From Ferrovibrio terrae (lineage in GTDB: Bacteria; Pseudomonadota; Alphaproteobacteria; Ferrovibrionales; Ferrovibrionaceae), in assembly GCF_007197755.1 (NCBI RefSeq), contig NZ_CP041636.1, positions 372,001-436,000 on the forward strand: a stretch of 64,000 nucleotides of DNA, given 5' to 3'. The notes under the pieces were generated by a model. That model was given only the letters and a program-made list of their open reading frames with translations. It did not search any database and was not told the DNA's origin. Below, in pieces: positions 1 to 64,000 of this stretch (position 1 is the stretch's first letter; the number at the start of each line of letters is the position of its first letter). Made by a program: the position numbers and the translations under genes.

Positions 1-1375
1 TGCCGATGCCGCGGCGCAGTCCGCGCTTGGCGGAGGCCGCGCGACGAGTCTCGAAGCCGGCCCAGTCGATGGCCTTGAGTGCGGTCTCCGCCGTATTGGC
101 GAAATCGCCGGAATCGTAGACCAGGTTCATCGCGCTGGTCCAGGGGAAGGCATCGGCCGGGATGTAGTTCTTGCGCCGCAACTCGGCGCGGTCGATCTTC
201 AGTTCGCGCGCCGCGATATCAATCAGCCGTTCCATGATGTAGTTCGATTCCGGACGCCCGGCGCCGCGATAGGCATCAACCGGCACGGTATTGGTGAACA
301 CGCCTTCGACGCGGGCATGCACCGCCTGGAAACGATAGACCGAGCTGAGCACCTTGGTACCAGCCATGGTCGGGATCATCGGCGCATACGTCGAAAGATA
401 CGCGCCCATGTCGGCGATGTTGTGCACGCGCAACGCCAGGAAATGGTTATCCTTGTCCAGCGCCATCTCGGCATGGGTGAGGTTGGCGCGGCCATGCGTG
501 TCGGTCAGGAAGGCCTCGGACCGCTCCGAGGTCCACTTGACCGGGCGGCCCAGCGCACGGGCGGCAAACAGCGTCAGCACCTGTTCGGGATAAATGAAGA
601 TCTTCATGCCGAAACCGCCGCCGACATCGTCGGTGTACACGGCGAATTTCTCTTCCGGCAGATTGAATATCTTGGCCAGTGTCTTCTTCAGCACCCAGAC
701 ACCCTGGGTCGGCACATGCAGCGCGAAACGGCCGGTCTGCTTGTCGAAAGCCGCCAGCGAGACGCGCGCCTCCATAGAGGCCACGATAATCCGGTTGTTT
801 TCCAGCGTCAGCTTCACGGTTTTGGCAGCGCCGGCGAACAGTCCGTCCACCTTGGCCTTGTCGCCCACTTCCCAGTCGAAGACGCGGTTGTTCGGTGCTT
901 CGGGCCAGATCTGCGGTTGCCCGGTATCCATGGCGGTGGCGAGATTGGCGGCGGCTGGCAACGAATCGTAATCCACCTCGATCAGTTCGGCGGCATCGCG
1001 CGCCTGTGCTGCCGTCTCGGCGACCACAAAGGCAACCGGGTCGCCAACATGGCGCACCATGCCATCGGCCAGCGCCGGGCGCGGCGGATCGGCGCGCAGG
1101 GAGCCGTCGCGATTTTTCAGCGGGATCATGCAGGGCAGCACGCCGATATTGGCCGCCGTGAGGTCGGCCGCCGTGTACACCGCCAGCACGCCGGGCGCCT
1201 GCTTGGCCTCCGTGGTGTCGATCTTCAGGATTTTGGCATGGGCATGCGGCGAACGCAGGAACACGCCCTGCACCATATCGGGCAGGCTGATATCATCCGC
1301 ATAACGTCCCTTTCCGGTGATGAAACGCTGGTCCTCGACACGGCGAACCGGCTGGCTCTGGCCGAACTTGGTCAT
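1..1375 (-). CDS. Molybdopterin-binding large subunit, CO dehydrogenase/xanthine dehydrogenase family (3' end outside window)
   Basis: The minus strand reads open from an ATG at 1375 to the window edge, about 458 residues, beginning MTKFGQSQPVRRVEDQRF. Visible family marks are the N-terminal GKGRYADD segment, GGGFGMK near residue 260, and AYRGAGRPE in the cofactor loop. In this family the large subunit carries the Mo-molybdopterin cofactor and hydroxylates a small substrate, with FAD and 2Fe-2S subunits as partners. The AYRGAGR loop is the form II type rather than the AYxCSFR loop of true form I CO dehydrogenase, so the substrate is not known and CO oxidation should not be assumed. The C-terminus and any partner subunits lie outside the window. 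Confidence 0.9.
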   Translation of the reverse strand, partial: MTKFGQSQPVRRVEDQRFITGKGRYADDISLPDMVQGVFLRSPHAHAKILKIDTTEAKQAPGVLAVYTAADLTAANIGVLPCMIPLKNRDGSLRADPPRPALADGMVRHVGDPVAFVVAETAAQARDAAELIEVDYDSLPAAANLATAMDTGQPQIWPEAPNNRVFDWEVGDKAKVDGLFAGAAKTVKLTLENNRIIVASMEARVSLAAFDKQTGRFALHVPTQGVWVLKKTLAKIFNLPEEKFAVYTDDVGGGFGMKIFIYPEQVLTLFAARALGRPVKWTSERSEAFLTDTHGRANLTHAEMALDKDNHFLALRVHNIADMGAYLSTYAPMIPTMAGTKVLSSVYRFQAVHARVEGVFTNTVPVDAYRGAGRPESNYIMERLIDIAARELKIDRAELRRKNYIPADAFPWTSAMNLVYDSGDFANTAETALKAIDWAGFETRRAASAKRGLRRGIG

Positions 1376-1512
1376 GCGGGCAGTCCTTTCAGGGAAAACG
1401 CCGCCCGTCCTGCCGGGCTGCGCTTCTGGGGGCGGTTTTGCAGAATGATAGGCATTCCGCCCCTGCTTTCAACCCGCCGATTGCAGGGCTGCAATAGGTT
1501 CTGCGAGGTGCC

Positions 1513-2784
1513 TTATGGTCCGAAGCGGCGCAATGCGCTGTAGGTCCAGAACGGCATGGCGCCCAGCAGCACGCAGACCCCGGAAAACAGGAAGACCGCC
1601 GTATATCCGCCGGTGAGATCATGCAGGGTGGCGCCGGTGAAGGTGCCGAAGCTGATGCCCAGGCCGCTGCCCACCATCATGGTGCCGAAAATCATACCGA
1701 AGCGGGGCCCGTGGAAAATCCGTGCCGCCGTCGCACCCACCAGCGGGCCGCGGGCGCCGAACGACAGCCCGACCAGCAGCACGAAGGTCCACAGCACCAG
1801 CGGCGATGGCCACAGCTTGAGTGCCCAGAGCGCGGCGAGGCCGAGCAGGCTGAAGGCATAGGACAGTGCAGCCGAACTGTGCCGGCCGATACGCACATCC
1901 AGCCAGGAGAAGCCGAGGATGCCGATCGGGGTCAGCACACCGACCAGACCGTAGATCGAGGCGGCTTTGAGCGGCGCATAGCCCAGTTCGACCATATAGG
2001 CCACGGCCTGCACCATCACCGAGAACATGCCGGCGGAGGTGAAGAAGAAGACCGAGCTCAGCCCCCAGAAGGCCGGGTTGCGCATGGCGCTGCCGATGGT
2101 CCACTCAATGGCGGTGATCGTCTCGGCTATATCACTTGGCACATTACCGTCGGTCGGCTTCGGCCTGGACGGCAAGATGCGGCCCACCTGTGCCGTTGGC
2201 CAGGAAACCAGCAGCAATGCCGGCATCGTCAACAGAGCAATCCCGGCAAGCAGGCGATAGGCGTTACGCCATCCCCAAGTTTCGATCACGAACTGCGCCA
2301 GCGGCACCATCAGCAGCGATCCAACGCCCATGGCGGCATAGATCACGCTCATCGCACGCGACAGGTTGCCGCCTTCGAACCAGCGCGTCAGCAGCGCCGA
2401 ATGCGGGGCATTGCCAAGGAAGGCGGCCGCCCCGCCGACGCCGATGCCAATGAAGATGTAAAAATGCCAGACCGCTTCGCCGAACGAGGCCAGCAGCAGG
2501 CCGGTGATCAGCAGCAGCAGGCCGGCGACATAGATACTGAGCGGCCCGAAGCGATCGAAACAATAGCCCGCCAGTGGCGCACAAAGGCCGGCCAGCATCA
2601 TCTGCAGCGAATAGATCGCGGCGACATCGGCGCGGTTGGCCTGAAATTCCGCCGTCAACGCCAACAGGAACGTGGTGAAGCTCTCGCCGATGCCGCGTGA
2701 CAGCACGTTCAGCAGAAAGCAGATACCGACAAGGACGACCGCCAAGCGGGCGGTACTGTGTCTGGATGATCCGTCTTCCGACAT
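1513..2784 (-). CDS. MFS permease
   Basis: A 423-residue integral membrane protein with about twelve hydrophobic segments and the usual MFS length. The loop after the second segment reads GYCFDRFGPL, a form of the MFS motif A (GxxxDRxGxR). The ATG at 2784 lies 3 bp downstream of the stop of the acyl-CoA dehydrogenase gene, so the two are probably cotranscribed and translationally coupled. It resembles the monocarboxylate/oxalate-formate type of MFS carriers. Export or uptake of an organic acid linked to the dehydrogenase is an inference; the substrate cannot be read from sequence. Confidence 0.88.
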   Translation of the reverse strand: MSEDGSSRHSTARLAVVLVGICFLLNVLSRGIGESFTTFLLALTAEFQANRADVAAIYSLQMMLAGLCAPLAGYCFDRFGPLSIYVAGLLLLITGLLLASFGEAVWHFYIFIGIGVGGAAAFLGNAPHSALLTRWFEGGNLSRAMSVIYAAMGVGSLLMVPLAQFVIETWGWRNAYRLLAGIALLTMPALLLVSWPTAQVGRILPSRPKPTDGNVPSDIAETITAIEWTIGSAMRNPAFWGLSSVFFFTSAGMFSVMVQAVAYMVELGYAPLKAASIYGLVGVLTPIGILGFSWLDVRIGRHSSAALSYAFSLLGLAALWALKLWPSPLVLWTFVLLVGLSFGARGPLVGATAARIFHGPRFGMIFGTMMVGSGLGISFGTFTGATLHDLTGGYTAVFLFSGVCVLLGAMPFWTYSALRRFGP

Positions 2785-2787
2785 ACG

Positions 2788-3948
2788 TCAGACGTCCCGT
2801 CCGGCTTCGGCCTGGCGCAGCATCTGCCTGGCGATCACCAGCTGCTGGATCTGGCTGGTGCCTTCATAAAGCCGGAACAGCCGCACATCACGATAGAAGC
2901 GTTCGACGGCGAATTCCTGGATGTAACCTGAACCGCCATGGATCTGCACCGCGCGATCGGCGACACGGCCAACCATCTCGGAGGCGAAATACTTGCAGGC
3001 ACTGGCCTCCAGCGAAACATTCTCGCCGGCGGCATAACGCTTCGCCGCATCGCGCAACATGCAGCGCGCGGCATAGGCCTCGGTCCTGCTGTCGGCCAGC
3101 ATGGCCTGCACCAGCTGGAATTCGGCAATCGCCTGACCGAACTGTTTGCGGTCGCGCGCGTAGCTCACCGATTCATGGATCAGGCGTTCAGCAGCACCTA
3201 CACACATGGCCGAGATATGCAGCCGGCCGCGATCCAGCACCTTCATCGCGGTCTTGAAACCCTGCCCTTCCTTGCCACCGATGATATTGGCAGCCGGGAC
3301 TTTCACGTTGTCGAAGATCACATCTGCGGTGTGCGAACCGCGCTGACCCATTTTCCTGTCCGGCTTGCCGACGGTAATACCGGGTGTTTTGGCTTCAACG
3401 ATGAACGCCGTGACACCACCGGCGCCCTTGTTGTTCGGGTCGGTGCGCGCCATCAGTGTGAAGACACCGGCCTGTGGCGCATTGGTGATGAAGCGCTTGG
3501 TGCCGTTGACGACGTAATGATCGCCCTGCCGCTCGGCCCGTGTCTTCACGCTGGCGGCATCCGAGCCGGCCTCGGGTTCGGTGAGCGCGAAGGATGACGT
3601 GACTTCGCCGCTGGCAAGTCTGGGCAGCCAGGCCTGCTTCTGCTCGGTCGTGCCGTCGATCAGGATCCCCTGGCTGCCGATGCCGACATTGGTGCCGAAC
3701 AGGCTGCGGAAGGCCGGCGAGGTCCAGCCAAGTTCGAAGACCAGCTCGACCTCTTCATCCATCGCGAGGCCGAGGCCGCCGTATTCTTCCGGGATGGAAA
3801 TGCCGTAGAGGCCCATATCGGCAAAGCTGCGGCGAATCTCATCAGGGATGCGATCGTCGTCGGCAACCTGTTTTTCGAGAGGGACCAGCTTTTCGCGCAC
3901 GAAACGGCGCAGCTCGCGCCGGGTCTGCTCCAGCGTATCCTTGTCCAT
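2788..3948 (-). CDS. Acyl-CoA dehydrogenase
   Basis: A 386-residue flavoenzyme of the acyl-CoA dehydrogenase family, catalysing FAD-dependent alpha,beta-desaturation of an acyl-CoA with electrons passed to ETF. It shows the FAD/substrate motif FALTEPEAGSDAAS in the middle domain and RLYEGTSQIQ near the C-terminus, whose Glu (about residue 362) is the catalytic base in the short/medium-chain type. The start was set at the ATG giving MDKDTLEQTRR; an in-frame codon 15 residues upstream adds non-conserved sequence. The next gene, an MFS permease, begins 3 bp after the stop. Chain-length specificity is unknown. Confidence 0.92.
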   Translation of the reverse strand: MDKDTLEQTRRELRRFVREKLVPLEKQVADDDRIPDEIRRSFADMGLYGISIPEEYGGLGLAMDEEVELVFELGWTSPAFRSLFGTNVGIGSQGILIDGTTEQKQAWLPRLASGEVTSSFALTEPEAGSDAASVKTRAERQGDHYVVNGTKRFITNAPQAGVFTLMARTDPNNKGAGGVTAFIVEAKTPGITVGKPDRKMGQRGSHTADVIFDNVKVPAANIIGGKEGQGFKTAMKVLDRGRLHISAMCVGAAERLIHESVSYARDRKQFGQAIAEFQLVQAMLADSRTEAYAARCMLRDAAKRYAAGENVSLEASACKYFASEMVGRVADRAVQIHGGSGYIQEFAVERFYRDVRLFRLYEGTSQIQQLVIARQMLRQAEAGRDV

Positions 3949-4044
3949 CGGGGCACTCACTCTTCCAAAAGGTCTGCGGCAAGCTTGGCACAATCACCGG
4001 AGGGCGCAAGCCGCACCAAGCAGAACCAGTTCAAATACGCAGCG

Positions 4045-4833
4045 TCAGCCGCGCCGGAAAACTACCGCCGCCAGCCAGCCGGCAAACACCGCCAGCAGCA
4101 CCGCGACCAGGCCATAGACCGCAGGCTCTGCGCGCGAGAAGTCGTAGACCTCCTGCTCGATACCCTGCTTGTCGATGAACAGCGGTGTCGATTGCGCGGC
4201 GACGATGCGATTGTCGCGGATCAGATAGACTTCGGTCTGGTAGGTGCCGACCGGGACGGTGGACGGGAAGCTGATCGCCGTGCGGAACAGCTTGGGGCCG
4301 AGGAAGTCGATGGCGCCGATATTCTCGCGATAGAGTCCGTCGCGTATTTTCAGCCGCACCACGGCCTGATGGTAATGCGCAATGTCTTCGGGGCGGCGCG
4401 GACCGAGATAGCGGAAGCGCAGGTTTTCCGTACCGATCTGCAGCCGCTGCAACAGGTTGGCCGGCGCAATCTCCTTCAGCGGCTTGCTGCTGGCGACCGC
4501 ATAATAGGCCGGCACGTTGTCGTAGCTTTCCGAACGCCGCGTCAGCCAGAAACCGAGCGTCGGCCGTTTGCGTCGCACCACTGATGTCGATGTCGGCCCA
4601 CGCACGACGACCACGACTTCGCCTGGTTCGTCGATGGCGCCGAACAGCAGCAGGTCCGTGCCGGTGAAACTGGAAGTGATCGCGATCAGATGCGATGACA
4701 GATCGGTGATCAGCGGAGCATCCGCCGGCGCCGGCCCGCGCGGCGCATTCGGCGTGGCCTGCGCGAAGGCGTCAGCGCCGCCCAGCAGAAGCAGGAGGAT
4801 GAGTGCAACAGGCTTTGGTCCAGCCCTTCTCAT
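4045..4833 (-). CDS. Alph_Pro_TM / TIGR02186 family membrane-anchored protein
   Basis: A 262-residue protein with an N-terminal signal peptide (hydrophobic run LILLLLLGGADAFA), a large periplasmic beta-rich region, and one C-terminal transmembrane helix (about residues 238-260) followed by basic residues. It matches the alphaproteobacterial family TIGR02186 (Pfam Alph_Pro_TM), whose biochemical role is not established. Its ATG overlaps the stop of the upstream TauE/SafE exporter gene by 4 bp, and the two families commonly occur together. A role as periplasmic partner of the exporter is inference from this coupling. Confidence 0.85.
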   Translation of the reverse strand: MRRAGPKPVALILLLLLGGADAFAQATPNAPRGPAPADAPLITDLSSHLIAITSSFTGTDLLLFGAIDEPGEVVVVVRGPTSTSVVRRKRPTLGFWLTRRSESYDNVPAYYAVASSKPLKEIAPANLLQRLQIGTENLRFRYLGPRRPEDIAHYHQAVVRLKIRDGLYRENIGAIDFLGPKLFRTAISFPSTVPVGTYQTEVYLIRDNRIVAAQSTPLFIDKQGIEQEVYDFSRAEPAVYGLVAVLLAVFAGWLAAVVFRRG

Positions 4834-5753
4834 TTTGGCCCGGCCTCAAGGAAGAACTGGTCGTCGGGCGGCAGGATCAGTTCAATGGCCAGCGCGATCG
4901 CCACCGCCAGCACCAGTGCCGCCAGCAGGCCGCGAATCTGTTCGCCGCGCAGTCGTGCGCCGTGACGCACGCCGTATTGCGCGCCGATCACCGAGCCGAC
5001 CAGCAGCATCAGCGCCAGTGTCACATCCACTGTCTGCGTGGTGATGGCATGCAGCATCGTCACATTCGCCGTGACGAAGATGATCTGGAACAGCGAGGTG
5101 CCAACCACGATGGCGGTGGGCATGCCAAGCAGGTAAATCATCGCCGGCACCAGCAGGAAGCCGGCGCCCACGCCCATGATGGCGGCAAGGATACCGACCA
5201 GGAAGCCGAGGCCGACCGGCATCAGCAGGCTGATGTAAAGTTGCGACTTGCGGAAGCGCATCTTGAACGGCAACGCGCGGATGAAGGCATGGTCGTTCAG
5301 CCGCTTGCGCCGCACGACAGGGTTCGCGCCGGGCTTGGCGCGCAGCGCGCGGATGCTTTCGGTCAGCATCATGCCGCCGATGGTGCCGAGGATGATCACG
5401 TAAGACAGCGCAATCACCGCATCGAGCTGGCCGATACGCTTCAGTACGGTGAAGAGGTAGGCGCCGAAGCTCGATCCGACCAGGCCGCCGATCAGCAGCA
5501 TGGCGCCCATCTTGAAATCGACGTTGTCCTTGCGCCAATGCGCATAGACGGCCGAGACGCTGGCCGCCACCACCTGGTTGGCCGAGGTCGCCACCGCAAC
5601 TGCGGGCGGCACGCCGATGAAGATGAGCAACGGGGTGAGCAGGAAACCGCCGCCGACGCCGAACAGGCCGGAAAGATAACCGACCGCTCCACCAAGGCCG
5701 AGCAGCAACCAGATGCTGACCGACAACTCGGCGATGGGCAGGTAAATTTGCAT
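4830..5753 (-). CDS. TSUP family (TauE/SafE) anion exporter
   Basis: A 307-residue polytopic protein with the two repeated TauE/SafE signatures, GLFGVGGGFLLTPLL near residue 32 and IMGVGAGFLLVPAMIYL in the second half. The family moves sulfite, sulfoacetate, sulfate or related anions across the inner membrane. It ends in a 4-bp overlap with the Alph_Pro_TM gene, indicating a two-gene operon. It differs from the shorter TSUP protein at 59038-59811. The actual substrate is not determined by sequence. Confidence 0.9.
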   Translation of the reverse strand: MQIYLPIAELSVSIWLLLGLGGAVGYLSGLFGVGGGFLLTPLLIFIGVPPAVAVATSANQVVAASVSAVYAHWRKDNVDFKMGAMLLIGGLVGSSFGAYLFTVLKRIGQLDAVIALSYVIILGTIGGMMLTESIRALRAKPGANPVVRRKRLNDHAFIRALPFKMRFRKSQLYISLLMPVGLGFLVGILAAIMGVGAGFLLVPAMIYLLGMPTAIVVGTSLFQIIFVTANVTMLHAITTQTVDVTLALMLLVGSVIGAQYGVRHGARLRGEQIRGLLAALVLAVAIALAIELILPPDDQFFLEAGPK

Positions 5754-5929
5754 AATTGTGGCCGGACCCTGACGACTACGCGGCTTGGTGCCTTATCTTC
5801 TGATAAAGACCAATTTTCTTATAAAGCCTTCGCGCCAGACTGCCATGGCAATCCTTGCGATTGTGTGATTTTCCCGCGCAAACCTCGCAGAGGGCGAGGC
5901 CGACTCGGCCCCGCAACGGACTCAGCCGC

Positions 5930-6298
5930 TCAGCCTGCATTGGCCTGGCTGTTATGGCCCATTCCGGCCGGCACACCCGCCCGCTCCAGTTCGCCACCCA
6001 GCCGGCCCGACAGGAAGCTGAAATACATGCGGAAGTCGGAGATGAAGGACCAGAGCGGGTATTTGAAGCTGGCCGGCTTGTTCTTCTCGACGAAGAAATG
6101 CCCGATCCAGGCCGGACCGTAGCCGATCAGCAGCGCACCCAGCAGCCACGGCCAGTCGCCGGTGACGATCAGGGCAGTCAGGCTGAACAGCGCCAGCGTG
6201 GTGCCGAAGTAGTGCCAGACCCGGGTGACGGGCTTGGCATGCTCCCGCAGATAAAACGGCCAGAATTCACCGTAGCTCTTTATCCGATTGTCGGACAT
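5930..6298 (-). CDS. DUF962 / Mpo1-like membrane protein
   Basis: A 122-residue protein with hydrophobic segments at about residues 32-46 and 48-66, and the family pattern [21 protein letters not shown] plus [19 protein letters not shown], giving conserved histidines. DUF962 includes yeast Mpo1, an Fe(II)-dependent dioxygenase in fatty-acid alpha-oxidation. The bacterial members are largely uncharacterised. It is divergent from the LiuR-like regulator at 6466, and a candidate operator lies between them, so control by acyl-CoA metabolism is possible but not shown. Confidence 0.85.
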
Positions 6299-6361
6299 AG
6301 TGGCCTCCTCCGATTACCTGATACGGAACCTACAATCATAATTCGCTGTTTTCCAGCATTT

Positions 6362-6374
6362 TTACTTTAAGTAA
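6362..6374. promoter_or_regulatory. Short AT-rich palindrome upstream of merR
   Basis: TTACTT-T-AAGTAA is a perfect inverted repeat with a single central base, in the divergent region between the DUF962 gene and merR. It may be part of a promoter or operator. No binding protein can be named. Confidence 0.3.
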
Positions 6375-6394
6375 GCACGCGAATGAGATTCGAG

Positions 6395-6410
6395 TTGACG
6401 TTGACGTAAA
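6395..6410. promoter_or_regulatory. Candidate LiuR-type MerR operator
   Basis: TTGACGT-TG-ACGTAAA is an imperfect inverted repeat (arms TTGACGT and TTTACGT when read outward), 55 bp upstream of the merR start codon. LiuR-type regulators of branched-chain and fatty-acid degradation use palindromes of the ACGT-containing kind. The placement between the divergent DUF962 and merR genes fits autoregulation. Assignment is by pattern and position only. Confidence 0.5.
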
Positions 6411-6465
6411 CGGAAACTAAGACTCCAACCAACGTGAGAAACAAAGCCTTAAGGGAGGGCTTACC

Positions 6466-6924
6466 GTGTCGGATAACAAGACCTACACGATCACCGATCT
6501 GGCGCACGAATTCAAAGTGACGCCGCGCGCCATCCGCTTCTATGAAGACAAAGGCCTGCTGCATCCCAGCCGTCAAGGCATGATGCGGGTCTACGCCAAA
6601 CGTGACCGTGCCCGCCTTCTGCTGATCCTGCGCGGCAAGCGTCTGGGCTTCAGCCTGGCCGAAATTCGCGAGATGATCGACCTCTACGATCTGGGCGACG
6701 GCCGCATGGAGCAACTGACCCTGACGCTGAAGCGGTCGCGCGACCGCCTTGCCGCGCTGGAAACCCAGCAGCAGGACATCGAGGACGCCATCACGCAGCT
6801 GAAGCAGGATGTCCGCATCCTCGACGACTTCCTGAAGCTGAACCGCGACCGTCCGGCCTCGCAGTCCTTCAAGGAATTCGTGCAGAGCCGCGCCACGCCC
6901 GAATACGCCGCCGTCGCCGAATAA
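6466..6924 (+). CDS. MerR family regulator, LiuR-like
   Basis: A 152-residue regulator with an N-terminal winged helix-turn-helix (YTITDLAHEFKVTPRAIRFYEDKGLLHPSR, about residues 7-36, written here only as its extent) and a long C-terminal coiled-coil dimer helix (about residues 85-130). It lacks the cysteine pattern of metal-sensing MerR proteins and resembles LiuR-type regulators of acyl-CoA catabolism. GTG start chosen because AAGGGAGGGC lies just upstream. It heads the beta-oxidation operon, with a short hairpin before the first thiolase gene. Likely it controls itself and the operon. Confidence 0.88.
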   Translation: MSDNKTYTITDLAHEFKVTPRAIRFYEDKGLLHPSRQGMMRVYAKRDRARLLLILRGKRLGFSLAEIREMIDLYDLGDGRMEQLTLTLKRSRDRLAALETQQQDIEDAITQLKQDVRILDDFLKLNRDRPASQSFKEFVQSRATPEYAAVAE

Positions 6925-6939
6925 GGCCCGGCCGATCAC

Positions 6940-6963
6940 CCGGCGCCGTTCCACCGGCGCCGG
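6940..6963 (+). terminator. GC-rich hairpin between merR and the thiolase gene
   Basis: CCGGCGCCG and CGGCGCCGG form a perfect 9-bp stem with a 6-base loop (TTCCAC), 15 bp after the merR stop. There is no strong T-tract, so it may attenuate rather than end transcription into the degradation operon. Confidence 0.45.
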
Positions 6964-7025
6964 TTCGAGTTTCAAGTTTCTCAGAACCAAAAACCGCTAT
7001 CCGTTCTCGCTAAGGAGACATCGTC

Positions 7026-8165
7026 ATGATGCGCAACGTGGTGATCGCCGGCTATGCCCGCTCGCCTTTCACGCTCGCCCGCAAGGGTGCGCTGGCCAAG
7101 GTCCGCCCTGACGATCTCACCGCCCAGGTGCTGAAAGCCCTGATCGAGCGCACCGGCGTTGATCCGAAGGCCATCGAGGACGTGATCGTGGGCTGCGCCT
7201 TCCCCGAGGGCGAGCAGGGCCTGAATGTCGCCCGCCTGATCAGCTTCCTGGCCGGCATTCCGCAGGATGCGGCCGCCACCACGGTGAACCGTTTCTGCGG
7301 TTCCTCCATGCAGAGCATCCATCAGGCTGCCGGCGCCATCCAGATGAATGCCGGCGAGGCCTTCATCTGCGCCGGCGTCGAAAGCATGACCCGCGTGCCG
7401 ATGGGCGGCTTCAACACCCTGCCGAACCCCAAGCTGCTGCAGGACTATCCGCAGGCCTATGTCTCGATGGGCATCACCGCCGAGAACCTGGCCAAGAAAT
7501 ACGGCATCGACCGCAAGGCGCAGGAGCAGATGGCAGTCGAAAGCCATGCCAAGGCTCTGGCCGCCCAGAAGGCCGGCAAGCTGAAAGACGAAATCGTCGC
7601 CATCGTCGATGGCAACAACCGCGTCGAGCTGGACGGCTGCATCCGTCCGGACACCACGGCGGAAGGCCTTGCCGGTCTGAACCCGGCCTTCGATGAAAAA
7701 GGCACCGTCACCGCCGGCACCTCCTCGCCGCTGACCGATGGCGCCTCGGCCACGCTGGTCTGCTCGGAAGATTTCGCCAAGGCGCATGGCCTGAAGGTTC
7801 TTGCCCGCATCAAGTCGGTGGCTGTTGCCGGCTGCGCGCCGGAAATGATGGGCATCGGCCCGGTTCCGGCCACCAAGAAGGCGCTGGAGCGCGCCGGGCT
7901 CAAGCTGGGCGATATCGACATCATCGAGCTGAATGAAGCCTTCGGTGCCCAGGCGCTCGCCTGCGTCGCCGAAGCCAAATACGACATGAAGAAGGTCAAT
8001 CTCGATGGCGGCGCCATCGCGCTGGGTCATCCGATGGGCGCCACCGGCGCGCGGATCACCGGCAAGGCCGCGTCGCTGCTGAAGCGCGAAGGCAAGCAGT
8101 TCGCACTGGCCACCCAGTGCATCGGCGGCGGTCAGGGCATCGCCACCGTTCTGGAAGCCGTCTAA
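7026..8165 (+). CDS. Acetyl-CoA acyltransferase (thiolase)
   Basis: A 379-residue thiolase catalysing thiolytic cleavage of 3-ketoacyl-CoA, the last step of beta-oxidation. Catalytic residues are visible: nucleophilic Cys91 in NRFCGSSMQS, His335 in GHPMGATG, and Cys365 in CIGGGQG. Most thiolases have C-A/G-S-G after the cysteine, so the GSS here is a mild variation. AAGGAG lies upstream of the ATG. The gene is followed after 22 bp by the hydroxyacyl-CoA dehydrogenase gene, giving a FadA-FadB style pair. An ATG one codon downstream is an equally possible start. Confidence 0.93.
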   Translation: MMRNVVIAGYARSPFTLARKGALAKVRPDDLTAQVLKALIERTGVDPKAIEDVIVGCAFPEGEQGLNVARLISFLAGIPQDAAATTVNRFCGSSMQSIHQAAGAIQMNAGEAFICAGVESMTRVPMGGFNTLPNPKLLQDYPQAYVSMGITAENLAKKYGIDRKAQEQMAVESHAKALAAQKAGKLKDEIVAIVDGNNRVELDGCIRPDTTAEGLAGLNPAFDEKGTVTAGTSSPLTDGASATLVCSEDFAKAHGLKVLARIKSVAVAGCAPEMMGIGPVPATKKALERAGLKLGDIDIIELNEAFGAQALACVAEAKYDMKKVNLDGGAIALGHPMGATGARITGKAASLLKREGKQFALATQCIGGGQGIATVLEAV

Positions 8166-8187
8166 GTCGCACCGGAGCAGTCAGATC

Positions 8188-10506
8188 ATGACCGAGATCA
8201 AAAAAGTCGCGGTGATCGGCGCCGGTGTCATGGGTTCCGGCATTGCCGCTCATGTCGCCAATGCCGGCATTCCCGTCATCCTGCTGGACATCGTGCCACA
8301 GGGTGCGAATGACCGCAGCGCGCTCGCCAAGGGCGCCATCGAAAAAATGCTGAAGACCAAGCCTGCGCCCTTCATGCATCCGAAGGTCGCCAAGCTGGTG
8401 ACGCCGGGCAATCTGGAAGACGATCTGGATAAGCTCGCCGATGTGGACTGGATCTGCGAAGCGATCATCGAGAATGTCGATCTGAAGCGGAAGCTCTATG
8501 CGCAGCTTGAAGAGAAGCGCAAGAAGGGCTCGATCGTCACCTCCAATACCTCGACGATTCCGCTCGACCTGCTGACTGAAGGCCTGCCGGAGAGCTTCGC
8601 CGCCGATTTCGCCGTGACGCATTTCTTCAATCCGCCGCGCTACATGCGCCTGTTCGAGCTGGTGAAGGGCCCCAAGACCAAGCCTGCCGTGATCGACGCA
8701 CTGCGCCGTTTCGGCGACGTCAAGCTCGGCAAGGAAGTGGTCGACTGCAAGGACCGCCCGGGCTTCATCGCCAACCGCATCGGCATCTACTGGTCCACGG
8801 TCGCCACGGCACTGGCCTATGACATGGGCCTGACGGTGGAAGAGGCCGACAGCATTGTCGGCAAGCCGATGGGCATTCCCAAGACCGGCATTTTCGGCCT
8901 CGCCGATCTGACCGGCATCGATCTCGGCCCCTATGTGGTCGGCTCGATGCTGAAGACCCTGCCCAAGACCGATCCGCTGCATCAGTTCTACAAGGCGGAT
9001 CACCCGCTGAACGCCCTGATGCAGAAGATGATCAAGGACGGCTATACCGGCCGCAAGGGCAAGGGCGGCTTCTACCGCAACCGCGGCAAGGAAGCGCTCG
9101 ATCTCAAGACCGGCGAGTATCGCGCCACCAAGCGCGCCAACCTGGAATCGGCGAAGGTCGCCAGGAAGGGCCTGCGCGCGCTGGTCGAGCATGAAGACAA
9201 GGGCGGCCAGTATGCCTGGGGCGTCGCCAGCCGCGTGCTGTCTTACGCCGCCGACCTGGTGCCGGAAATCGTGGACGACATCCTCGCCGTCGATCTGGCG
9301 ATGAAGACCGGCTACGCCTGGAAATACGGCCCGTTCGAGCAGATCGACCAGCTCGGCACCAAGTGGTTTGCCGACAAGCTGAAGGCTGCCGGCATGCCGA
9401 TCCCGAAGATGCTGGAAGTCGCCGCCGGGCGTCCGTTCTACAAGGAAGAGAACGGCAAGGTCTACCAACTCACCACCAAGGGCGACTATGCCGAGATCGT
9501 GGTGGCGCCCGATGCCTGGATGCTGGCCGATATCAAGCGCGGCAAGCAGCCGATCGCCTCGAACCGCGGCGCCAGCCTGTGGGATGTCGGCGATGGCGTC
9601 GCCTGCCTGGAATTCCACACCAAGATGAATGCGGTGGATGCCGACATCATCACGATGGTGAAGGAAGCCGGCAAGATCGACAAGAAGGGCTTCAAGGCGC
9701 TGATCATCGGCAACGACGCGGACAATTTCTCGGTCGGCGCCAATGTCGGCATTGCCTTGTTCCAGGCCAATATCGCGATGTGGCCCGCCATCGAGCAGGG
9801 CATCAGCGAAGGCCAGGATGCCTATATGAAGCTGAAATACGCGCCCTTCCCGGTCGTGTCGGCTGTCGCCGGCATGGCGCTGGGCGGCGGCTGCGAGATC
9901 ACGCTGCATTCCGATGCGATCCAGGCCCATGCCGAAAGCTATATGGGCTTGGTGGAAGTCGGCGTCGGCGTCATCCCGGGCTGGGGCGGCTGCAAGGAGC
10001 TGATCACCCGCGCGATCACCAACAAGCGGCGTCCCGGCGGTCCGATGCCGGCGCTGGCCCAGGTGTTCGAGGCGATTTCCACGGCCAAGGTCGCGACCTC
10101 GGCGATGGAAGCGCGCGACATGCTGATCCTGCGCGATGGCGACGGCATCACCATGAACCGCCGTCGCCTGCTGGCCGATGCCAAGGCCAAGGCGCTGAAG
10201 CTGGCGGAAGACTACAAGCCACCGGTGCCGGTCGAGATCAGCCTGCCGGGCCCGACCGCCAAGGCGGCGATGAGCCTGGCGGTGGAAGGCTTCTTCCAGC
10301 AGGGCAAGGCCACCAAGCATGATGTGGTGGTGTCTGGTGCGCTGGCCAATGTGGTGTCCGGTGGCAAGACCGACATCACCGAGGTGATCACCGAGAAGAA
10401 GCTGCTGGAACTCGAGCGCGAGAATTTCATGTCGCTGATCAAGACCAGCGCCACGCTCGACCGTATCGAACACATGCTGACCAAGGGCAAGCCGCTGCGT
10501 AACTGA
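8188..10506 (+). CDS. 3-hydroxyacyl-CoA dehydrogenase / enoyl-CoA hydratase, FadN-type domain order
   Basis: A 772-residue bifunctional beta-oxidation enzyme. The N-terminus has the NAD-binding motif GAGVMGSG at residues 11-18 and the dehydrogenase signature HFFNPPRYM near residue 148. The enoyl-CoA hydratase part is C-terminal, with GMALGGGCEIT near residue 560 and EVGVGVIPGWGG near 590. This dehydrogenase-first order is that of Bacillus FadN, the reverse of E. coli FadB/FadJ. It sits between a thiolase and an acyl-CoA dehydrogenase, so the four beta-oxidation activities are adjacent. Chain-length preference is not evident. Confidence 0.93.
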   Translation: MTEIKKVAVIGAGVMGSGIAAHVANAGIPVILLDIVPQGANDRSALAKGAIEKMLKTKPAPFMHPKVAKLVTPGNLEDDLDKLADVDWICEAIIENVDLKRKLYAQLEEKRKKGSIVTSNTSTIPLDLLTEGLPESFAADFAVTHFFNPPRYMRLFELVKGPKTKPAVIDALRRFGDVKLGKEVVDCKDRPGFIANRIGIYWSTVATALAYDMGLTVEEADSIVGKPMGIPKTGIFGLADLTGIDLGPYVVGSMLKTLPKTDPLHQFYKADHPLNALMQKMIKDGYTGRKGKGGFYRNRGKEALDLKTGEYRATKRANLESAKVARKGLRALVEHEDKGGQYAWGVASRVLSYAADLVPEIVDDILAVDLAMKTGYAWKYGPFEQIDQLGTKWFADKLKAAGMPIPKMLEVAAGRPFYKEENGKVYQLTTKGDYAEIVVAPDAWMLADIKRGKQPIASNRGASLWDVGDGVACLEFHTKMNAVDADIITMVKEAGKIDKKGFKALIIGNDADNFSVGANVGIALFQANIAMWPAIEQGISEGQDAYMKLKYAPFPVVSAVAGMALGGGCEITLHSDAIQAHAESYMGLVEVGVGVIPGWGGCKELITRAITNKRRPGGPMPALAQVFEAISTAKVATSAMEARDMLILRDGDGITMNRRRLLADAKAKALKLAEDYKPPVPVEISLPGPTAKAAMSLAVEGFFQQGKATKHDVVVSGALANVVSGGKTDITEVITEKKLLELERENFMSLIKTSATLDRIEHMLTKGKPLRN

Positions 10507-10533
10507 CGCAGCGCGCTTTGAGGGAGACAGGCC

Positions 10534-12327
10534 ATGCCGAGCTATACCGCCCCGATCAAGGACTTCCAGTTCGTGCTGCACGATGTACTGCAGATGGAAA
10601 AGATGAGCAACCAGCTGGGCTTCACCGATGCCAGCCGCGACGTCGTAGACGCCGTGCTGGAAGAAGGCGGCAAGTTCATGAGCGAGGTCACCGCGCCGCT
10701 GAACCGCGTCGGCGATCTCGAAGGCTGCAAGTGGGAGAATGGCGTGGTCACCACGCCGACCGGCTTCAAGGAAGCCTACGAGAAATATTGCGAGGCCGGC
10801 TGGGGCGCGCTGACGGCCGAGGAAAAGTACGGCGGCCAGGGCCTGCCGCATGTGCTCGGCATCGCCATGGCGGAAATCCAGTCCTCGGCCAACATGGCCT
10901 TTGCCATGTATCCCGGCCTGACCCATGGCGCCTATGAGGCGCTGCTGCGGCACGGCTCGGAAGAGCAGAAGGACAAGTATCTGCCCAACATGGCGTCCGG
11001 CAAATGGACTGGCACCATGAACCTGACCGAGCCGCATTGCGGCACGGATTTAGGCCTGATGCGCACCAAGGCCGAGCCGCAGGCGGATGGCAGCTACCTG
11101 ATCACCGGCACCAAGATCTTCATCTCGGCCGGCGAACACGACATGGCCGAGAACATCATCCATCTGGTGCTGGCCAAGATTCCGGGCGGCCCGGAGGGCA
11201 TCAAGGGCGTCAGCCTGTTCCTGGTGCCGAAATTCATGGTGAACGACGACGGCTCGCTCGGCGCCCGCAATGGCGTCAGCTGCGGCTCGATCGAACACAA
11301 GATGGGCATCCACGGCAATTCCACCTGCGTGCTGAATTACGACAATGCCAAGGGCTGGCTGGTCGGCCAGATGCACAAGGGCATGCAGGCGATGTTCGTG
11401 ATGATGAACGCCGCCCGCCTCGGCGTCGGCGTGCAGGGCCTGAGCCAGGCCGAGGTCGCCTACCAGAATGCGCTGACCTATGCCAACGACCGCCTGCAGG
11501 GCCGCTCGATCACTGGCACCAAGGCGCCTGAGAAGCCGGCCGATCCGATCATCGTGCATCCGGATATCCGGCGCATGCTGATGACGATCAAGGCTTTCAC
11601 CGAAGGCAGCCGCGCGCTGGCTTTGTGGACCGGCATCGAACTTGATATCGCCGCCAAACATCCCGATGAGCAGCGCCGCCAGGAAGCCGACGACCTCGTG
11701 GCCTTCCTCACCCCGATGGTGAAGGCCTATATGACCGATTACGGCTACCAGTGCGCCACCATGGCCCAGCAGGTCTATGGCGGTCACGGCTATATCGCCG
11801 AATGGGGCATGGAGCAGTTCGTGCGCGATGCGCGTATCGCCATGATCTATGAAGGCGCCAACGGCATTCAGGCACTCGATCTCGTCGGCCGCAAGCTGCC
11901 GACCGGCATCGGCCGCCTCGCCCGCCGCTTCTTCCATCCGGTCTCCGCCTTCATCGAAGACAAGATGATGGATCCCGGCATCGGCAAGGATTACGTCATG
12001 CCGCTGGCCAAGGCCTTTGCCCGCCTGCAGACCGCGACCGCGGTGGTGAGCGAGCGCGGCATGAAGAATCCGGACGAAGCCGGCGCGGCTTCGTGGGATT
12101 ACCTCAATCTCTTCGCGCTGGTTGCGCTCGGCTTCATGTGGGCCCGCATGGCCGAAGTGGCCAAGCAGAAGCTGGCCGAAGGCGGCGGCGACAAGGACTT
12201 CTACGAGACCAAGCTGGTCACCGCCCGCTTCTTCATGGACCGCATGCTGCCCGATACGGCAGCTCAGCTGGCCAAGATCCAGGCCGGTGCGGAAAGCACC
12301 ATGATGCTGAAGGCCGCCAATTTCTAA
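10534..12327 (+). CDS. Acyl-CoA dehydrogenase with C-terminal extension (DmdC/FadE-like)
   Basis: A 597-residue acyl-CoA dehydrogenase, about 200 residues longer than the short-chain type. It has [12 protein letters not shown] in the middle domain and [13 protein letters not shown] near residue 440, whose Glu is the likely catalytic base, followed by the acyl-CoA dehydrogenase C-terminal extension domain. Members are often labelled 3-methylmercaptopropionyl-CoA dehydrogenase (DmdC), but many act on ordinary fatty acyl-CoAs, which the operon context favours. AGGGAGACAGGCC precedes the ATG. Confidence 0.92.
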
Positions 12328-12373
12328 CATCTAACCGCGCAGGACGCGGCCCAAGTCTGGACGGAGGAAGCGA

Positions 12374-13522
12374 ATGACCGAATACGGCATCCCGCGCAGC
12401 ATCTATGGCGAAGACCACCAGATGTTCCGCGAGGCAGCGCGCAAGTTCTACGAACGCGAGGTTGTCCCTCACCACGCCAAGTGGGAAGAGGATGGCGTGG
12501 TGCCGAAGGACGTCTGGCGCAAGGCCGGCGAAGCCGGCTTCCTCTGCGCCACCATGCCAGAGGAATACGGCGGCTCCGGCGTCGACCGGCTGTATTCGGC
12601 GATCCTGATGGAAGAACAGGCCTATACCGGCTGCACCGGTCCGGGCTTTTCGCTGCATTCCGATATCGTCGCGCCCTATATCCTCGCCTATGGCTCGGAA
12701 GAGCAGAAGAAGAAGTGGCTGCCCAAGATGGCCAGCGGCGAAGTGATCGGCGCGATCGCCATGACCGAACCCGGCGCCGGCTCCGACCTGCAGGGCGTCA
12801 AGACCACGGCCGTGCGCGACGGCAACGAATTCGTCATCAACGGCCAGAAGACCTTCATCACCAACGGCCAGAATGCCGACCTGGTTATCGTCGTGACCAA
12901 GACCGACCCCAAGCAGGGCGCCAAGGGCACCTCGCTGTTCCTGGTCGAAGCCGGCCGCGAGGGCTTCACCAAGGGCCGCAATCTCGAAAAGCTCGGCATG
13001 AAGGCGCAGGATACGTCGGAACTGTTCTTCTCCGATGTGCGCGTGCCGCCGGAGAACATGCTGGGCGGCGAAGGCCAGGGCTTCTTCTATTTGATGCAGG
13101 AACTGGCCTGGGAGCGCCTGCAGATCGCCATCATGGCGGTGGCTGGCTGCGAAGCCGCGCTGAAGTGGACCGTGGACTACACCCGCGAGCGCAAGGTCTT
13201 CGGCAAATCGGTGCTGGATTTCCAGAACACCAAGTTCGAACTGGCCGAACTGAAGACCGAGACGCAGATCGCCCGCGTCTTCGTCGACAAATGCATCGAG
13301 ATGGTCGCCAACCACAAGCTGGACGTCGCCACCGCGGCGATGGCGAAATACTGGACCACTGACCTGCAGGGCAAGCTGCTCGACCGCTGCCTGCAGCTGT
13401 TCGGCGGCTACGGCTTCATGTGGGAATATCCGATCACCCGCGCCTATGCCGATGCCCGCGTGCAGCGCATCTATGGCGGCACCAACGAGATCATGAAGGA
13501 ATTGATCAGCCGCACCCTGTAA
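12374..13522 (+). CDS. Acyl-CoA dehydrogenase, long-chain/isovaleryl type
   Basis: A 382-residue acyl-CoA dehydrogenase with MTEPGAGSDLQGV in the flavin region. The C-terminal loop reads RIYGGTNEIMKELI, with Gly where short/medium-chain enzymes keep the catalytic Glu. In long-chain and isovaleryl-CoA dehydrogenases the base is instead in helix G, and here QELAWERLQIA supplies Glu247. It therefore complements the larger dehydrogenase just upstream, which keeps the YEG base. It lies in the same operon, 46 bp downstream. Confidence 0.92.
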   Translation: MTEYGIPRSIYGEDHQMFREAARKFYEREVVPHHAKWEEDGVVPKDVWRKAGEAGFLCATMPEEYGGSGVDRLYSAILMEEQAYTGCTGPGFSLHSDIVAPYILAYGSEEQKKKWLPKMASGEVIGAIAMTEPGAGSDLQGVKTTAVRDGNEFVINGQKTFITNGQNADLVIVVTKTDPKQGAKGTSLFLVEAGREGFTKGRNLEKLGMKAQDTSELFFSDVRVPPENMLGGEGQGFFYLMQELAWERLQIAIMAVAGCEAALKWTVDYTRERKVFGKSVLDFQNTKFELAELKTETQIARVFVDKCIEMVANHKLDVATAAMAKYWTTDLQGKLLDRCLQLFGGYGFMWEYPITRAYADARVQRIYGGTNEIMKELISRTL

Positions 13523-13576
13523 GCGGGTTTGACTATCCGGGTATCCGGCGTAAACGACGAAAAAGGGAGAGAGACC

Positions 13577-14785
13577 ATGACCGAAGCCTTCATCTATGAC
13601 GCCGTGCGCACACCGCGCGGCAAGGGCCGCTCAAGCGGCGCGCTGCATGAAGTGACGCCGATGCGTCTGGCCACCACGGCGCTGGAAGCCGTGCGCGACC
13701 GCAACAATCTGGATACCTCTCTCGTTGACGACGTGGTGCTCGGCTGCGTGATGCCGGTGGGCGAACAGGGCGCCGATATCGCCCGCGTCGCCGTGATCCA
13801 GTCCGGCTATGCCGAAACCACCGCCGGCGTGCAGATCAACCGTTTCTGTGCTTCAGGGCTCGAAGCCTGCAACATGGCGGCCGCCCAGGTGATGTCCGGC
13901 CAGAGCCAGATGGCGATCGGCGGTGGCGTGGAAAGCATGAGCCGTGTGCCGATGGGGTCTGACGGCGGCGCCTGGGCGACCGATCCGGCCGTGGCGATTT
14001 CGACCTATTTCGTGCCGCAGGGCATCTCGGCCGACCTGATCGCCACCAAATACGGCTTCAGCCGCGATGATGTCGACTCCTACGCAGTCGAGAGCCAGAA
14101 GCGCGCCAAGCGCTCCTGGGATGAAGGCCGCTTCAAGAAGTCGATCATCCCGGTCAAGGACATCAACGGCCTGACCATCCTGGATCGCGACGAGCATCTG
14201 CGGCCCGAGACCACGATGCAGACGCTGGCCTCGCTCGATCCGTCCTTCGCGGTGATGGGCGAGCAGTTCGGTTTCGACTCGGTCGCCACCCAGCGCTATC
14301 CAGACGTCGAGCGTATCGAGCATGTGCATCATGCCGGCAATAGCTCAGGGATCGTCGACGGCGCCGCCGCCGTGCTGATCGGCAACAAGGAAGCCGGCCA
14401 GAAGACTGGTTTGAAGCCGCGCGCCCGCATCCGCAGCTTCGCCTCCATCGGCTCGGAGCCGACCATCATGCTGACCGGTCCGAGCTTTGCCGCCGAAAAG
14501 GCGCTGAAGCTGGCCGGCATGACGGCGTCGGATATCGACCTCTTCGAGCTGAACGAGGCCTTTGCCTCGGTGGTGCTGCGCTTCATGCAGGCGCTGAACA
14601 TCCCGCATGACAAGATCAACGTGAACGGCGGCGCCATTGCGCTGGGCCATCCGCTGGGTGCGACCGGCGCGATGATCCTGGGCACCATGGTCGACGAGCT
14701 GGAGCGCACCGGCAAGAGCACCGCGCTGGTTACGCTCTGCGTCGGCGCCGGCATGGGCACCGCCACCATCATCGAGCGCGTCTAA
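13577..14785 (+). CDS. Acetyl-CoA acyltransferase (thiolase), second copy
   Basis: A 402-residue thiolase with the canonical active site: Cys91 in [10 protein letters not shown], His358 in GHPLGATG, and Cys388 in CVGAGMG. The start is the ATG at 13577, preceded by AAAGGGAGAGAG; an upstream in-frame codon adds 16 residues with no family similarity. It differs from the first thiolase of the operon in the CxSG loop and is paired with the FadJ-like gene that follows, so the operon holds two complete thiolase plus multienzyme sets. Confidence 0.93.
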
Positions 14786-14815
14786 GCGCCACACATATAG
14801 ATATCGGGTAGGAAA

Positions 14816-16951
14816 ATGATCGATTACACCGTTGATGGCGACGGCGTCGCCTCCATCGTCTGGAATGTGGCCGACCGGCCGATGAACGTGATGAACAATG
14901 AAAGCGTCGGTGCGTTCCGCGACGCCGTCTACAAGGCGATTGGCGACAAGGCCGTGAAGGGCGTGATCGTCACCTCGGCGAAGAACGACTTCGTCGCTGG
15001 CGCCGACCTGGTCAACCTGCTGAAGGAATCCAAGGACCCGGCCAAGGCGCTGCAGAACAGCTTCAACCTGCAGAAGCTGTTCCGCGATATCGAAAAGGCC
15101 GGCAAACCCTTCGTCGCCGCGATGAACGGCACGGCGCTGGGTGGCGGCTATGAAATCTGCCTGTCCTGCCACCGCCGCATCGCCGCCGACAACCCGAAGG
15201 CCCTGATCGGTCTGCCGGAAGCCACCATCGGCTTGCTGCCAGGTGCCGGCGGCACGCAGCGTTTGCCGCGCCTGATTGGCGTGTCCAAGGCCCTGCCGAT
15301 GATGCTGGAAGGCAAGAAGGTCGATCCCAAGGCCGCTCTGGCATTGGGGATGGTCGATGAAGTCGTCGCGCCGGCCGACCTGCTCAAGCGTGCCAAGGAA
15401 TGGATCCTGGGCGACGGCCAGACCGGCCATGTGAAGCCCTGGGACCAGAAGGGTTTCCGCGTGCCTGAAGCCGCCAACACGCCGCGCGGCGCGCAGGTCT
15501 TCACCGCCGGCAATGCCATGCTGCGCGCCAAGACGCAGGGTAACTATCCGAACGCCCAGTACATCATGTCCTGCGTGTACGAGGGCATGCTGGTCGACAT
15601 CGATACCGGCCTGAAGATCGAAAGCCGCTATTTCGTCGCCTGCACGCAGTCGAAGGAAGCGCGCAACATGATCCGCTCGCTGTTCTTCTCGATCGGTGAG
15701 GCCAACAAGCTGGCCAACCGTCCGAAGAACGTGCCGACCCAGACCTATACCAGGGTCGGCATCCTCGGCGCCGGCATGATGGGCGCGGGCATCGCCTGGT
15801 CGGCTTCTGCCGCCGGCCTGCAGGTCGTTCTGCTGGATTCGACGCAGGAGTCGGCGGACAAGGGCAAGGCCTACAGCGCTGCGCTACTCGACAAACGCAT
15901 CAAGTCCAAGCGCGGCACCGAAGCCGACAAGGAGAAACAGCTCGGCCTGATCAAGGCGACGACGTCGTATGACGACCTCAAGGGCTGCGAACTGATCATC
16001 GAGGCGGTGTTCGAGGATCGCAACATCAAGGCCGATGTGACCAGGAAGGCCGAGGCGCAGATCGCCGCCGATGCCATCTTCGCCTCCAATACCTCGACGC
16101 TGCCGATCAGCGGGCTGGCCGAAGCCAGCAGCCGGCCGGCCAACTTCATCGGCCTGCATTTCTTCTCGCCGGTCGACAAGATGCCGCTGGTCGAGATCAT
16201 CCGCGGCAAGCAGACCTCGGACGAGACGCTGGCGCGCGCCATGGACTTCGTGAAGAAGATCCGCAAGACGCCGATCGTGGTGAATGACAGCCGTGGCTTC
16301 TACACCAGCCGCGTGTTCGCGACTTACGTGACCGAAGGTCTGACCATGCTGGCCGAAGGCGTGCATCCGGCGATCATCGAGAATGCTGGCAAGATGGCCG
16401 GCATGCCGGTGGGTCCGCTGGCGCTGGCCGACGAAGTGTCGATGGAGCTGATGCATCGCGTCCGTCAGCAGACCAGGAAAGACCTCGGCGACGCCTACAA
16501 GACGGATGGCTCGGAGCCGGTGCTGCAGGCGATGGTCGAGAAACTCGGTCGCATCGGCAAGAAAGCCGGCAAGGGCTTCTACGAGTATCCCGCCGACGGC
16601 AAGAAGAAGCTGTGGGGCGAGCTGTCCAGGCACTTCCCGGTCAAGCCGGAAGCCGAACAGCCCGACGTTCAGGATGTGGTCAAGCGGCTGGTCTATATCC
16701 AGTCGGTCGAGACCGCGCGCTGCCTGGAAGAAAAGGTCGTGATCGACGTGCGCGATGCCGATGTCGGCTCGATCATGGGCTGGGGATTCCCGCCCTTCCG
16801 TGGCGGCACGGTCAGCAACATCGACACCGTGGGCGTACAGCCCTTCGTGACCGAATGCGATGCGCTGGCGCAGAAGCATGGTGCGCGCTTCACGCCGCCC
16901 AAGCTGCTGCGCGACATGGCGGCGGGCGGTAAGAGCTTCTATGCCATCTGA
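14816..16951 (+). CDS. Multifunctional enoyl-CoA hydratase / 3-hydroxyacyl-CoA dehydrogenase, FadJ/FadB-type
   Basis: A 711-residue enzyme with the hydratase domain first (about 1-190), showing GTALGGGYEI and LPEATIGLLPGAGGTQRLP with the two catalytic glutamates. The 3-hydroxyacyl-CoA dehydrogenase follows, with NAD motif GAGMMGAG near residue 317 and HFFSPVDKMPLVEII. This is the FadB/FadJ domain order. It is the last gene of the operon, followed 20 bp later by an intrinsic terminator. Together with the upstream FadN-type enzyme it gives two differently built enzymes for the same two steps. Confidence 0.94.
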   Translation: MIDYTVDGDGVASIVWNVADRPMNVMNNESVGAFRDAVYKAIGDKAVKGVIVTSAKNDFVAGADLVNLLKESKDPAKALQNSFNLQKLFRDIEKAGKPFVAAMNGTALGGGYEICLSCHRRIAADNPKALIGLPEATIGLLPGAGGTQRLPRLIGVSKALPMMLEGKKVDPKAALALGMVDEVVAPADLLKRAKEWILGDGQTGHVKPWDQKGFRVPEAANTPRGAQVFTAGNAMLRAKTQGNYPNAQYIMSCVYEGMLVDIDTGLKIESRYFVACTQSKEARNMIRSLFFSIGEANKLANRPKNVPTQTYTRVGILGAGMMGAGIAWSASAAGLQVVLLDSTQESADKGKAYSAALLDKRIKSKRGTEADKEKQLGLIKATTSYDDLKGCELIIEAVFEDRNIKADVTRKAEAQIAADAIFASNTSTLPISGLAEASSRPANFIGLHFFSPVDKMPLVEIIRGKQTSDETLARAMDFVKKIRKTPIVVNDSRGFYTSRVFATYVTEGLTMLAEGVHPAIIENAGKMAGMPVGPLALADEVSMELMHRVRQQTRKDLGDAYKTDGSEPVLQAMVEKLGRIGKKAGKGFYEYPADGKKKLWGELSRHFPVKPEAEQPDVQDVVKRLVYIQSVETARCLEEKVVIDVRDADVGSIMGWGFPPFRGGTVSNIDTVGVQPFVTECDALAQKHGARFTPPKLLRDMAAGGKSFYAI

Positions 16952-16971
16952 AGCGTCCAACCCTGAATGAG

Positions 16972-17000
16972 AAAGGGCCGGGTTTCCCCGGCCCTTTTTT
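16972..17000 (+). terminator. Intrinsic terminator of the beta-oxidation operon
   Basis: AAAGGGCCGGG and CCCGGCCCTTT form a perfect 11-bp stem with loop TTTC, running into six T's. It lies 20 bp after the FadJ-like stop codon, and the convergent TRAP gene ends just beyond it. Confidence 0.92.
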
Positions 17001-17025
17001 GTTGGTTCAGATCGCCGACGGCCGG

Positions 17026-18465
17026 TCAGTCGGCCGGCGCCGGCACCTCGCCCTCGCTGGCGCTCTCGGCATCCGGCTCGAACAGCGTGGTGCCGCCGCC
17101 TTGGCCGCCACTCTCCAGGGCACCGGCCGGCGTTTCACCGCCACCGCCGTATAGTTGCTCAGGCAGCCAGAGTGCGATCTCGGGGAAGACATACAGCAGC
17201 ACCATCGCCACCAGCACCATGCCGACGAAGGGATAGATGCCCTTGAAAATATCCTCGATCGACAGCGATTTTGGCGCCACGCCCTTGCAGTAGAAGGCCG
17301 CCATCGCCACCGGTGGGGTGAGGAACGACGTCTGCAGGTTCAGTGCCACCAGGATGCCGAAGAACAGCGGATCGACGCCGTAATGCTGCAGCAGCGGCAG
17401 GAAGATCGGCACGAAGATGATGATGATCTCGGTCCATTCCAGCGGCCAGCCCAGCAGGAAGATGATGAACTGGGCCAGGATCATGAACTGCGTGCCGGAC
17501 AGATCGAGATAGTCGATCAGCTGGCGCACCACTTCATGGCCATTGAGATAGGCAAACACCGCCGAGAAGGTGGCCGAGCCGACAAACAGCCAGCAAACCA
17601 TCGCCGCCGACCGCGCGGTCAGGTAGACCGATTCGGTCAGCTTGGCGAAGCTGAAGCTGCGATAGGCAATCGCCAGCACGATAGCACCGGCCGCACCCAC
17701 GGCTGCGGCTTCGGTCGGCGTCGCCAGACCGAACAGGATGGCGCCCAGCACGGTGAAGATCAGTGCCGCCAGCGGCAGGAAGGACGTAGCCAGCGCCCAG
17801 AGCACCTTTGGCAGCGGTACATCCAGGATTTCCTTCGGCGGCTTGGGCGCCAGTGCCGGATTGGCGATGGCGCGGAAGACCACATATGAGACATACAGGC
17901 CGGCCAGCATCAGGCCGGGCAGGAAGGCGCCGGCATAAAGCTTGACCACCGACACGCCGGCCGTGGCGCCGTAGAGAATCAGCAGCACGCTGGGCGGGAT
18001 CAGGATGCCGAGACAGCCGCCGGCGCAGACCACACCGGCCGCCAGTTTCGGATCGTAGCCGGCGCGCAGCATGGCTGGCAAAGCCAGCAGGCTCATCAGC
18101 GTTACCACCGCACCGACGATGCCGGTGGCCGTGGCGAACAGCGCGCAGGTCAGCAGCGTGGCGATCGCCAGCGAGCCGGGCAGGTTTTTCGCCGCCAGTT
18201 CGATACTCAGGAACAATCGGTCGAGGATATTGGCGCGCTCGACGATGTAGCCCATGAACAGGAACAGCGGCACCGAGATCAGTACGTCATTGGCCATGAC
18301 ACTGAAGGTGCGCTGCACGAAGAGTTCAAAGATGTGGTTGCCCATGGCGTAGTAGCCGAAGCCAACGCCGATGGCCATGAGGGTGAAGGCGATGGGGAAC
18401 CCGAAACCGATGACGAACAGGAACACCACCAGCATCAGGATGCCAACCTGGGGATCAGTCATCAC
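17026..18465 (-). CDS. dctM: TRAP transporter large permease subunit
   Basis: A 479-residue DctM-type membrane protein with about twelve hydrophobic segments and the GGCLGILIPPSVLLILYG region typical of the subunit that carries the translocation path. TRAP transporters import organic acids with the sodium or proton gradient, using a periplasmic binding protein. Its start overlaps the dctQ stop by 4 bp. The last ~45 residues are Gly/Ala/Glu-rich and hydrophilic, an ordinary tail in this family. Confidence 0.93.
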   Translation of the reverse strand: MMTDPQVGILMLVVFLFVIGFGFPIAFTLMAIGVGFGYYAMGNHIFELFVQRTFSVMANDVLISVPLFLFMGYIVERANILDRLFLSIELAAKNLPGSLAIATLLTCALFATATGIVGAVVTLMSLLALPAMLRAGYDPKLAAGVVCAGGCLGILIPPSVLLILYGATAGVSVVKLYAGAFLPGLMLAGLYVSYVVFRAIANPALAPKPPKEILDVPLPKVLWALATSFLPLAALIFTVLGAILFGLATPTEAAAVGAAGAIVLAIAYRSFSFAKLTESVYLTARSAAMVCWLFVGSATFSAVFAYLNGHEVVRQLIDYLDLSGTQFMILAQFIIFLLGWPLEWTEIIIIFVPIFLPLLQHYGVDPLFFGILVALNLQTSFLTPPVAMAAFYCKGVAPKSLSIEDIFKGIYPFVGMVLVAMVLLYVFPEIALWLPEQLYGGGGETPAGALESGGQGGGTTLFEPDAESASEGEVPAPAD

Positions 18466-19052
18466 GCCTTCTCCCCGTTAGCACCTTCGGTGCTGTACTG
18501 CTTCTGCAACACCTGCTCCAGCTCCTCGACGTCGCCCAGCCGTGGCGGCCAGTTCCCATGTTTGATGCAATAGATACAGCGCAAGACCTCGGCGATGCCC
18601 TGCGCGATCAGCATGGCGCCGGCAATCGGGATGATGGTCTTGAACGGATAGATGATCGGGCCGGCCGGCGTGAACAGGCTGCGTTCCTTCACCGACCAGG
18701 AATAGGCGGCATAATCCCAGCCGACATAGAACATCGTGACGATGCCGGGGAAGAAGAACAGGAAATACAGAACCAGGTCCGACTTGGCCTGCGTGCTCGG
18801 CTTCCAGCTGCGGTAGATCCAGTCACCGCGCACATGACCGTTGCGCGCCAGCGTATAGGCGCCGGCCATCATGAACAGAGTGCCATAGAGGATATAGGCG
18901 GCGTCGAACGCCCACTCGGTCGGGGCGCCCAGCACATAGCGGGCGAAGACCTCGTAACTCGTGGCTGCCGTCAGCAGCAGAATGCACCAGCCGAAGGCCT
19001 TGCCGAGCCAGGTGTTGATCGTGTCGATCCAGAAAACCAGACGATTATCCAT
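18462..19052 (-). CDS. dctQ: TRAP transporter small permease subunit
   Basis: A 196-residue membrane protein with four hydrophobic segments and the DctQ pattern EVFARYVLGAPTEWAFDAAY in its first third. It forms the membrane complex with DctM. It lies between dctP and dctM, 4 bp overlapping dctM and separated from dctP by 108 bp holding a strong hairpin. It is somewhat longer than the usual 160-180 residues, with a charged C-terminus. Confidence 0.92.
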   Translation of the reverse strand: MDNRLVFWIDTINTWLGKAFGWCILLLTAATSYEVFARYVLGAPTEWAFDAAYILYGTLFMMAGAYTLARNGHVRGDWIYRSWKPSTQAKSDLVLYFLFFFPGIVTMFYVGWDYAAYSWSVKERSLFTPAGPIIYPFKTIIPIAGAMLIAQGIAEVLRCIYCIKHGNWPPRLGDVEELEQVLQKQYSTEGANGEKA

Positions 19053-19108
19053 GCGCGTCCCTGTTCCGCGTATTTATATGTTGTTTACGCAAGTCCCACT
19101 TAAACGAC

Positions 19109-19136
19109 GGGAACCGCCGGTCTCCCGGCGGTTCCC
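19109..19136 (-). terminator. 12-bp perfect hairpin between dctP and dctQ
   Basis: GGGAACCGCCGG and CCGGCGGTTCCC pair perfectly around loop TCTC. There is no T-tract, so rather than ending transcription it may protect the dctP mRNA 3' end or reduce read-through, giving more binding protein than permease. Confidence 0.6.
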
Positions 19137-19160
19137 GCAAACACTCTGAGTGTTTTCGCC

Positions 19161-20303
19161 TTAGCCCTTGCGATTGAAGAAATGGTTGTAGGCCATTTCC
19201 TTGCTCGGGTTGTTCAGCAGTTCGTAGCGCACCGTACGGCGCACCCAGTCCTGTTGCGACTTGATGACCTTCGCGAAGAAGGCTTCCTCGTTCTGCGCCT
19301 TCAGCACCACGTCCCAGGCCTTCAGCTGCGCTTCCTGCACCGCGCGCGGCGTGCGGAAGACGCGGACCTTGTCCTTGGCCTGCATCTCGGCCAGATCCTT
19401 CGAATAGCGGTCGAGCGCTTTCCACGACATGTCGGCGGAAGACGCCTCGGCAGCGTATTTCAGGATCTGCTTCTGCTCGGCCGGCAGGGCATCATACTTG
19501 GTCTTGTTGAACAGGATTTCGAACATCTCGGCTGCCTGGTGATAGCTCTGCAGCATGTAGACCTTCGAAACGTCCGGGAAGCCCAGCACGCGGTCGGACG
19601 ACGGGTTGTTGAATTCCGCGCCGTCCAGCAGGCCACGATCCATCGCCGGAACGATTTCACCGCCGGCCACGATGGTGACGGCTGCGCCCATTTCCTTGAA
19701 CACATCGGCCGAAAGACCGACCGTGCGGTACTTCATGCCCTTCAGGTCGTCAGCTGTCTTGATTTCCTTCTTGAACCAGCCGAGCGGCTGAGCCGGCATC
19801 GGACCCGACATGAAGCCGACCAGGTTGAGCTTCAGGATGTCGTGCATCAGCTCGTTGTAGAACTTGTAGCCGCCACCGTAGTTCATCCAGGCCATCACGC
19901 CGTTGGCGTCCCAGCCGAACGGCGGCACAGTGCCGAACAGCGAAAAGGCCTTGTGCTTGCCATACCAGTAGGCCGACACGCCATGGCCGGCATCCAGCAC
20001 GCCGCTATGCACGGCATCCTGCATGCCGAAGGCGGGCACCACCGAACCGGCGGCCAGCACATCGAGCTTCAGGCGGCCGCCCGACAGCTCGTTGACGCGG
20101 GTGGCGAAGTCGGTGGCCATCTCGTGGAAGATGTCCTTGGTCGGCCAGGTCGACTGATACTTCAGGGTCACCGTCTGGGCGCGCGACACCTGCGGCATCG
20201 CCACGGTGGCAACGGCAGCGGCACCGGCAACGCCGGCCCCGCGCAGGAACTGGCGACGCCCGGACGTCTTGGACGCAATGGGGGTGTCTTTACGCTCGGT
20301 CAT
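19161..20303 (-). CDS. dctP: TRAP transporter substrate-binding protein
   Basis: A 380-residue periplasmic binding protein of the DctP family. It begins with a Tat-type signal (SGRRQFLRGAGVAG, near residues 14-27) and carries the family segment KGMKYRTVGLSADVFKEMG. The start at 20303 is preceded by GGGAGGATATA; the upstream in-frame ATG adds 26 residues that would bury the signal peptide. It resembles the members that bind mono- and dicarboxylates or aromatic acids (FcbT/TakP type). The ligand is unknown. Confidence 0.92.
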   Translation of the reverse strand: MTERKDTPIASKTSGRRQFLRGAGVAGAAAVATVAMPQVSRAQTVTLKYQSTWPTKDIFHEMATDFATRVNELSGGRLKLDVLAAGSVVPAFGMQDAVHSGVLDAGHGVSAYWYGKHKAFSLFGTVPPFGWDANGVMAWMNYGGGYKFYNELMHDILKLNLVGFMSGPMPAQPLGWFKKEIKTADDLKGMKYRTVGLSADVFKEMGAAVTIVAGGEIVPAMDRGLLDGAEFNNPSSDRVLGFPDVSKVYMLQSYHQAAEMFEILFNKTKYDALPAEQKQILKYAAEASSADMSWKALDRYSKDLAEMQAKDKVRVFRTPRAVQEAQLKAWDVVLKAQNEEAFFAKVIKSQQDWVRRTVRYELLNNPSKEMAYNHFFNRKG

Positions 20304-20556
20304 TATATCCTCCCAGGGATGTTTCGCCGGTTTCCGGCTATGTTTTGAATCGAAAATGTAAAATTCGAGCGCCGCCATCATTGGTCGTATACGTTGTGCG
20401 GAGCAAGCGGAATTTTATCCGGAAGTTACGCCCCGCATTGCACAATTTCGTGCACGGGCGCGCAAAGTCGCGGTTTGGCGCGTACGAACCAATTTGACGG
20501 GACGGACCATTTGGCCTCAGACTTAAGTCCAATAAGAAAATACTCGGAGGATCGCC
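20304..20556. promoter_or_regulatory. Divergent control region, dctP and class II aldolase
   Basis: A 253-bp region that must hold both promoters. It contains the inverted repeat TGCAC-AATTTC-GTGCA at 20439-20454 and AT-rich stretches near each gene. No regulator gene is adjacent and no known operator could be named. Confidence 0.35.
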
Positions 20557-21351
20557 ATGACACCGCCCGCCGCTGCGCTCAAGCCCAATGCGCTTAAGTC
20601 TGGGGCCGATATCCGCACACAGGTGAGTGCCGAAGAATGGCAGGTCCGCACCGACCTGGCCGCAGCCTATCGCCTGGTGGCACATTACGACTGGGATGAC
20701 CTGATTTTCACGCATATTTCCGCCCGCGTGCCGGGACCGGACGAGCATTTCCTGATCAATCCCTATGGCTGGATGTTCCACGAGATCACTGCTTCGTCGC
20801 TGGTGAAGGTAGACCTTGAGGGTAATATCGTCTCGCCCACCGACAACATCATCAATCCGGCCGGCTTCACCATCCATTCCGCCATCCATGCGGCGCGCCA
20901 CGATGTCGGCTGCGTGATTCATTTGCATACAAGCGATGGCATCGCCGTTTCGGCCCAGGCCGACGGGCTGCTGCCCTTGAGCCAGACCGCGATGATCGCG
21001 CTGAGCATGCTGAGCTACCACGAATACGAAGGCATCGCGCTCAATCTGGACGAGCGCGAGCGGCTGGTCGCCGATCTCGGCATGAACAACCTGATGATCC
21101 TGCGCCAGCATGGCACGCTGGCCTGCGGCAAAACCGTCGCCTCGGCCTTCCTCAATATCCATCTGCTCGAGCGCGCCTGTCAGGCGCAGATCAAGACGCT
21201 GGCCGGCGGCACGAAACTGCACCCCACGCCGGTCGGCGTGCCGGAACTGGTGAAGGCGCAGGTGCGCGGCTCGAAGATTGATGTCAGCGGACTGGCCTGG
21301 GGCGGCCTGCTGCGCATGCTGGATGCGAAGGACGCGTCTTATAAGTCCTGA
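20557..21351 (+). CDS. Class II aldolase/adducin family protein
   Basis: A 264-residue protein of the class II aldolase/adducin fold. It has the zinc-binding His pair in VIHLHTSDGIAVSAQ (about residue 126-128) and a third His in RQHGTLACGK. It shows FTHISARVPGPDEHFLINPYGWMF (described here by its extent, residues 49-72), which is typical of the aldolase/epimerase group. CTCGGAGGATCGCC precedes the ATG. Substrate is unknown; many bacterial members are annotated only as class II aldolases. It converges with the next gene, with a 13-bp overlap. Confidence 0.88.
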   Translation: MTPPAAALKPNALKSGADIRTQVSAEEWQVRTDLAAAYRLVAHYDWDDLIFTHISARVPGPDEHFLINPYGWMFHEITASSLVKVDLEGNIVSPTDNIINPAGFTIHSAIHAARHDVGCVIHLHTSDGIAVSAQADGLLPLSQTAMIALSMLSYHEYEGIALNLDERERLVADLGMNNLMILRQHGTLACGKTVASAFLNIHLLERACQAQIKTLAGGTKLHPTPVGVPELVKAQVRGSKIDVSGLAWGGLLRMLDAKDASYKS

Positions 21352-22493
21352 ATGCGCTCCAGCAGCGCATCGACATCTGCGGCAGTGTGATACAGGCCGA
21401 AGCCGATGCGCAGGCGCGTGCCGCGATAATCGGTCACGACCTTCCGCGCCGCCAGCCGCTGCTGCACGACTGCGGCATTCTCAAGCTCGAAGGTGAGGAA
21501 GTTGCCGCGCGGCTGATCCTGCGGCACCACCAGCTGCGCGGCTGTCAGCGGACCCACCGGCAATGCCGCCGTGAAGCGATCCTGCAGGGCGCGCACATGC
21601 GCATGAATCATCGCCACGGTCACGCCGTCGCGCTCCAGCCAGTCCTGCACCGCGTTGAAGCGATACAGCCCGGACGGATCGAAGGTCGAGCCCATGAAGC
21701 GCCAGCCGGTCTCGGCATAGGCCGTGCGGCTGTCCTGCGCCGCCGACAGCGCGCCGAAAGCGGCATACCAGCCGGTATTGCGCGGCCGCTCGCCCCAGCC
21801 CGGCGGGCAATGCATGAAGGCCGCCCCCTCGCCTGCCATGGCGTATTTGTAGCCGCCGGCAATGTAGAAGGCGCGCGACGCCAGCCTCGACCAGTCGACC
21901 GGCCGCGCCATGAAGGCGTGATAGCCATCGACCGCCAGCATGGCTTCGCCGGCCGCAGCTGCGATCCCGCTGAAATCCTCCACGGCGAAACCGGAATTGA
22001 AAAAGACCTGACTGACAAAGATCAGGTCGAAACCGCCAGCTTTGGCAGCCGCGGCAAAGCGCGCCGCGAATGTATCGAAGGGCGCGACCGGAATCCGCGT
22101 CGCCTGCACCAGGCCGTCTTCCTCCATGCGCGCAACCTGCCGCGCGAAGGAATGGAATTCGCTGTCGCTGGTCAGCAGCCGGATCGGCTGGCCGGCCGGA
22201 AAGCAGGACAGCAGCCGCGTCACCAGTTCATGCGTGTTGGGCGCGAAGACCACGCTTTCCGGATCGGGCAGATTGAGCTGCCGCGCGACATGGCCCTGCG
22301 CCCCGGGCAGCACCGCACCCAGCACATGCCCCCATTTGCCGTCGATCAGCTTTGCGGCGTCTTCCCAGGCCTGCTGCTGCCCGGCCTGGCTGGCATCGGG
22401 CCAGCAGGAATGGCTGTGCGCGGCAAAATGCAGCCGGTCAGGCTCACTGGTGAGAAAACGCGAGAACTGCCGTTTCAGATCGAGGATCGTCAT
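21339..22493 (-). CDS. Class V aminotransferase fold enzyme, kynureninase-like
   Basis: A 384-residue PLP enzyme of the class V aminotransferase fold. The Schiff-base lysine is K216 in IAGGYKYAMAGEG, the PLP-ring Asp is D189 in AVDGYHAFM, and the C-terminus has YRGTRLRIGFGLYHT. These positions match kynureninase, and the gene is divergent from tryptophan 2,3-dioxygenase with only 62 bp between. It is shorter than typical kynureninase (about 410-420) and its motifs differ, so another class V activity on a related substrate cannot be excluded. No kynurenine formamidase gene is seen nearby. Confidence 0.75.
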   Translation of the reverse strand: MTILDLKRQFSRFLTSEPDRLHFAAHSHSCWPDASQAGQQQAWEDAAKLIDGKWGHVLGAVLPGAQGHVARQLNLPDPESVVFAPNTHELVTRLLSCFPAGQPIRLLTSDSEFHSFARQVARMEEDGLVQATRIPVAPFDTFAARFAAAAKAGGFDLIFVSQVFFNSGFAVEDFSGIAAAAGEAMLAVDGYHAFMARPVDWSRLASRAFYIAGGYKYAMAGEGAAFMHCPPGWGERPRNTGWYAAFGALSAAQDSRTAYAETGWRFMGSTFDPSGLYRFNAVQDWLERDGVTVAMIHAHVRALQDRFTAALPVGPLTAAQLVVPQDQPRGNFLTFELENAAVVQQRLAARKVVTDYRGTRLRIGFGLYHTAADVDALLERIQDL

Positions 22494-22555
22494 GCTGTTT
22501 GCTCTGCCGGGCGGTCGTGATACTTTAGATTTAAAGCATCGCCGGGAGCAAGCCC

Positions 22556-23374
22556 ATGACGACCGACGGCATCCAGACCGATTTCTCCGACCGCATGAGC
22601 TATGGCGATTATCTGCGGCTCGACACCCTGCTGTCGGCGCAGCAGCCGCTGTCGGGCGAGCAGGACGAGCTGCTGTTCATCACCATCCACCAGGTCCAGG
22701 AATTGTGGATGAAGCTGCTGAACAGCGAACTCGATATGGCGATCCGCCATATCCGGGCCGATGAGCTGGGCCCCAGCTTCAAATGCCTGTCGCGCGTGTC
22801 GCGCATCCAGGTCCAGCTGATCCAGGCCTGGGATGTGCTGAGCACCATGACGCCGGCGGATTACCTGCGCTTCCGCCCCTCGCTGGGGTCGTCGTCGGGT
22901 TTCCAGTCCTGGCAGTATCGCCAGATCGAATTCAAGCTCGGTGCCAAGAACCCGCTGATGCTGAAACCGCACAAACACCGCCCCGACATCTACGAACCGC
23001 TGGAGGCCGCCTTCAACGCGCCGAGCCTGTATGACGAGGCCCTGCGCCTGCTGGCGCGTCGCGGCCTGCCCGTCCCGGCCGATATCCTGCAACGCGACGT
23101 AACGGCGCCGCACCAGGCCGACAGCCGCGTGGAAGACGTCTGGGGGCTGATCTATCGCGAGTCCGAAACCCATTTCGATCTCTACGAACTGGCCGAGGAA
23201 CTGGTCGATGTGGAAGACAGCTTCCAGCAGTGGCGCTTCCGCCACATGAAGACGGTGGAACGCATTATCGGCATGCGGCAGGGCACCGGCGGCAGCGCCG
23301 GCGTGGCCTACCTGCGGCAGGCGCTGGAACGCAGTTTCTTCCCGGAATTGTGGTCAGTGCGGACCAAGCTCTAA
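22556..23374 (+). CDS. kynA: Tryptophan 2,3-dioxygenase
   Basis: A 272-residue heme enzyme that opens the tryptophan indole ring to N-formylkynurenine. Family marks are [15 protein letters not shown] near residue 41, the [11 protein letters not shown] segment, and the heme-ligand His230 in [14 protein letters not shown] followed by GTGGSAG. Length is normal for bacterial enzymes. It is divergent from the kynureninase-like gene, suggesting a shared promoter region and a tryptophan degradation function. Its 3' end overlaps the convergent AEC transporter gene by 4 bp. Confidence 0.96.
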
Positions 23375-24309
23375 TACGCCGTGAACAGCACCATGAACGC
23401 CGACACCGTGATGGTGGCGATCACGGTGGTCACCAGGATCGTCGAGGACGCCCGCTGCACATAGGTGTTCTGCTGCGTGGCGAGGATGTAGACATTCGCC
23501 GCGGTCGGCATCGAGGCCTGGATCACCGCCACCGCCGTGAGGAAAGCATCCAGCTTCAGCACATAGGCCGCCAGCATCCAGACCACGAGCGGATGAATCG
23601 CCAGCTTGCCGATAGCGGCCAGCGACACCTGCTCCAGGCCCTCTGAAATCGGTCTTCCGACCAGCGTGAGGCCGAGTGCGAACAGGGCGCAGGGCGCCGA
23701 GGCATTGGCCAGCAGGTTGAGCAGGGTTTCCACCGGCGTGAGCAGGTTCAGGCCCGTCAGGCCCCAGAGCAGGCCGGCAAAGGTCGAGATGATCAGCGGA
23801 TTGCGCGACATGCCGATGGCGACGCGCTTGAAGATTGCCGGCAGCGACGCATTGCCGCCATTCGAGCCTTCGATCAGTGCCGTGGTCAGCGGAATCAGCA
23901 GCACATGGTCGAACACGATGATCAGCACGGCCGGCAGCACGGCGGCATCGCCGAACAGGGTCACCAGAATCGGTAGCCCCATGAAGCCGACATTGCCGAA
24001 GCTGGAGGACATGCCCTGCACGGCGCGTTCGCCCCAGTTGATGGCGAACAGCAGGCGGCTGAGCCCCACCGTGAAGGCATAGGCAATCAGGCCGCCGCCG
24101 CTGTAGGCGGCGACGAATTTCCAGTCGAAGGCCTCGAACACCGGCGCCTGCGCCATCTTGATGAACAGCATGGCCGGCAGGGCGAACCAGATCACGAAGG
24201 CATTCAGGCCAAGATAGGCCTGCGCCGTGATGATGCGGGTCCAGCCGGCGGCATAGCCGATAAAGATCAGCCCGAAGAATGGCAGCGAGACGTTGAGCAG
24301 CGTTCCCAT
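23371..24309 (-). CDS. AEC family transporter (auxin efflux carrier type)
   Basis: A 312-residue membrane protein with about ten hydrophobic segments in two halves, typical of the AEC/MDC permeases. It has [13 protein letters not shown] in the first half, the crossover region of this family. Substrates of characterised members include malonate and malate. It is convergent with kynA, and no functional link can be shown. Confidence 0.9.
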
Positions 24310-24333
24310 GGCCGGCAGTCAGCCACAAACGCC

Positions 24334-24353
24334 GTCCCCGCGAAAGCGGGGAC
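24334..24353. repeat. REP-like hairpin with GAAA loop
   Basis: GTCCCCGC and GCGGGGAC pair perfectly around a GAAA tetraloop. It lies between the AEC transporter start and the triple-hotdog gene, and resembles the short extragenic palindromes scattered in alphaproteobacterial genomes. Confidence 0.6.
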
Positions 24354-24379
24354 CCGAAAGATTTATGGGTTATCCACGC

Positions 24380-25744
24380 TCATTCCGCCGGCTGCGCCTG
24401 CACCAGCCGCTTGGAAAACGCCGCGCGCACCATCTCGGGCATCACGATCGACTTGCGGGCCTTGAGGTCGAACAGCACGGCCACCACCTCGGCGCGCGCC
24501 ACCGGCTGGTTTGTGTTGCTGTCGAGCATGAAATGGAAAAAGCGCCAGGTCTTTTCCCGCAGTTCCAGCATGCCGGTGCGGGCGTAATAGGCATCGCCGA
24601 TCCGCAGCGGCTGGAAATAGTCGATGGTGTAATCCAGTGCCGCCGAGCCGATGTTATGCTCGCGCATCTTGTCGGCCGTCAGGTCGCCGCCGGCCAGCAT
24701 ATTGCCCGCCGCCTGCGAGAAGCAGCCCATGTAGAAACGCGTCGCCATGCGGCCGGTCTCTTCCGCCTCCCAGCGGTCGACGCCGCCGCGCGCGGTCTCA
24801 TACATGCCGGCTACCGGCGCATCCGGCACCGGCACGCCGCCATGCGGCGCGGGCGGCGGCGGCGCTTTCAGCAGCACAGCCAGCGCATCGGCAGCCGTAC
24901 ATACGTCGGCCGGCAGGGCCAGCGGGCCAGTGCCATCCAGGCGATCCAGGATCACTTCCGCTTCACAGGTGGCAGACAGTGTGTTCGTCTCGGCCTCGTA
25001 AAGTTCGTGATACAGGAACAGCCGGTCAGCGGCGACCTCGCGGATACCGCTGCGCGCCCGCAGCACGGCGCCTTCGTGATTCTCACGCTTGAACTGGATG
25101 CGGTGCTTCAGCGGGCGCACGGCCACCTTGTCGGCCTGACGCCGCGTCGGACCATAGCCCAGCGCCAGCAACAGCTGCTTCTCGGCCTCGGCGAAGCGCG
25201 AGAGATAGAACTGCACGTTCAGATGCCCCATGCGGTCGCATTCCCAGGGCTGCACCGGCGAACGCCCCGTGGGCACAAAGCCATCCTCGACCGGGGGGAT
25301 CGCCACCTGCTGCGCCGGCGCGGCAGCATCGACACGCACGGTTTTGAAGCCCTCTTCCAGATCGGCCGGCAGCGGCACGGACTTGCGCTGCACCAGATCG
25401 AAACACAGCGCCAGCACATCAGCCTGCATGCAGAGCGCGCCGGTCTCGGCATTGTAGACGCGATGATGGAACTTGATCTTCTTGCCTTCGGCCAGCGTGA
25501 CGCCGCTTTCCATGCGGATCAGGTCGCCTGCATGCAGCTCGGAGACGAAGCGCGTCTCGGCATTCACTGCGGCGATGCCGAGCTTCAGTTCCTTGAAGGC
25601 CTTCTGTCCGAAATTGGCCGCCAGCATCACGCTGGCTGCCGCATCGCTGATGCGCGCGGTGTAGAACTGCACGTTCATATGGCCGTACTGATCGCATTCC
25701 CAGGCGGCGACCGAGCCGCGGAAGGTTTCGCGGAAATTGCTCAA
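24380..25744 (-). CDS. Triple hotdog (4HBT-like) thioesterase fusion
   Basis: A 454-residue protein with three tandem hotdog domains, at about residues 1-145, 160-290 and 315-454. The first two carry the thioesterase motif: WECDQYGHMN (D18, H22, N24) and WECDRMGHLN (D170, H174, N176). In the third the aligned segment is WEAEETGRMA, so the Asp, His and Asn are lost (E328, R332, A334). A Pro-rich linker (about 294-312) joins it. It lies in one operon with a TetR regulator and enoyl-CoA hydratase. Acyl-CoA thioesterase activity is inferred. The third domain may be structural. Confidence 0.85.
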   Translation of the reverse strand: MSNFRETFRGSVAAWECDQYGHMNVQFYTARISDAAASVMLAANFGQKAFKELKLGIAAVNAETRFVSELHAGDLIRMESGVTLAEGKKIKFHHRVYNAETGALCMQADVLALCFDLVQRKSVPLPADLEEGFKTVRVDAAAPAQQVAIPPVEDGFVPTGRSPVQPWECDRMGHLNVQFYLSRFAEAEKQLLLALGYGPTRRQADKVAVRPLKHRIQFKRENHEGAVLRARSGIREVAADRLFLYHELYEAETNTLSATCEAEVILDRLDGTGPLALPADVCTAADALAVLLKAPPPPAPHGGVPVPDAPVAGMYETARGGVDRWEAEETGRMATRFYMGCFSQAAGNMLAGGDLTADKMREHNIGSAALDYTIDYFQPLRIGDAYYARTGMLELREKTWRFFHFMLDSNTNQPVARAEVVAVLFDLKARKSIVMPEMVRAAFSKRLVQAQPAE

Positions 25745-25787
25745 GGTAAAGTCTCTCTGGATGAAGCTGTGGAGTGGAGCGGCCTAT

Positions 25788-25829
25788 GTTCGCGCCTCAG
25801 CGCACAGTGCGCAACCGTTCGCGCCTCAG
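25788..25829. repeat. 13-bp direct repeat
   Basis: GTTCGCGCCTCAG occurs at 25788-25800 and again at 25817-25829, 29 bp apart, in the gap between the tetR and triple-hotdog genes. The second copy overlaps the last codons of tetR. Function unknown. Confidence 0.4.
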
Positions 25830-26476
25830 GCGCGACCACGCAATCTTTGAACCAGCGCCTCGACATGACGACGCACCACCGCCTCGCCGGTATCGCCGAG
25901 GATTTTCAGTCGCCCGGTGGTTTCCAGCATCAGCGCCCCGCCGGTGGCTGCCGCAAGGGAAACCGTTTCCGCCCGCAGGTTTTCCGCTTCCACCGGAGCG
26001 ATGTGGCGCATGGCATCGCTCAGCACTGTGTAGCACTGGATCAGACGGCCGTTGAGCAGACGATCCAGTTCAGGCGTCAGGCCAGTCGGCTGGAAGCCCT
26101 GCCCCAGATAAAGCCCGAGATAGAGGTCATCGGGGCGTTGACGGTAGAAGTCATAAAACGCCAGCGCGCCCGCCATCAGCTGCTCATGTGCTACCGCTTT
26201 GGCGACGGCATCGCGCAGGTGCTTCTGCAGCTCGGCGAGCGAACCTGCCAGCAGTTCGGCATAGAGCGCCTCTTTCGCCGGATAATGCAGATAGACCGTG
26301 CCGACGGCGATTCCGGCTTCGGTGGCGATGGCGCGCAAGGTCGCGCCATCCAGGCCGTCGCGGGCGAAAATCTTGCGCGCCGCCTGCAGGATCGCCTCGC
26401 GCTTGAAGGCGCGGACGGCCTCGCGCCGGCCAGCCTTCTTATCGACGGCCTTTTTCTCGATGACCTCAGCGGGCAT
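25826..26476 (-). CDS. TetR family transcriptional regulator
   Basis: A 216-residue TetR regulator. The helix-turn-helix is near residues 34-60 (TLRAIATEAGIAVGTVYLHY), and the remainder is the variable ligand-binding dimer domain. Start set at the ATG giving MPAEVIEKK, 11 bp inside the end of the enoyl-CoA hydratase gene; an upstream in-frame ATG gives 9 more residues. It is cotranscribed with that gene and probably recognises the palindrome at 27353. The ligand may be an acyl-CoA, by context only. Confidence 0.88.
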   Translation of the reverse strand: MPAEVIEKKAVDKKAGRREAVRAFKREAILQAARKIFARDGLDGATLRAIATEAGIAVGTVYLHYPAKEALYAELLAGSLAELQKHLRDAVAKAVAHEQLMAGALAFYDFYRQRPDDLYLGLYLGQGFQPTGLTPELDRLLNGRLIQCYTVLSDAMRHIAPVEAENLRAETVSLAAATGGALMLETTGRLKILGDTGEAVVRRHVEALVQRLRGRA

Positions 26477-27320
26477 TTTTCCACGCCAGCGGATCGCCGC
26501 CATCGCGTTCCTTCACGGCGGCCTTGAAGCCGACCTGCTCGCAGCGCGCCTTGAAGGCGACGCCCTCGGGTGAATGCCGGGTGATGCCATCGAACAGCGT
26601 CGCCAGCGTCTGCGTCGAATTCAGCCCCATATTGTCATAGGCCTGATTCACCATCAGCTTCTGCATCATCAGCTGATTCTTCGGCACGCTGGCAATGCGC
26701 GCCACCAGTGCCTCGACATGGGCATCCAGCTGGTCGGCCGGCACGGTATCGATCACCAAGCCGTAGTCTTTTGCTGTCTTGCCGTCGATCAGGTCGCCGG
26801 TCAGGAGCATGCGCTTGGCCTTCTCGGCGCCCAGGCGATAGACCCACATCGCCGTGGTCGGACAGCCCCAGATGCGCGCCGGCGGATAGCCGATCTTGGC
26901 ATCCTCGGCCATCACGACGAGGTCGCAGCACAGCGCGATGTCGCTGCCGCCCGCCACCGCATAGCCGTGGATCTTGGCCACCACGGGCTTGAGCGAACGC
27001 CACAGGCTGAAGAAGCAGTCGGTGGAATGCCGCATCCACTGGTAATCAACCAGCGGGTCCCAGGGCATGTCCTGGCTGCCCTTCACCGGGCGCGGCGCCT
27101 CGGCATACTCCTTCAGGTCGTAGCCGGCGCAGAAGGCGCGCCCCGCCCCGCTCAGCAGGATCACATGCACATTGTCGTCCTGGTTGGCGCGCTCGACGGC
27201 GGCGCGCAGCAGGTCCGGCGTGGTTTCGTGGATGGCGTTGAGATGCTCGGGCCGGTTCAGCGTGATGCGGGCGATGCGGCCATCGCGTTCATAGAGTACG
27301 AAAGGCTCTGACTCGGACAT
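26466..27320 (-). CDS. Enoyl-CoA hydratase/isomerase family protein
   Basis: A 284-residue crotonase-fold protein. The oxyanion-hole segments are GAGRAFCAGYDL and GYAVAGGSDIALCCDLV. The second catalytic glutamate of true hydratases falls in IGYPPARIWGCPTTA, where it is replaced, so it may be an isomerase, hydrolase or other crotonase. Start is at the ATG giving MSESEPF, preceded by GCAGGAGGAAGCC. It heads the operon with tetR and the triple hotdog gene. Confidence 0.88.
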   Translation of the reverse strand: MSESEPFVLYERDGRIARITLNRPEHLNAIHETTPDLLRAAVERANQDDNVHVILLSGAGRAFCAGYDLKEYAEAPRPVKGSQDMPWDPLVDYQWMRHSTDCFFSLWRSLKPVVAKIHGYAVAGGSDIALCCDLVVMAEDAKIGYPPARIWGCPTTAMWVYRLGAEKAKRMLLTGDLIDGKTAKDYGLVIDTVPADQLDAHVEALVARIASVPKNQLMMQKLMVNQAYDNMGLNSTQTLATLFDGITRHSPEGVAFKARCEQVGFKAAVKERDGGDPLAWKNAR

Positions 27321-27352
27321 GGCTTCCTCCTGCTTCGGAGAAAACCTTATCA

Positions 27353-27372
27353 TTGTTCATAAAAATGAACAA
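27353..27372. promoter_or_regulatory. 20-bp perfect palindrome, probable TetR operator
   Basis: TTGTTCAT-AAAA-ATGAACAA lies 33 bp upstream of the hydratase start codon, at the promoter position of the hydratase-tetR-hotdog operon. A further half site, GTTCAT, follows at 27374. Perfect symmetry, length and location fit autoregulation by the TetR protein encoded in the operon. Confidence 0.7.
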
Positions 27373-27375
27373 CGT

Positions 27376-27861
27376 TCATAAATCGAGCTCGCGATAGCGC
27401 GCCCCAGACAGCGGATTGTCGTAATAAGGCGGGATATCGCGAAATCCCAAAGTGTCGTAGATGCGGTTGGCCGCCACCATCGAGGGGAAGGTATCCAGCC
27501 GGATGGCGCGGTAGCCGAAGCGGCGGGCCTCGGCCAGGACGGCATCGGTCAGCGCGCGGCCGAAATTATGGCCCCTCCCCGCGGGGTCGATATAAAGCCG
27601 CTTCATCTCGGCGATGCCATCATTCAGACCGCGCAGGCCGACCACACCGACGGCGTCGCCATTCACCTTGGCCAGCAGCAGGGCGCCGCGTGAACCCGCC
27701 GCGTATTTACCGGGCAGACCGGCCAGTTCCTCGTCGAACCCCTGGAAGCAGAGGCTGAAATCCAGCGACTGCGCATAGGCCTGGAAAAGCCGGCGTACCT
27801 CGGCGATGTCGTCGGGGGTGCGAGCGGCGGTGATGGAAAGCGCGGGGGCTGAGTTGGTCAT
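27376..27861 (-). CDS. GNAT family N-acetyltransferase
   Basis: A 161-residue GNAT fold protein, expected to transfer acetyl from acetyl-CoA to an amine. The acetyl-CoA binding motif is seen in RGHNFGRALTDAVL (about residues 95-108), preceded by the typical strand EMKRLYIDP. Its stop codon borders the TetR palindrome. Substrate unknown. Length is normal. Confidence 0.88.
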   Translation of the reverse strand: MTNSAPALSITAARTPDDIAEVRRLFQAYAQSLDFSLCFQGFDEELAGLPGKYAAGSRGALLLAKVNGDAVGVVGLRGLNDGIAEMKRLYIDPAGRGHNFGRALTDAVLAEARRFGYRAIRLDTFPSMVAANRIYDTLGFRDIPPYYDNPLSGARYRELDL

Positions 27862-27880
27862 GCCCCATCAGAAAAGAAAA

Positions 27881-27915
27881 GGGCGCGGCACACAACAGGG
27901 ATTGATGCCGCGCCC
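27881..27915 (-). terminator. Intrinsic terminator downstream of phzF
   Basis: GGGCGCGGCA and TGCCGCGCCC form a perfect 10-bp stem, and on the minus strand it is followed by TTTTCTTTTC. Two more perfect hairpins lie between it and phzF (27916-27933 and 27937-27960). They end the DUF1127-LysE-PhzF transcript before the GNAT gene. Confidence 0.85.
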
Positions 27916-27980
27916 GGCCGGCTTGCGCCGGCCTTCCGGCGGTTATCGGGGCAACCGCCGAAACGAAATCCGGTCCTTCA

Positions 27981-28787
27981 TCACAGCGTGACGGTGCCCT
28001 CCAGGAAGGGCTTGCAGCTGCCGGCCATGAAGACGCGCTCGCCCTTCAGCCTGCAGTACAGCGTGCCGCCGCGTTTCGAGGCCTGGTAGGCCACGATCTC
28101 GCTTTTGCCGAGCCGTTTGGCCCAGTAAGGCACGATGGTGCAGTGGGCCGAGCCGGTAACAGGATCTTCCGGAATGCCCTTGGCCGGCGCGAAAAAGCGC
28201 GAGACGCAGTCGATGCCCGGCCGGTCGCCCGGCGCCGTCACCATCACCGCGAACTTGTCGATCTCCATCAGCCCGTTCATGTCGGGCTTCAGCGCACGTA
28301 CGGTGGCGGCATTGTCGTAGACCAGCAGATAGTCGCGCGCGCCCAGGATCTCGGCGGGCTCGGCGCCCAGCGCCTCGATCAGGCCGGCGCAGGGCTGTAC
28401 GCGCTGTGCAGGCCGCGCCGGGAAATCCAGCATCAGCCGGCCGCTCTCGCCCTGCTGCGTCACCGTCAGCGTCCCGCTCTTGGTGAAGAAATCGACGCGG
28501 TCGCGGCCGCGCTCAAGCTTGTTGAACAGCACCCAGGCCGAAGCCAGCGTGGCATGACCGCAGAGATCGATTTCGACTTCCGGCGTGAACCAGCGCAGCC
28601 CGAAGCCGTCTTCGCCCAGCCCGCCCTTCTGCGGCACGAAGAATGCCGTCTCGGCCAGATTGTTCTCGGCTGCCAGCGCCTGCATGGTCGCATCCGGCAA
28701 CCAGCTGTCCAGCGGCATCACGGCAGCAGGATTGCCCTTGAACACTGCATCGGCGAAGGCATCGACCTGATAAAGCGGCAGTTGCAT
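27981..28787 (-). CDS. PhzF family epimerase/isomerase
   Basis: A 268-residue protein of the PhzF/DapF-like fold. It begins MQLPLYQVDAFADAVFKGNPAAV and carries LAETAFF (catalytic Glu of the family), WFTPEVEIDLCGHATLASAW, and EDPVTGSAHC. No phenazine genes are nearby, so a role in phenazine synthesis is unlikely; the family includes isomerases of unknown substrate. It is 8 bp from the LysE exporter gene, with which it is probably translated together. Confidence 0.93.
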   Translation of the reverse strand: MQLPLYQVDAFADAVFKGNPAAVMPLDSWLPDATMQALAAENNLAETAFFVPQKGGLGEDGFGLRWFTPEVEIDLCGHATLASAWVLFNKLERGRDRVDFFTKSGTLTVTQQGESGRLMLDFPARPAQRVQPCAGLIEALGAEPAEILGARDYLLVYDNAATVRALKPDMNGLMEIDKFAVMVTAPGDRPGIDCVSRFFAPAKGIPEDPVTGSAHCTIVPYWAKRLGKSEIVAYQASKRGGTLYCRLKGERVFMAGSCKPFLEGTVTL

Positions 28788-28795
28788 GGCGGGCC

Positions 28796-29401
28796 TCAGA
28801 GATAGAGCAGCACGGCTGACAGCAGCGTCAGACCGGCCATGGTGAAATTGAAAATGGTGCGCGCACGCGCATCGTTCAGGAAGCGCCCGATGCCGACGCC
28901 GAACAGCGCCCAGAGCGACACGCAGGGCAGGTTGATGACGGTGAAGATCAGCGCGATCAGCGCAACTTCCATGCCGTAATGGCCACCCGGCGTGGTGAAG
29001 GCGGCAACGGCGCCGACAGCCATCATCCAGGCTTTCGGATTGACATACTGGAACAGCGCAGCCTCGTGAAACCTCATCGGCCGCATCTCGGCCCGGCTTT
29101 CGATGCTGCCGGCGCGCGCCAGCTGCCAGGCGAGCCAGACCAGATACAGCGCGCCCACGGCTTTCAGGCCCTGATGCAGCCAGTCGCTGGCGAGAATCAC
29201 TGCGCCGAGGCCGACACCCGTGACGAGGATGAGCGAAAGAAATCCGGCGCTGATGCCCAGCATATGCGGCACGCTGCGGCGGAACCCGAAATTGGCGCCA
29301 GACGCCGTCAGCAGGATGTTGTTGGGGCCGGGCGTGATCGAGGTGACCACGGCGAAGAGCGCGAGCGGCAGCAGCAGGAAGGTTTCGGCTTGCAAGGGCA
29401 T
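28796..29401 (-). CDS. LysE family amino-acid exporter
   Basis: A 201-residue RhtB/LysE exporter with about six hydrophobic segments and the signature ITPGPNNILLTASGANFGFRR near residue 19-39. YVNPKAWMMAVGAVAAF is the second conserved block. Start set at MPLQ; a longer reading adds 17 non-conserved residues. It lies between DUF1127 and PhzF genes in one transcription unit opposite a MocR regulator, so it probably exports the compound that regulator senses. Confidence 0.92.
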   Translation of the reverse strand: MPLQAETFLLLPLALFAVVTSITPGPNNILLTASGANFGFRRSVPHMLGISAGFLSLILVTGVGLGAVILASDWLHQGLKAVGALYLVWLAWQLARAGSIESRAEMRPMRFHEAALFQYVNPKAWMMAVGAVAAFTTPGGHYGMEVALIALIFTVINLPCVSLWALFGVGIGRFLNDARARTIFNFTMAGLTLLSAVLLYL

Positions 29402-29487
29402 GTCGCGTTCTTTCAGGAGGGTATCCGGCGTCGGTGCATCTGATGCGCACACGACGCCGGCAGCCGGGGGGCTTAAACCCTCATGCG

Positions 29488-29757
29488 TTATCGAAGCCAG
29501 ACCGGCTTGCGGCTCAACTCGGCTTCCACATCGGCACGGGTGAGGCCGACGTCTTTCAGAATCTCCTGCGGCAGGCCAGCCAGTTCAGCCCGCTCACGGG
29601 CCTGGCGCTGCCAGTCGAGCAGCGTGAGCACCATGGTCGTCGCGCCCTTGGCGCTGACAGTCACAGTGCGGTCGATGACCCGGCCGATCGTGCTGCCCGC
29701 GCGTTCGACCGGGCCAATACCATAAGGCCGGTCGATTGTATCGATACAATTATTCAT
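29488..29757 (-). CDS. DUF1127 domain protein
   Basis: An 89-residue basic protein with the DUF1127 core in its C-terminal half (LLDWQRQARERAELAGLPQEILKDVGLT region, residues ~47-74). Family members in alphaproteobacteria act in phosphate, carbon and RNA-related regulation. GGAGGGGTGTT directly precedes the ATG, confirming the start; the longer frame upstream is not supported. A perfect 16-bp palindrome spans its codons 3-8. It is the first gene of the LysE-PhzF transcription unit. Confidence 0.85.
   Translation of the reverse strand: MNNCIDTIDRPYGIGPVERAGSTIGRVIDRTVTVSAKGATTMVLTLLDWQRQARERAELAGLPQEILKDVGLTRADVEAELSRKPVWLR
29735..29750. promoter_or_regulatory. 16-bp perfect palindrome in the start of the DUF1127 gene
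   Basis: ATTGTATC-GATACAAT, perfect two-fold symmetry, covers codons 3-8 of the DUF1127 gene. Its ATTGT...ACAAT arms repeat those of the site over the MocR start codon 105 bp away, so both are probably bound by MocR. Confidence 0.65.
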
Positions 29758-29854
29758 AACACCCCTCCAATATCTGGGAAGATTTTCATGATTGAACCCG
29801 CTCAATGCGAGCAATTGGATAATTGATTGACTCTCTCATGGGGTCAATGGCAAT

Positions 29855-29871
29855 ATTGTCACCATGACAAT
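29855..29871. promoter_or_regulatory. 17-bp palindrome over the MocR start codon
   Basis: ATTGTCA-CCA-TGACAAT, perfect 7-bp arms; the ATG of the MocR gene (29864) lies in the centre. Position on the start codon fits autorepression by road-block. Confidence 0.6.
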
Positions 29872-31288
29872 GTGGATCCCCAATCTCGAAGCATTTCCTG
29901 GCCCGCGCTACCAGGCGCTCGCCACGGCGATCGAAACCGCTATCCAGACGGGCGAACTGCCGGTCGGCGCCAAGCTGCCGCCGCAACGCAATCTCGCCTG
30001 GAAGCTCGGCGTCACCGTCGGCACGGTCAGCCGCGGCTACATGCTGGCCGAACAGAAGGGCCTGCTGTCCGGCGAAGTCGGACGCGGCACTTTCGTAAAG
30101 CCCTTTGACGGCCTGAGCACCACGGCCGGCTTCCGCAGCGAGATCGTCGCGCCGCAGGGCGAGATTGCGCGGCTGGGCACGCCGGGCGTGATCGAACTGT
30201 CGCGCAACGAGCCCAGCCTGCCCGATTTCGAAGAGATCATGCGCAATTCGCTGCAGCGCCTCTCCATGCGCGGCGGGCTGCAGAACCTGCTCGGCTACAG
30301 CCGCACGCTGGGCGATCCGGCGCATCGCGCCGCTGCCGCCGCCTGGATCGGCCGCGTCGGCCTGTCGGTGACGCCGGAGCAGGTGATCGCCACCGCCGGC
30401 GCGCAGCAGGCGCTCGCCATCGTGATGACGGCGATGACAATGCCGAACGAAGTGATGCTGGTCGAATCTCTCACCTATGGCGGCGTGCACGAGAATGCGC
30501 AGCAACGCCCGATCCGGCTCGAAGCCGTGGCGATGGACGATGAAGGCATGCGACCCGATGCGCTGGCCGAAGCCGCGAAGCGCACCGGCAGCCGGCTGGT
30601 CTTGATACAGCCCACCATCCATAACCCAACGACCGTGATGATGACCGCCGACCGTCGCAATGCGATCATCGCGGTGGCGCGCAAGCACGACCTCACCATC
30701 ATCGAGGACGATGTCTACGGCTTCCTGATCAAGGACCGGCCGCTGCCGATCGCCGCACTGGCGCCGGAACGCACCATCTACATCACCAGCGCCTCGAAAT
30801 GCATGGCACCGGGCCTGCGCGTCGGCTGGATCGCCGCGCCGCCGGTGCTGGTCGAACGCTTTGCCGATGCGCTGCATGCAGTCGCGGTCAACAATCCGCG
30901 GCTGAACCAGGAAATCGTGCGGCAGTGGATCGAGGACGGCACGGCGGCGATGCTGGTCGATCGCCTGCGCGAGGAAGCCGCGATCCGCAATGTGATGGCG
31001 AACGAGGCTTTCGACGGCCTGACGCTGCGCAGCAATCCGGCCAGCCTGCATTGCTATCTGGAACTGCCCAATCCGTGGCGACCCAACGAATTCACCAACC
31101 AGGCACTGGGCCAGGGCGTGCGCATCGCCAGTTGCACGTCTTTCCTGCTCGACAGTCGCCCGAATCCGCCGCCGTGGGTGCGGGTGTCGCTGGCCCCCTC
31201 GCCTGATCGTTCGGAAGTGGCCGATGGCCTGCGGCGCCTGCGCAACCTGATCGAACGCGGCCCGGAAGCGCGGCATGCGGTTGTCTAG
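29864..31288 (+). CDS. MocR/GabR-type GntR-aminotransferase regulator
   Basis: A 474-residue regulator with an N-terminal GntR winged helix (about residues 12-78) and a C-terminal class I aminotransferase fold. The PLP lysine is K312 in ITSASKCMAPGLRVGW. MocR proteins sense an amino acid or PLP derivative and control nearby genes. It is divergent from the DUF1127-LysE-PhzF unit, and similar ATTGT...ACAAT palindromes lie over the starts of both sides. Control of the exporter unit is inferred. Confidence 0.9.
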   Translation: MTMWIPNLEAFPGPRYQALATAIETAIQTGELPVGAKLPPQRNLAWKLGVTVGTVSRGYMLAEQKGLLSGEVGRGTFVKPFDGLSTTAGFRSEIVAPQGEIARLGTPGVIELSRNEPSLPDFEEIMRNSLQRLSMRGGLQNLLGYSRTLGDPAHRAAAAAWIGRVGLSVTPEQVIATAGAQQALAIVMTAMTMPNEVMLVESLTYGGVHENAQQRPIRLEAVAMDDEGMRPDALAEAAKRTGSRLVLIQPTIHNPTTVMMTADRRNAIIAVARKHDLTIIEDDVYGFLIKDRPLPIAALAPERTIYITSASKCMAPGLRVGWIAAPPVLVERFADALHAVAVNNPRLNQEIVRQWIEDGTAAMLVDRLREEAAIRNVMANEAFDGLTLRSNPASLHCYLELPNPWRPNEFTNQALGQGVRIASCTSFLLDSRPNPPPWVRVSLAPSPDRSEVADGLRRLRNLIERGPEARHAVV

Positions 31289-31330
31289 CGGCGCATAGCG
31301 CCGCACGGGCGGTCGTCTTATAAAGGCGCT

Positions 31331-32773
31331 GTGCAGATCCTGCTTTATATCGCTCCGATCATCCTGGTGATCGGACTTGTCGCCACTGGCCGCGTCCCGC
31401 TGGTGCGCGCCAGCCTCGCCGGCCTGGTCGCCACAGTCCCGGCCGTGATCGTCGCGCTCCATGGCGAGCGCGACCTGGTGAGCTTCTTCTTCGTCGAAAG
31501 CCTGAAAGGTGCCTGGCTGGCCTGGCATGCCATCGCCGTGACGCTGGCCGGCCTGACCGTGCATCATGTGATCCAGGCCGCCGCCCCCGAGCGCCAGACC
31601 GAGGCGACAGAGGCTGCGCCGGTATCGCCGCATCGCCGCGCCTTCTTCCTCAGCTTCATTGCCTCAGGCCTGATCGAATGCGCCATCGGCTTCGGCGTCG
31701 GCTTCGCGCTCGCCATTCACGGCCTGCGCCGGCTGGGTGTAGCGCCATTGCCGGCGATTGCGGTGGGTCTGTTGAGCCAGATGCTGGTGCCCTGGGGCGG
31801 GTTGGGCATCGGCACCACCATCGGCGCGGCGCTGGGGCATCTGCCGCTGCAGCAGTTCGGCCTCTACAGCGCCAGCCTGATGCCGCCCTTCGTCGTTGTG
31901 CTGCTCGGCTGGTTCTGGTGGTGGTCGCATCGGCTCGGGCTCGGCCTGAGCGCGAAGAACATGGCGCTCGATCTGGTCTGGACCTGCGCGATGTTCGGCC
32001 TGCTCTGGCTTGGCAACCGCTTCGCGTCCGTCGATACCGCCGGACTCATTGCCACCGCGCCGCTGGTGGCGCTTGGCTGGCTGCTGGATCGCAACCGGCC
32101 GCCGCTCAAGACGATGCTGCGCGTCACCCTGCCCTATCTGCTGCTGATCGGCGTGCTGCTGTCGACGCGGCTGATCACGCCGCTGTCGCAGCTGCTGCAG
32201 AGCGTGGCCATCATGCGGCCGTTCGATGACATGCCGGCGTTTCCCTGGGCCTACCAGGCCGGCGTCATGCTGCTGCTGACGGCGATCGCCTATGGCGCGC
32301 TGACGCTCAAACCCCGCCAGACCGGCGGCATTCTCCGGCAGACCTGGGCGGCCGGACGCATTGCCGTGGCCACCACGCTGATCTTCCTGGTGATGGCGCG
32401 GCTGATGGCCGCCAGCGGCATTCCCGCCGAACTGGCGCAGGCCTGGCAGGGTTTTGCCGGCAGCCATGCGCTGCTGGCGACGCCGTTGTTCGCCGCCGTC
32501 GCCGGCGGATTGACGGGCAGCAACACCGCGTCGAACAGCCTGATGCTGCCGCTGCAGGCAGCCCTTGCAGGTTCCGCCGGCGCCAATGTCATGTGGGTCA
32601 GCGCCTTACAGAACGTGACCGGCAGCCTGTTCACCACCTTTTTCCCCGGCAAGGTGGCGATGGCCTGCGCTTTCGCTGGCATCGCCGGCGGCGAGCGGCA
32701 TGTCTACCGCTATGTCGTGCTGCTGATGCCGGTGCTGCTGATCACCGCCGTGCTGCTTACGCTTTTCCTGTGA
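31331..32773 (+). CDS. L-lactate permease (LldP) family transporter
   Basis: A 480-residue protein with about 13 hydrophobic segments, of the lactate permease family. It has IGFGVGFALAIHG in the first half and AGGLTGSNTASNSLMLPLQ, LQNVTGSLFTTFFPGKVAM in the last third. Start is GTG, with no strong ribosome-binding site visible. It is shorter than E. coli LldP (551). It ends in a 17-bp overlap with the convergent thiD gene. Substrate, lactate or other, is not proven. Confidence 0.85.
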   Translation: MQILLYIAPIILVIGLVATGRVPLVRASLAGLVATVPAVIVALHGERDLVSFFFVESLKGAWLAWHAIAVTLAGLTVHHVIQAAAPERQTEATEAAPVSPHRRAFFLSFIASGLIECAIGFGVGFALAIHGLRRLGVAPLPAIAVGLLSQMLVPWGGLGIGTTIGAALGHLPLQQFGLYSASLMPPFVVVLLGWFWWWSHRLGLGLSAKNMALDLVWTCAMFGLLWLGNRFASVDTAGLIATAPLVALGWLLDRNRPPLKTMLRVTLPYLLLIGVLLSTRLITPLSQLLQSVAIMRPFDDMPAFPWAYQAGVMLLLTAIAYGALTLKPRQTGGILRQTWAAGRIAVATTLIFLVMARLMAASGIPAELAQAWQGFAGSHALLATPLFAAVAGGLTGSNTASNSLMLPLQAALAGSAGANVMWVSALQNVTGSLFTTFFPGKVAMACAFAGIAGGERHVYRYVVLLMPVLLITAVLLTLFL

Positions 32774-33581
32774 CCGTATGCGCGTGATTGAGCGGGCCAT
32801 GGCCGTGGCCGAAGCCCGGCGCGGTCTCGATCGCCTTGCGCACATAAGATCTCGCCTGCGCCACCGCATCGCGTAACGAAAGCCCGAAGGCCAGGCCCGT
32901 CGCAATCGCCGAGGCCAGCGTGCAGCCGGTGCCATGCGTGGAGGTCGTGTCGATGCGAGTATCGGAATAGCGCTGCGCGCCGCGCGAATCGCGCAGGAGA
33001 TCGACCAGCGCATCGCCCGGCAGATGACCGCCCTTGAGCAAAACAGCCTGCGGCCCGAGCTGCAGCAGGCGCTCGCTGGCCGGCGCCATATCCGCTTCGA
33101 CCGCGACCTTCATCCCGGACAGCACTTCGGCCTCGGGCAGGTTCGGCGTGATCACTGTCGCGCGCGGAATCAGCTTCGTGCGCAGCGCCTCGGCGGCCGA
33201 GGGCTGCAGCAGCGAGGCGCCGCCCTTTGCCACCATCACCGGATCGACCACCAGTGGCACATCGGGCGCGTATTTTTCCAGCGCCTCGACCACCGCCTCG
33301 ATGATGTCGGCGCGATGCAGCATGCCGGTCTTGATCGCATCGGCGCCGATGTCTTCGAGCACCACGCGCAATTGAAGCGCGATGAACTCAGCCGGCACTT
33401 CATGGATCGCATGCACCGTGCGGGTATCCTGCGCGGTGAGCGCCGTGATCGCGGTCATGGCATAGCCGCCGAGCGCGGTGACGGTTTTAATATCGGCCTG
33501 GATGCCGGCGCCGCCGCCGGAATCCGATCCGGCGATAATCAGAACGCGGCCCTGTTTGGCGGCGGAACCCGCAGCGCTCAC
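32757..33581 (-). CDS. thiD: Hydroxymethylpyrimidine/phosphomethylpyrimidine kinase
   Basis: A 274-residue ThiD kinase of thiamine pyrophosphate synthesis, phosphorylating HMP and HMP-P. It begins at a GTG that overlaps the glmM TGA as GTGA, so it is translationally coupled to glmM. Marks are [20 protein letters not shown] near residue 13 and DPVMVAKGG further on; [14 protein letters not shown] holds the anion hole and catalytic Asp region. No TPP riboswitch is seen in front, consistent with its position in the glmM operon. Confidence 0.95.
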
Positions 33582-34921
33582 GCGGCCTGCTCCAGCGCGG
33601 TGACGATATCGGCCACCACGGTCTGCACCAGCATCTCGTCCTCGCCTTCCGCCATCACGCGGATCAGCGGCTCGGTGCCGGAGGGACGAATGACGATACG
33701 CCCGGCCTTGCCGAGCTTTTTCTCGGCGGCATCGATGGCCTGCTGCACCTTGGGCGCGTCGAGCGGCTTGCCGCCGGCATGGCGCACGTTGCGCAAAAGC
33801 TGCGGATAGGGCGCGAAGCGGCGGCAGAACTGGCTCGCCTTCTGGCCGGATTCGCACAGCGCGCCCAGCACCTGCAACGCCGCCACGATGCCGTCGCCGG
33901 TGGTGGCGAAATCCGACAGGATGATATGGCCGGATTGCTCGCCGCCGAGATTGTAGCCCTCGTTGCGCATCGCCTCGAGCACATAGCGGTCGCCGACCTT
34001 GGTGCGGATCAGCTCGACGCCGATGCTCTGCACGAAACGCTCAAGCCCCAGATTCGACATCACGGTGGCAACGAGGCCATTCTTTTCCAGCCGTCCCTGG
34101 CGCAGCCAGCTTTCGGCGATCACCGCCATCAGCTGGTCGCCGTCGATCACCTGGCCGCGCTCGTCCACCATCACCAGGCGGTCGGCATCGCCATCCAGCG
34201 CCACGCCGACATGGGCGCCATGCGCCACCACGGCTTCCTGCAAGGCGGTCGGATGCGTCGAGCCGCAGTCGCGGTTGATGTTGAAACCGTCCGGCTTCAC
34301 GCCGATCGGAATCACTTCGGCTTCGAGTTCCCACAGCACGGCGGGCGCGGCCTTGTAGGCGGCGCCGTTGGCGCAGTCGACCACCACTTTCAGGCCCGCC
34401 AGCGTGCGGCCCTTGGGCAGCGTCGCCTTGGCGAATTCGACATAGCGGCCGAGCGCATCGTCCAGCCGGCGCGCGCGACCGAGCTTGTCGGCGGCGGCCA
34501 GCGCGGGTTCGGCATCGCCCAGGATCATGCCTTCGATCTCAGTCTCGGCCTCATCCGACAGCTTGTAGCCATCGGGGCCGAACAGCTTGATGCCGTTGTC
34601 GTGGAAGGGATTGTGCGAGGCCGAGATCATCACGCCGAGATCGCAGCGCAGTGCGCGCGTCAGCATGGCGACGGCCGGCGTCGGCATCGGGCCGACCTGG
34701 AACACATCCATGCCGACGGCGGTGAAGCCGGCCACCAGCGCGGGTTCGAGCATGTAACCCGACAGCCGCGTATCCTTGCCGATCAGCACGCGATGGCGAT
34801 GATCGCCGCGCGTGAAATACGCGCCGGCGGCCATGCCGACTTTCAGCGCGGTGGAGGCGGTCATCGGCTCGGTATTGGCCAGGCCGCGAATGCCGTCGGT
34901 GCCGAAGAATTTGCGGGTCAT
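33578..34921 (-). CDS. glmM: Phosphoglucosamine mutase
   Basis: A 447-residue enzyme converting glucosamine-6-phosphate to glucosamine-1-phosphate for cell-wall precursor synthesis. The active phosphoserine is S102 in [13 protein letters not shown], the metal loop is DGDADR near residue 241, and the C-terminal phosphate-binding loop [12 protein letters not shown] is present. Normal length. folP lies upstream 93 bp, and thiD overlaps at the end. Confidence 0.97.
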
Positions 34922-35014
34922 GCGAATCGGTCTCGTTGACTGTCTGTGGCGCGGGACTATGCCACAGAAAGCGGCAAAACGGCAGAGTCCGCGTGCTGTT
35001 ACGACTTGTTACAT

Positions 35015-36121
35015 TCACGCGGATTCATTGAACTTTTCAGCCTCCAGCCCGCCGCGCGACATCGCCTGCCACACATCGAGCGCCTGCATGGTCTCAGGAA
35101 CATCATGCACGCGCAGGATCTTCGCGCCCTGCTGCGCCGCCCAGAGTGCTGCCGCAATCGAGCCGGGCAGACGCCGTTGCGCATCGGCCTCGCGCGCAAT
35201 GGCGCCGATGAAGCTCTTGCGCGACACCCCGACCAGCAGCGGATAGCCCAGCAGGCGGAAAGCCTGCAAGCGCTGCAGCAGGGCGAGATTGTGATCCACC
35301 GTCTTGCCGAAACCGATGCCGGGATCGATCAGGATGCGGTCGCGCGGCAGCCCGGCGGCGCGGCAGGCGGCAATGCGCCCGGCGAGATAGTCGCGCACCT
35401 CGGCGGTGACATCGGCATACTGCGGCGCCTGCTGCATGCTGCCGGGCTGGCCCTGCATATGCATCAGCACGACGGGTAATCCCGTGCGCAGCACCGCATC
35501 AAGACTGCCCTCGCCTTCCAGCGCGGAAATGTCGTTGATCAGATGCGCGCCGGCCACGGCGGCGGCGCGCATGGTGCCGGCATTGCGCGTGTCGACCGAG
35601 AGCAGGGTCTGCGGCAGGTCATGGCGCAGCGCCTCGATCACCGGCACCAGGCGATGGATCTCCTGCTGGAACGAGACCGGGGCTGCGCCCGGCCGGGTCG
35701 ATTCCGCGCCAAGGTCAATAATGTCGGCGCCGGCCGCGGCCTGTGCCTTCGCCTGGGCAATCGCCGCCGCCGTGTCGCCTTTCAGGCCATCGCCCGAGAA
35801 ACTGTCGTCGGTGACATTGACGATGCCCATCACCAGCGGGCGGCCAGTCTGCTCGGCGTCGCGCAACAATGTATGCAGCCGCTCGACCGCTGCATGGGGT
35901 CTGCCAGGGGCGTTCGTGGCGGTTCGTTTTGCGTCGCTGGTGTTCGCTGGCATTCGTGGCGCTTCGCTGGTGTTCGTGGCGGTTCGTGGGTGTTCGCGGG
36001 CGTTCATGGCGGTTCGCGGGCGTTCGTGACGGTTCGCGTTAACCGATTTTTCCACCTCCGCGCGCAGCCGTACAGGGCAGCGGGGCCGGCAATCACCATC
36101 GCCCCAGCCCAGACAGCGCAT
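35015..36121 (-). CDS. folP: Dihydropteroate synthase with repeat-bearing N-terminus
   Basis: Dihydropteroate synthase joins p-aminobenzoate to the pterin in folate synthesis. The core begins near residue 95 (MGIVNVTDDSFSGDG at 98-112), and IIDLGAESTRPGAA and GIGFGKTVDHNLALL follow; it matches normal length from there. The first ~90 residues are extra. Residues 28-70 follow a 10-residue period (N at 30, 40, 50, 60, 70), encoded by a 10-bp tandem repeat. The start is uncertain: no good ribosome-binding site was seen, and a TTG at 35869 would give a normal-length enzyme without the repeat. Confidence 0.9.
   Translation of the reverse strand: MRCLGWGDGDCRPRCPVRLRAEVEKSVNANRHERPRTAMNAREHPRTATNTSEAPRMPANTSDAKRTATNAPGRPHAAVERLHTLLRDAEQTGRPLVMGIVNVTDDSFSGDGLKGDTAAAIAQAKAQAAAGADIIDLGAESTRPGAAPVSFQQEIHRLVPVIEALRHDLPQTLLSVDTRNAGTMRAAAVAGAHLINDISALEGEGSLDAVLRTGLPVVLMHMQGQPGSMQQAPQYADVTAEVRDYLAGRIAACRAAGLPRDRILIDPGIGFGKTVDHNLALLQRLQAFRLLGYPLLVGVSRKSFIGAIAREADAQRRLPGSIAAALWAAQQGAKILRVHDVPETMQALDVWQAMSRGGLEAEKFNESA
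35913..36038. repeat. 10-bp degenerate tandem repeat in folP 5' region
   Basis: About 12.6 copies of a 10-bp unit, consensus near TTCGTGGCGG on the plus strand; one copy is diverged (TTCGTTTTGC GTCGCTGGTG). Three units make 30 bp, giving a 10-residue repeat if translated. Single-unit changes would shift the frame. Confidence 0.85.
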
Positions 36122-36267
36122 GCAAGGATATGCAGTTCAAGGGTGGACGGAGTCCGCCATGAATGTTCCTATCATGTTCTGGTTCAAAAAGCAAGCTTGG
36201 CAAGTCAGCAAAGGACGGGGCAGGCTGTCGCCCTCGCCCCGCCTTTCCATTGCCCGGAGTCGCTGCC
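36122..36267. promoter_or_regulatory. Divergent region folP / lysE
   Basis: 146 bp between the folP reading frame and the LysE exporter start. No clear promoter or terminator could be picked out. Confidence 0.25.
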
Positions 36268-36882
36268 ATGACCCTCGATTTCCTGCTGATCGCGCTGATC
36301 GTCGTCGCCACGCCGGGCACCGGCATGATCTACACGGTGGCCGCCGGGCTGACGCGCGGGGCCAGGGCCAGCGTGGTGGCGGCCTTTGGCTGCACGCTCG
36401 GCATCGTGCCGCATATGATCGCCGCGATCACCGGCCTGGCGGCGCTGCTGCACACGAGTGCGCTGCTGTTCGACGCGGTAAAATATGCCGGCGTGGCCTA
36501 TCTGCTGTGGATGGCCTGGATGACCTGGCATGACCGCGGCTCCTTGAGCCTCACCGGCAAGGGGCCGCAGCGCCAATCCTTCCTGCAGGTGACGGTGGAA
36601 GCCATCGTGATCAACCTGCTCAATCCGAAACTGTCGATCTTTTTCTTCGCCTTCCTGCCGCAGTTCATCGCCACCGATGCGCCCGACGCCCTGCCACGCA
36701 TGCTGGAAATGAGCGGCGTGTTCATGGCGATGACGTTTGCTGTCTTTGCAGTCTACGGACTCTTTGCAGCAGCCGTGCGCGACCATGTGCTGAGCCGGCC
36801 GCAGGTGATGCTGTGGCTGCGCCGCACCTTTGCGGCGGCGTTTGTCGCGCTCGGCGCGAAGCTGGCGCTGACAGAGCGGTGA
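36268..36882 (+). CDS. LysE family exporter, second copy
   Basis: A 204-residue RhtB/LysE-type exporter with the VVATPGTGMIYTVAAGLTRG signature near residue 12 and INLLNPKLSIFFFAFLPQF in the second half. The ATG at 36268 gives the conserved start MTLDFLLIALIVVATPG; an upstream in-frame ATG adds 35 unrelated residues. It begins the stretch of plus-strand genes that separates folP from ftsH. Substrate unknown. Confidence 0.9.
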   Translation: MTLDFLLIALIVVATPGTGMIYTVAAGLTRGARASVVAAFGCTLGIVPHMIAAITGLAALLHTSALLFDAVKYAGVAYLLWMAWMTWHDRGSLSLTGKGPQRQSFLQVTVEAIVINLLNPKLSIFFFAFLPQFIATDAPDALPRMLEMSGVFMAMTFAVFAVYGLFAAAVRDHVLSRPQVMLWLRRTFAAAFVALGAKLALTER

Positions 36883-36912
36883 GTAGAAGTCACTAAGGTA
36901 AGGGGCAAGATT

Positions 36913-37980
36913 ATGAAGGAAAAATCAGTATGGAAAAGCTTTGAATCTATCATTGAAAATATACTGCGGGCGGAGCAACTCTATGTTCAAAAAGAACCTA
37001 ATGGCATAAATCAGCCGTCAGCAGATTTTTTAGTTTCTGCAAATCAGATCACGGCGGCGGTGGAGGTAAAATTATATAGTTCAAGAGAAACTTCTCTTAA
37101 TTCATTGCTACAATCTGCATTCGTTTTGGATGCGGCTCAGTCTGCTTTAAATGCACCCAAGTCAATTTTAATTGTGGGAAACGAACTTTCAAAAAGCGCA
37201 ATAAAGAGCATTAACCTGCGCTTCCCAAAAATGATCGTATATGACTTATCAAAGCTTCTTCTGCTATTGGCAAAACACCCTCAATACACAGAAACATTTC
37301 ATGAAATCATACGGCAAGCCCGCCCGTTTTCGTCAGATGCAGATTTTCTCATTGATAGTAAAAATGAGACCATAAGCATCATAGCCGACCTGAGCGCCCC
37401 AGATCATACGGCATCCGTCTTTGATAAGCCGACTGAAACCAGAAGTCGGGTGCACGGAAAAACTCTGTGGGAGCAATTGAATTCAGAAAATACCCGCGGG
37501 AGCTACAAACTATTCGAAACTAAAATGACAGAGGTTCTGAGGTATATCTTTGAAGGAGATCTCACTAATTGGGCTCGTGAAAAATCCACTCATTCTCGTG
37601 CATCGAGATACGATCTAATTGCCAGAGTCTCCTCCAATCACGATGTTTGGAAGTTAATCGCAGATCAATTCCGCTCTAGGTATATTATTTTTGAGTTCAA
37701 AGATTACTCAAAGAAAATTAAACAAGGCCAAATATACACGACAGAAAAGTACCTGTACCTAACTGCCCTGCGCTCTACGGCAATTATTATTAGCCGCTAT
37801 GGAGCAGACAATAACGCAATTTCCGCTGCACGCGGCGCATTACGAGAGCATGGAAAGCTTATTATATTACTCGCTCTCGATGACATTAAGAAAATGCTTG
37901 ATCAACGCGATCTTGGAAATGATCACAACAGCGTTCTCTCCGATTTAATGGATGATATGCTTATGAGATTGGAGCGATAA
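36913..37980 (+). CDS. Orphan low-GC protein, possible double PD-(D/E)XK nuclease
   Basis: A 355-residue protein I do not recognise as a named family. Two regions look like PD-(D/E)XK nuclease folds: residues 11-60 with helix glutamate E15, D38, and E51-V-K53 in AAVEVKLYSS; and residues 200-300 with E207, D234 in SRYDLIARV, and E261-F-K263 in IIFEFKDYS, followed by KQGQIYTTEKYL. A strand-like hydrophobic segment follows each. Base composition is unlike the neighbours: 42% GC in 180 bases counted at 36961-37140, against 67% in 60 bases of the next gene. Possible defence nuclease; function is not shown. Confidence 0.7.
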   Translation: MKEKSVWKSFESIIENILRAEQLYVQKEPNGINQPSADFLVSANQITAAVEVKLYSSRETSLNSLLQSAFVLDAAQSALNAPKSILIVGNELSKSAIKSINLRFPKMIVYDLSKLLLLLAKHPQYTETFHEIIRQARPFSSDADFLIDSKNETISIIADLSAPDHTASVFDKPTETRSRVHGKTLWEQLNSENTRGSYKLFETKMTEVLRYIFEGDLTNWAREKSTHSRASRYDLIARVSSNHDVWKLIADQFRSRYIIFEFKDYSKKIKQGQIYTTEKYLYLTALRSTAIIISRYGADNNAISAARGALREHGKLIILLALDDIKKMLDQRDLGNDHNSVLSDLMDDMLMRLER

Positions 37981-38045
37981 ATGACACAAATACCAATCTC
38001 GCATACTCCCTCCATCAACAGGCCCATCTCTGAATCAGCGTAATA

Positions 38046-38729
38046 ATGAAAATCGGCATCATCGAATGCGGGCCGGTCCCCGCGGCGCTGCAGGACACAT
38101 ACATCAGCTATCCGGCGATGTTCGCGGCGCAGCTCGGCGCGCTGCTGCCCGGCGCAAGCTTCACCACGATCTCCGTCGTGAATGGCGAGACGCTGCCCGC
38201 GCCGGAGGCCTGTGATGCCTGGCTGATCCCCGGCTCGCGCCACGGCGTCTATGACGACCTGCCGTGGATCGCACCGCTGAAAGATTTCATTCGCGAAGCA
38301 GCGCGGCTGAAACGCGCCCCCATCGTGGGCGTGTGTTTCGGCCACCAGATCATCGCCGAGGCGCTGGGCGGCAAGGTGGAGAAAGCCGCGATCGGTTTCC
38401 GTGTCGGCATGGAGCGGTATGAGACCACGCTGGGCGGTAGGTCAGGGAGCGTCACGATGCCGGCCTCGCATCAGGACCAGGTCGTGGTGCAGCCGCCGGA
38501 CAGTGAAGTGGTGGCGAAAACCGCGGCCTGCGCCGTCGCCGGCCTGCGCTATCAAAATGCGCCGGTGCTGTCCGTGCAGTTTCACCCGGAATTCAGCCGC
38601 GCCTATCTGTCCGACCTGATCGACCTCCGGTCGCAGAAGGACGTGCAACCCGGTCTGGCCGATGCGCCGGACGGCGAGACGGATGGCATCGGCATGCGCT
38701 GGATCGCGGATTTTCTGGCCGGGCGGTAG
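38046..38729 (+). CDS. Type 1 glutamine amidotransferase
   Basis: A 227-residue class I glutamine amidotransferase-like protein. The nucleophile is C97 in IVGVCFGHQII, with H180 and E182 in QFHPEFS completing the triad. It resembles stand-alone GMP-synthase-type amidotransferases, often acting in gamma-glutamyl hydrolysis, but the acceptor domain is missing. It follows the low-GC gene by 65 bp and returns to the normal GC content. Confidence 0.9.
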   Translation: MKIGIIECGPVPAALQDTYISYPAMFAAQLGALLPGASFTTISVVNGETLPAPEACDAWLIPGSRHGVYDDLPWIAPLKDFIREAARLKRAPIVGVCFGHQIIAEALGGKVEKAAIGFRVGMERYETTLGGRSGSVTMPASHQDQVVVQPPDSEVVAKTAACAVAGLRYQNAPVLSVQFHPEFSRAYLSDLIDLRSQKDVQPGLADAPDGETDGIGMRWIADFLAGR

Positions 38730-38954
38730 CGACGAGCTCCCTTTCCGTTTCGCGCCCCAGATACGTCATCCCCGGACCCGGCGGCTTTGCCGACATACAT
38801 ATACTTTCGCGCAAAGCGCGATGGCCGGGGATCTCAGGCAGGACCCGGAATAACGTCGAGGGCAGGCCCCGGCATTCCCCTTGCCATCGAGGGTGGATGG
38901 ATCCCCGGGTCAAGCCCGGGGATGACGAACTTGCGATGGGATGACGTATCCGCC
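38730..38954. repeat. Composite extragenic repeat region
   Basis: A 225-bp gap holding several GC-rich palindromes, including ATCCCCGGG-TCAAG-CCCGGGGAT at 38901-38923 (9-bp arms) and further CATCCCCGG/CCGGGGAT copies at the left. The TCAAG/CTTGA centred palindrome recurs at 40082-40102. These look like alphaproteobacterial dispersed repeats. No gene seen. Confidence 0.6.
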
Positions 38955-39587
38955 TCACCCCAGCAGCAGGTCCATGCCCGGATCGCCCTTCAGCATGGCG
39001 CGCTGGTAGGCCGGACGCGCGCTGATCCGCACCAGATACTGCTGGATGCAGGGCCAGGGCGAGAGATCGTAGGGCTGAAAATGCCGCATGGTGGTGAGCG
39101 AGAACACCGTCATGATATCCGCCGCCGAGAATTCGCCAGCCAGATACGGCACTTTGCTCAGGCGCGTTTCCATCAGGCCGAGAATGCGCTGCATGCGCTG
39201 CTGCCCAAGCCTCAGCGCCGGATGATCCTCGGGCGGATTGAAGCGGCCGGACACCATCAGCCGCATGAAGGCCGGCTGCAGCGTGCCGTTGGCAAAATGG
39301 AACCAGTAGAGATAGTCGGCAAAGGCCGGGTCGTCCTTCGGCACGCTCAAACGCCCGTCGCCATGTTTCGCGATGATCCAGTCCACCACCGCGCCGGATT
39401 CCGCCAGCGTGACATCTCCATCCGTGATCACCGGCGCCGAGCCGATCGGATGCAGCGCGCGGTACTCTTCCGGCGCCATCACCGGCGCGCGGGCGTAGTG
39501 TTTCAGCTCGTAAGCGATCTCCAGCTCCTCGCAGAGCCAGACGATGCGTTCGGACTGCGACTTGCCGAGATGATGGACGGTGAGCAT
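38955..39587 (-). CDS. Glutathione S-transferase family protein
   Basis: A 210-residue GST with an N-terminal thioredoxin-like domain (LTVHHLGKSQSERIVWLCEELE) and the glutathione-binding LAESGAVVDWII near residue 63, then an all-alpha C-terminal domain. Start chosen at MLTVHHLG; the longer frame adds 16 unrelated residues. Role probably in detoxification. It is the only minus-strand gene of the island between folP and ftsH. Confidence 0.9.
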   Translation of the reverse strand: MLTVHHLGKSQSERIVWLCEELEIAYELKHYARAPVMAPEEYRALHPIGSAPVITDGDVTLAESGAVVDWIIAKHGDGRLSVPKDDPAFADYLYWFHFANGTLQPAFMRLMVSGRFNPPEDHPALRLGQQRMQRILGLMETRLSKVPYLAGEFSAADIMTVFSLTTMRHFQPYDLSPWPCIQQYLVRISARPAYQRAMLKGDPGMDLLLG

Positions 39588-39781
39588 GCGGACTCTCTCT
39601 GGATCGGGCCTTCTGATGCGGCGGGAGGTTAGCATGACGGAAGGAAATCAACGAAGCGCGACTCTGGCGGTTCCGCGCTTTGTGAAATCTTTGTTGCCCC
39701 CTTGAAGCCGGCTGGCGCGAGGGCCAGATGCCGCCCGGGACCAAGCGAGTCAGTGTTTTCCGCATGTCACAGGGGGCCCCG

Positions 39782-40051
39782 ATGTCCGACCCAGCCGATG
39801 CTCTGCCGGCCGCATTCCGCCAGTCCGCCGATATCCTGCAGGATGTGCGGCGCGCCGAAGCGCTGTTGCGCGCGACCTTCGATGCCGCCTGCCTCGACAG
39901 GCAGGGCCTGCTGGCCCAGCCGGACCGCTGCAGCGACGCGCTGACGGCGGCGATCCGCGCCCTGCTCGACGCCCAGAAGCGGCTCGCCGACACGCAATGG
40001 CCGCAGCCGGACTACCAGGCGGTGCATATGGCGGAAGACGCGGCGGCGTGA
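39782..40051 (+). CDS. Hypothetical small protein
   Basis: An 89-residue acidic, largely helical protein (LPAAFRQSADILQDVRRAEA, then LDAQKRLADTQWPQPD). No family recognised. CAGGGGGC precedes the ATG at 39782; an upstream in-frame ATG at 39764 would add six residues. Codon pattern is consistent with coding. Moderate certainty that it is expressed. Confidence 0.5.
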   Translation: MSDPADALPAAFRQSADILQDVRRAEALLRATFDAACLDRQGLLAQPDRCSDALTAAIRALLDAQKRLADTQWPQPDYQAVHMAEDAAA

Positions 40052-40081
40052 GAGACTCCTCTCCGCCTTCCCAAAATCGTC

Positions 40082-40102
40082 ACCCCGGGCTTGACCCGGG
40101 GT
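40082..40102. repeat. REP-like palindrome, second copy
   Basis: ACCCCGGG-CTTGA-CCCGGGGT, same family as the palindrome at 38901-38923 but in opposite orientation, in the 154-bp gap before the ftsH terminator. Confidence 0.6.
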
Positions 40103-40121
40103 CCCATTTCAAAGTTTTGCA

Positions 40122-40166
40122 AAGAAAAACGCCCGGCCCAGAATTGCTCCTGGCCACCGGGCGTTT
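40122..40166 (-). terminator. Intrinsic terminator of the tol-pal-ftsH transcript
   Basis: AAACGCCCGG and CCGGGCGTTT form the outer stem, with an inner CCAG/CTGG pairing; on the minus strand the run TTTTTCTTTG follows. It lies 40 bp after the ftsH stop codon. Confidence 0.88.
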
Positions 40167-40205
40167 GTCGTATTCGTCCGCTGTGGCGCTTACGCGCCGG
40201 CCACT

Positions 40206-42143
<1,938 letters not shown>

Positions 42144-42291
42144 GGAAGCCCGTTCCTTTCCACGCGAAACCCCACCCCGGCCCACAGTCCGCCGGAGACG
42201 GAAAAATTTTAGCCGATTTTAGCCGGCACAAACCATAGATATGCACGTCTCAGGGCTAAACAAGCGGTTACCGCCCGAGATTCTGCGCGAT

Positions 42292-43587
42292 TCAGGCTGG
42301 AAATGCGGCTGGAAGCGCCGGCTGGAAAGAGATTGTTACATTGGCCGGCATTTGCCCCCAGCCAAGACCCGGCACGGCCAGCAGGCGGCCATCGGCCCGG
42401 CGCAGCGCCGGCAGAGCCGGCCATGCGACTTTAGGCAAAGCCAGCGTGGCCGCGGCGGGTAACGTGTCCCGGCCAAGCGGAGCAATGCTGACGCCACGGA
42501 CCGGTTTCGCCACCGCGATGCGGAACCGGCCATCCCACAGCATGGCGGTCAGGGGCTGCGCGGGCGGCAGGTAGCGCGCCTCGCGGCAGACCAGCAAGCG
42601 CGCCTCGCCCTTGATCCTGGTCAGCAGGCAGCGATGCAGGGTCAGTGGCAAAGACTTTCCGCTGCGTAACGCCTCCAGCAGGCGCTGCAGGCCGTCCAGC
42701 CGCGGCGGCACGCTGATCCCGCCGATGGCGCCGAGCAGCTTGACCAGCGCACGCAAGGCCAGTTCGTCCTCGGCCGCGATCAGCCCGGCCGGATCGAGCC
42801 AGGCGCAGCCGGCCGGCGTCAGCTGCACGGACGCATGCAGCAGGTCGTAGGCGGCAGCGTCGAGCAGCGCGCGGGTGCGGGCGAAGTTCCTCGCGGTCTG
42901 CGCCAGATGCTGCACCAGTTCGGCGCGGTGTGCGGCGTCGTTGTCGCTGAGCAGGTCGAGGGCGGCCCGCACGCGCACGCGCTGGAACGAGGCATTGGCG
43001 TTGCTGGGGTCTTCGACCCAGGCCTGTTTACGTTTGTTCAGCGTCGCGACCAGCCGCGCCTTCGGCAAATCGAGCAGCGGGCGCAGCAGGATCAGGCTGT
43101 CCCCACGCAGACTGCGCGGCTGCATCGCCGCCAGCCCGTCGATGCCGGAGCCGCGCAGGGCGCGCAGCAGCAGGGTCTCGGCCTGGTCGTCGCGGTGATG
43201 CGCCAGCAGCAGGTGGCGGATGCCCTGCCGCGCACATTCTTCCGCCAGCAGCGCATAGCGCGCGTCCCTGGCCAGTGCCTGGCGATTGGCGGTGGGTTTG
43301 GTCTTCGCATCCCAGGTGAGGATTTTCGGCGTCAGCCCGGTCTTGCGCAGCAGACCTGCGACATGGCGCGACTCTTTCGTGGACTCCGGCCGCAGCCGGT
43401 GATCGACGATCAGCGGCAACACCGCGATGCGTCTTTTGCTGGCCCAGTCCGCAGTCAGCAGCGCCAGCGCCACGCTGTCGGCGCCGCCAGACACGGCAAC
43501 GGCGAGCGCCGCGGGTTTGTCGTCCGCCAGCAGCGGCCGCAGGCAGCGGTCGAACTCCGCCGCACCCACTGCCCCCGCAGCCGTCAT
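42292..43587 (-). CDS. tilS: tRNA(Ile)-lysidine synthetase
   Basis: A 431-residue enzyme that converts the anticodon C34 of tRNA-Ile2 to lysidine, so that AUA is read. The PP-loop motif is SGGADS at residues 33-38, and LLAHHRDDQAETLLLRALRGSG is the second ATP/tRNA segment. The C-terminal domains are less conserved. Four bp separate it from the cpoB stop, so it is cotranscribed. A direct repeat of TTTTAGCCG lies in the gap before ftsH. Confidence 0.95.
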   Translation of the reverse strand: MTAAGAVGAAEFDRCLRPLLADDKPAALAVAVSGGADSVALALLTADWASKRRIAVLPLIVDHRLRPESTKESRHVAGLLRKTGLTPKILTWDAKTKPTANRQALARDARYALLAEECARQGIRHLLLAHHRDDQAETLLLRALRGSGIDGLAAMQPRSLRGDSLILLRPLLDLPKARLVATLNKRKQAWVEDPSNANASFQRVRVRAALDLLSDNDAAHRAELVQHLAQTARNFARTRALLDAAAYDLLHASVQLTPAGCAWLDPAGLIAAEDELALRALVKLLGAIGGISVPPRLDGLQRLLEALRSGKSLPLTLHRCLLTRIKGEARLLVCREARYLPPAQPLTAMLWDGRFRIAVAKPVRGVSIAPLGRDTLPAAATLALPKVAWPALPALRRADGRLLAVPGLGWGQMPANVTISFQPALPAAFPA

Positions 43588-43591
43588 GGGT

Positions 43592-44650
43592 TTACTTGCA
43601 GCCGATCTTGGTGCGCTCGCGGGTCGCGGCGTCCTTCACATGCGGCGGCGCCGAGGCGAATTCCTTGCCGAGCTGGCCGAGTGCCGCGCAGGCTTCCGGG
43701 TTCTTCTTCATCGCCGACAGCGACATGCCGAGCTTCAGCAGGCTGTCGGGCGCCTTGGCGCTTTTCGGATAGCCCTGATAGCCCTGCAGGAAGGCCTGCG
43801 CCGCCGGCTCATACTGGCCGCGCACGTAATAGGTCTCGCCGAGCCAGTATTGCGCATTGCCGGCCAGTGCATCCTGGCCATGCGCGCTGACGAATTCGCG
43901 GAAGGCGGATTCGGCATCGGCATAGTCGCTCTGCACCAGCAGCTTGTAGGCGTAGTTGTAGCGCTCCTGCGGCGTACCGGCCGGCAGCTTGCCCCGGCCC
44001 GAGGCCGGCGCAGTGGCGCGCGCGGTCTGCTGATTTTGCTGCTGGGCGTTGTTGGTGGCAGGCAGCGGACGCCCCTGCGCATCGACCGGCACCGAACCCA
44101 GCACACCTTCGCGGGACGGCGCCTGACCCGGCGTGGCAGACGTCGAGCCGCGCGCGACCGGTGTGCCCGGTGCGGGCACGCCCTGCTGCTGTGCGGTCGG
44201 CTTCACCTGTTCGACGCTGCCCTGCTGCGGCTGACCAGCGGGCGGCTGGCCGCCGCGCTCAAGCTGGTTGAGGCGGAAATCGACATCCTCGACCAGCTTG
44301 TCGATGCGGCGATTGGCCTGGCTGGAGGCGAATTCCACTTCCTCGAAGCGGCCGGTCATCTGGCGGATCTGGTTTTCCAGCTCGTCGATGCGCGAGTTCA
44401 GCCGGTTGGCTGCGGACGAGCCGTCGCTGCTGGTATCGGTGAGGCTGCCGCCACCCGAAGACGGCGCGGAGGCAGGCGGCGTACCGCCGCGATAGACCTG
44501 ACGCTGCAGGGTCTGCAGGTCACGCTCCAGGCGGTTGATGCGGTCGATGGTCTGGGCGTCCTGCGCCCATGCAGTCGTAAAGGCGACGGGCAAAGCCGTA
44601 GCAGCAAGCAGCAGGACAACAGACAGACGGGCGACGAGCGGCGCAGACAT
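43592..44650 (-). CDS. cpoB: Tol-Pal system coordinator CpoB (YbgF)
   Basis: A 352-residue periplasmic protein. A signal peptide (LVARLSVVLLLAATALPVAF) is followed by a coiled-coil trimerisation segment (about 30-130), a low-complexity Pro/Gly/Gln linker, and C-terminal tetratricopeptide repeats from about residue 220 (YNYAYKLLVQSDYADAE). CpoB links outer-membrane constriction by Tol-Pal with peptidoglycan synthesis. Cotranscribed with tilS. Confidence 0.95.
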   Translation of the reverse strand: MSAPLVARLSVVLLLAATALPVAFTTAWAQDAQTIDRINRLERDLQTLQRQVYRGGTPPASAPSSGGGSLTDTSSDGSSAANRLNSRIDELENQIRQMTGRFEEVEFASSQANRRIDKLVEDVDFRLNQLERGGQPPAGQPQQGSVEQVKPTAQQQGVPAPGTPVARGSTSATPGQAPSREGVLGSVPVDAQGRPLPATNNAQQQNQQTARATAPASGRGKLPAGTPQERYNYAYKLLVQSDYADAESAFREFVSAHGQDALAGNAQYWLGETYYVRGQYEPAAQAFLQGYQGYPKSAKAPDSLLKLGMSLSAMKKNPEACAALGQLGKEFASAPPHVKDAATRERTKIGCK

Positions 44651-44724
44651 GGGCGAACCCCTGATGGACGAATCGGGCAGATTGCCGAGTTTACCGGGGT
44701 TTACGTCAAAAGCATGGCGACAAG

Positions 44725-44758
44725 CAACGGCGGGACGCAGATTTGCGCCCCGCCGTTG
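44725..44758 (-). terminator. Hairpin after the first pal gene
   Basis: CAACGGCGGG and CCCGCCGTTG pair perfectly, with an inner CGCA/TGCG stem and a short loop; no T-tract follows on the minus strand. It lies between pal and cpoB and may set their relative expression. Confidence 0.55.
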
Positions 44759-44812
44759 TGATCATCAGAGGTTCGCCGCCGTCTGCAAAGAGGGCGGGCG
44801 AACCTTCATCAG

Positions 44813-45355
44813 TTAGTTCTGCAGCGTGGTCACGCCGCGGCGGTTCTGCGTCCAGGCGCTGTCGTTGTTGCCGACAGCGACCGGGCGTTCCTTGCCGTAG
44901 GAGATCGTGGTCACGCGGCTGGCCGGGATGCCCTGGTTGACCAGGTAATTGCGCACCGCGGTGGCGCGGCGATCACCGAGCGCCAGGTTGTATTCGCGGG
45001 TGCCGCGTTCGTCGCAATGGCCTTCGACCACAATGCGCCACTGGCCGTTCCGCTTCAGCCAGGCGACCTGGCGCTCCAGGATGCTGACAGCCTGGTTGTT
45101 GAGCGAATGGGAATCGGTTTCGAACAGCACGCGGTCGCCGGCTTCCGTGGCCAGCTGCTGCTGGGCGCCTTCACGGCCGCCCAAGGTGCTGGTGCCGACG
45201 CCGCCCATCGGGCTGGTGGCAACACCGGTGCCTGTGCTGCCACGGCCGCCGGCACCGCTCACCGAGCTGTCCTGCTGCGGCGCGCTTTCACAAGCGGCCA
45301 GACCGAGCACAAGCACCGCGGCCAGCATGGACCGCACCATCGTAATACGCTGCAT
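44813..45355 (-). CDS. pal: Peptidoglycan-associated lipoprotein Pal
   Basis: A 180-residue outer-membrane lipoprotein. The lipobox is LGLAAC with Cys22. A linker of Gly, Ser, Thr follows, and the OmpA/Pal domain occupies residues ~75-180, with the peptidoglycan contact EGHCDERGTREYN and the ending QNRRGVTTLQN. AAAAGGGGAGTTCCC precedes the ATG at 45355. It lies in the tolB-pal-cpoB order. A second paralog is immediately upstream, so which one is the functional Tol partner is open. Confidence 0.93.
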   Translation of the reverse strand: MQRITMVRSMLAAVLVLGLAACESAPQQDSSVSGAGGRGSTGTGVATSPMGGVGTSTLGGREGAQQQLATEAGDRVLFETDSHSLNNQAVSILERQVAWLKRNGQWRIVVEGHCDERGTREYNLALGDRRATAVRNYLVNQGIPASRVTTISYGKERPVAVGNNDSAWTQNRRGVTTLQN

Positions 45356-45663
45356 TTTGGGAACTCCCCTTTTTTGTTGCACTGCCCACCGTAAAGCTCA
45401 CTGGCAAAGCTAAGCCTGGCTTTTACGGCGGAATGGCGAATCTTTTGCGGCAGAACTGCGGCGGAGACAGAAAACTCGCTCTATGCACCGAACCACTGGC
45501 CGAGAAAAAAGTGCCGCAATCCGACCCGAATAGCTGAATCAAACAGATGACTGACAGATTCAGCGCCGGAATCAAAACACCCGCCTGCTTGCGCAGACGG
45601 GTGTTTCAAAGAACTCCAGTGCAGCCGAGGCGTGCCCAGTGGGCTAACTTGGCCGCGCCTGAA
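45356..45663. other. Gap between the two pal paralogs (308 bp)
   Basis: No gene seen. It contains an 8-bp inverted repeat GCTGAATC/GATTCAGC at 45533-45564 with a 16-base loop, and the terminator of the second pal paralog at its right end. The promoter of the first pal should lie in its left half. Confidence 0.6.
45575..45606 (-). terminator. Intrinsic terminator after the second pal paralog
   Basis: AAACACCCG and CGGGTGTTT with an inner CTGC/GCAG pairing around loop TTGC; on the minus strand GGGTGTTTTG follows. It ends the upstream paralog transcript, so the two pal genes are separately terminated. Confidence 0.85.
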
Positions 45664-46176
45664 TTAGTTCGACAGGACCGTCACACCGCGACGGTTCTGG
45701 GCCCAGGCGGCCTCGTTCGAACCGAGAGCCACCGGACGCTCCTTACCGTAGGAGATCGTGGTGACGCGGTTCGCCGGGATGCCCTGGTTGACCAGGTAGG
45801 TCTTGACGGCATTGGCGCGACGCTCGCCGAGCGCCAGATTGTATTCGCGGGTGCCGCGTTCGTCGGCATGACCCTCGATGACAACCTTCCACTGGCCGTA
45901 GCGCTTCAGCCAAGCAGCCTGCTTGTCGAGCGTGGCCTTGCCGGCCGGCTTCACTTCAAACTTGTCATAGTCGAAGAAGACGCGGTCGCCGACGTTGACC
46001 TGGAAGTCCTGCACGGTGCCCGGCGCGATGCTGGCAGCCGGAGCGGCAGCAGTGGCGGTGGCGCCGCCGGCGCCGCTGGTCGAAGCGGTCGGAGCCGGAT
46101 CGGACGAGCAAGCGGCAACGAGCATGCCCACGGCAGCCACGGCCAGGAACTTGGAGCCGAAGGTGTTGAGGCGCAT
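45664..46176 (-). CDS. Pal paralog lipoprotein
   Basis: A 170-residue lipoprotein. The lipobox is MLVAAC with Cys23, followed by a linker rich in Ala, Thr and Ser, and an OmpA/Pal domain from about residue 62. The contact segment reads EGHADERGTREYN (Ala in place of Cys of the neighbour) and it ends QNRRGVTVLSN. GGAGGGATAAT precedes the ATG at 46176; a much longer upstream frame has no support. It closely resembles the next gene, so it is likely a tandem duplicate. Confidence 0.93.
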   Translation of the reverse strand: MRLNTFGSKFLAVAAVGMLVAACSSDPAPTASTSGAGGATATAAAPAASIAPGTVQDFQVNVGDRVFFDYDKFEVKPAGKATLDKQAAWLKRYGQWKVVIEGHADERGTREYNLALGERRANAVKTYLVNQGIPANRVTTISYGKERPVALGSNEAAWAQNRRGVTVLSN

Positions 46177-46452
46177 TTTTATTATCCCTCCAAGGGTTTC
46201 GAGAAGTGAGTCAGGTACCTGAACAGCGAAGCGCAACTTGCGTTCCATGGTCGGGCTTAGAATCTTTGATCCGAACACGGAGCGTGTGACAGATCCCCAA
46301 GCTTTGCCGGTCGCCGCCTCAGGGCTGGAAACCATTTCCATAGCCAAGGGCAAACGTTGCCGGAACCCCGAGGTTCGAGCCATTACGTCACGATCGACTA
46401 TATCGGCCGGTTTTTGGTGAATCAATAGGCCTAAGGGCTTGTAAAGACTAAA

Positions 46453-46486
46453 CGGACCCCTGCGGCATTTCTGCAACAGGGGTCCG
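46453..46486 (-). terminator. Second hairpin after tolB
   Basis: CGGACCCCTG and CAGGGGTCCG, perfect 10-bp stem with a 14-base loop, in the 407-bp gap downstream of tolB. On the minus strand the sequence TTTAGTC follows. Possibly a back-up terminator. Confidence 0.6.
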
Positions 46487-46545
46487 GATGAACCTAGTTA
46501 CCCACAGGCTGGAGCCCTCGACTCGGCCCGGCCAAGCTTAAACTG

Positions 46546-46578
46546 CGCTTTTGGCCAAGCGCAGCTTGGCCAAAAGCG
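46546..46578 (-). terminator. 15-bp perfect stem directly after tolB
   Basis: CGCTTTTGGCCAAGC and GCTTGGCCAAAAGCG around loop GCA, 5 bp from the tolB stop. It includes a TTTT/AAAA segment in the stem, so its strength as a terminator is uncertain. Confidence 0.65.
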
Positions 46579-46583
46579 AGCAA

Positions 46584-47972
46584 TCAGCGCACAAGAGCCG
46601 ATAGCGGCGACCAGGCCGGATCGGAGGCATCCGCCGGGGTGGGAATTTCCCGCTCGTTGAAGCCGGTGAGGTCGATCGAGATCAGGCGCACGCGCTGGCC
46701 ACGGCCCTGCGCGTTCGATGGCGTCTCGCGATAGAACATCAGCACGCGACCATTCGGCGCCCAGGTCGGTGCTTCCTGCACCACCGCGTTCGACGACAGG
46801 ATGCGCTCGCCCGAACCATCGGGACGCATCACGCCAATCGAGAACTGGCCCTGATACTCCTTGGTGAAGGCGATCAGGTCGCCGCGCGGCGACCAGACCG
46901 GCGTCGAGTAGCGGCCCTGGCTGAAGCTGACGCGCTTCTGGTCCGAACCATCGGCATTCATCACGTAGATCTGCTTGGTGCCGCCGCGATCCGAGTTGAA
47001 GGTGATGCGGCGACCATCGGGCGCGAAACTCGGCGAGGTGTCGATGCCCGGATCGGTGGTCAGACGCTGCCGCTGTCGCGTGCGCAGATCCATCATGTAG
47101 ACATCCGAATTGCCGTCAGACGCCAGCGACATGATCACGCGATTGCCGTCCGGCGAGAAGCGCGGCGCAAAGGTCATGCCGGGGAAATCGCCGACCAGTT
47201 CCTGCTGTCCGGTATCGATGTTGAACAGGTAGACGCGCGGCTTTTCGTTGAAATAGCTCAGATACGTGATTTCCTGCTGGCCCGGGCTGAAACGCGGCGT
47301 CAGCACCAGGAAGCGGCCATCGGTAAGCATACGATGGTTCGCGCCATCCTGGTCCATGATCGCGAGGCGCTTCACGCGACGATCCGGCGGGCCGCTTTCC
47401 GAGACATAGACGATGCGGGTGTCGAAGTAGCCGTCTTCGCCGGTGACGCGCTTGTAGATCGCATCGGCGATCAGATGCGCCAGGCGACGCCAGTTGTCGG
47501 GCGTGGTGAACAGCGCCAGGCCGGTCATCTGATTTTCGGCGGCCACGTCCCACAGGCGGAATTCGCCGCGCAGGCGGCCATCGGCCTGCATTTCGATGCG
47601 GCCGTTGACCAGTGCATCGACATTGATCACGCGCCAGTCCTGGAAACGCGGCTGAACGCGCATCTGGGCCGGCGACTGGATATGCGCCTTGGGATCGGCC
47701 GGCTTGAACAGGCCGGAGCGTTCGAGATCAGCGCGGATCACGGCGGCAACGTCAGTGCCGATCTTCAGCGCCTGCGGATTGTCGGCATCGAAATCGGAAA
47801 TCGCGATCGGCACCGGCTTGAAGTTGCCGCGCGTGATGTCGATCTCGACCGCGGCGCGCACCTGCGGCGCGACCAGCACTATCGCCAGCAGCGCCAGCAC
47901 CCAGCTGCGCAGATTGGCCTTCATCATGCCAGCCGCCGATCGGTGGCGGGGCAAACTCGGCATCCGAAGCAT
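46584..47972 (-). CDS. tolB: Tol-Pal system protein TolB
   Basis: A 462-residue periplasmic protein. After the signal peptide (about residues 17-40, [16 protein letters not shown]) come the N-terminal alpha/beta domain and a six-bladed propeller, seen as repeated W/FSPDG-type segments ([36 protein letters not shown]). It binds Pal and TolA. ATG at 47972 chosen, six bases after GGGAG; the reading frame extends to a GTG one codon upstream. It follows tolA by 19 bp. Confidence 0.96.
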
Positions 47973-47991
47973 CACTGTCTCCCTGTCATTT

Positions 47992-48948
47992 TTATCCGCC
48001 CAGCATCATGCGCGGATCGAAGTTCAGAATGATTTCCTGGCCCCACTTGTCGCGGTCGCCCGGCGGCAACTGGAACGGCACGGCCTTGAGCACGGCGCGA
48101 CGCGCGGACTCAGCCGCAGCGCGATAGCTTTCGTTGCCCGGAATGAACATGCGAGCCTGATCGACGATCTCAGGCTGCTGGCGCAACGAACCGTCTGGAT
48201 TCAGGCTGAAACGGATGCGCACCTGAAGATTGCCCGCATCCTTGGCGCCAATATCGAACTGCCACTTGTCTTCCACCTGCTTGCGGATGAAATCCTTCTC
48301 GCTCATCGAAATGGGCTGATTGGGATTCGACGGCCCCTCGGCGCGCGGCGCGGCGGCCGGCGGCGTGCGCGAGGCGGTCTGCGGCGCCTGCTGCGGCGTC
48401 GGGGCCGGCGGCGCCTTCATCTTGTTCACCAATGCCGCGACATCCGAGAAGTTCGGCGTCTTGCTCTTGTCTTCCGTGCGCTGCTGCGTCGGCTTGGGCG
48501 GCGCGGGCTTCACTTCCGGTTTCGGCTTCTCGGCCACCTTCGGCGGCTCGGGCGTCTCGACCACTTCCTTGGGCTTGGGCAGCGGCTTGGCAGACGGCTG
48601 CGGCTCGGGCATCGGCTGCGGCTTGGGGGCCTCGGCCTGCTTGGGCGGCTCAGGTGTCGGCGGGGGAGGCGGTGGCGGCGGGGCGGCCGCCTGCGGCTGC
48701 GGCTTGGGCGGCTCGGGCGCGGGCTTGGCTTCCGGTACCGGCTCTTCCTTGGGCGGCGCCTTGGTCTCGACGACCTGCGGCTGCGGCTTGGGCACGTTGG
48801 TCTTCTCGGCAATCGGCGCGAACTCGGCCAGCACGACCATCGGCTCGGGCTCGCGCGGCTTCTCCCACCAGTAGGGCAAGCCGAAGATGCCGACCGCCAG
48901 AATGCCGGCATGCAGGCTCGCCGAGAATATGTAGGACTGTCGCTGCAC
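47992..48948 (-). CDS. tolA: TolA, energy transducer of the Tol-Pal system
   Basis: A 318-residue protein with one N-terminal transmembrane helix ([19 protein letters not shown]), a long Pro/Glu/Lys/Ala-rich linker (about residues 50-190) and a C-terminal TonB/TolA-like domain from about residue 215 ([17 protein letters not shown]). It spans the periplasm from TolQR to TolB-Pal. The Pro-rich linker is richer in PEPPK motifs than E. coli TolA. Confidence 0.93.
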
Positions 48949-48990
48949 CCTGCCCTGACCCTCTACTCTTACGCCTTACCGACCGCCCGG

Positions 48991-49437
48991 TTAACGCCGG
49001 GGGGCGGCATTGGGCGGATTGCCGACCAGCGCCACCTTGGTGAAGCCGCCGGTATTGATGACGCCCATCACTTCCAGCACCTTGCCGTAATTGATGGCCT
49101 GGTCGCCGCGCACGAAGATGCGGCGCTCGGACGCGTTGCCGGCAATCGCCTGCAGACGCGCCACCAGCTGATCTACTTCAATCGGGCTTTCCTGAAGGTA
49201 AACGACGCCCTTGGCGTCGATGGTGACGCTTAAGGGTTCGTCCTGGCCCTGGATCGCCGCCGCCTGGGTCTTGGGCAGGTCGACCTGCACGCCGACGGTG
49301 AGCAGCGGGGCCGCGACCATGAACACGATCAGCAGCACCAGCATCACGTCGACCAGCGGAGTCACGTTGATTTCCGACATCGGCGCGCGCCGCATGCGGC
49401 CGCCGCGGGTCGAGCCGCCTCCGGTGGACATACCCAT
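48991..49437 (-). CDS. tolR: TolR, ExbD/TolR proton channel subunit
   Basis: A 148-residue protein with the ExbD/TolR signature EINVTPLVDVMLVLLIVFMV at residues 23-42, containing the essential Asp of the channel. A basic N-terminus (GGSTRGGRMRRAPM) precedes it. It forms the proton-driven motor with TolQ, whose gene ends 2 bp before this start. Confidence 0.95.
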   Translation of the reverse strand: MGMSTGGGSTRGGRMRRAPMSEINVTPLVDVMLVLLIVFMVAAPLLTVGVQVDLPKTQAAAIQGQDEPLSVTIDAKGVVYLQESPIEVDQLVARLQAIAGNASERRIFVRGDQAINYGKVLEVMGVINTGGFTKVALVGNPPNAAPRR

Positions 49438-49439
49438 GG

Positions 49440-50174
<735 letters not shown>

Positions 50175-50206
50175 AAGTTCGAATCCTTTGGTTAAGAGTT
50201 AGCAGA

Positions 50207-50632
50207 TCAATGCGATAAATTTGGTGAAAGTGTGGCGAAAAGCGCCGCAACCGGCTGCGGCACCCGCCGCGCACGGCCTTTTGCGTCGATACAGACCAGC
50301 TTGACCTCGGCCCGGACCAGCAGCTCCGCGCCGCGCCAGACCTCCTGTCCCAGGGTCAGGCTGGCACCACGCAGTTCGGTAATGGCGGTTGTAACAACCA
50401 GCTCCTCATGCAGCCGGGCCGGTTTCAGATAGTCCACATTGCAGGCCCGCACGGCGAAGGCGGCGCCGTTTTCCGACTCGATCAGCCCGCGCTGGTCGAT
50501 GCCGTTCTGCAGCAGCAGGTCGGACCGGCCGCGTTCGATGAAGCGCAGGTAGTTGGCGTAATACACGATGCCGGCGGCATCGGTATCCTCCCATTGCACC
50601 CGCAAGGCGTAGCGATGCTCAGACATCGTCAT
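50207..50632 (-). CDS. ybgC: YbgC family acyl-CoA thioesterase
   Basis: A 141-residue single-hotdog thioesterase. The active-site motif is [19 protein letters not shown], with Asp of the 4-hydroxybenzoyl-CoA thioesterase type. It lies at the head of the tol cluster, as usual in Proteobacteria. An ATG two codons downstream is an alternative start. The beginning overlaps the ruvB end by 14 bp. Confidence 0.94.
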
Positions 50633-51665
50633 CGCCCAGAAGGTCTAACTGATTCACGCCAAGCCCGGCGGGCGGCGTCAGGCCGATATGGGCAAAGGCG
50701 GCCGGGGTCAGCAGGCGGCCGCGCGGCGTGCGCTGCAGGAAGCCCTGCTGGATCAGATACGGCTCGATGATGTCTTCCAGCGCGTCGCGCGGTTCCGACA
50801 GCGAGGCGGCAATGGTTTCGACGCCGACCGGCCCGCCGGAGAAATCGCGGGCAATCGTGGTGAGATAACGCCGGTCCATGGCATCGAGGCCGCGCGCATC
50901 CACTTCCAGCCGCAGCAAAGCCGCATCGGCGGTGGCGGCATCGACGATCTTCGCCTTGGCATAGACGGCGAAGTCGCGCACCCGGCGCAGGAGCCTGCCA
51001 GCCACCCGCGGCGTGCCGCGCGCCCGGCGGGCGATCTCGCGCGCGCCCGAGGCATCGAGTTCGAGATCGAGGATACGGGCGCCGCGCCGCACGATCAGTT
51101 CGAGTTCCTCGACCTCGTAGAAATTCAGCCGCAGCGGAATGCCGAAGCGTTCGCGCAACGGCGTGGTCAGCAGGCCGGACCGCGTGGTGGCGCCGACCAG
51201 CGTGAACGGCGGCAGGTCGATGCGCACGCTGCGCGCCGAGGGCCCCTCGCCGATGATCAGGTCGAGCTGGAAGTCTTCCATCGCCGGATAGAGGATTTCC
51301 TCCACGGCCGGATTGAGGCGGTGGATCTCGTCGATGAACAGCACGTCGCGTGCTTCCAGATTGGTCAGCAGGGCGGCCAGGTCGCCGGCCTTGGCGATCA
51401 CCGGGCCAGACGTCGCCTTGAAGTTGACGCCGAGTTCGCGCGACACGATCTGCGCCAGCGTGGTCTTGCCCAGACCCGGCGGGCCGTGGAACAGCACATG
51501 ATCCAGCGCCTCGCCGCGGTCCTTGGCAGCCTGGATGAAGATGTTGAGGTTTTCACGCGCACGCGCCTGGCCGATGAAATCGCCCAGCACCTGCGGGCGC
51601 AGATGACGCTCAAGATCGTCGTTCTCGGCTTTTGCGCCTGAGACCATTCGAGGTGCCTCGCTCAT
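50619..51665 (-). CDS. ruvB: Holliday junction branch-migration helicase RuvB
   Basis: A 348-residue AAA+ motor of Holliday-junction migration. Walker A is GPPGLGKTT at 61-69, Walker B is LFIDEIHRL, and the sensor segment is [19 protein letters not shown]. The C-terminal winged helix has [13 protein letters not shown]. Normal length. It starts in a 4-bp overlap with the ruvA end. Confidence 0.97.
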
Positions 51666-52279
51666 CGCGCCAGCTCCTTGAGCGCGGCCGGGATCAGCTG
51701 CTGCACATTGGCCTTGTCGCCGAGATTGCGCGCCGCCGTCGTGACGGCGCCAAAGGCGTCGGCGCGCTTGTAACCGAGATTGACCAGCGCAGACAGCGCA
51801 TCGGCGACCGGGCCGCCGGCCGTTTCGGCTGCTGCGGTTTCAGCAGACGTCGCACTGGCCACCGGGCCGAGCGCGATGCCGCCGACCTTGTCCTTCAGTT
51901 CGGTGATCAGGCGCACGGCCAGCTTGGGGCCAACGCCGTCGCAGCGGTTCAGCGAGGTCTTGTCGGCCGAGGCGATGGCGCGAAACAGCTCATCGGGCGC
52001 CAGCGTCGAGAGAATGCCGAGCGCCACCTTGGCGCCGACGCCCTGCACGGTCTGCAGCAGGTTGAAACATTCCCGCTCGGACGGCGACACAAAGCCGAAC
52101 AGATGGATATGGTCTTCGCGCACATGCGTCTCGACATGCAGCCGTACGGCTTCGCCCGGCCGCGGCAGGTTGCGCAAGGTTCTGCCTGAGCAGAAGACCT
52201 GGTAGCCGACGCCGTTCACATCGAGGATGCAGAAGGTCTCGGCCACGCTGTCGAGCAATCCGCTGAGCTTGGCGATCAT
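51662..52279 (-). CDS. ruvA: Holliday junction protein RuvA
   Basis: A 205-residue protein that binds the four-way junction. The OB fold is N-terminal, the helix-hairpin-helix pair is in [20 protein letters not shown] and [20 protein letters not shown], and a flexible linker precedes the C-terminal RuvB-binding domain. The start overlaps ruvC by 4 bp. Confidence 0.96.
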
Positions 52280-52785
52280 CGCGCCGCCCTCACTTCCGCC
52301 GCCATAATACGGCGCGATGTCGCCGCGTTATGCGCATGGCAGATGGCGACCGCCAGCGCATCGGCGGCGTCGGTGCCAGTGACATTACAGCCCGGCAACA
52401 GGCGCTTCACCATGGCATGCACCTGGTCCTTGTCGGCACGCCCGGTGCCGACGACCGCCTTCTTCACTTCGGTCGCCGCGTATTCCGCGACCGGAAGCCC
52501 GGCCTGTGCCGGCGCCAGCAGCACCACGCCGCGCGCCTGGCCGAGCTTCAGCGTCGAGGCCGGGTTCTTGTTCACGAAAGTCTCTTCCACGGCGGCGGCC
52601 TGCGGCTGCCATTCCTGCAGCAGTTCCATCAGAGCGTCATGCAGGCTGCGCAACCGGTACGCCAGTTCATCATCCGGGTTGCTGCGGATGATGCCATGCG
52701 CGACATGGCTCAGCCGGTTGCCTTCGGCATGGATGATGCCCCAGCCGGTCGCCCGCAGGCCGGGATCGAGACCGATGATGCGCAT
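52276..52785 (-). CDS. ruvC: Crossover junction endodeoxyribonuclease RuvC
   Basis: A 169-residue resolvase with the four acidic catalytic residues D7, E67, D139 and D142 in place. Start set at the ATG giving [15 protein letters not shown], the conserved family start; an upstream in-frame codon adds four residues. It precedes ruvA in a 4-bp overlap. Confidence 0.96.
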
Positions 52786-52822
52786 GGGTGAACCCAAACC
52801 GGAGTCCTTTCGCGACCGGGGC

Positions 52823-53572
52823 CTAACCTGCCAGCCGCTTCATCTCGTCCTCCGAAATGTCGAAATTGGCGTAGACGGTCTGCACGTCGTCGCTGTCTTC
52901 CAGCACTTCGATCATCTTGAACAGCGTTTCGGCCTTTTCGCCCTCGACCGGCGTGGTGGTCTTGGGCTTCCACACCAGCTTGGCCGATTTCGGCTCGCCG
53001 AACGTCTTTTCCAGCGCCTCGCGCACCGCGGCAAAGTCGTCCTGCGCGCAGGTGACGCTGTGGCCCTCTTCATCCGACTGCACGTCCTCGGCACCGGCCT
53101 CCAGCGCGCCTTCGAACAGCGCCTCAGGCGTGCCGGCAGCCGCCGGGAAAACGATCTCGCCGACACGGTCGAACATGAAGGCGACCGAATTGGTCTCGCC
53201 CAGCGCCCCGCCATTCTTGGAGAAGGCGGCGCGCACTTCGCCCGCCGTGCGGTTGCGGTTGTCGGTCAGCGCTTCGACGATCACGGCGACACCGCCGGGG
53301 CCGTAGCCCTCATACCGCACCTCTTCGTAATTGTCGGCCGCATCGTTGCCGGCGCCGCGCTTGATCGCGCGCTCGAGCGTGTCCTTCGACATATTGGCGA
53401 CGCGGGCGGCCTGGATGGCGGCGCGCAGGCGCGGATTGGCTGCCGGATCGGGCTGGCCGCTGCGGGCGGCCGTGGTCAGTTCGCGGATCAGCTTGGTGAA
53501 AACCTTGGCGCGCTTGGCATCCTGCGCGCCTTTGCGATGCATGATGTTTTTAAACTGGGAATGGCCGGCCAT
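52823..53572 (-). CDS. YebC/PmpR family regulator
   Basis: A 249-residue protein with the family start [19 protein letters not shown] and [20 protein letters not shown]-like segment (here [20 protein letters not shown]). YebC proteins act as regulators and, for some members, in ribosomal relief at proline stretches. It lies upstream of ruvC as usual. Functional subtype cannot be read. Confidence 0.95.
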
Positions 53573-53889
53573 GGACGAACCTGCTTAAAGCGTGAAAAAC
53601 CGAGCGAATCGGGCATGTTTATCATATTTCGGCAGCTTTATCTGCCGAACCCCGAAGCGGGTGCCCGGATACTGCCGCCGCCCCTCAAAATCAAGTCGGC
53701 CAAGCAGCAAGCCGGGGCAGGCGTGTTCCGCCAGGCGGAGCGATCGCCGATTTGGTCCAAGGTCGGATTGCACAGCCTGACTCACGGCGATAAGGTCGGC
53801 AGGTTCCGCAGCGGCAACCGCCGGAACGGAGGAAGTCCTGAATTCCTCGCGGTATCAATGAATTACCCGATGGAGCCGGGCAGACTCGC
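53573..53889. other. Divergent gap between yebC and the first PAS_5 gene (317 bp)
   Basis: No gene seen. It contains an 8-bp perfect hairpin TTCGGCAG-CTTTAT-CTGCCGAA at 53628-53649. It must hold the promoters of yebC and of the PAS genes. Confidence 0.55.
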
Positions 53890-54450
53890 ATGATGGACCT
53901 CATGCAACTCGCCACCGCAGCAGCGCTGGCCCGGCGGCCGAACGCCGGCAGCGGCCTGCCGGGCTATCCGCAATCGGAAATCCTGACCCGCGCGCACCTG
54001 CTCTGGCTCGATGCCCGCGGCAGCGCCGAGATGCCGGCGCGGCGGCAGTTCCCGGCCGCGACGCTGGAGCCGCTGGCCGCACAAGTGCTGGTCTTCGGCG
54101 TCGAGCATGAGCCGCTCGACTTCCGCTACCTCGAAGTGGGCAGCCGCATGCGCGCGCTCAGCAACGACGACTATACCGGCAGGCGGCTGAGCGAGATTCC
54201 GCACCAGCGCGCGCCCAGTCTGGTCTGGGACCATCTGATGGCTGCCATGGATGCCCGCGCGCCGGTGCGCGGCGTACTGCCCTATGTCGGCCGCAGCCGC
54301 GAGTTCAGCAGCATTTTCCATATCGTGCTGCCGCTGGCCGATGACGGCGAGACGGTGGACCGCCTGCTGGTCTGCGTCGATCTGGCACCGGGCGCCGGCA
54401 GCGGCGTGCGGCTGCAGGACGGCACGCACCCCTTCACGCAACTCGGCTGA
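53890..54450 (+). CDS. PAS_5 domain protein (first of three)
   Basis: A 186-residue single-domain protein of the PAS_5 family, which in Rhodospirillales is present in many copies. Family pattern: LDFRYLEVGSRMRALSNDDYTGRRLSEIP in the middle (residues ~77-105) and RGVLPYVGRSREFSSIFHIVLPL. The N-terminal part is longer than in its two neighbours. The function is not known; PAS domains sense a ligand or partner. Confidence 0.82.
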   Translation: MMDLMQLATAAALARRPNAGSGLPGYPQSEILTRAHLLWLDARGSAEMPARRQFPAATLEPLAAQVLVFGVEHEPLDFRYLEVGSRMRALSNDDYTGRRLSEIPHQRAPSLVWDHLMAAMDARAPVRGVLPYVGRSREFSSIFHIVLPLADDGETVDRLLVCVDLAPGAGSGVRLQDGTHPFTQLG

Positions 54451-54548
54451 GCGCAGCCTCCACTCCAGCCTTTCACCACGGCCCTTCCCCATGGCTCCCT
54501 TACCATGGCCCCTTACCATGGGTTGAGCGGAATCCGCTTTTGCGTCTG

Positions 54549-54575
54549 CACAATCCCTGAGAGACTGGGATTGTG
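54549..54575. promoter_or_regulatory. Perfect hairpin next to the ribosome-binding site of the second PAS gene
   Basis: CACAATCCC-TGAGAGACT-GGGATTGTG, 9-bp arms, ends directly before the ACAGGAG ribosome-binding site (54576-54582). It could control translation start or end the preceding transcript; there is no T-tract. Confidence 0.5.
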
Positions 54576-54588
54576 ACAGGAGCCTGAT

Positions 54589-55089
54589 GTGTCGACGATG
54601 CGCGACCTGCTGCTGGGCCGGCAGGCAACGCCGGCCCTGCTGTGGGGCTATGATTACTGGCAGAGCAAGCGCGGCGGCCGCGCCATGCCCTCGCGCGCCG
54701 ATCTCGACCCGATCGAGATGAAGTCCTTTCTTCCGCATATCGTGCTGACCGACGTGCTGCACAATTCCGCGCCAGACCTGCCGCTCGATTTCCGCTACCG
54801 CCTGATGGGCACCACCGTGGATGCCCATATGTCGCGCCGCTTCACCGGCCTGCGGCTCAGCGAACTGCCGGCACAGCGGCCGGGCAGCCAGATGTGGCTG
54901 AATTTCAGCGAGGTGGTGGAGCAGCGCCAGCCGCGCTTCCACCGCGTGCCTTACGTCGGGCCACATAAGGATTTTCTCTCCCTGATCGACCTGGTGCTGC
55001 CGCTGTCGGATGACGACCGCAGCGTGACCATGCTGATGTCGCTGGTGGATTTCATCCCGCGCGAGGTCAATCCGCCGCGCGGCAGATAG
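54589..55089 (+). CDS. PAS_5 domain protein (second of three)
   Basis: A 166-residue PAS_5 protein with the family pattern RAMPSRADLDPIEMKSFLPHIVLTDVL, LDFRYRLMGTTVDAHMSRRFTG and VPYVGPHKDFLSLIDLVLPLS (each given by extent, not in full). GTG start chosen with ACAGGAG just upstream. It is very similar to the third copy, both with VPYVGPHKDF, so they are recent paralogs. Confidence 0.82.
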   Translation: MSTMRDLLLGRQATPALLWGYDYWQSKRGGRAMPSRADLDPIEMKSFLPHIVLTDVLHNSAPDLPLDFRYRLMGTTVDAHMSRRFTGLRLSELPAQRPGSQMWLNFSEVVEQRQPRFHRVPYVGPHKDFLSLIDLVLPLSDDDRSVTMLMSLVDFIPREVNPPRGR

Positions 55090-55104
55090 GCGAACCGTAG
55101 CCCC

Positions 55105-55120
55105 ACGGGGTCATCCCCGT
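55105..55120 (+). terminator. Short hairpin after the second PAS gene
   Basis: ACGGGG-TCAT-CCCCGT followed by AACTTTTGGGG. A weak terminator or attenuator candidate. Confidence 0.4.
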
Positions 55121-55212
55121 AACTTTTGGGGTGCGCTTTCCCGCGTTTCGTGCCACTTTCCCGCCCGTTACCCCTCCCCTGCACAGCATCTTTTCAGGAT
55201 TGCCGGCCGCGC

Positions 55213-55695
55213 ATGACCGCGTTGGATTTGGATTCGGCCACGCCGCGCCTGCGGCTGGCGTTCGAGTACTGGGCCGCGAAATGCGGCAGCCGGCCGATGC
55301 CGTCGCGCGCCGATCTCGATCCGGCCGAGATCAAGCCGCTGCTGCCGTATCTGATCCTGATGGATGTGCTGCGCGACGCCAAGCCAGGCTGGACGCTGGA
55401 TTTCCGTTATCGGCTGATTGGCACGGTGACGGATGCGATGATGAATGCGCGCTATACCGGCAAATGGATGAGCGAGTTGCCGCACCAGCAGCCGGACAGC
55501 CGGATCTGGCAGAACCTGGCAAGTGTGACCGATACGCGCCAACCGCATATCAGCCGCGTGCCCTACGTAGGCCCGCACAAGGATTTCATGTCGGTGGTCG
55601 ACCTCGTGATGCCGTTGTCGGCCGACGGCACCAGCGTGAACATGCTGTTCTGCATCGTCGATTTCGTGCCGCGCGAAACGCCGGCCTATCCATAG
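55213..55695 (+). CDS. PAS_5 domain protein (third of three)
   Basis: A 160-residue PAS_5 protein, close to the second copy: RPMPSRADLDPAEIKPLLPY, LDFRYRLIGTVTDAMMNARYTG and VPYVGPHKDFMSVVDLVMPLS. ATG at 55213 chosen; the longer frame adds 29 non-conserved residues. It overlaps the convergent UDG gene by 10 bp. Confidence 0.82.
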   Translation: MTALDLDSATPRLRLAFEYWAAKCGSRPMPSRADLDPAEIKPLLPYLILMDVLRDAKPGWTLDFRYRLIGTVTDAMMNARYTGKWMSELPHQQPDSRIWQNLASVTDTRQPHISRVPYVGPHKDFMSVVDLVMPLSADGTSVNMLFCIVDFVPRETPAYP

Positions 55696-56288
55696 GCCTG
55701 TTTCAACGCGCGTCCTGCAGCCTTACGCAACGCCGGCAGTGTTTCGATTGCGAACCACGGCTGCTTCTTCTGCCAGCCGAGATTGCGCCAGCTCGGATGC
55801 GGCAGCGGGAAATAGCCGTCCGGCAGATAGTCGCGGAAGCGCCGCACGGTCTCGGTCATGGTCCCGCCACGGCGCGGACCAAGATACTGCTTCTGCGCAT
55901 ACTGCCCGACCAGCAGCGTCAGCCGGATATCGGGCAGATGCGCCAGCAGGCGCTCGTGCCAGCGCGGCGCGCATTCCGGCCGGGGCGGATTGTCGCCACC
56001 CTTCGGATCGACGCCGGGATAACAGAAACCCATTGGCATGATGGCGATACGGCTTTCATCGTAGAACTGCGCGCGATCCATGCCGAGCCAGTCGCGCAGC
56101 ACATCGCCGCTGCGGTCATTCCACGGGATACCGGTTTCATGCACTTTCGTGCCGGGCGCCTGGCCGATGATCAGCAGTCTCGCGCTGCGCTGCATCCGCA
56201 CGACAGGGCGCGGACCGAGCGGCAGATGGGCGGCGCAGAAGCTGCAGCCGCGAACCTCTTTCAGCAGCGCGTCGAAACGGCCGCCCAT
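55686..56288 (-). CDS. Uracil-DNA glycosylase family protein
   Basis: A 200-residue protein of the UDG superfamily. It shows the active-site motif GQAPGTKVHETGIPWNDRSGD and the second motif PHPSWRN. The CxxC at residues 15-18 (CSFC) suggests partial iron-sulfur ligands as in family 4/5, but not all four cysteines are seen. The exact base removed is unknown. It is 8 bp upstream of the ymdB-like gene, and so probably cotranscribed with it. Confidence 0.85.
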   Translation of the reverse strand: MGGRFDALLKEVRGCSFCAAHLPLGPRPVVRMQRSARLLIIGQAPGTKVHETGIPWNDRSGDVLRDWLGMDRAQFYDESRIAIMPMGFCYPGVDPKGGDNPPRPECAPRWHERLLAHLPDIRLTLLVGQYAQKQYLGPRRGGTMTETVRRFRDYLPDGYFPLPHPSWRNLGWQKKQPWFAIETLPALRKAAGRALKQAYG

Positions 56289-56296
56289 CGAGGCCC

Positions 56297-57106
56297 CTAA
56301 AGATCAGCCTGCGACAGGCGGCCACCAAGACGCAGCGGCGCGATCTTCGTGGCCAGCCCGGTGCGGTCGTCGGTTTCGACATAGACGGCGCAGAGCGTGC
56401 CCTCGCCGTTCGCGGGCTCAAAACGTCCGCCCGGAATCTTGCGGGTGAAGCGGTTGAGCGGCTCGGTCTTTTCCATGCCGATCACCGAGTTGTAGTCGCC
56501 GCACATGCCGGCATCGGTCTGATAGGCCGTGCCGCCGGGCAGGATCTGCGCATCGGCGGTCGGGATATGGCTGTGCGTGCCGCAGACCAGCGAGGCACGC
56601 CCGTCGCAGAAATGGCCCATCGCCATCTTCTCCGAGGTCGCCTCGCCATGGATGTCGACGATGACGGCATCGACGCCCGCGCCCAGGCGGTATTTGGACA
56701 ACTCGCCTTCAACGGCGGCAAACGGATCGTCCAGCGGGTCCATGAAGATGCGGCCCATCACCTGCACCACCAGCACCTTTTTGCCGCTGTTCAGCGTGTA
56801 GACAGCAGCGCCCTTGCCGGGCGTGCCCTTCGGGTAATTCAGCGGTCGCAGCAGCCTGGGATCAGAATTGATGTAGCTCAGCGTCTCGCGCTGGTCCCAG
56901 GCATGGTTGCCCAGCACGATCACATCGACGCCGGCGGCATAGAAGTCTTCGCAGATTTTTCCGGTGATACCGAAACCGGCCGCGGCATTCTCGCCGTTGA
57001 CCAGTATGAAATCGAGACCAAGGCGACTGCGCAATTCAGGAATGCGCTGGACCACTGCATCGCGGCCCGACCGGCCGACCACATCGCCGCAATAAAGAAG
57101 TTTCAT
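56297..57106 (-). CDS. YmdB-type metallophosphoesterase (TIGR00282)
   Basis: A 269-residue calcineurin-like phosphoesterase with the metal sites MKLLYCGDVVGRSG, NGENAAAG, GNHAWD and HGEATSEK, all ligands in place. Homologs of B. subtilis YmdB hydrolyse 2',3'-cAMP. It follows the UDG gene and lies 12 bp after the cyclo-ligase gene, all on the same strand. Confidence 0.92.
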   Translation of the reverse strand: MKLLYCGDVVGRSGRDAVVQRIPELRSRLGLDFILVNGENAAAGFGITGKICEDFYAAGVDVIVLGNHAWDQRETLSYINSDPRLLRPLNYPKGTPGKGAAVYTLNSGKKVLVVQVMGRIFMDPLDDPFAAVEGELSKYRLGAGVDAVIVDIHGEATSEKMAMGHFCDGRASLVCGTHSHIPTADAQILPGGTAYQTDAGMCGDYNSVIGMEKTEPLNRFTRKIPGGRFEPANGEGTLCAVYVETDDRTGLATKIAPLRLGGRLSQADL

Positions 57107-57118
57107 CCGTTTAATCTC

Positions 57119-57742
57119 TCAGGACTGTCTTTCGCTGGCAAACCTGACCGCGCCCCGTTCGGTGACGGCCCAGTCCAGTCGTTCATCATGCGCCGCATGC
57201 GGCAACTCTGCCACCTGCTGTACCGCGAAGGCATAGCCCACGGCCAGTATCTTCTTGTCTACCACCGCGCGCAGGCCCTGCAACGTGGCATCGTAATAGC
57301 CGCCGCCCATGCCGAGCCGAAAGCCTTCGCGGTCGAATCCCACCAGCGGCACCAGCAGGATATCGGGCACCAGCGCGGTGGCGGTGGCCGCCGGGGCCGG
57401 GATTCCATAAGCGCCAGCCGGCGGCAGGTCGGCCAGGTCATCGCACAGGCGGAACTGCAGCAGGCGTGTACCCTGCTGCACGGCCGGCAGCACGATCATC
57501 GCGCCCTTGCGCTGCAGCTGCATCAGCAGCGGTCGCGGATCGAGTTCATCATCCATCGGCCAGTAGCCGGACACGATCTGGCCGACCGCGACCGGGATCG
57601 CCGCCATGAAACGGTCGGCTGCCAGCGTGGCGATGGCAGCACCGTTCGCGCCGTCATTCGCTTGCGCGGCTTCGGCGCGGCGCGCCTTCAGCTTGGCGCG
57701 CAGGCTGGCCTTGCGGCGGTCGAGATCAGGGTCGCCAGTCAT
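57119..57742 (-). CDS. 5-formyltetrahydrofolate cyclo-ligase
   Basis: A 207-residue enzyme recycling 5-formyl-THF to 5,10-methenyl-THF with ATP. The ATP-binding GMGGGYYDATL is visible near residue 159, and the N-terminal DRRKASLRAKLKARR segment is typical. Start set at the ATG giving MTGDPDLDRRK; an upstream TTG adds six residues. The 6S RNA and zapA precede it, a conserved order. Confidence 0.9.
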   Translation of the reverse strand: MTGDPDLDRRKASLRAKLKARRAEAAQANDGANGAAIATLAADRFMAAIPVAVGQIVSGYWPMDDELDPRPLLMQLQRKGAMIVLPAVQQGTRLLQFRLCDDLADLPPAGAYGIPAPAATATALVPDILLVPLVGFDREGFRLGMGGGYYDATLQGLRAVVDKKILAVGYAFAVQQVAELPHAAHDERLDWAVTERGAVRFASERQS

Positions 57743-57798
57743 TGCGCTAGGGGTGATCAAGGTCGCGCCAGCAGATCAATTTGAGCGGTGGGGGGAAA

Positions 57799-57964
57799 GT
57801 GGACGGGACCACCCTGGCCGTAAGTATGTACAAACCTCTGTGGCCTGGCGTACCAGGTGGGCACCGTATGATCGAGACCAGGGTCTCGGCAGGGACAGCT
57901 CCCGTAGAGATGAGCATTGGCCCCAGGGTTATGAAAACCCACGCACCGGGCAGTACCCGTCCAC
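57799..57964 (-). ncRNA. ssrS: 6S RNA
   Basis: The gap between zapA and the cyclo-ligase gene, the usual place of 6S RNA in Proteobacteria, holds a sequence whose ends pair as GTGGACGGG/CCCGTCCAC (9 bp). Partly pairing CCCTGGGGCC/GGCCAGGG lies inside it, leaving a large internal bubble. The minus strand carries CGGTGCCCACCTGG, like alphaproteobacterial 6S RNAs. 6S RNA binds sigma-70 RNA polymerase and inhibits it. Ends are approximate; a covariance search was not run. Confidence 0.78.
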
Positions 57965-57972
57965 CGGTATAT

Positions 57973-58308
57973 TTAGGGACTCTCCAGCCGCGCGGCAATG
58001 TCTTCCAGCCGCTTTGCCAGCCCAACCAGCGCATCTGCGCCGTCTGTGGCGGTTTTTTGCTCGGTTTGCATGGCCGAGACGGCCTGGCGCATCTCGGCCA
58101 CGTCGCGCTGCGCCTGTTCCAGGTCGTCGGCCAGTGTCAAAGCGGTCATCAGCATCAGCCGCGCTTCGCCCACCTGGCCGACCAGGGCGGCCAGTTCGCG
58201 CACGCGTTTGTCGAGCACACCCGACAGGCGGCGGACCTGTTCTTCCTCGCCGTCATCGCAGCCGACTTCGTAAAGCCTGTTGTTGACGGTGACATTCACC
58301 AGTGCCAT
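57973..58308 (-). CDS. zapA: Cell division protein ZapA
   Basis: A 111-residue protein with the ZapA pattern VNVTVNNRLYEVGCDDGEEEQ at the start and a coiled-coil C-terminus. It crosslinks FtsZ filaments at the division ring. Directly upstream is a long coiled-coil protein of unknown function, and downstream is the 6S RNA, so all are in one order. Confidence 0.92.
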   Translation of the reverse strand: MALVNVTVNNRLYEVGCDDGEEEQVRRLSGVLDKRVRELAALVGQVGEARLMLMTALTLADDLEQAQRDVAEMRQAVSAMQTEQKTATDGADALVGLAKRLEDIAARLESP

Positions 58309-58323
58309 GTCTGCCTCCGTCCG

Positions 58324-58899
58324 TTAAACTTGGGCCTGGGCATCGAGCGCCTGGCGCAGTCGCGCCATGGTCGCTTCCAGCCGTGCGGCAACGCCCGACT
58401 GGAAAGCCTGCATCTCATCGCGGCTGGCACAGGCCGCCGCCAGTTCGGCCTTCAATGCAGCCACATCGCCGGCCACTTCGGCCACCGGGATTATTTTGGC
58501 CGCAGCCGCGGCTGTCTCTGCCCGCGCCGCCAGTTCGCTGCGCAGCGTGTCGATTTCCGCGCGCAGCACGGCGATCTCGGTGTCGCGCGTCGCCAGTTCG
58601 GCGGCATGCGCGGCCAGGCTGTCTTCGACCGCATCCTGGGACGGCGCGGCTTCGGCGGCATCCTGGAATTGCGCCAGTTCGGCACGCAGCGCATCGACCA
58701 GGGCGGCACGCTCGCGCAGGCCATCGGCCTCGTCGCGCGCCGCCTGCAGCTCATCGCGAAGTGTCTTGGTATCGCCGGCCATCAGGCCATGCTGCTCGGA
58801 CAACCGGCGAAAGGCCGCAGCGCGCTGGGCCAGCGCGGCATCCAGGCGAAGGATCGCCTGTTCCATGGCGGCAATGGCTGCGGGGAGTCCGGTCTGCAT
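58324..58899 (-). CDS. Coiled-coil protein next to zapA
   Basis: A 191-residue, Ala/Glu/Arg/Leu-rich protein with continuous heptad-like coiled coil (about residues 10-190, with a gap near 115-140). No named family can be assigned with confidence; DUF4164-like proteins of this kind often neighbour zapA in alphaproteobacteria. It ends 15 bp before zapA, so the two are probably made together. A ZapB-like role in the division ring is an inference. The long frame upstream of 58899 is not supported. Confidence 0.7.
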   Translation of the reverse strand: MQTGLPAAIAAMEQAILRLDAALAQRAAAFRRLSEQHGLMAGDTKTLRDELQAARDEADGLRERAALVDALRAELAQFQDAAEAAPSQDAVEDSLAAHAAELATRDTEIAVLRAEIDTLRSELAARAETAAAAAKIIPVAEVAGDVAALKAELAAACASRDEMQAFQSGVAARLEATMARLRQALDAQAQV

Positions 58900-59037
58900 C
58901 CTGTCCGTCAGAATAGAGCCTGTCTGCTGCTTTAGATTGGCTGGTGCTTGGGGGTGGCGCGTGAAGTTGATATGGAAGATAAACTTCGCGCCCCCCGCAC
59001 GCAACCGAACACCCCCCAATTCATTCCGGCCACATCC

Positions 59038-59811
59038 ATGCCCGAATCGTTCCCCATGATTGCCGATCCATGGTTTTACGCTGCGGCGTTTCCCGCCGTG
59101 CTGATCACCGGCATGAGCAAGGGCGGATTCGGCCCCGGCACCAGCCTGATCGCCCTGCCGCTGCTGGCACTTGTGCTGCCGCCGATCCAGGCCGCCGCCA
59201 TCATGCTGCCGGTGCTCTGCGCCATGGACCTGGCCGGGCTTTGGGGCTTCCGCGGCAAATGGGACCGCCGCAACATGAAGATCATCCTGGCCGGCGCGAT
59301 GGTCGGCATCGCCATCGGCACGGCCACAGCCGGCTATGTCAGCGATTCCGGCGTGCAGGTGATCGTCGGCGCGGTGGCGGTGGCCTTTGCCCTGCAGAAA
59401 TGGCTCAAGCGCGGCCAGGATGCGCCGACCCAGCCCAATACGCTGAAGGGCCTGTTCTGGAGCGCCTGTTCCGGCTTCACCAGCTTCATCGCCCATGCCG
59501 GCGGCCCGCCGCTGCAGGTCTATCTGCTGCCGCAGCGCCTGGACAAGACCATCTTCGTTGGCACCACGATCATCTTCTTCGCCGTGGTGAATTACGTGAA
59601 GCTGATCCCTTACTGGTGGCTGGGCCAGTTCACACCCGGCAACCTGGCGACCGGCGCGGTGCTGGTGCCGGTGGCGGTCGGCGGCGTCTATCTCGGCATG
59701 TGGCTGCACCACAAAATGAGCGACGCGCTATTTTACCGCATCGTCTATGTCTTTGTGTTCATTGTCGGGCTGAAGCTACTCTACGACGGCCTCGGCCTGA
59801 AACTGTTCTAA
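59038..59811 (+). CDS. TSUP family (TauE/SafE) transporter, second copy
   Basis: A 257-residue membrane protein with about eight hydrophobic segments and the TSUP motifs GMSKGGFGPGTSLIALPLLA and FIAHAGGPPLQVYLLP. The start at MPESFPMIADPW is chosen over a longer frame that adds 30 unrelated residues; an ATG at 59056 is also possible. It is unrelated in neighbourhood to the first copy at 4830. Substrate unknown. Confidence 0.88.
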   Translation: MPESFPMIADPWFYAAAFPAVLITGMSKGGFGPGTSLIALPLLALVLPPIQAAAIMLPVLCAMDLAGLWGFRGKWDRRNMKIILAGAMVGIAIGTATAGYVSDSGVQVIVGAVAVAFALQKWLKRGQDAPTQPNTLKGLFWSACSGFTSFIAHAGGPPLQVYLLPQRLDKTIFVGTTIIFFAVVNYVKLIPYWWLGQFTPGNLATGAVLVPVAVGGVYLGMWLHHKMSDALFYRIVYVFVFIVGLKLLYDGLGLKLF

Positions 59812-59912
59812 AAGACAGCATTTTCCATCTGCCCCCTGTCCAACAGGCTCAAGTGTTGCCGCAGGCGTATGGTTTGCTCTAGCTTGGCGCAAAGGCAGGG
59901 GAACAGCGCCAG

Positions 59913-61538
59913 ATGACGACAATTTACGATCGCGACCTCGACAAAAATCGCGCCAATTATGAGGCGCTGTCGCCGCTCAGCTTCCTGCGCCGCACCGCCG
60001 AGGTTTTCCCCAACCAGCTGGCGGTGATCCACGGCAAGCTGCGCTACAGCTACATCGAACTTTACGAACGCTGCCGCCGGCTCGCCTCGGCGCTGGAACA
60101 GCGCGGCATCAAACGCGGCGACACAGTCGCGATCATGGCGCCCAACACACCGGCGCATCTGGAAGCGCATTTTGGCATCCCCGCCACCGGGGCGGTGATC
60201 AACGCGATCAACACACGGCTGGATGCCGCCGCCATCGCCTTCATCCTGGAACATGGCGAAGCCAAAATCCTGTTCACCGACCGCGAATACAGCGCCACCG
60301 TGAAAGCGGCGCTGGCGCAGTCGAAGGCCAGGCCGCTGGTGATCGATATCGACGATCATCTGTGCAGCACCGGCGAGTTGTTCGGCGAGATCGAATACGA
60401 AGCGTTTCTGGCGAGCGGCGATCCTGACTGGGGGTGGCGCGGCGTGGCCGATGAATGGGACGCCATCTCGCTCGGCTATACTTCGGGCACGACCGGCAAC
60501 CCGAAAGGCGTGGTGACGCATCATCGCGGTGCCTATCTGAATACCGTGGGCAATGCGGTGACCTGGAACCTGCCCAAGCATCCGCGCTATCTGTGGACGC
60601 TGCCGATGTTCCATTGCGACGGCTGGTGCTTCCCCTGGACCATCACCATGCTGGCCGGCGTGCATGTCTGCCTGCGTAAGGTGGATCCCGCGCTGGTCTT
60701 CGACAGTTTCCTGCAGCATGGCGTGACGCATTTCTGCGGCGCGCCGACCGTGCTGACCATGCTGATCAATGCGCCCGACAACGTGCGCGCCAAGCTGCAG
60801 CCCGGGGTCAAATGCATGACGGCCGGGGCGGCGCCACCGGCCGCGGTGCTGGCGGCCATGGAAAAGATGGGCTTCGACGTCACGCATGTGTATGGCCTGA
60901 CCGAAGTCTACGGCCCCGCCGTGGTCTGTGACTGGCATGAAGACTGGGACGATCTGCCGCTGCCCGAGAAGACCGCGATGAAGGCGCGCCAGGGTGTGCG
61001 CTATCACGTGGAAGAAGACGTCACCGTGCTGGATCCGCAGACCCTGCAGCGCGTGCCGGAAGACGGCGAGACCATGGGCGAGATCATGTTCCGCGGCAAT
61101 GTCGTGATGAAGGGCTACCTGAAGAACCCCAAGGCGACGCAGGAGGCTTTCGCCGGCGGCTGGTTTCATTCCGGCGACCTCGGCGTGCTGCACCCCGGCG
61201 GCTACATGCAGATCAAGGACCGCTCGAAGGACATCATCATCTCGGGCGGCGAGAATATCTCCACCATCGAAGTCGAGGGCGTGCTGTACATGCATCCCGA
61301 TATCGTCGAGGCCGCAGTGGTGGCGCGTCCGGACGAGCATTGGGGCGAGACGCCCTGCGCCTTCGTCACCCTGCGCAATGGCGCCAATGTGACGGACGCA
61401 GAGATCATCGCCTTCTGCAAGGAGCGGCTTGCGAAGTTCAAGGTGCCACGGACCGTGGTGTTCAGCGAGTTGCCGAAAACCTCGACGGGCAAGATTCAGA
61501 AATTTGAACTGCGCGAGCGGGCCAGGGCTCTCAAGTGA
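59913..61538 (+). CDS. Acyl-CoA ligase (AMP-binding, DmdB/fatty acyl type)
   Basis: A 541-residue AMP-forming acyl-CoA synthetase. The P-loop is YTSGTTGNPKGVVTHHRG near residue 190, the next core motif is YGLTEVYGP near 330, and the C-terminal DRSKDIIISGGENIS and catalytic Lys in KTSTGKIQKFELRER are intact. It resembles 3-methylmercaptopropionate-CoA ligases and medium-chain ligases; substrate is undecided. It could feed the beta-oxidation operon at 7-17 kb. Confidence 0.92.
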   Translation: MTTIYDRDLDKNRANYEALSPLSFLRRTAEVFPNQLAVIHGKLRYSYIELYERCRRLASALEQRGIKRGDTVAIMAPNTPAHLEAHFGIPATGAVINAINTRLDAAAIAFILEHGEAKILFTDREYSATVKAALAQSKARPLVIDIDDHLCSTGELFGEIEYEAFLASGDPDWGWRGVADEWDAISLGYTSGTTGNPKGVVTHHRGAYLNTVGNAVTWNLPKHPRYLWTLPMFHCDGWCFPWTITMLAGVHVCLRKVDPALVFDSFLQHGVTHFCGAPTVLTMLINAPDNVRAKLQPGVKCMTAGAAPPAAVLAAMEKMGFDVTHVYGLTEVYGPAVVCDWHEDWDDLPLPEKTAMKARQGVRYHVEEDVTVLDPQTLQRVPEDGETMGEIMFRGNVVMKGYLKNPKATQEAFAGGWFHSGDLGVLHPGGYMQIKDRSKDIIISGGENISTIEVEGVLYMHPDIVEAAVVARPDEHWGETPCAFVTLRNGANVTDAEIIAFCKERLAKFKVPRTVVFSELPKTSTGKIQKFELRERARALK

Positions 61539-61542
61539 GCTT

Positions 61543-61565
61543 GGGCCCTGAAATGATCAGGGCCC
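61543..61565. terminator. Bidirectional hairpin between the acyl-CoA ligase and ydcH genes
   Basis: GGGCCCTGA and TCAGGGCCC form a perfect 9-bp stem with a 5-base loop (AATGA), between the convergent genes. No T-tract on either side. Confidence 0.6.
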
Positions 61566-61575
61566 GGCCCCACCA

Positions 61576-61737
61576 CTATGCGCTGCGTGATATCTCTTCT
61601 TTGAGTTTGAGTTTTTCGCGCTTGAGCTGGGTCACGCGGACCTGGTCGGGCAGGGGGCGGTGGCTCTCGTCATCGATCGCCGCTTGCAGGGCATGATGTT
61701 TTTCGACGAGAGTATCCAGATGCGCCGGATTATTCAT
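61576..61737 (-). CDS. YdcH (DUF465) family protein, first copy
   Basis: A 53-residue small protein, MNNPAHLDTLVEKHHALQ at the start, with the DUF465/YdcH pattern and a basic tail LKREKLKLKEEISRSA. AAGGAGGAGCCTGCG stands directly upstream of the ATG, which supports it as real. Function unknown. It belongs to the same family as the protein at 63279. Confidence 0.88.
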   Translation of the reverse strand: MNNPAHLDTLVEKHHALQAAIDDESHRPLPDQVRVTQLKREKLKLKEEISRSA

Positions 61738-61888
61738 CGCAGGCTCCTCCTTCCGGTTTGGAGCGCGTCAACCAGTTCGACTGCGGTCGCCCTGACGGAG
61801 GCGCGACCGCATCGGTGGCGCGCCTGTCACTAAGTTAAGCACTGCCTTTTCGCTTTGTCAGCCCCAAAGAAAATAAATTCTCCAGCAA

Positions 61889-62617
61889 ATGAGTCGTGGC
61901 ATGCGCCGCATACAGAAAACATCTTCCAAAACGGCCGCCAAGCGTGCAGCCGGCAAGGCCGCGCTTGCCGTCACCGCCGTCCGGAAACGCAGCCAAGCCG
62001 CAGCAAAGACGGGACAATTCGCAACCGCAGCAGTACGTGCACCAGCGCAACGTCGCCTCGTGGTCGGCATCACCGGCGCGTCAGGTGTAATTTACGGCAT
62101 TCGTCTTCTGGAAGCGCTCAAAGGAAGTGGCATCGAGTCGCATCTGGTGCTGAGCCGCGCCGCCGAAATGACCATCGCCTACGAAACATCGCATACGATC
62201 AAGGATGTGAAGGCGCTGGCGCATACGGTTTATGCGGTCGGCGATATCGGCGCGGCGATATCGTCGGGTTCGTTCCAGACGCTGGGCATGGTGATCCTGC
62301 CCTGCTCGATGAAGACGCTGGCCGAGATCGCAACCGGCGTGACGACGACACTGCTGAGCCGCGCAGCGGACGTGACCCTGAAAGAGCGTCGTCGCCTGGT
62401 GCTGGTGCCGCGCGAGACGCCGCTGCATCTGGGGCATCTGCGCAACATGACGGCGGCCACCGAAATCGGCGCGATCATCGCGCCGCCGATGCCAGGCTTC
62501 TATGCACAGCCCAAAAGCCTTGACGATCTGGTGAACCACACGGTCGGCCGCGTGCTTGATCTCTTCGGACTGGATGCCGGCCTGGTGAAACGCTGGACCG
62601 GCCGCCCGTCCGCTTAA
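61889..62617 (+). CDS. ubiX: UbiX flavin prenyltransferase with N-terminal extension
   Basis: A 242-residue reading frame. The UbiX core starts near residue 55 (RRLVVGITGASGVIYGIRLL) and shows SSGSFQTLGMVILPCSMKTLAEIA and PRETPLHLGHLRNM, with normal length from there (about 188). UbiX makes prenyl-FMN, the cofactor of UbiD decarboxylases. The first ~54 residues are rich in Ala, Lys and Arg and have no known counterpart. The upstream ATG has no good ribosome-binding site, so the extension may not be translated; a GTG near the core start is an alternative. Confidence 0.9.
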   Translation: MSRGMRRIQKTSSKTAAKRAAGKAALAVTAVRKRSQAAAKTGQFATAAVRAPAQRRLVVGITGASGVIYGIRLLEALKGSGIESHLVLSRAAEMTIAYETSHTIKDVKALAHTVYAVGDIGAAISSGSFQTLGMVILPCSMKTLAEIATGVTTTLLSRAADVTLKERRRLVLVPRETPLHLGHLRNMTAATEIGAIIAPPMPGFYAQPKSLDDLVNHTVGRVLDLFGLDAGLVKRWTGRPSA

Positions 62618-62625
62618 AATGGCTG

Positions 62626-63228
62626 CTAGCTGAACGCGATCCTCAGCAGATCGGCGCCAAGCTGCAGCGCCGCCTGATCCCCGGCTGCAATGCGTTCGAG
62701 ATAAGCCGCCAGATGCACTGCTGCCGCCTCGATCTCGTCATCCCGATCCGGCGGACTCTTTGCGCTGCGCTGCGCCGGGCCGACGCGACTGGCGGCTGCC
62801 AGCCAGACCTGCGCCACCTGTTCCAGCTTCAGTTCCAGCGCCTTGATCTCGGCATACAGCGCGTCCGCCGTCGGTTCGATCTCGCACAGGCTTTTCAGGC
62901 CGCGCCGCGCCTCACGCAACGGCTGCAGCACGGCATTGACCGGGGCGACGGCAGACTCCACCCGGCCCAGTTCGGCATCGGCCCAGCCGGCATAGCCGCG
63001 TCGCGCCCGCCAGAAGCCGAGCAGCAGCAGGTTCACATCGGCGCCGAAACGGTCCTGCAGGGCCAGACAGGCCTGGGCCGCCCCGGGCCGGTCATAGAGG
63101 CTGAGGGAAAAGGCCCAGAATCCGGCCTGACTGCCCTCCGGTCCGGAGGCAGCAACCTCGGCAATGGCGGTTTTCCGCCCCGCTTTCGGCGGTTCGGGCA
63201 TTTTCGTTCCTGTGCCAGAGTCGGTCAT
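62626..63228 (-). CDS. TIGR02444 family protein
   Basis: A 200-residue protein of the DUF2390/TIGR02444 family. Family marks are FWAFSLSLYDRPGAAQACLALQDRFGADVNLLLLGFWRARRG (residues ~38-79, described by extent) and a helical C-terminus. Function not known. It faces the ydcH gene at 63279 with a 50-bp divergent gap. Confidence 0.85.
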   Translation of the reverse strand: MTDSGTGTKMPEPPKAGRKTAIAEVAASGPEGSQAGFWAFSLSLYDRPGAAQACLALQDRFGADVNLLLLGFWRARRGYAGWADAELGRVESAVAPVNAVLQPLREARRGLKSLCEIEPTADALYAEIKALELKLEQVAQVWLAAASRVGPAQRSAKSPPDRDDEIEAAAVHLAAYLERIAAGDQAALQLGADLLRIAFS

Positions 63229-63278
63229 TCATGCTATGGTAGCGGGGTTTCCGGGTTTTAGGGTAGGCCAGCGGCACA

Positions 63279-63494
63279 ATGAATTTTCCGGGTCCGATCG
63301 ACACCGAGGACTTGCAGGGCAAACTGGCCGACCTGCGGGCCGAGCACCGCGACCTCGACGATGCCATCACGGCGCTGGCCGAGCAGCCGAGCCTGAACCT
63401 GATCCAGATCCAGCGCATGAAAAAGCGCAAGCTGTCGCTGAAGGATCAGATCACCCGTATCGAAAACCTTCTCATTCCCGACATCATCGCCTGA
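63279..63494 (+). CDS. YdcH (DUF465) family protein, second copy
   Basis: A 71-residue protein with the DUF465 pattern: LQGKLADLRAEHRDLDDAIT in the first half and MKKRKLSLKDQITRIENLL in the second. Function unknown. Probably translated with the methyltransferase that starts 7 bp after its stop. Confidence 0.88.
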   Translation: MNFPGPIDTEDLQGKLADLRAEHRDLDDAITALAEQPSLNLIQIQRMKKRKLSLKDQITRIENLLIPDIIA

Positions 63495-63501
63495 AGGCTG
63501 C

Positions 63502-64000
63502 ATGCGCGACAGCACGGCCGGCTATGCCTCCATCGCCGACCAACTGGTCGTGCAGTATGAAAGCATCACCTTCGAGGAGGTGCATGGCCAGATACTGCAT
63601 CTGCTGCCAGCAGCTGGCCGCGCGCTGGATATCGGCGCCGGCACCGGACGCGATGCCGCCGCCCTCGCCCGCCGCGGCTTCCGCGTAACGGCGGCAGAGC
63701 CGACCGCGGAAATGGCCGCGCATGGCCAGCGCCTGCATGCCGGCCTCGACATCACCTGGATCGACGATGCCCTGCCGCAACTGCCGCAGCTCGCCGCGCG
63801 CGGCGAGAGCTACGACCTGATCATGCTGACCGCCGTGTGGATGCATCTCGACGCGACCGAACGCGGCGCTGCCATGCAGGCCGTGGCGCCGCTGCTGGCC
63901 AATGACGGACGGTTGGCGATGACCTTGCGCCACGGCCCGGTGCCGCCCGGCCGGCGCATGTTCGAGGTATCGGCTGAAGACGTGATTGCGGCGGCGCAAC
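63502..64000 (+). CDS. Class I SAM-dependent methyltransferase (3' end outside window)
   Basis: The reading frame is open to the edge of the window, about 166 residues. It has the SAM-binding motif ALDIGAGTGRDAAAL near residue 40 and the following motifs LIMLTAVWMHLD and NDGRLAMTLRHGP. Start at the ATG giving MRDSTAGYAS. Substrate unknown, C-terminus missing. Confidence 0.88.
   Translation, partial: MRDSTAGYASIADQLVVQYESITFEEVHGQILHLLPAAGRALDIGAGTGRDAAALARRGFRVTAAEPTAEMAAHGQRLHAGLDITWIDDALPQLPQLAARGESYDLIMLTAVWMHLDATERGAAMQAVAPLLANDGRLAMTLRHGPVPPGRRMFEVSAEDVIAAAQ

Follow-up and report, generated by a model that had tools for sequence, protein, structure and literature searches.

The cleavage domain of the type IIS enzyme FokI has one active site and requires transient dimerisation to cut both strands of DNA (PMC4081073). 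In BspD6I the two strands are cut by two non-identical subunits, one strand by each, and the variants E418A and D456A are catalytically deficient (PMC6261011). Other described systems of relevance here are the Mrr_cat (PF04471) nucleases, for example AF1548 and the type IV enzyme Mrr of E. coli, in which a winged-helix domain stands beside Mrr_cat, and Shedu SduA, a single-gene defence nuclease. PDC-M36A is a PADLOC profile whose 'PDC' label marks unproven phage defence candidates (PMC11514479), and PHROG 31260 is a viral family of unknown function for which no describing paper was found in the literature searched, where most subscription papers were outside reach.

We analysed a stretch of 64,000 nucleotides from the chromosome of Ferrovibrio terrae (hereafter the window), in which a gene at 36913–37980 on the plus strand encodes a two-domain PD-(D/E)XK protein of the PHROG 31260 family. 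The protein is alike to PHROG 31260 over its full length with no structural difference, but unlike the viral members this copy is chromosomal and lies outside any recognisable prophage. Its N-terminal half shares the fold and the D-ExK site of the Mrr_cat nucleases; unlike the E. coli Mrr-type enzymes, however, it has no winged-helix domain beside Mrr_cat, and a second nuclease domain follows. The C-terminal half is like the cleavage domain of FokI and R.BspD6I in fold (Z 11.9–13.0) and in the order of its active-site residues, E-D-ExK, whereas a recognition domain, methyltransferases and detectable sequence similarity are all missing, and the partner DNA methyltransferase of type II restriction-modification systems is missing with them. 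PDC-M36A has the C-terminal domain in common with the window's protein, but its N-terminal 290 positions are unmatched, so that the match is not full-length. The C-terminal half also resembles the nuclease domain of Shedu SduA (8ps5, Z 8.8), but the window's protein has no DUF4263 Pfam match, a different N-terminal part and two nuclease domains. The family is undescribed in the literature searched, and its component parts are of known kinds.

RESULTS

An AT-rich gene in an accessory-gene slot

The open reading frame encodes 355 amino acids from an ATG start, and a Shine–Dalgarno-like AAGGGG is present in the sequence 7 nt 5′ of the ATG (36900–36905, plus strand). It starts 30 bases past the gene of a LysE-type translocator (36163–36882, plus strand; Pfam LysE, E=1.1e-32; conserved from ~36264) and ends 65 bases short of the gene of a class-I glutamine amidotransferase-like protein (38046–38729, plus strand; Pfam GATase, E=5.8e-19). 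GC content is 40.9% in the gene and 41.2% in the whole segment between the two flanking genes (36883–38045), compared with ~65% in the surroundings, and the GC3 of 0.39 contrasts with values of 0.80 and 0.83 for the genes on either side. A preliminary description had recorded an AT-rich gene in a GC-rich background with codon use unlike that of its neighbours, and both statements were borne out. Two other features were observed near the segment. A degenerate tandem repeat with a 10/30-base period (35912–36036) lies at the 5′ end of a predicted dihydropteroate synthase frame on the minus strand and gives the predicted enzyme a repetitive N-terminal extension; and downstream of the amidotransferase gene there is an intergenic palindromic element (38755–38935; CCCGGGTCAAGCCCGGGGATGACG), parts of which match other positions in congeners.

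The nuclease gene was not found in any of nine congeners, all of which carry the LysE-type gene. An amidotransferase orthologue lies near LysE in four of them, and there the gap holds different, mostly AT-rich cargo: a 123-aa hydrophobic protein without Pfam match (49.5% GC) in the first, HigB/HigA-like genes with a 152-aa protein (45.5% GC) in the second, a beta-lactamase-like gene accompanied by HigB/HigA and the gene of a trypsin-like protein (45.8% GC) in the third, and remnants of a beta-lactamase-like gene in the fourth, the beta-lactamase assignments being made by eye. Because the same gap is filled differently in four congeners, it is an accessory-gene slot in the genus. Two toxin–antitoxin arrangements were noted in this cargo. 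One HigB/HigA pair (L142, 3384–4491) stands beside the low-GC gene of the 152-aa protein, which is HEPN-like by eye and has no Pfam match, and the other (L143, reverse complement, 5217–6673) stands beside a low-GC gene whose 267-aa product is trypsin-like and weakly matches LmuA.

The earlier proposal that an accessory segment interrupts a conserved gene order here agrees with the slot seen in the four congeners with both flanks. Acquisition by transfer, also proposed then, is supported by the absence of the gene from the nine congeners, by the other cargo in the slot and by the un-host-like composition; the gene was not present at the same place and with the same GC content in the close relatives checked. 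No direct repeats or target-site duplication were found at the segment ends, and hence we do not propose a transposon mechanism.

Two predicted nuclease folds in one polypeptide

Structure prediction from the single sequence reached a pLDDT of only 35, and the AlphaFold2 model built on 81 aligned sequences reached a pLDDT of 91.6 with a pTM of 0.88. In this model the 355-aa protein is predicted to be two PD-(D/E)XK folds in one polypeptide, an N-terminal Mrr-type domain (residues 6–128; 36928–37296, plus strand) and a C-terminal FokI/BspD6I-like domain (residues 178–355; 37444–37977, plus strand), with a linker only between them. The N-terminal domain matches Pfam Mrr_cat at E=3.9e-4 with 21.0 bits, which equals the gathering score of 21, and Mrr_cat is matched by 71 of the 81 aligned relatives. 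Structural comparison with VIA-align placed residues 6–128 closest to AF1548 (1y88; Z 12.1, 2.2 Å over 118 residues), followed by Can2 and Cdn1 (Z ~10) and the Avs4 nuclease (Z 9.5). Residues 178–355 in the same comparison matched Nt.BspD6I (Z 13.0), the BspD6I small subunit 2p14 (Z 12.8) and FokI 1fok (Z 11.9), with the next PD-(D/E)XK folds at 9.7 or below.

No Pfam match was found for the C-terminal domain, searches of PDB by sequence and profile gave nothing significant, and the C-domain profile had no relevant match. Comparison of FokI with the C-domain by hhalign gave a probability of 0.1%, so that a sequence relationship is not detectable and the likeness to FokI is a resemblance of fold. 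A viral fold search returned partial matches only, to phage restriction endonucleases. Between the two halves of the protein, profile comparison gave a probability of 69% (E=4.4e-5), and the alignment brings the two active sites into register. A winged-helix recognition domain is found neither among the Pfam matches of the protein nor in the model. The two PD-(D/E)XK cores claimed in the preliminary description are therefore upheld by the model, the fold matches, the profile register and two conserved sites, and with the halves compared separately each one has such a core.

Conservation of the two active sites

Conservation was counted across 115 alignment rows. In the N-terminal site, E11 (36943) is kept in 93/106 relatives, D38 (37024) in 106/106, E51 (37063) in 98/109 and K53 (37069) in 103/109. 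In the C-terminal site, E202 (37516), D234 (37612), E261 (37693) and K263 (37699) are invariant in every relative with letters at these positions (112/112 for E202), and they are followed by a helix with Q271 and Q273 and the invariant T277-E278-(K)-Y280-L281. The patterns used in the scan could bias the count for the C-terminal site, and 44 rows found without the ExK search pattern serve as a control; the intact sequences among them still keep it. Six of the eight residues named earlier (D38, E51 and K53; D234, E261 and K263) are thus conserved, as is the Gln-containing helix described after the second site, and two were wrong: E15 is variable (16 of ~106), the conserved helix glutamate being E11, and E207 is variable (51/115), its place being taken by E202. 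Several relatives (L023, L035, L059, L060 and L006) are interrupted by a frameshift or stop that lies either between the two domains or inside them.

The N-terminal site is eroded in ~10 relatives (E51 to A, T, Q, S, M or N; K53 to R) and the C-terminal site in none, which makes the C-domain the fixed part of the family. This asymmetry would also be expected if cutting is left to the FokI-like half alone and the Mrr-type half serves as a DNA-binding sensor whose catalysis is being lost or is gone, and the C-domain does occur with other N-terminal parts, namely in a distant protein where it is joined to a P-loop part (L003) and in PDC-M36A. Nevertheless D38, E51 and K53 are intact in most relatives, the window's protein included, and we regard this explanation as possible though on the unlikely side. 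A fusion of 1325 aa (L101) was left out of consideration, its ORF having probably been called too long.

A sporadic family on plasmids and prophages

The preliminary description took the gene to be an orphan of no recognised family, which was wrong. Residues 5–355 match positions 11–365 of the 365 in PHROG 31260 (E=3.5e-67), and all 81 aligned relatives match it as well. With the single sequence as query, no relatives were found in the genomes or the viral contigs, and a scan with a six-member alignment from plasmid relatives against 84,980 genomes and the viral contigs recovered 118 related stretches in the genomes (80 kept) and 27 in the viral contigs. More than 110 relatives are spread across at least seven phyla, the hosts including Pseudomonadota, Bacteroidota, Bacillota, Acidobacteriota, Verrucomicrobiota, Cyanobacteriota and a bin labelled Bdellovibrionota. 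The tree places the window's protein with alphaproteobacterial members (support 87–92). Its identity to relatives reaches at most 41% among the tree members, and the best segment aligned by BLAST has 44%. No full-length match was found in isolated phages, and no DNA match to the Proteus relative, used as the query, was found in complete E. coli genomes.

The family gene is >3 GC points under its surroundings in 53 of 73 relatives and >3 points over them in none, and low GC is therefore typical of the family. The plasmid relatives lie nearly all on rhizobial plasmids, and 25 of the 28 plasmids with relatives were typed conjugative. Several relatives from viral contigs lie in P2-like prophages, where they follow tail gene S and directly precede the baseplate genes V-W-J-I, and the isolated phages Dobby and Sirocco have other small genes at that position. 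In Pseudomonas P2-like prophages (L091, L097, L109 and L039) a conserved protein of 267–286 aa is encoded directly upstream of the nuclease gene; by eye it looks GNAT-like, its C-terminal part has a hydrophobic stretch, and it may be a partner in that lineage.

This distribution bears on whether the protein is a nuclease of DNA repair or recombination, of the Holliday-junction or mismatch type, rather than of defence. The N-terminal half does resemble archaeal Hjc (Z 7.4–7.9, with a weak sequence match) and the C-terminal half EndoMS (Z 8.2). However, occurrence is sporadic, in 3 of 385 genomes of the class and 1 of 10 in the genus, and this, together with the foreign composition and the location on plasmids and in prophages, is unlike a housekeeping repair enzyme, so that a repair function seems quite improbable.

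Neighbours and domain fusions

The PADLOC profile PDC-M36A matches residues 187–330 of the C-domain through positions 290–431 of its 457 only. A full PDC-M36A gene (E=5.5e-49 and 1.4e-36) stands directly upstream of the family gene at two Bradyrhizobium loci, and the PDC-M36A proteins there have their own copy of the FokI-like C-domain. The window's protein might accordingly be half of a pair, working only with another gene such as one for a PDC-M36A-type protein and incomplete in the window, and BspD6I shows that domains of this kind can work as heterodimers (PMC6261011). Yet a PDC-M36A neighbour was found at only 2 of ~75 genomic loci, no match to the profile other than the nuclease gene itself was found in the window's genome, and a search for an obligate partner gene beside the relatives found none, most of them being without a common partner. 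We therefore consider it very unlikely that the protein is such a half.

Other defence-type genes are frequent near relatives, though not universal. A gene for an OLD-family nuclease adjoins the Proteus relative downstream (E=6.6e-75), OLD-like ATPases were recognised by motif near other relatives, and two of the copies on rhizobial plasmids have annotated OLD and UvrD-type helicase genes in their vicinity. Nearest neighbours (118 proteins) matched 246 PADLOC families and distant ones (88 proteins) 26, a difference that is inflated by the many GajA models, dozens of which a single GajA-like protein can match, and by the unequal set sizes and carries little weight. In the window, ordinary metabolic genes lie on both sides. 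They are LysE and the amidotransferase rather than a methyltransferase, no intact C5-methyltransferase motif was found in the called neighbours of relatives, and neither a methyltransferase nor a DNA-recognition domain was found to accompany the window's protein.

In Bacillota relatives of 616–653 aa (L067, L069, L074, L082 and L084) an N-terminal C5-cytosine methyltransferase-like domain is present, in which the catalytic PC motif was not found; this degenerate domain is possibly a DNA-sensing pseudoenzyme. The N-terminal domain of two further Bacillota relatives (L078, 7458–8888; L081, 7041–8474) is TIR-like by eye. Since these fusions resemble added sensors and no methyltransferase guards the host, the protein could act in abortive infection, as an effector by which the host chromosome is destroyed once infection is sensed. 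The window copy, however, has no sensor domain or antitoxin, and most relatives are single genes, which leaves this role rather doubtful.

DISCUSSION

We favour, with moderate confidence, the reading that the gene encodes a mobile, stand-alone, single-gene defence nuclease whose one polypeptide carries two active sites and which is most likely directed against phages or plasmids. Of the single-gene defence nuclease first proposed for this locus, the doubled fold and the lack of a common partner hold, and the defence role is supported only circumstantially, by defence-type neighbours, by location on plasmids and in prophages, by sensor-like fusions and by a PADLOC candidate with the same C-domain.

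As a defence nuclease the protein would cut phage or plasmid DNA. By analogy with FokI dimerisation and the two-subunit cutting of BspD6I, the FokI-like half may be the obligatory main cutter and the Mrr half the sensor. The FokI-like half would probably need pairing to break both strands, with a second copy, with its own Mrr half or with a PDC-M36A-type partner, and the Mrr half may sense the substrate, be it modified, branched or broken DNA, and make a second cut in the majority of relatives. Before a target is met, the protein might be restrained by keeping the FokI-like domain unpaired, as has been proposed for FokI and BspD6I. More tentatively, and with less confidence than in a defence role, the family might be viewed as one of two-bladed nucleases, with an Mrr-type and a FokI-like cutter per chain and no separate recognition domain, which would break both strands alone and tell self from foreign through the Mrr half, pseudo-methyltransferase or TIR-like modules replacing the sensor or adding to it in other lineages.

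A widespread family for which 'restriction endonuclease' is the best existing annotation can now be read as two distinct predicted nuclease folds, each with its active site retained, and the unproven PADLOC candidate PDC-M36A is now linked to a FokI-like domain. The gap between LysE and the amidotransferase gene is a small chromosomal accessory-gene slot that is open to further mining. If the protein is a single-gene defence nuclease, it would be an unusually simple one.
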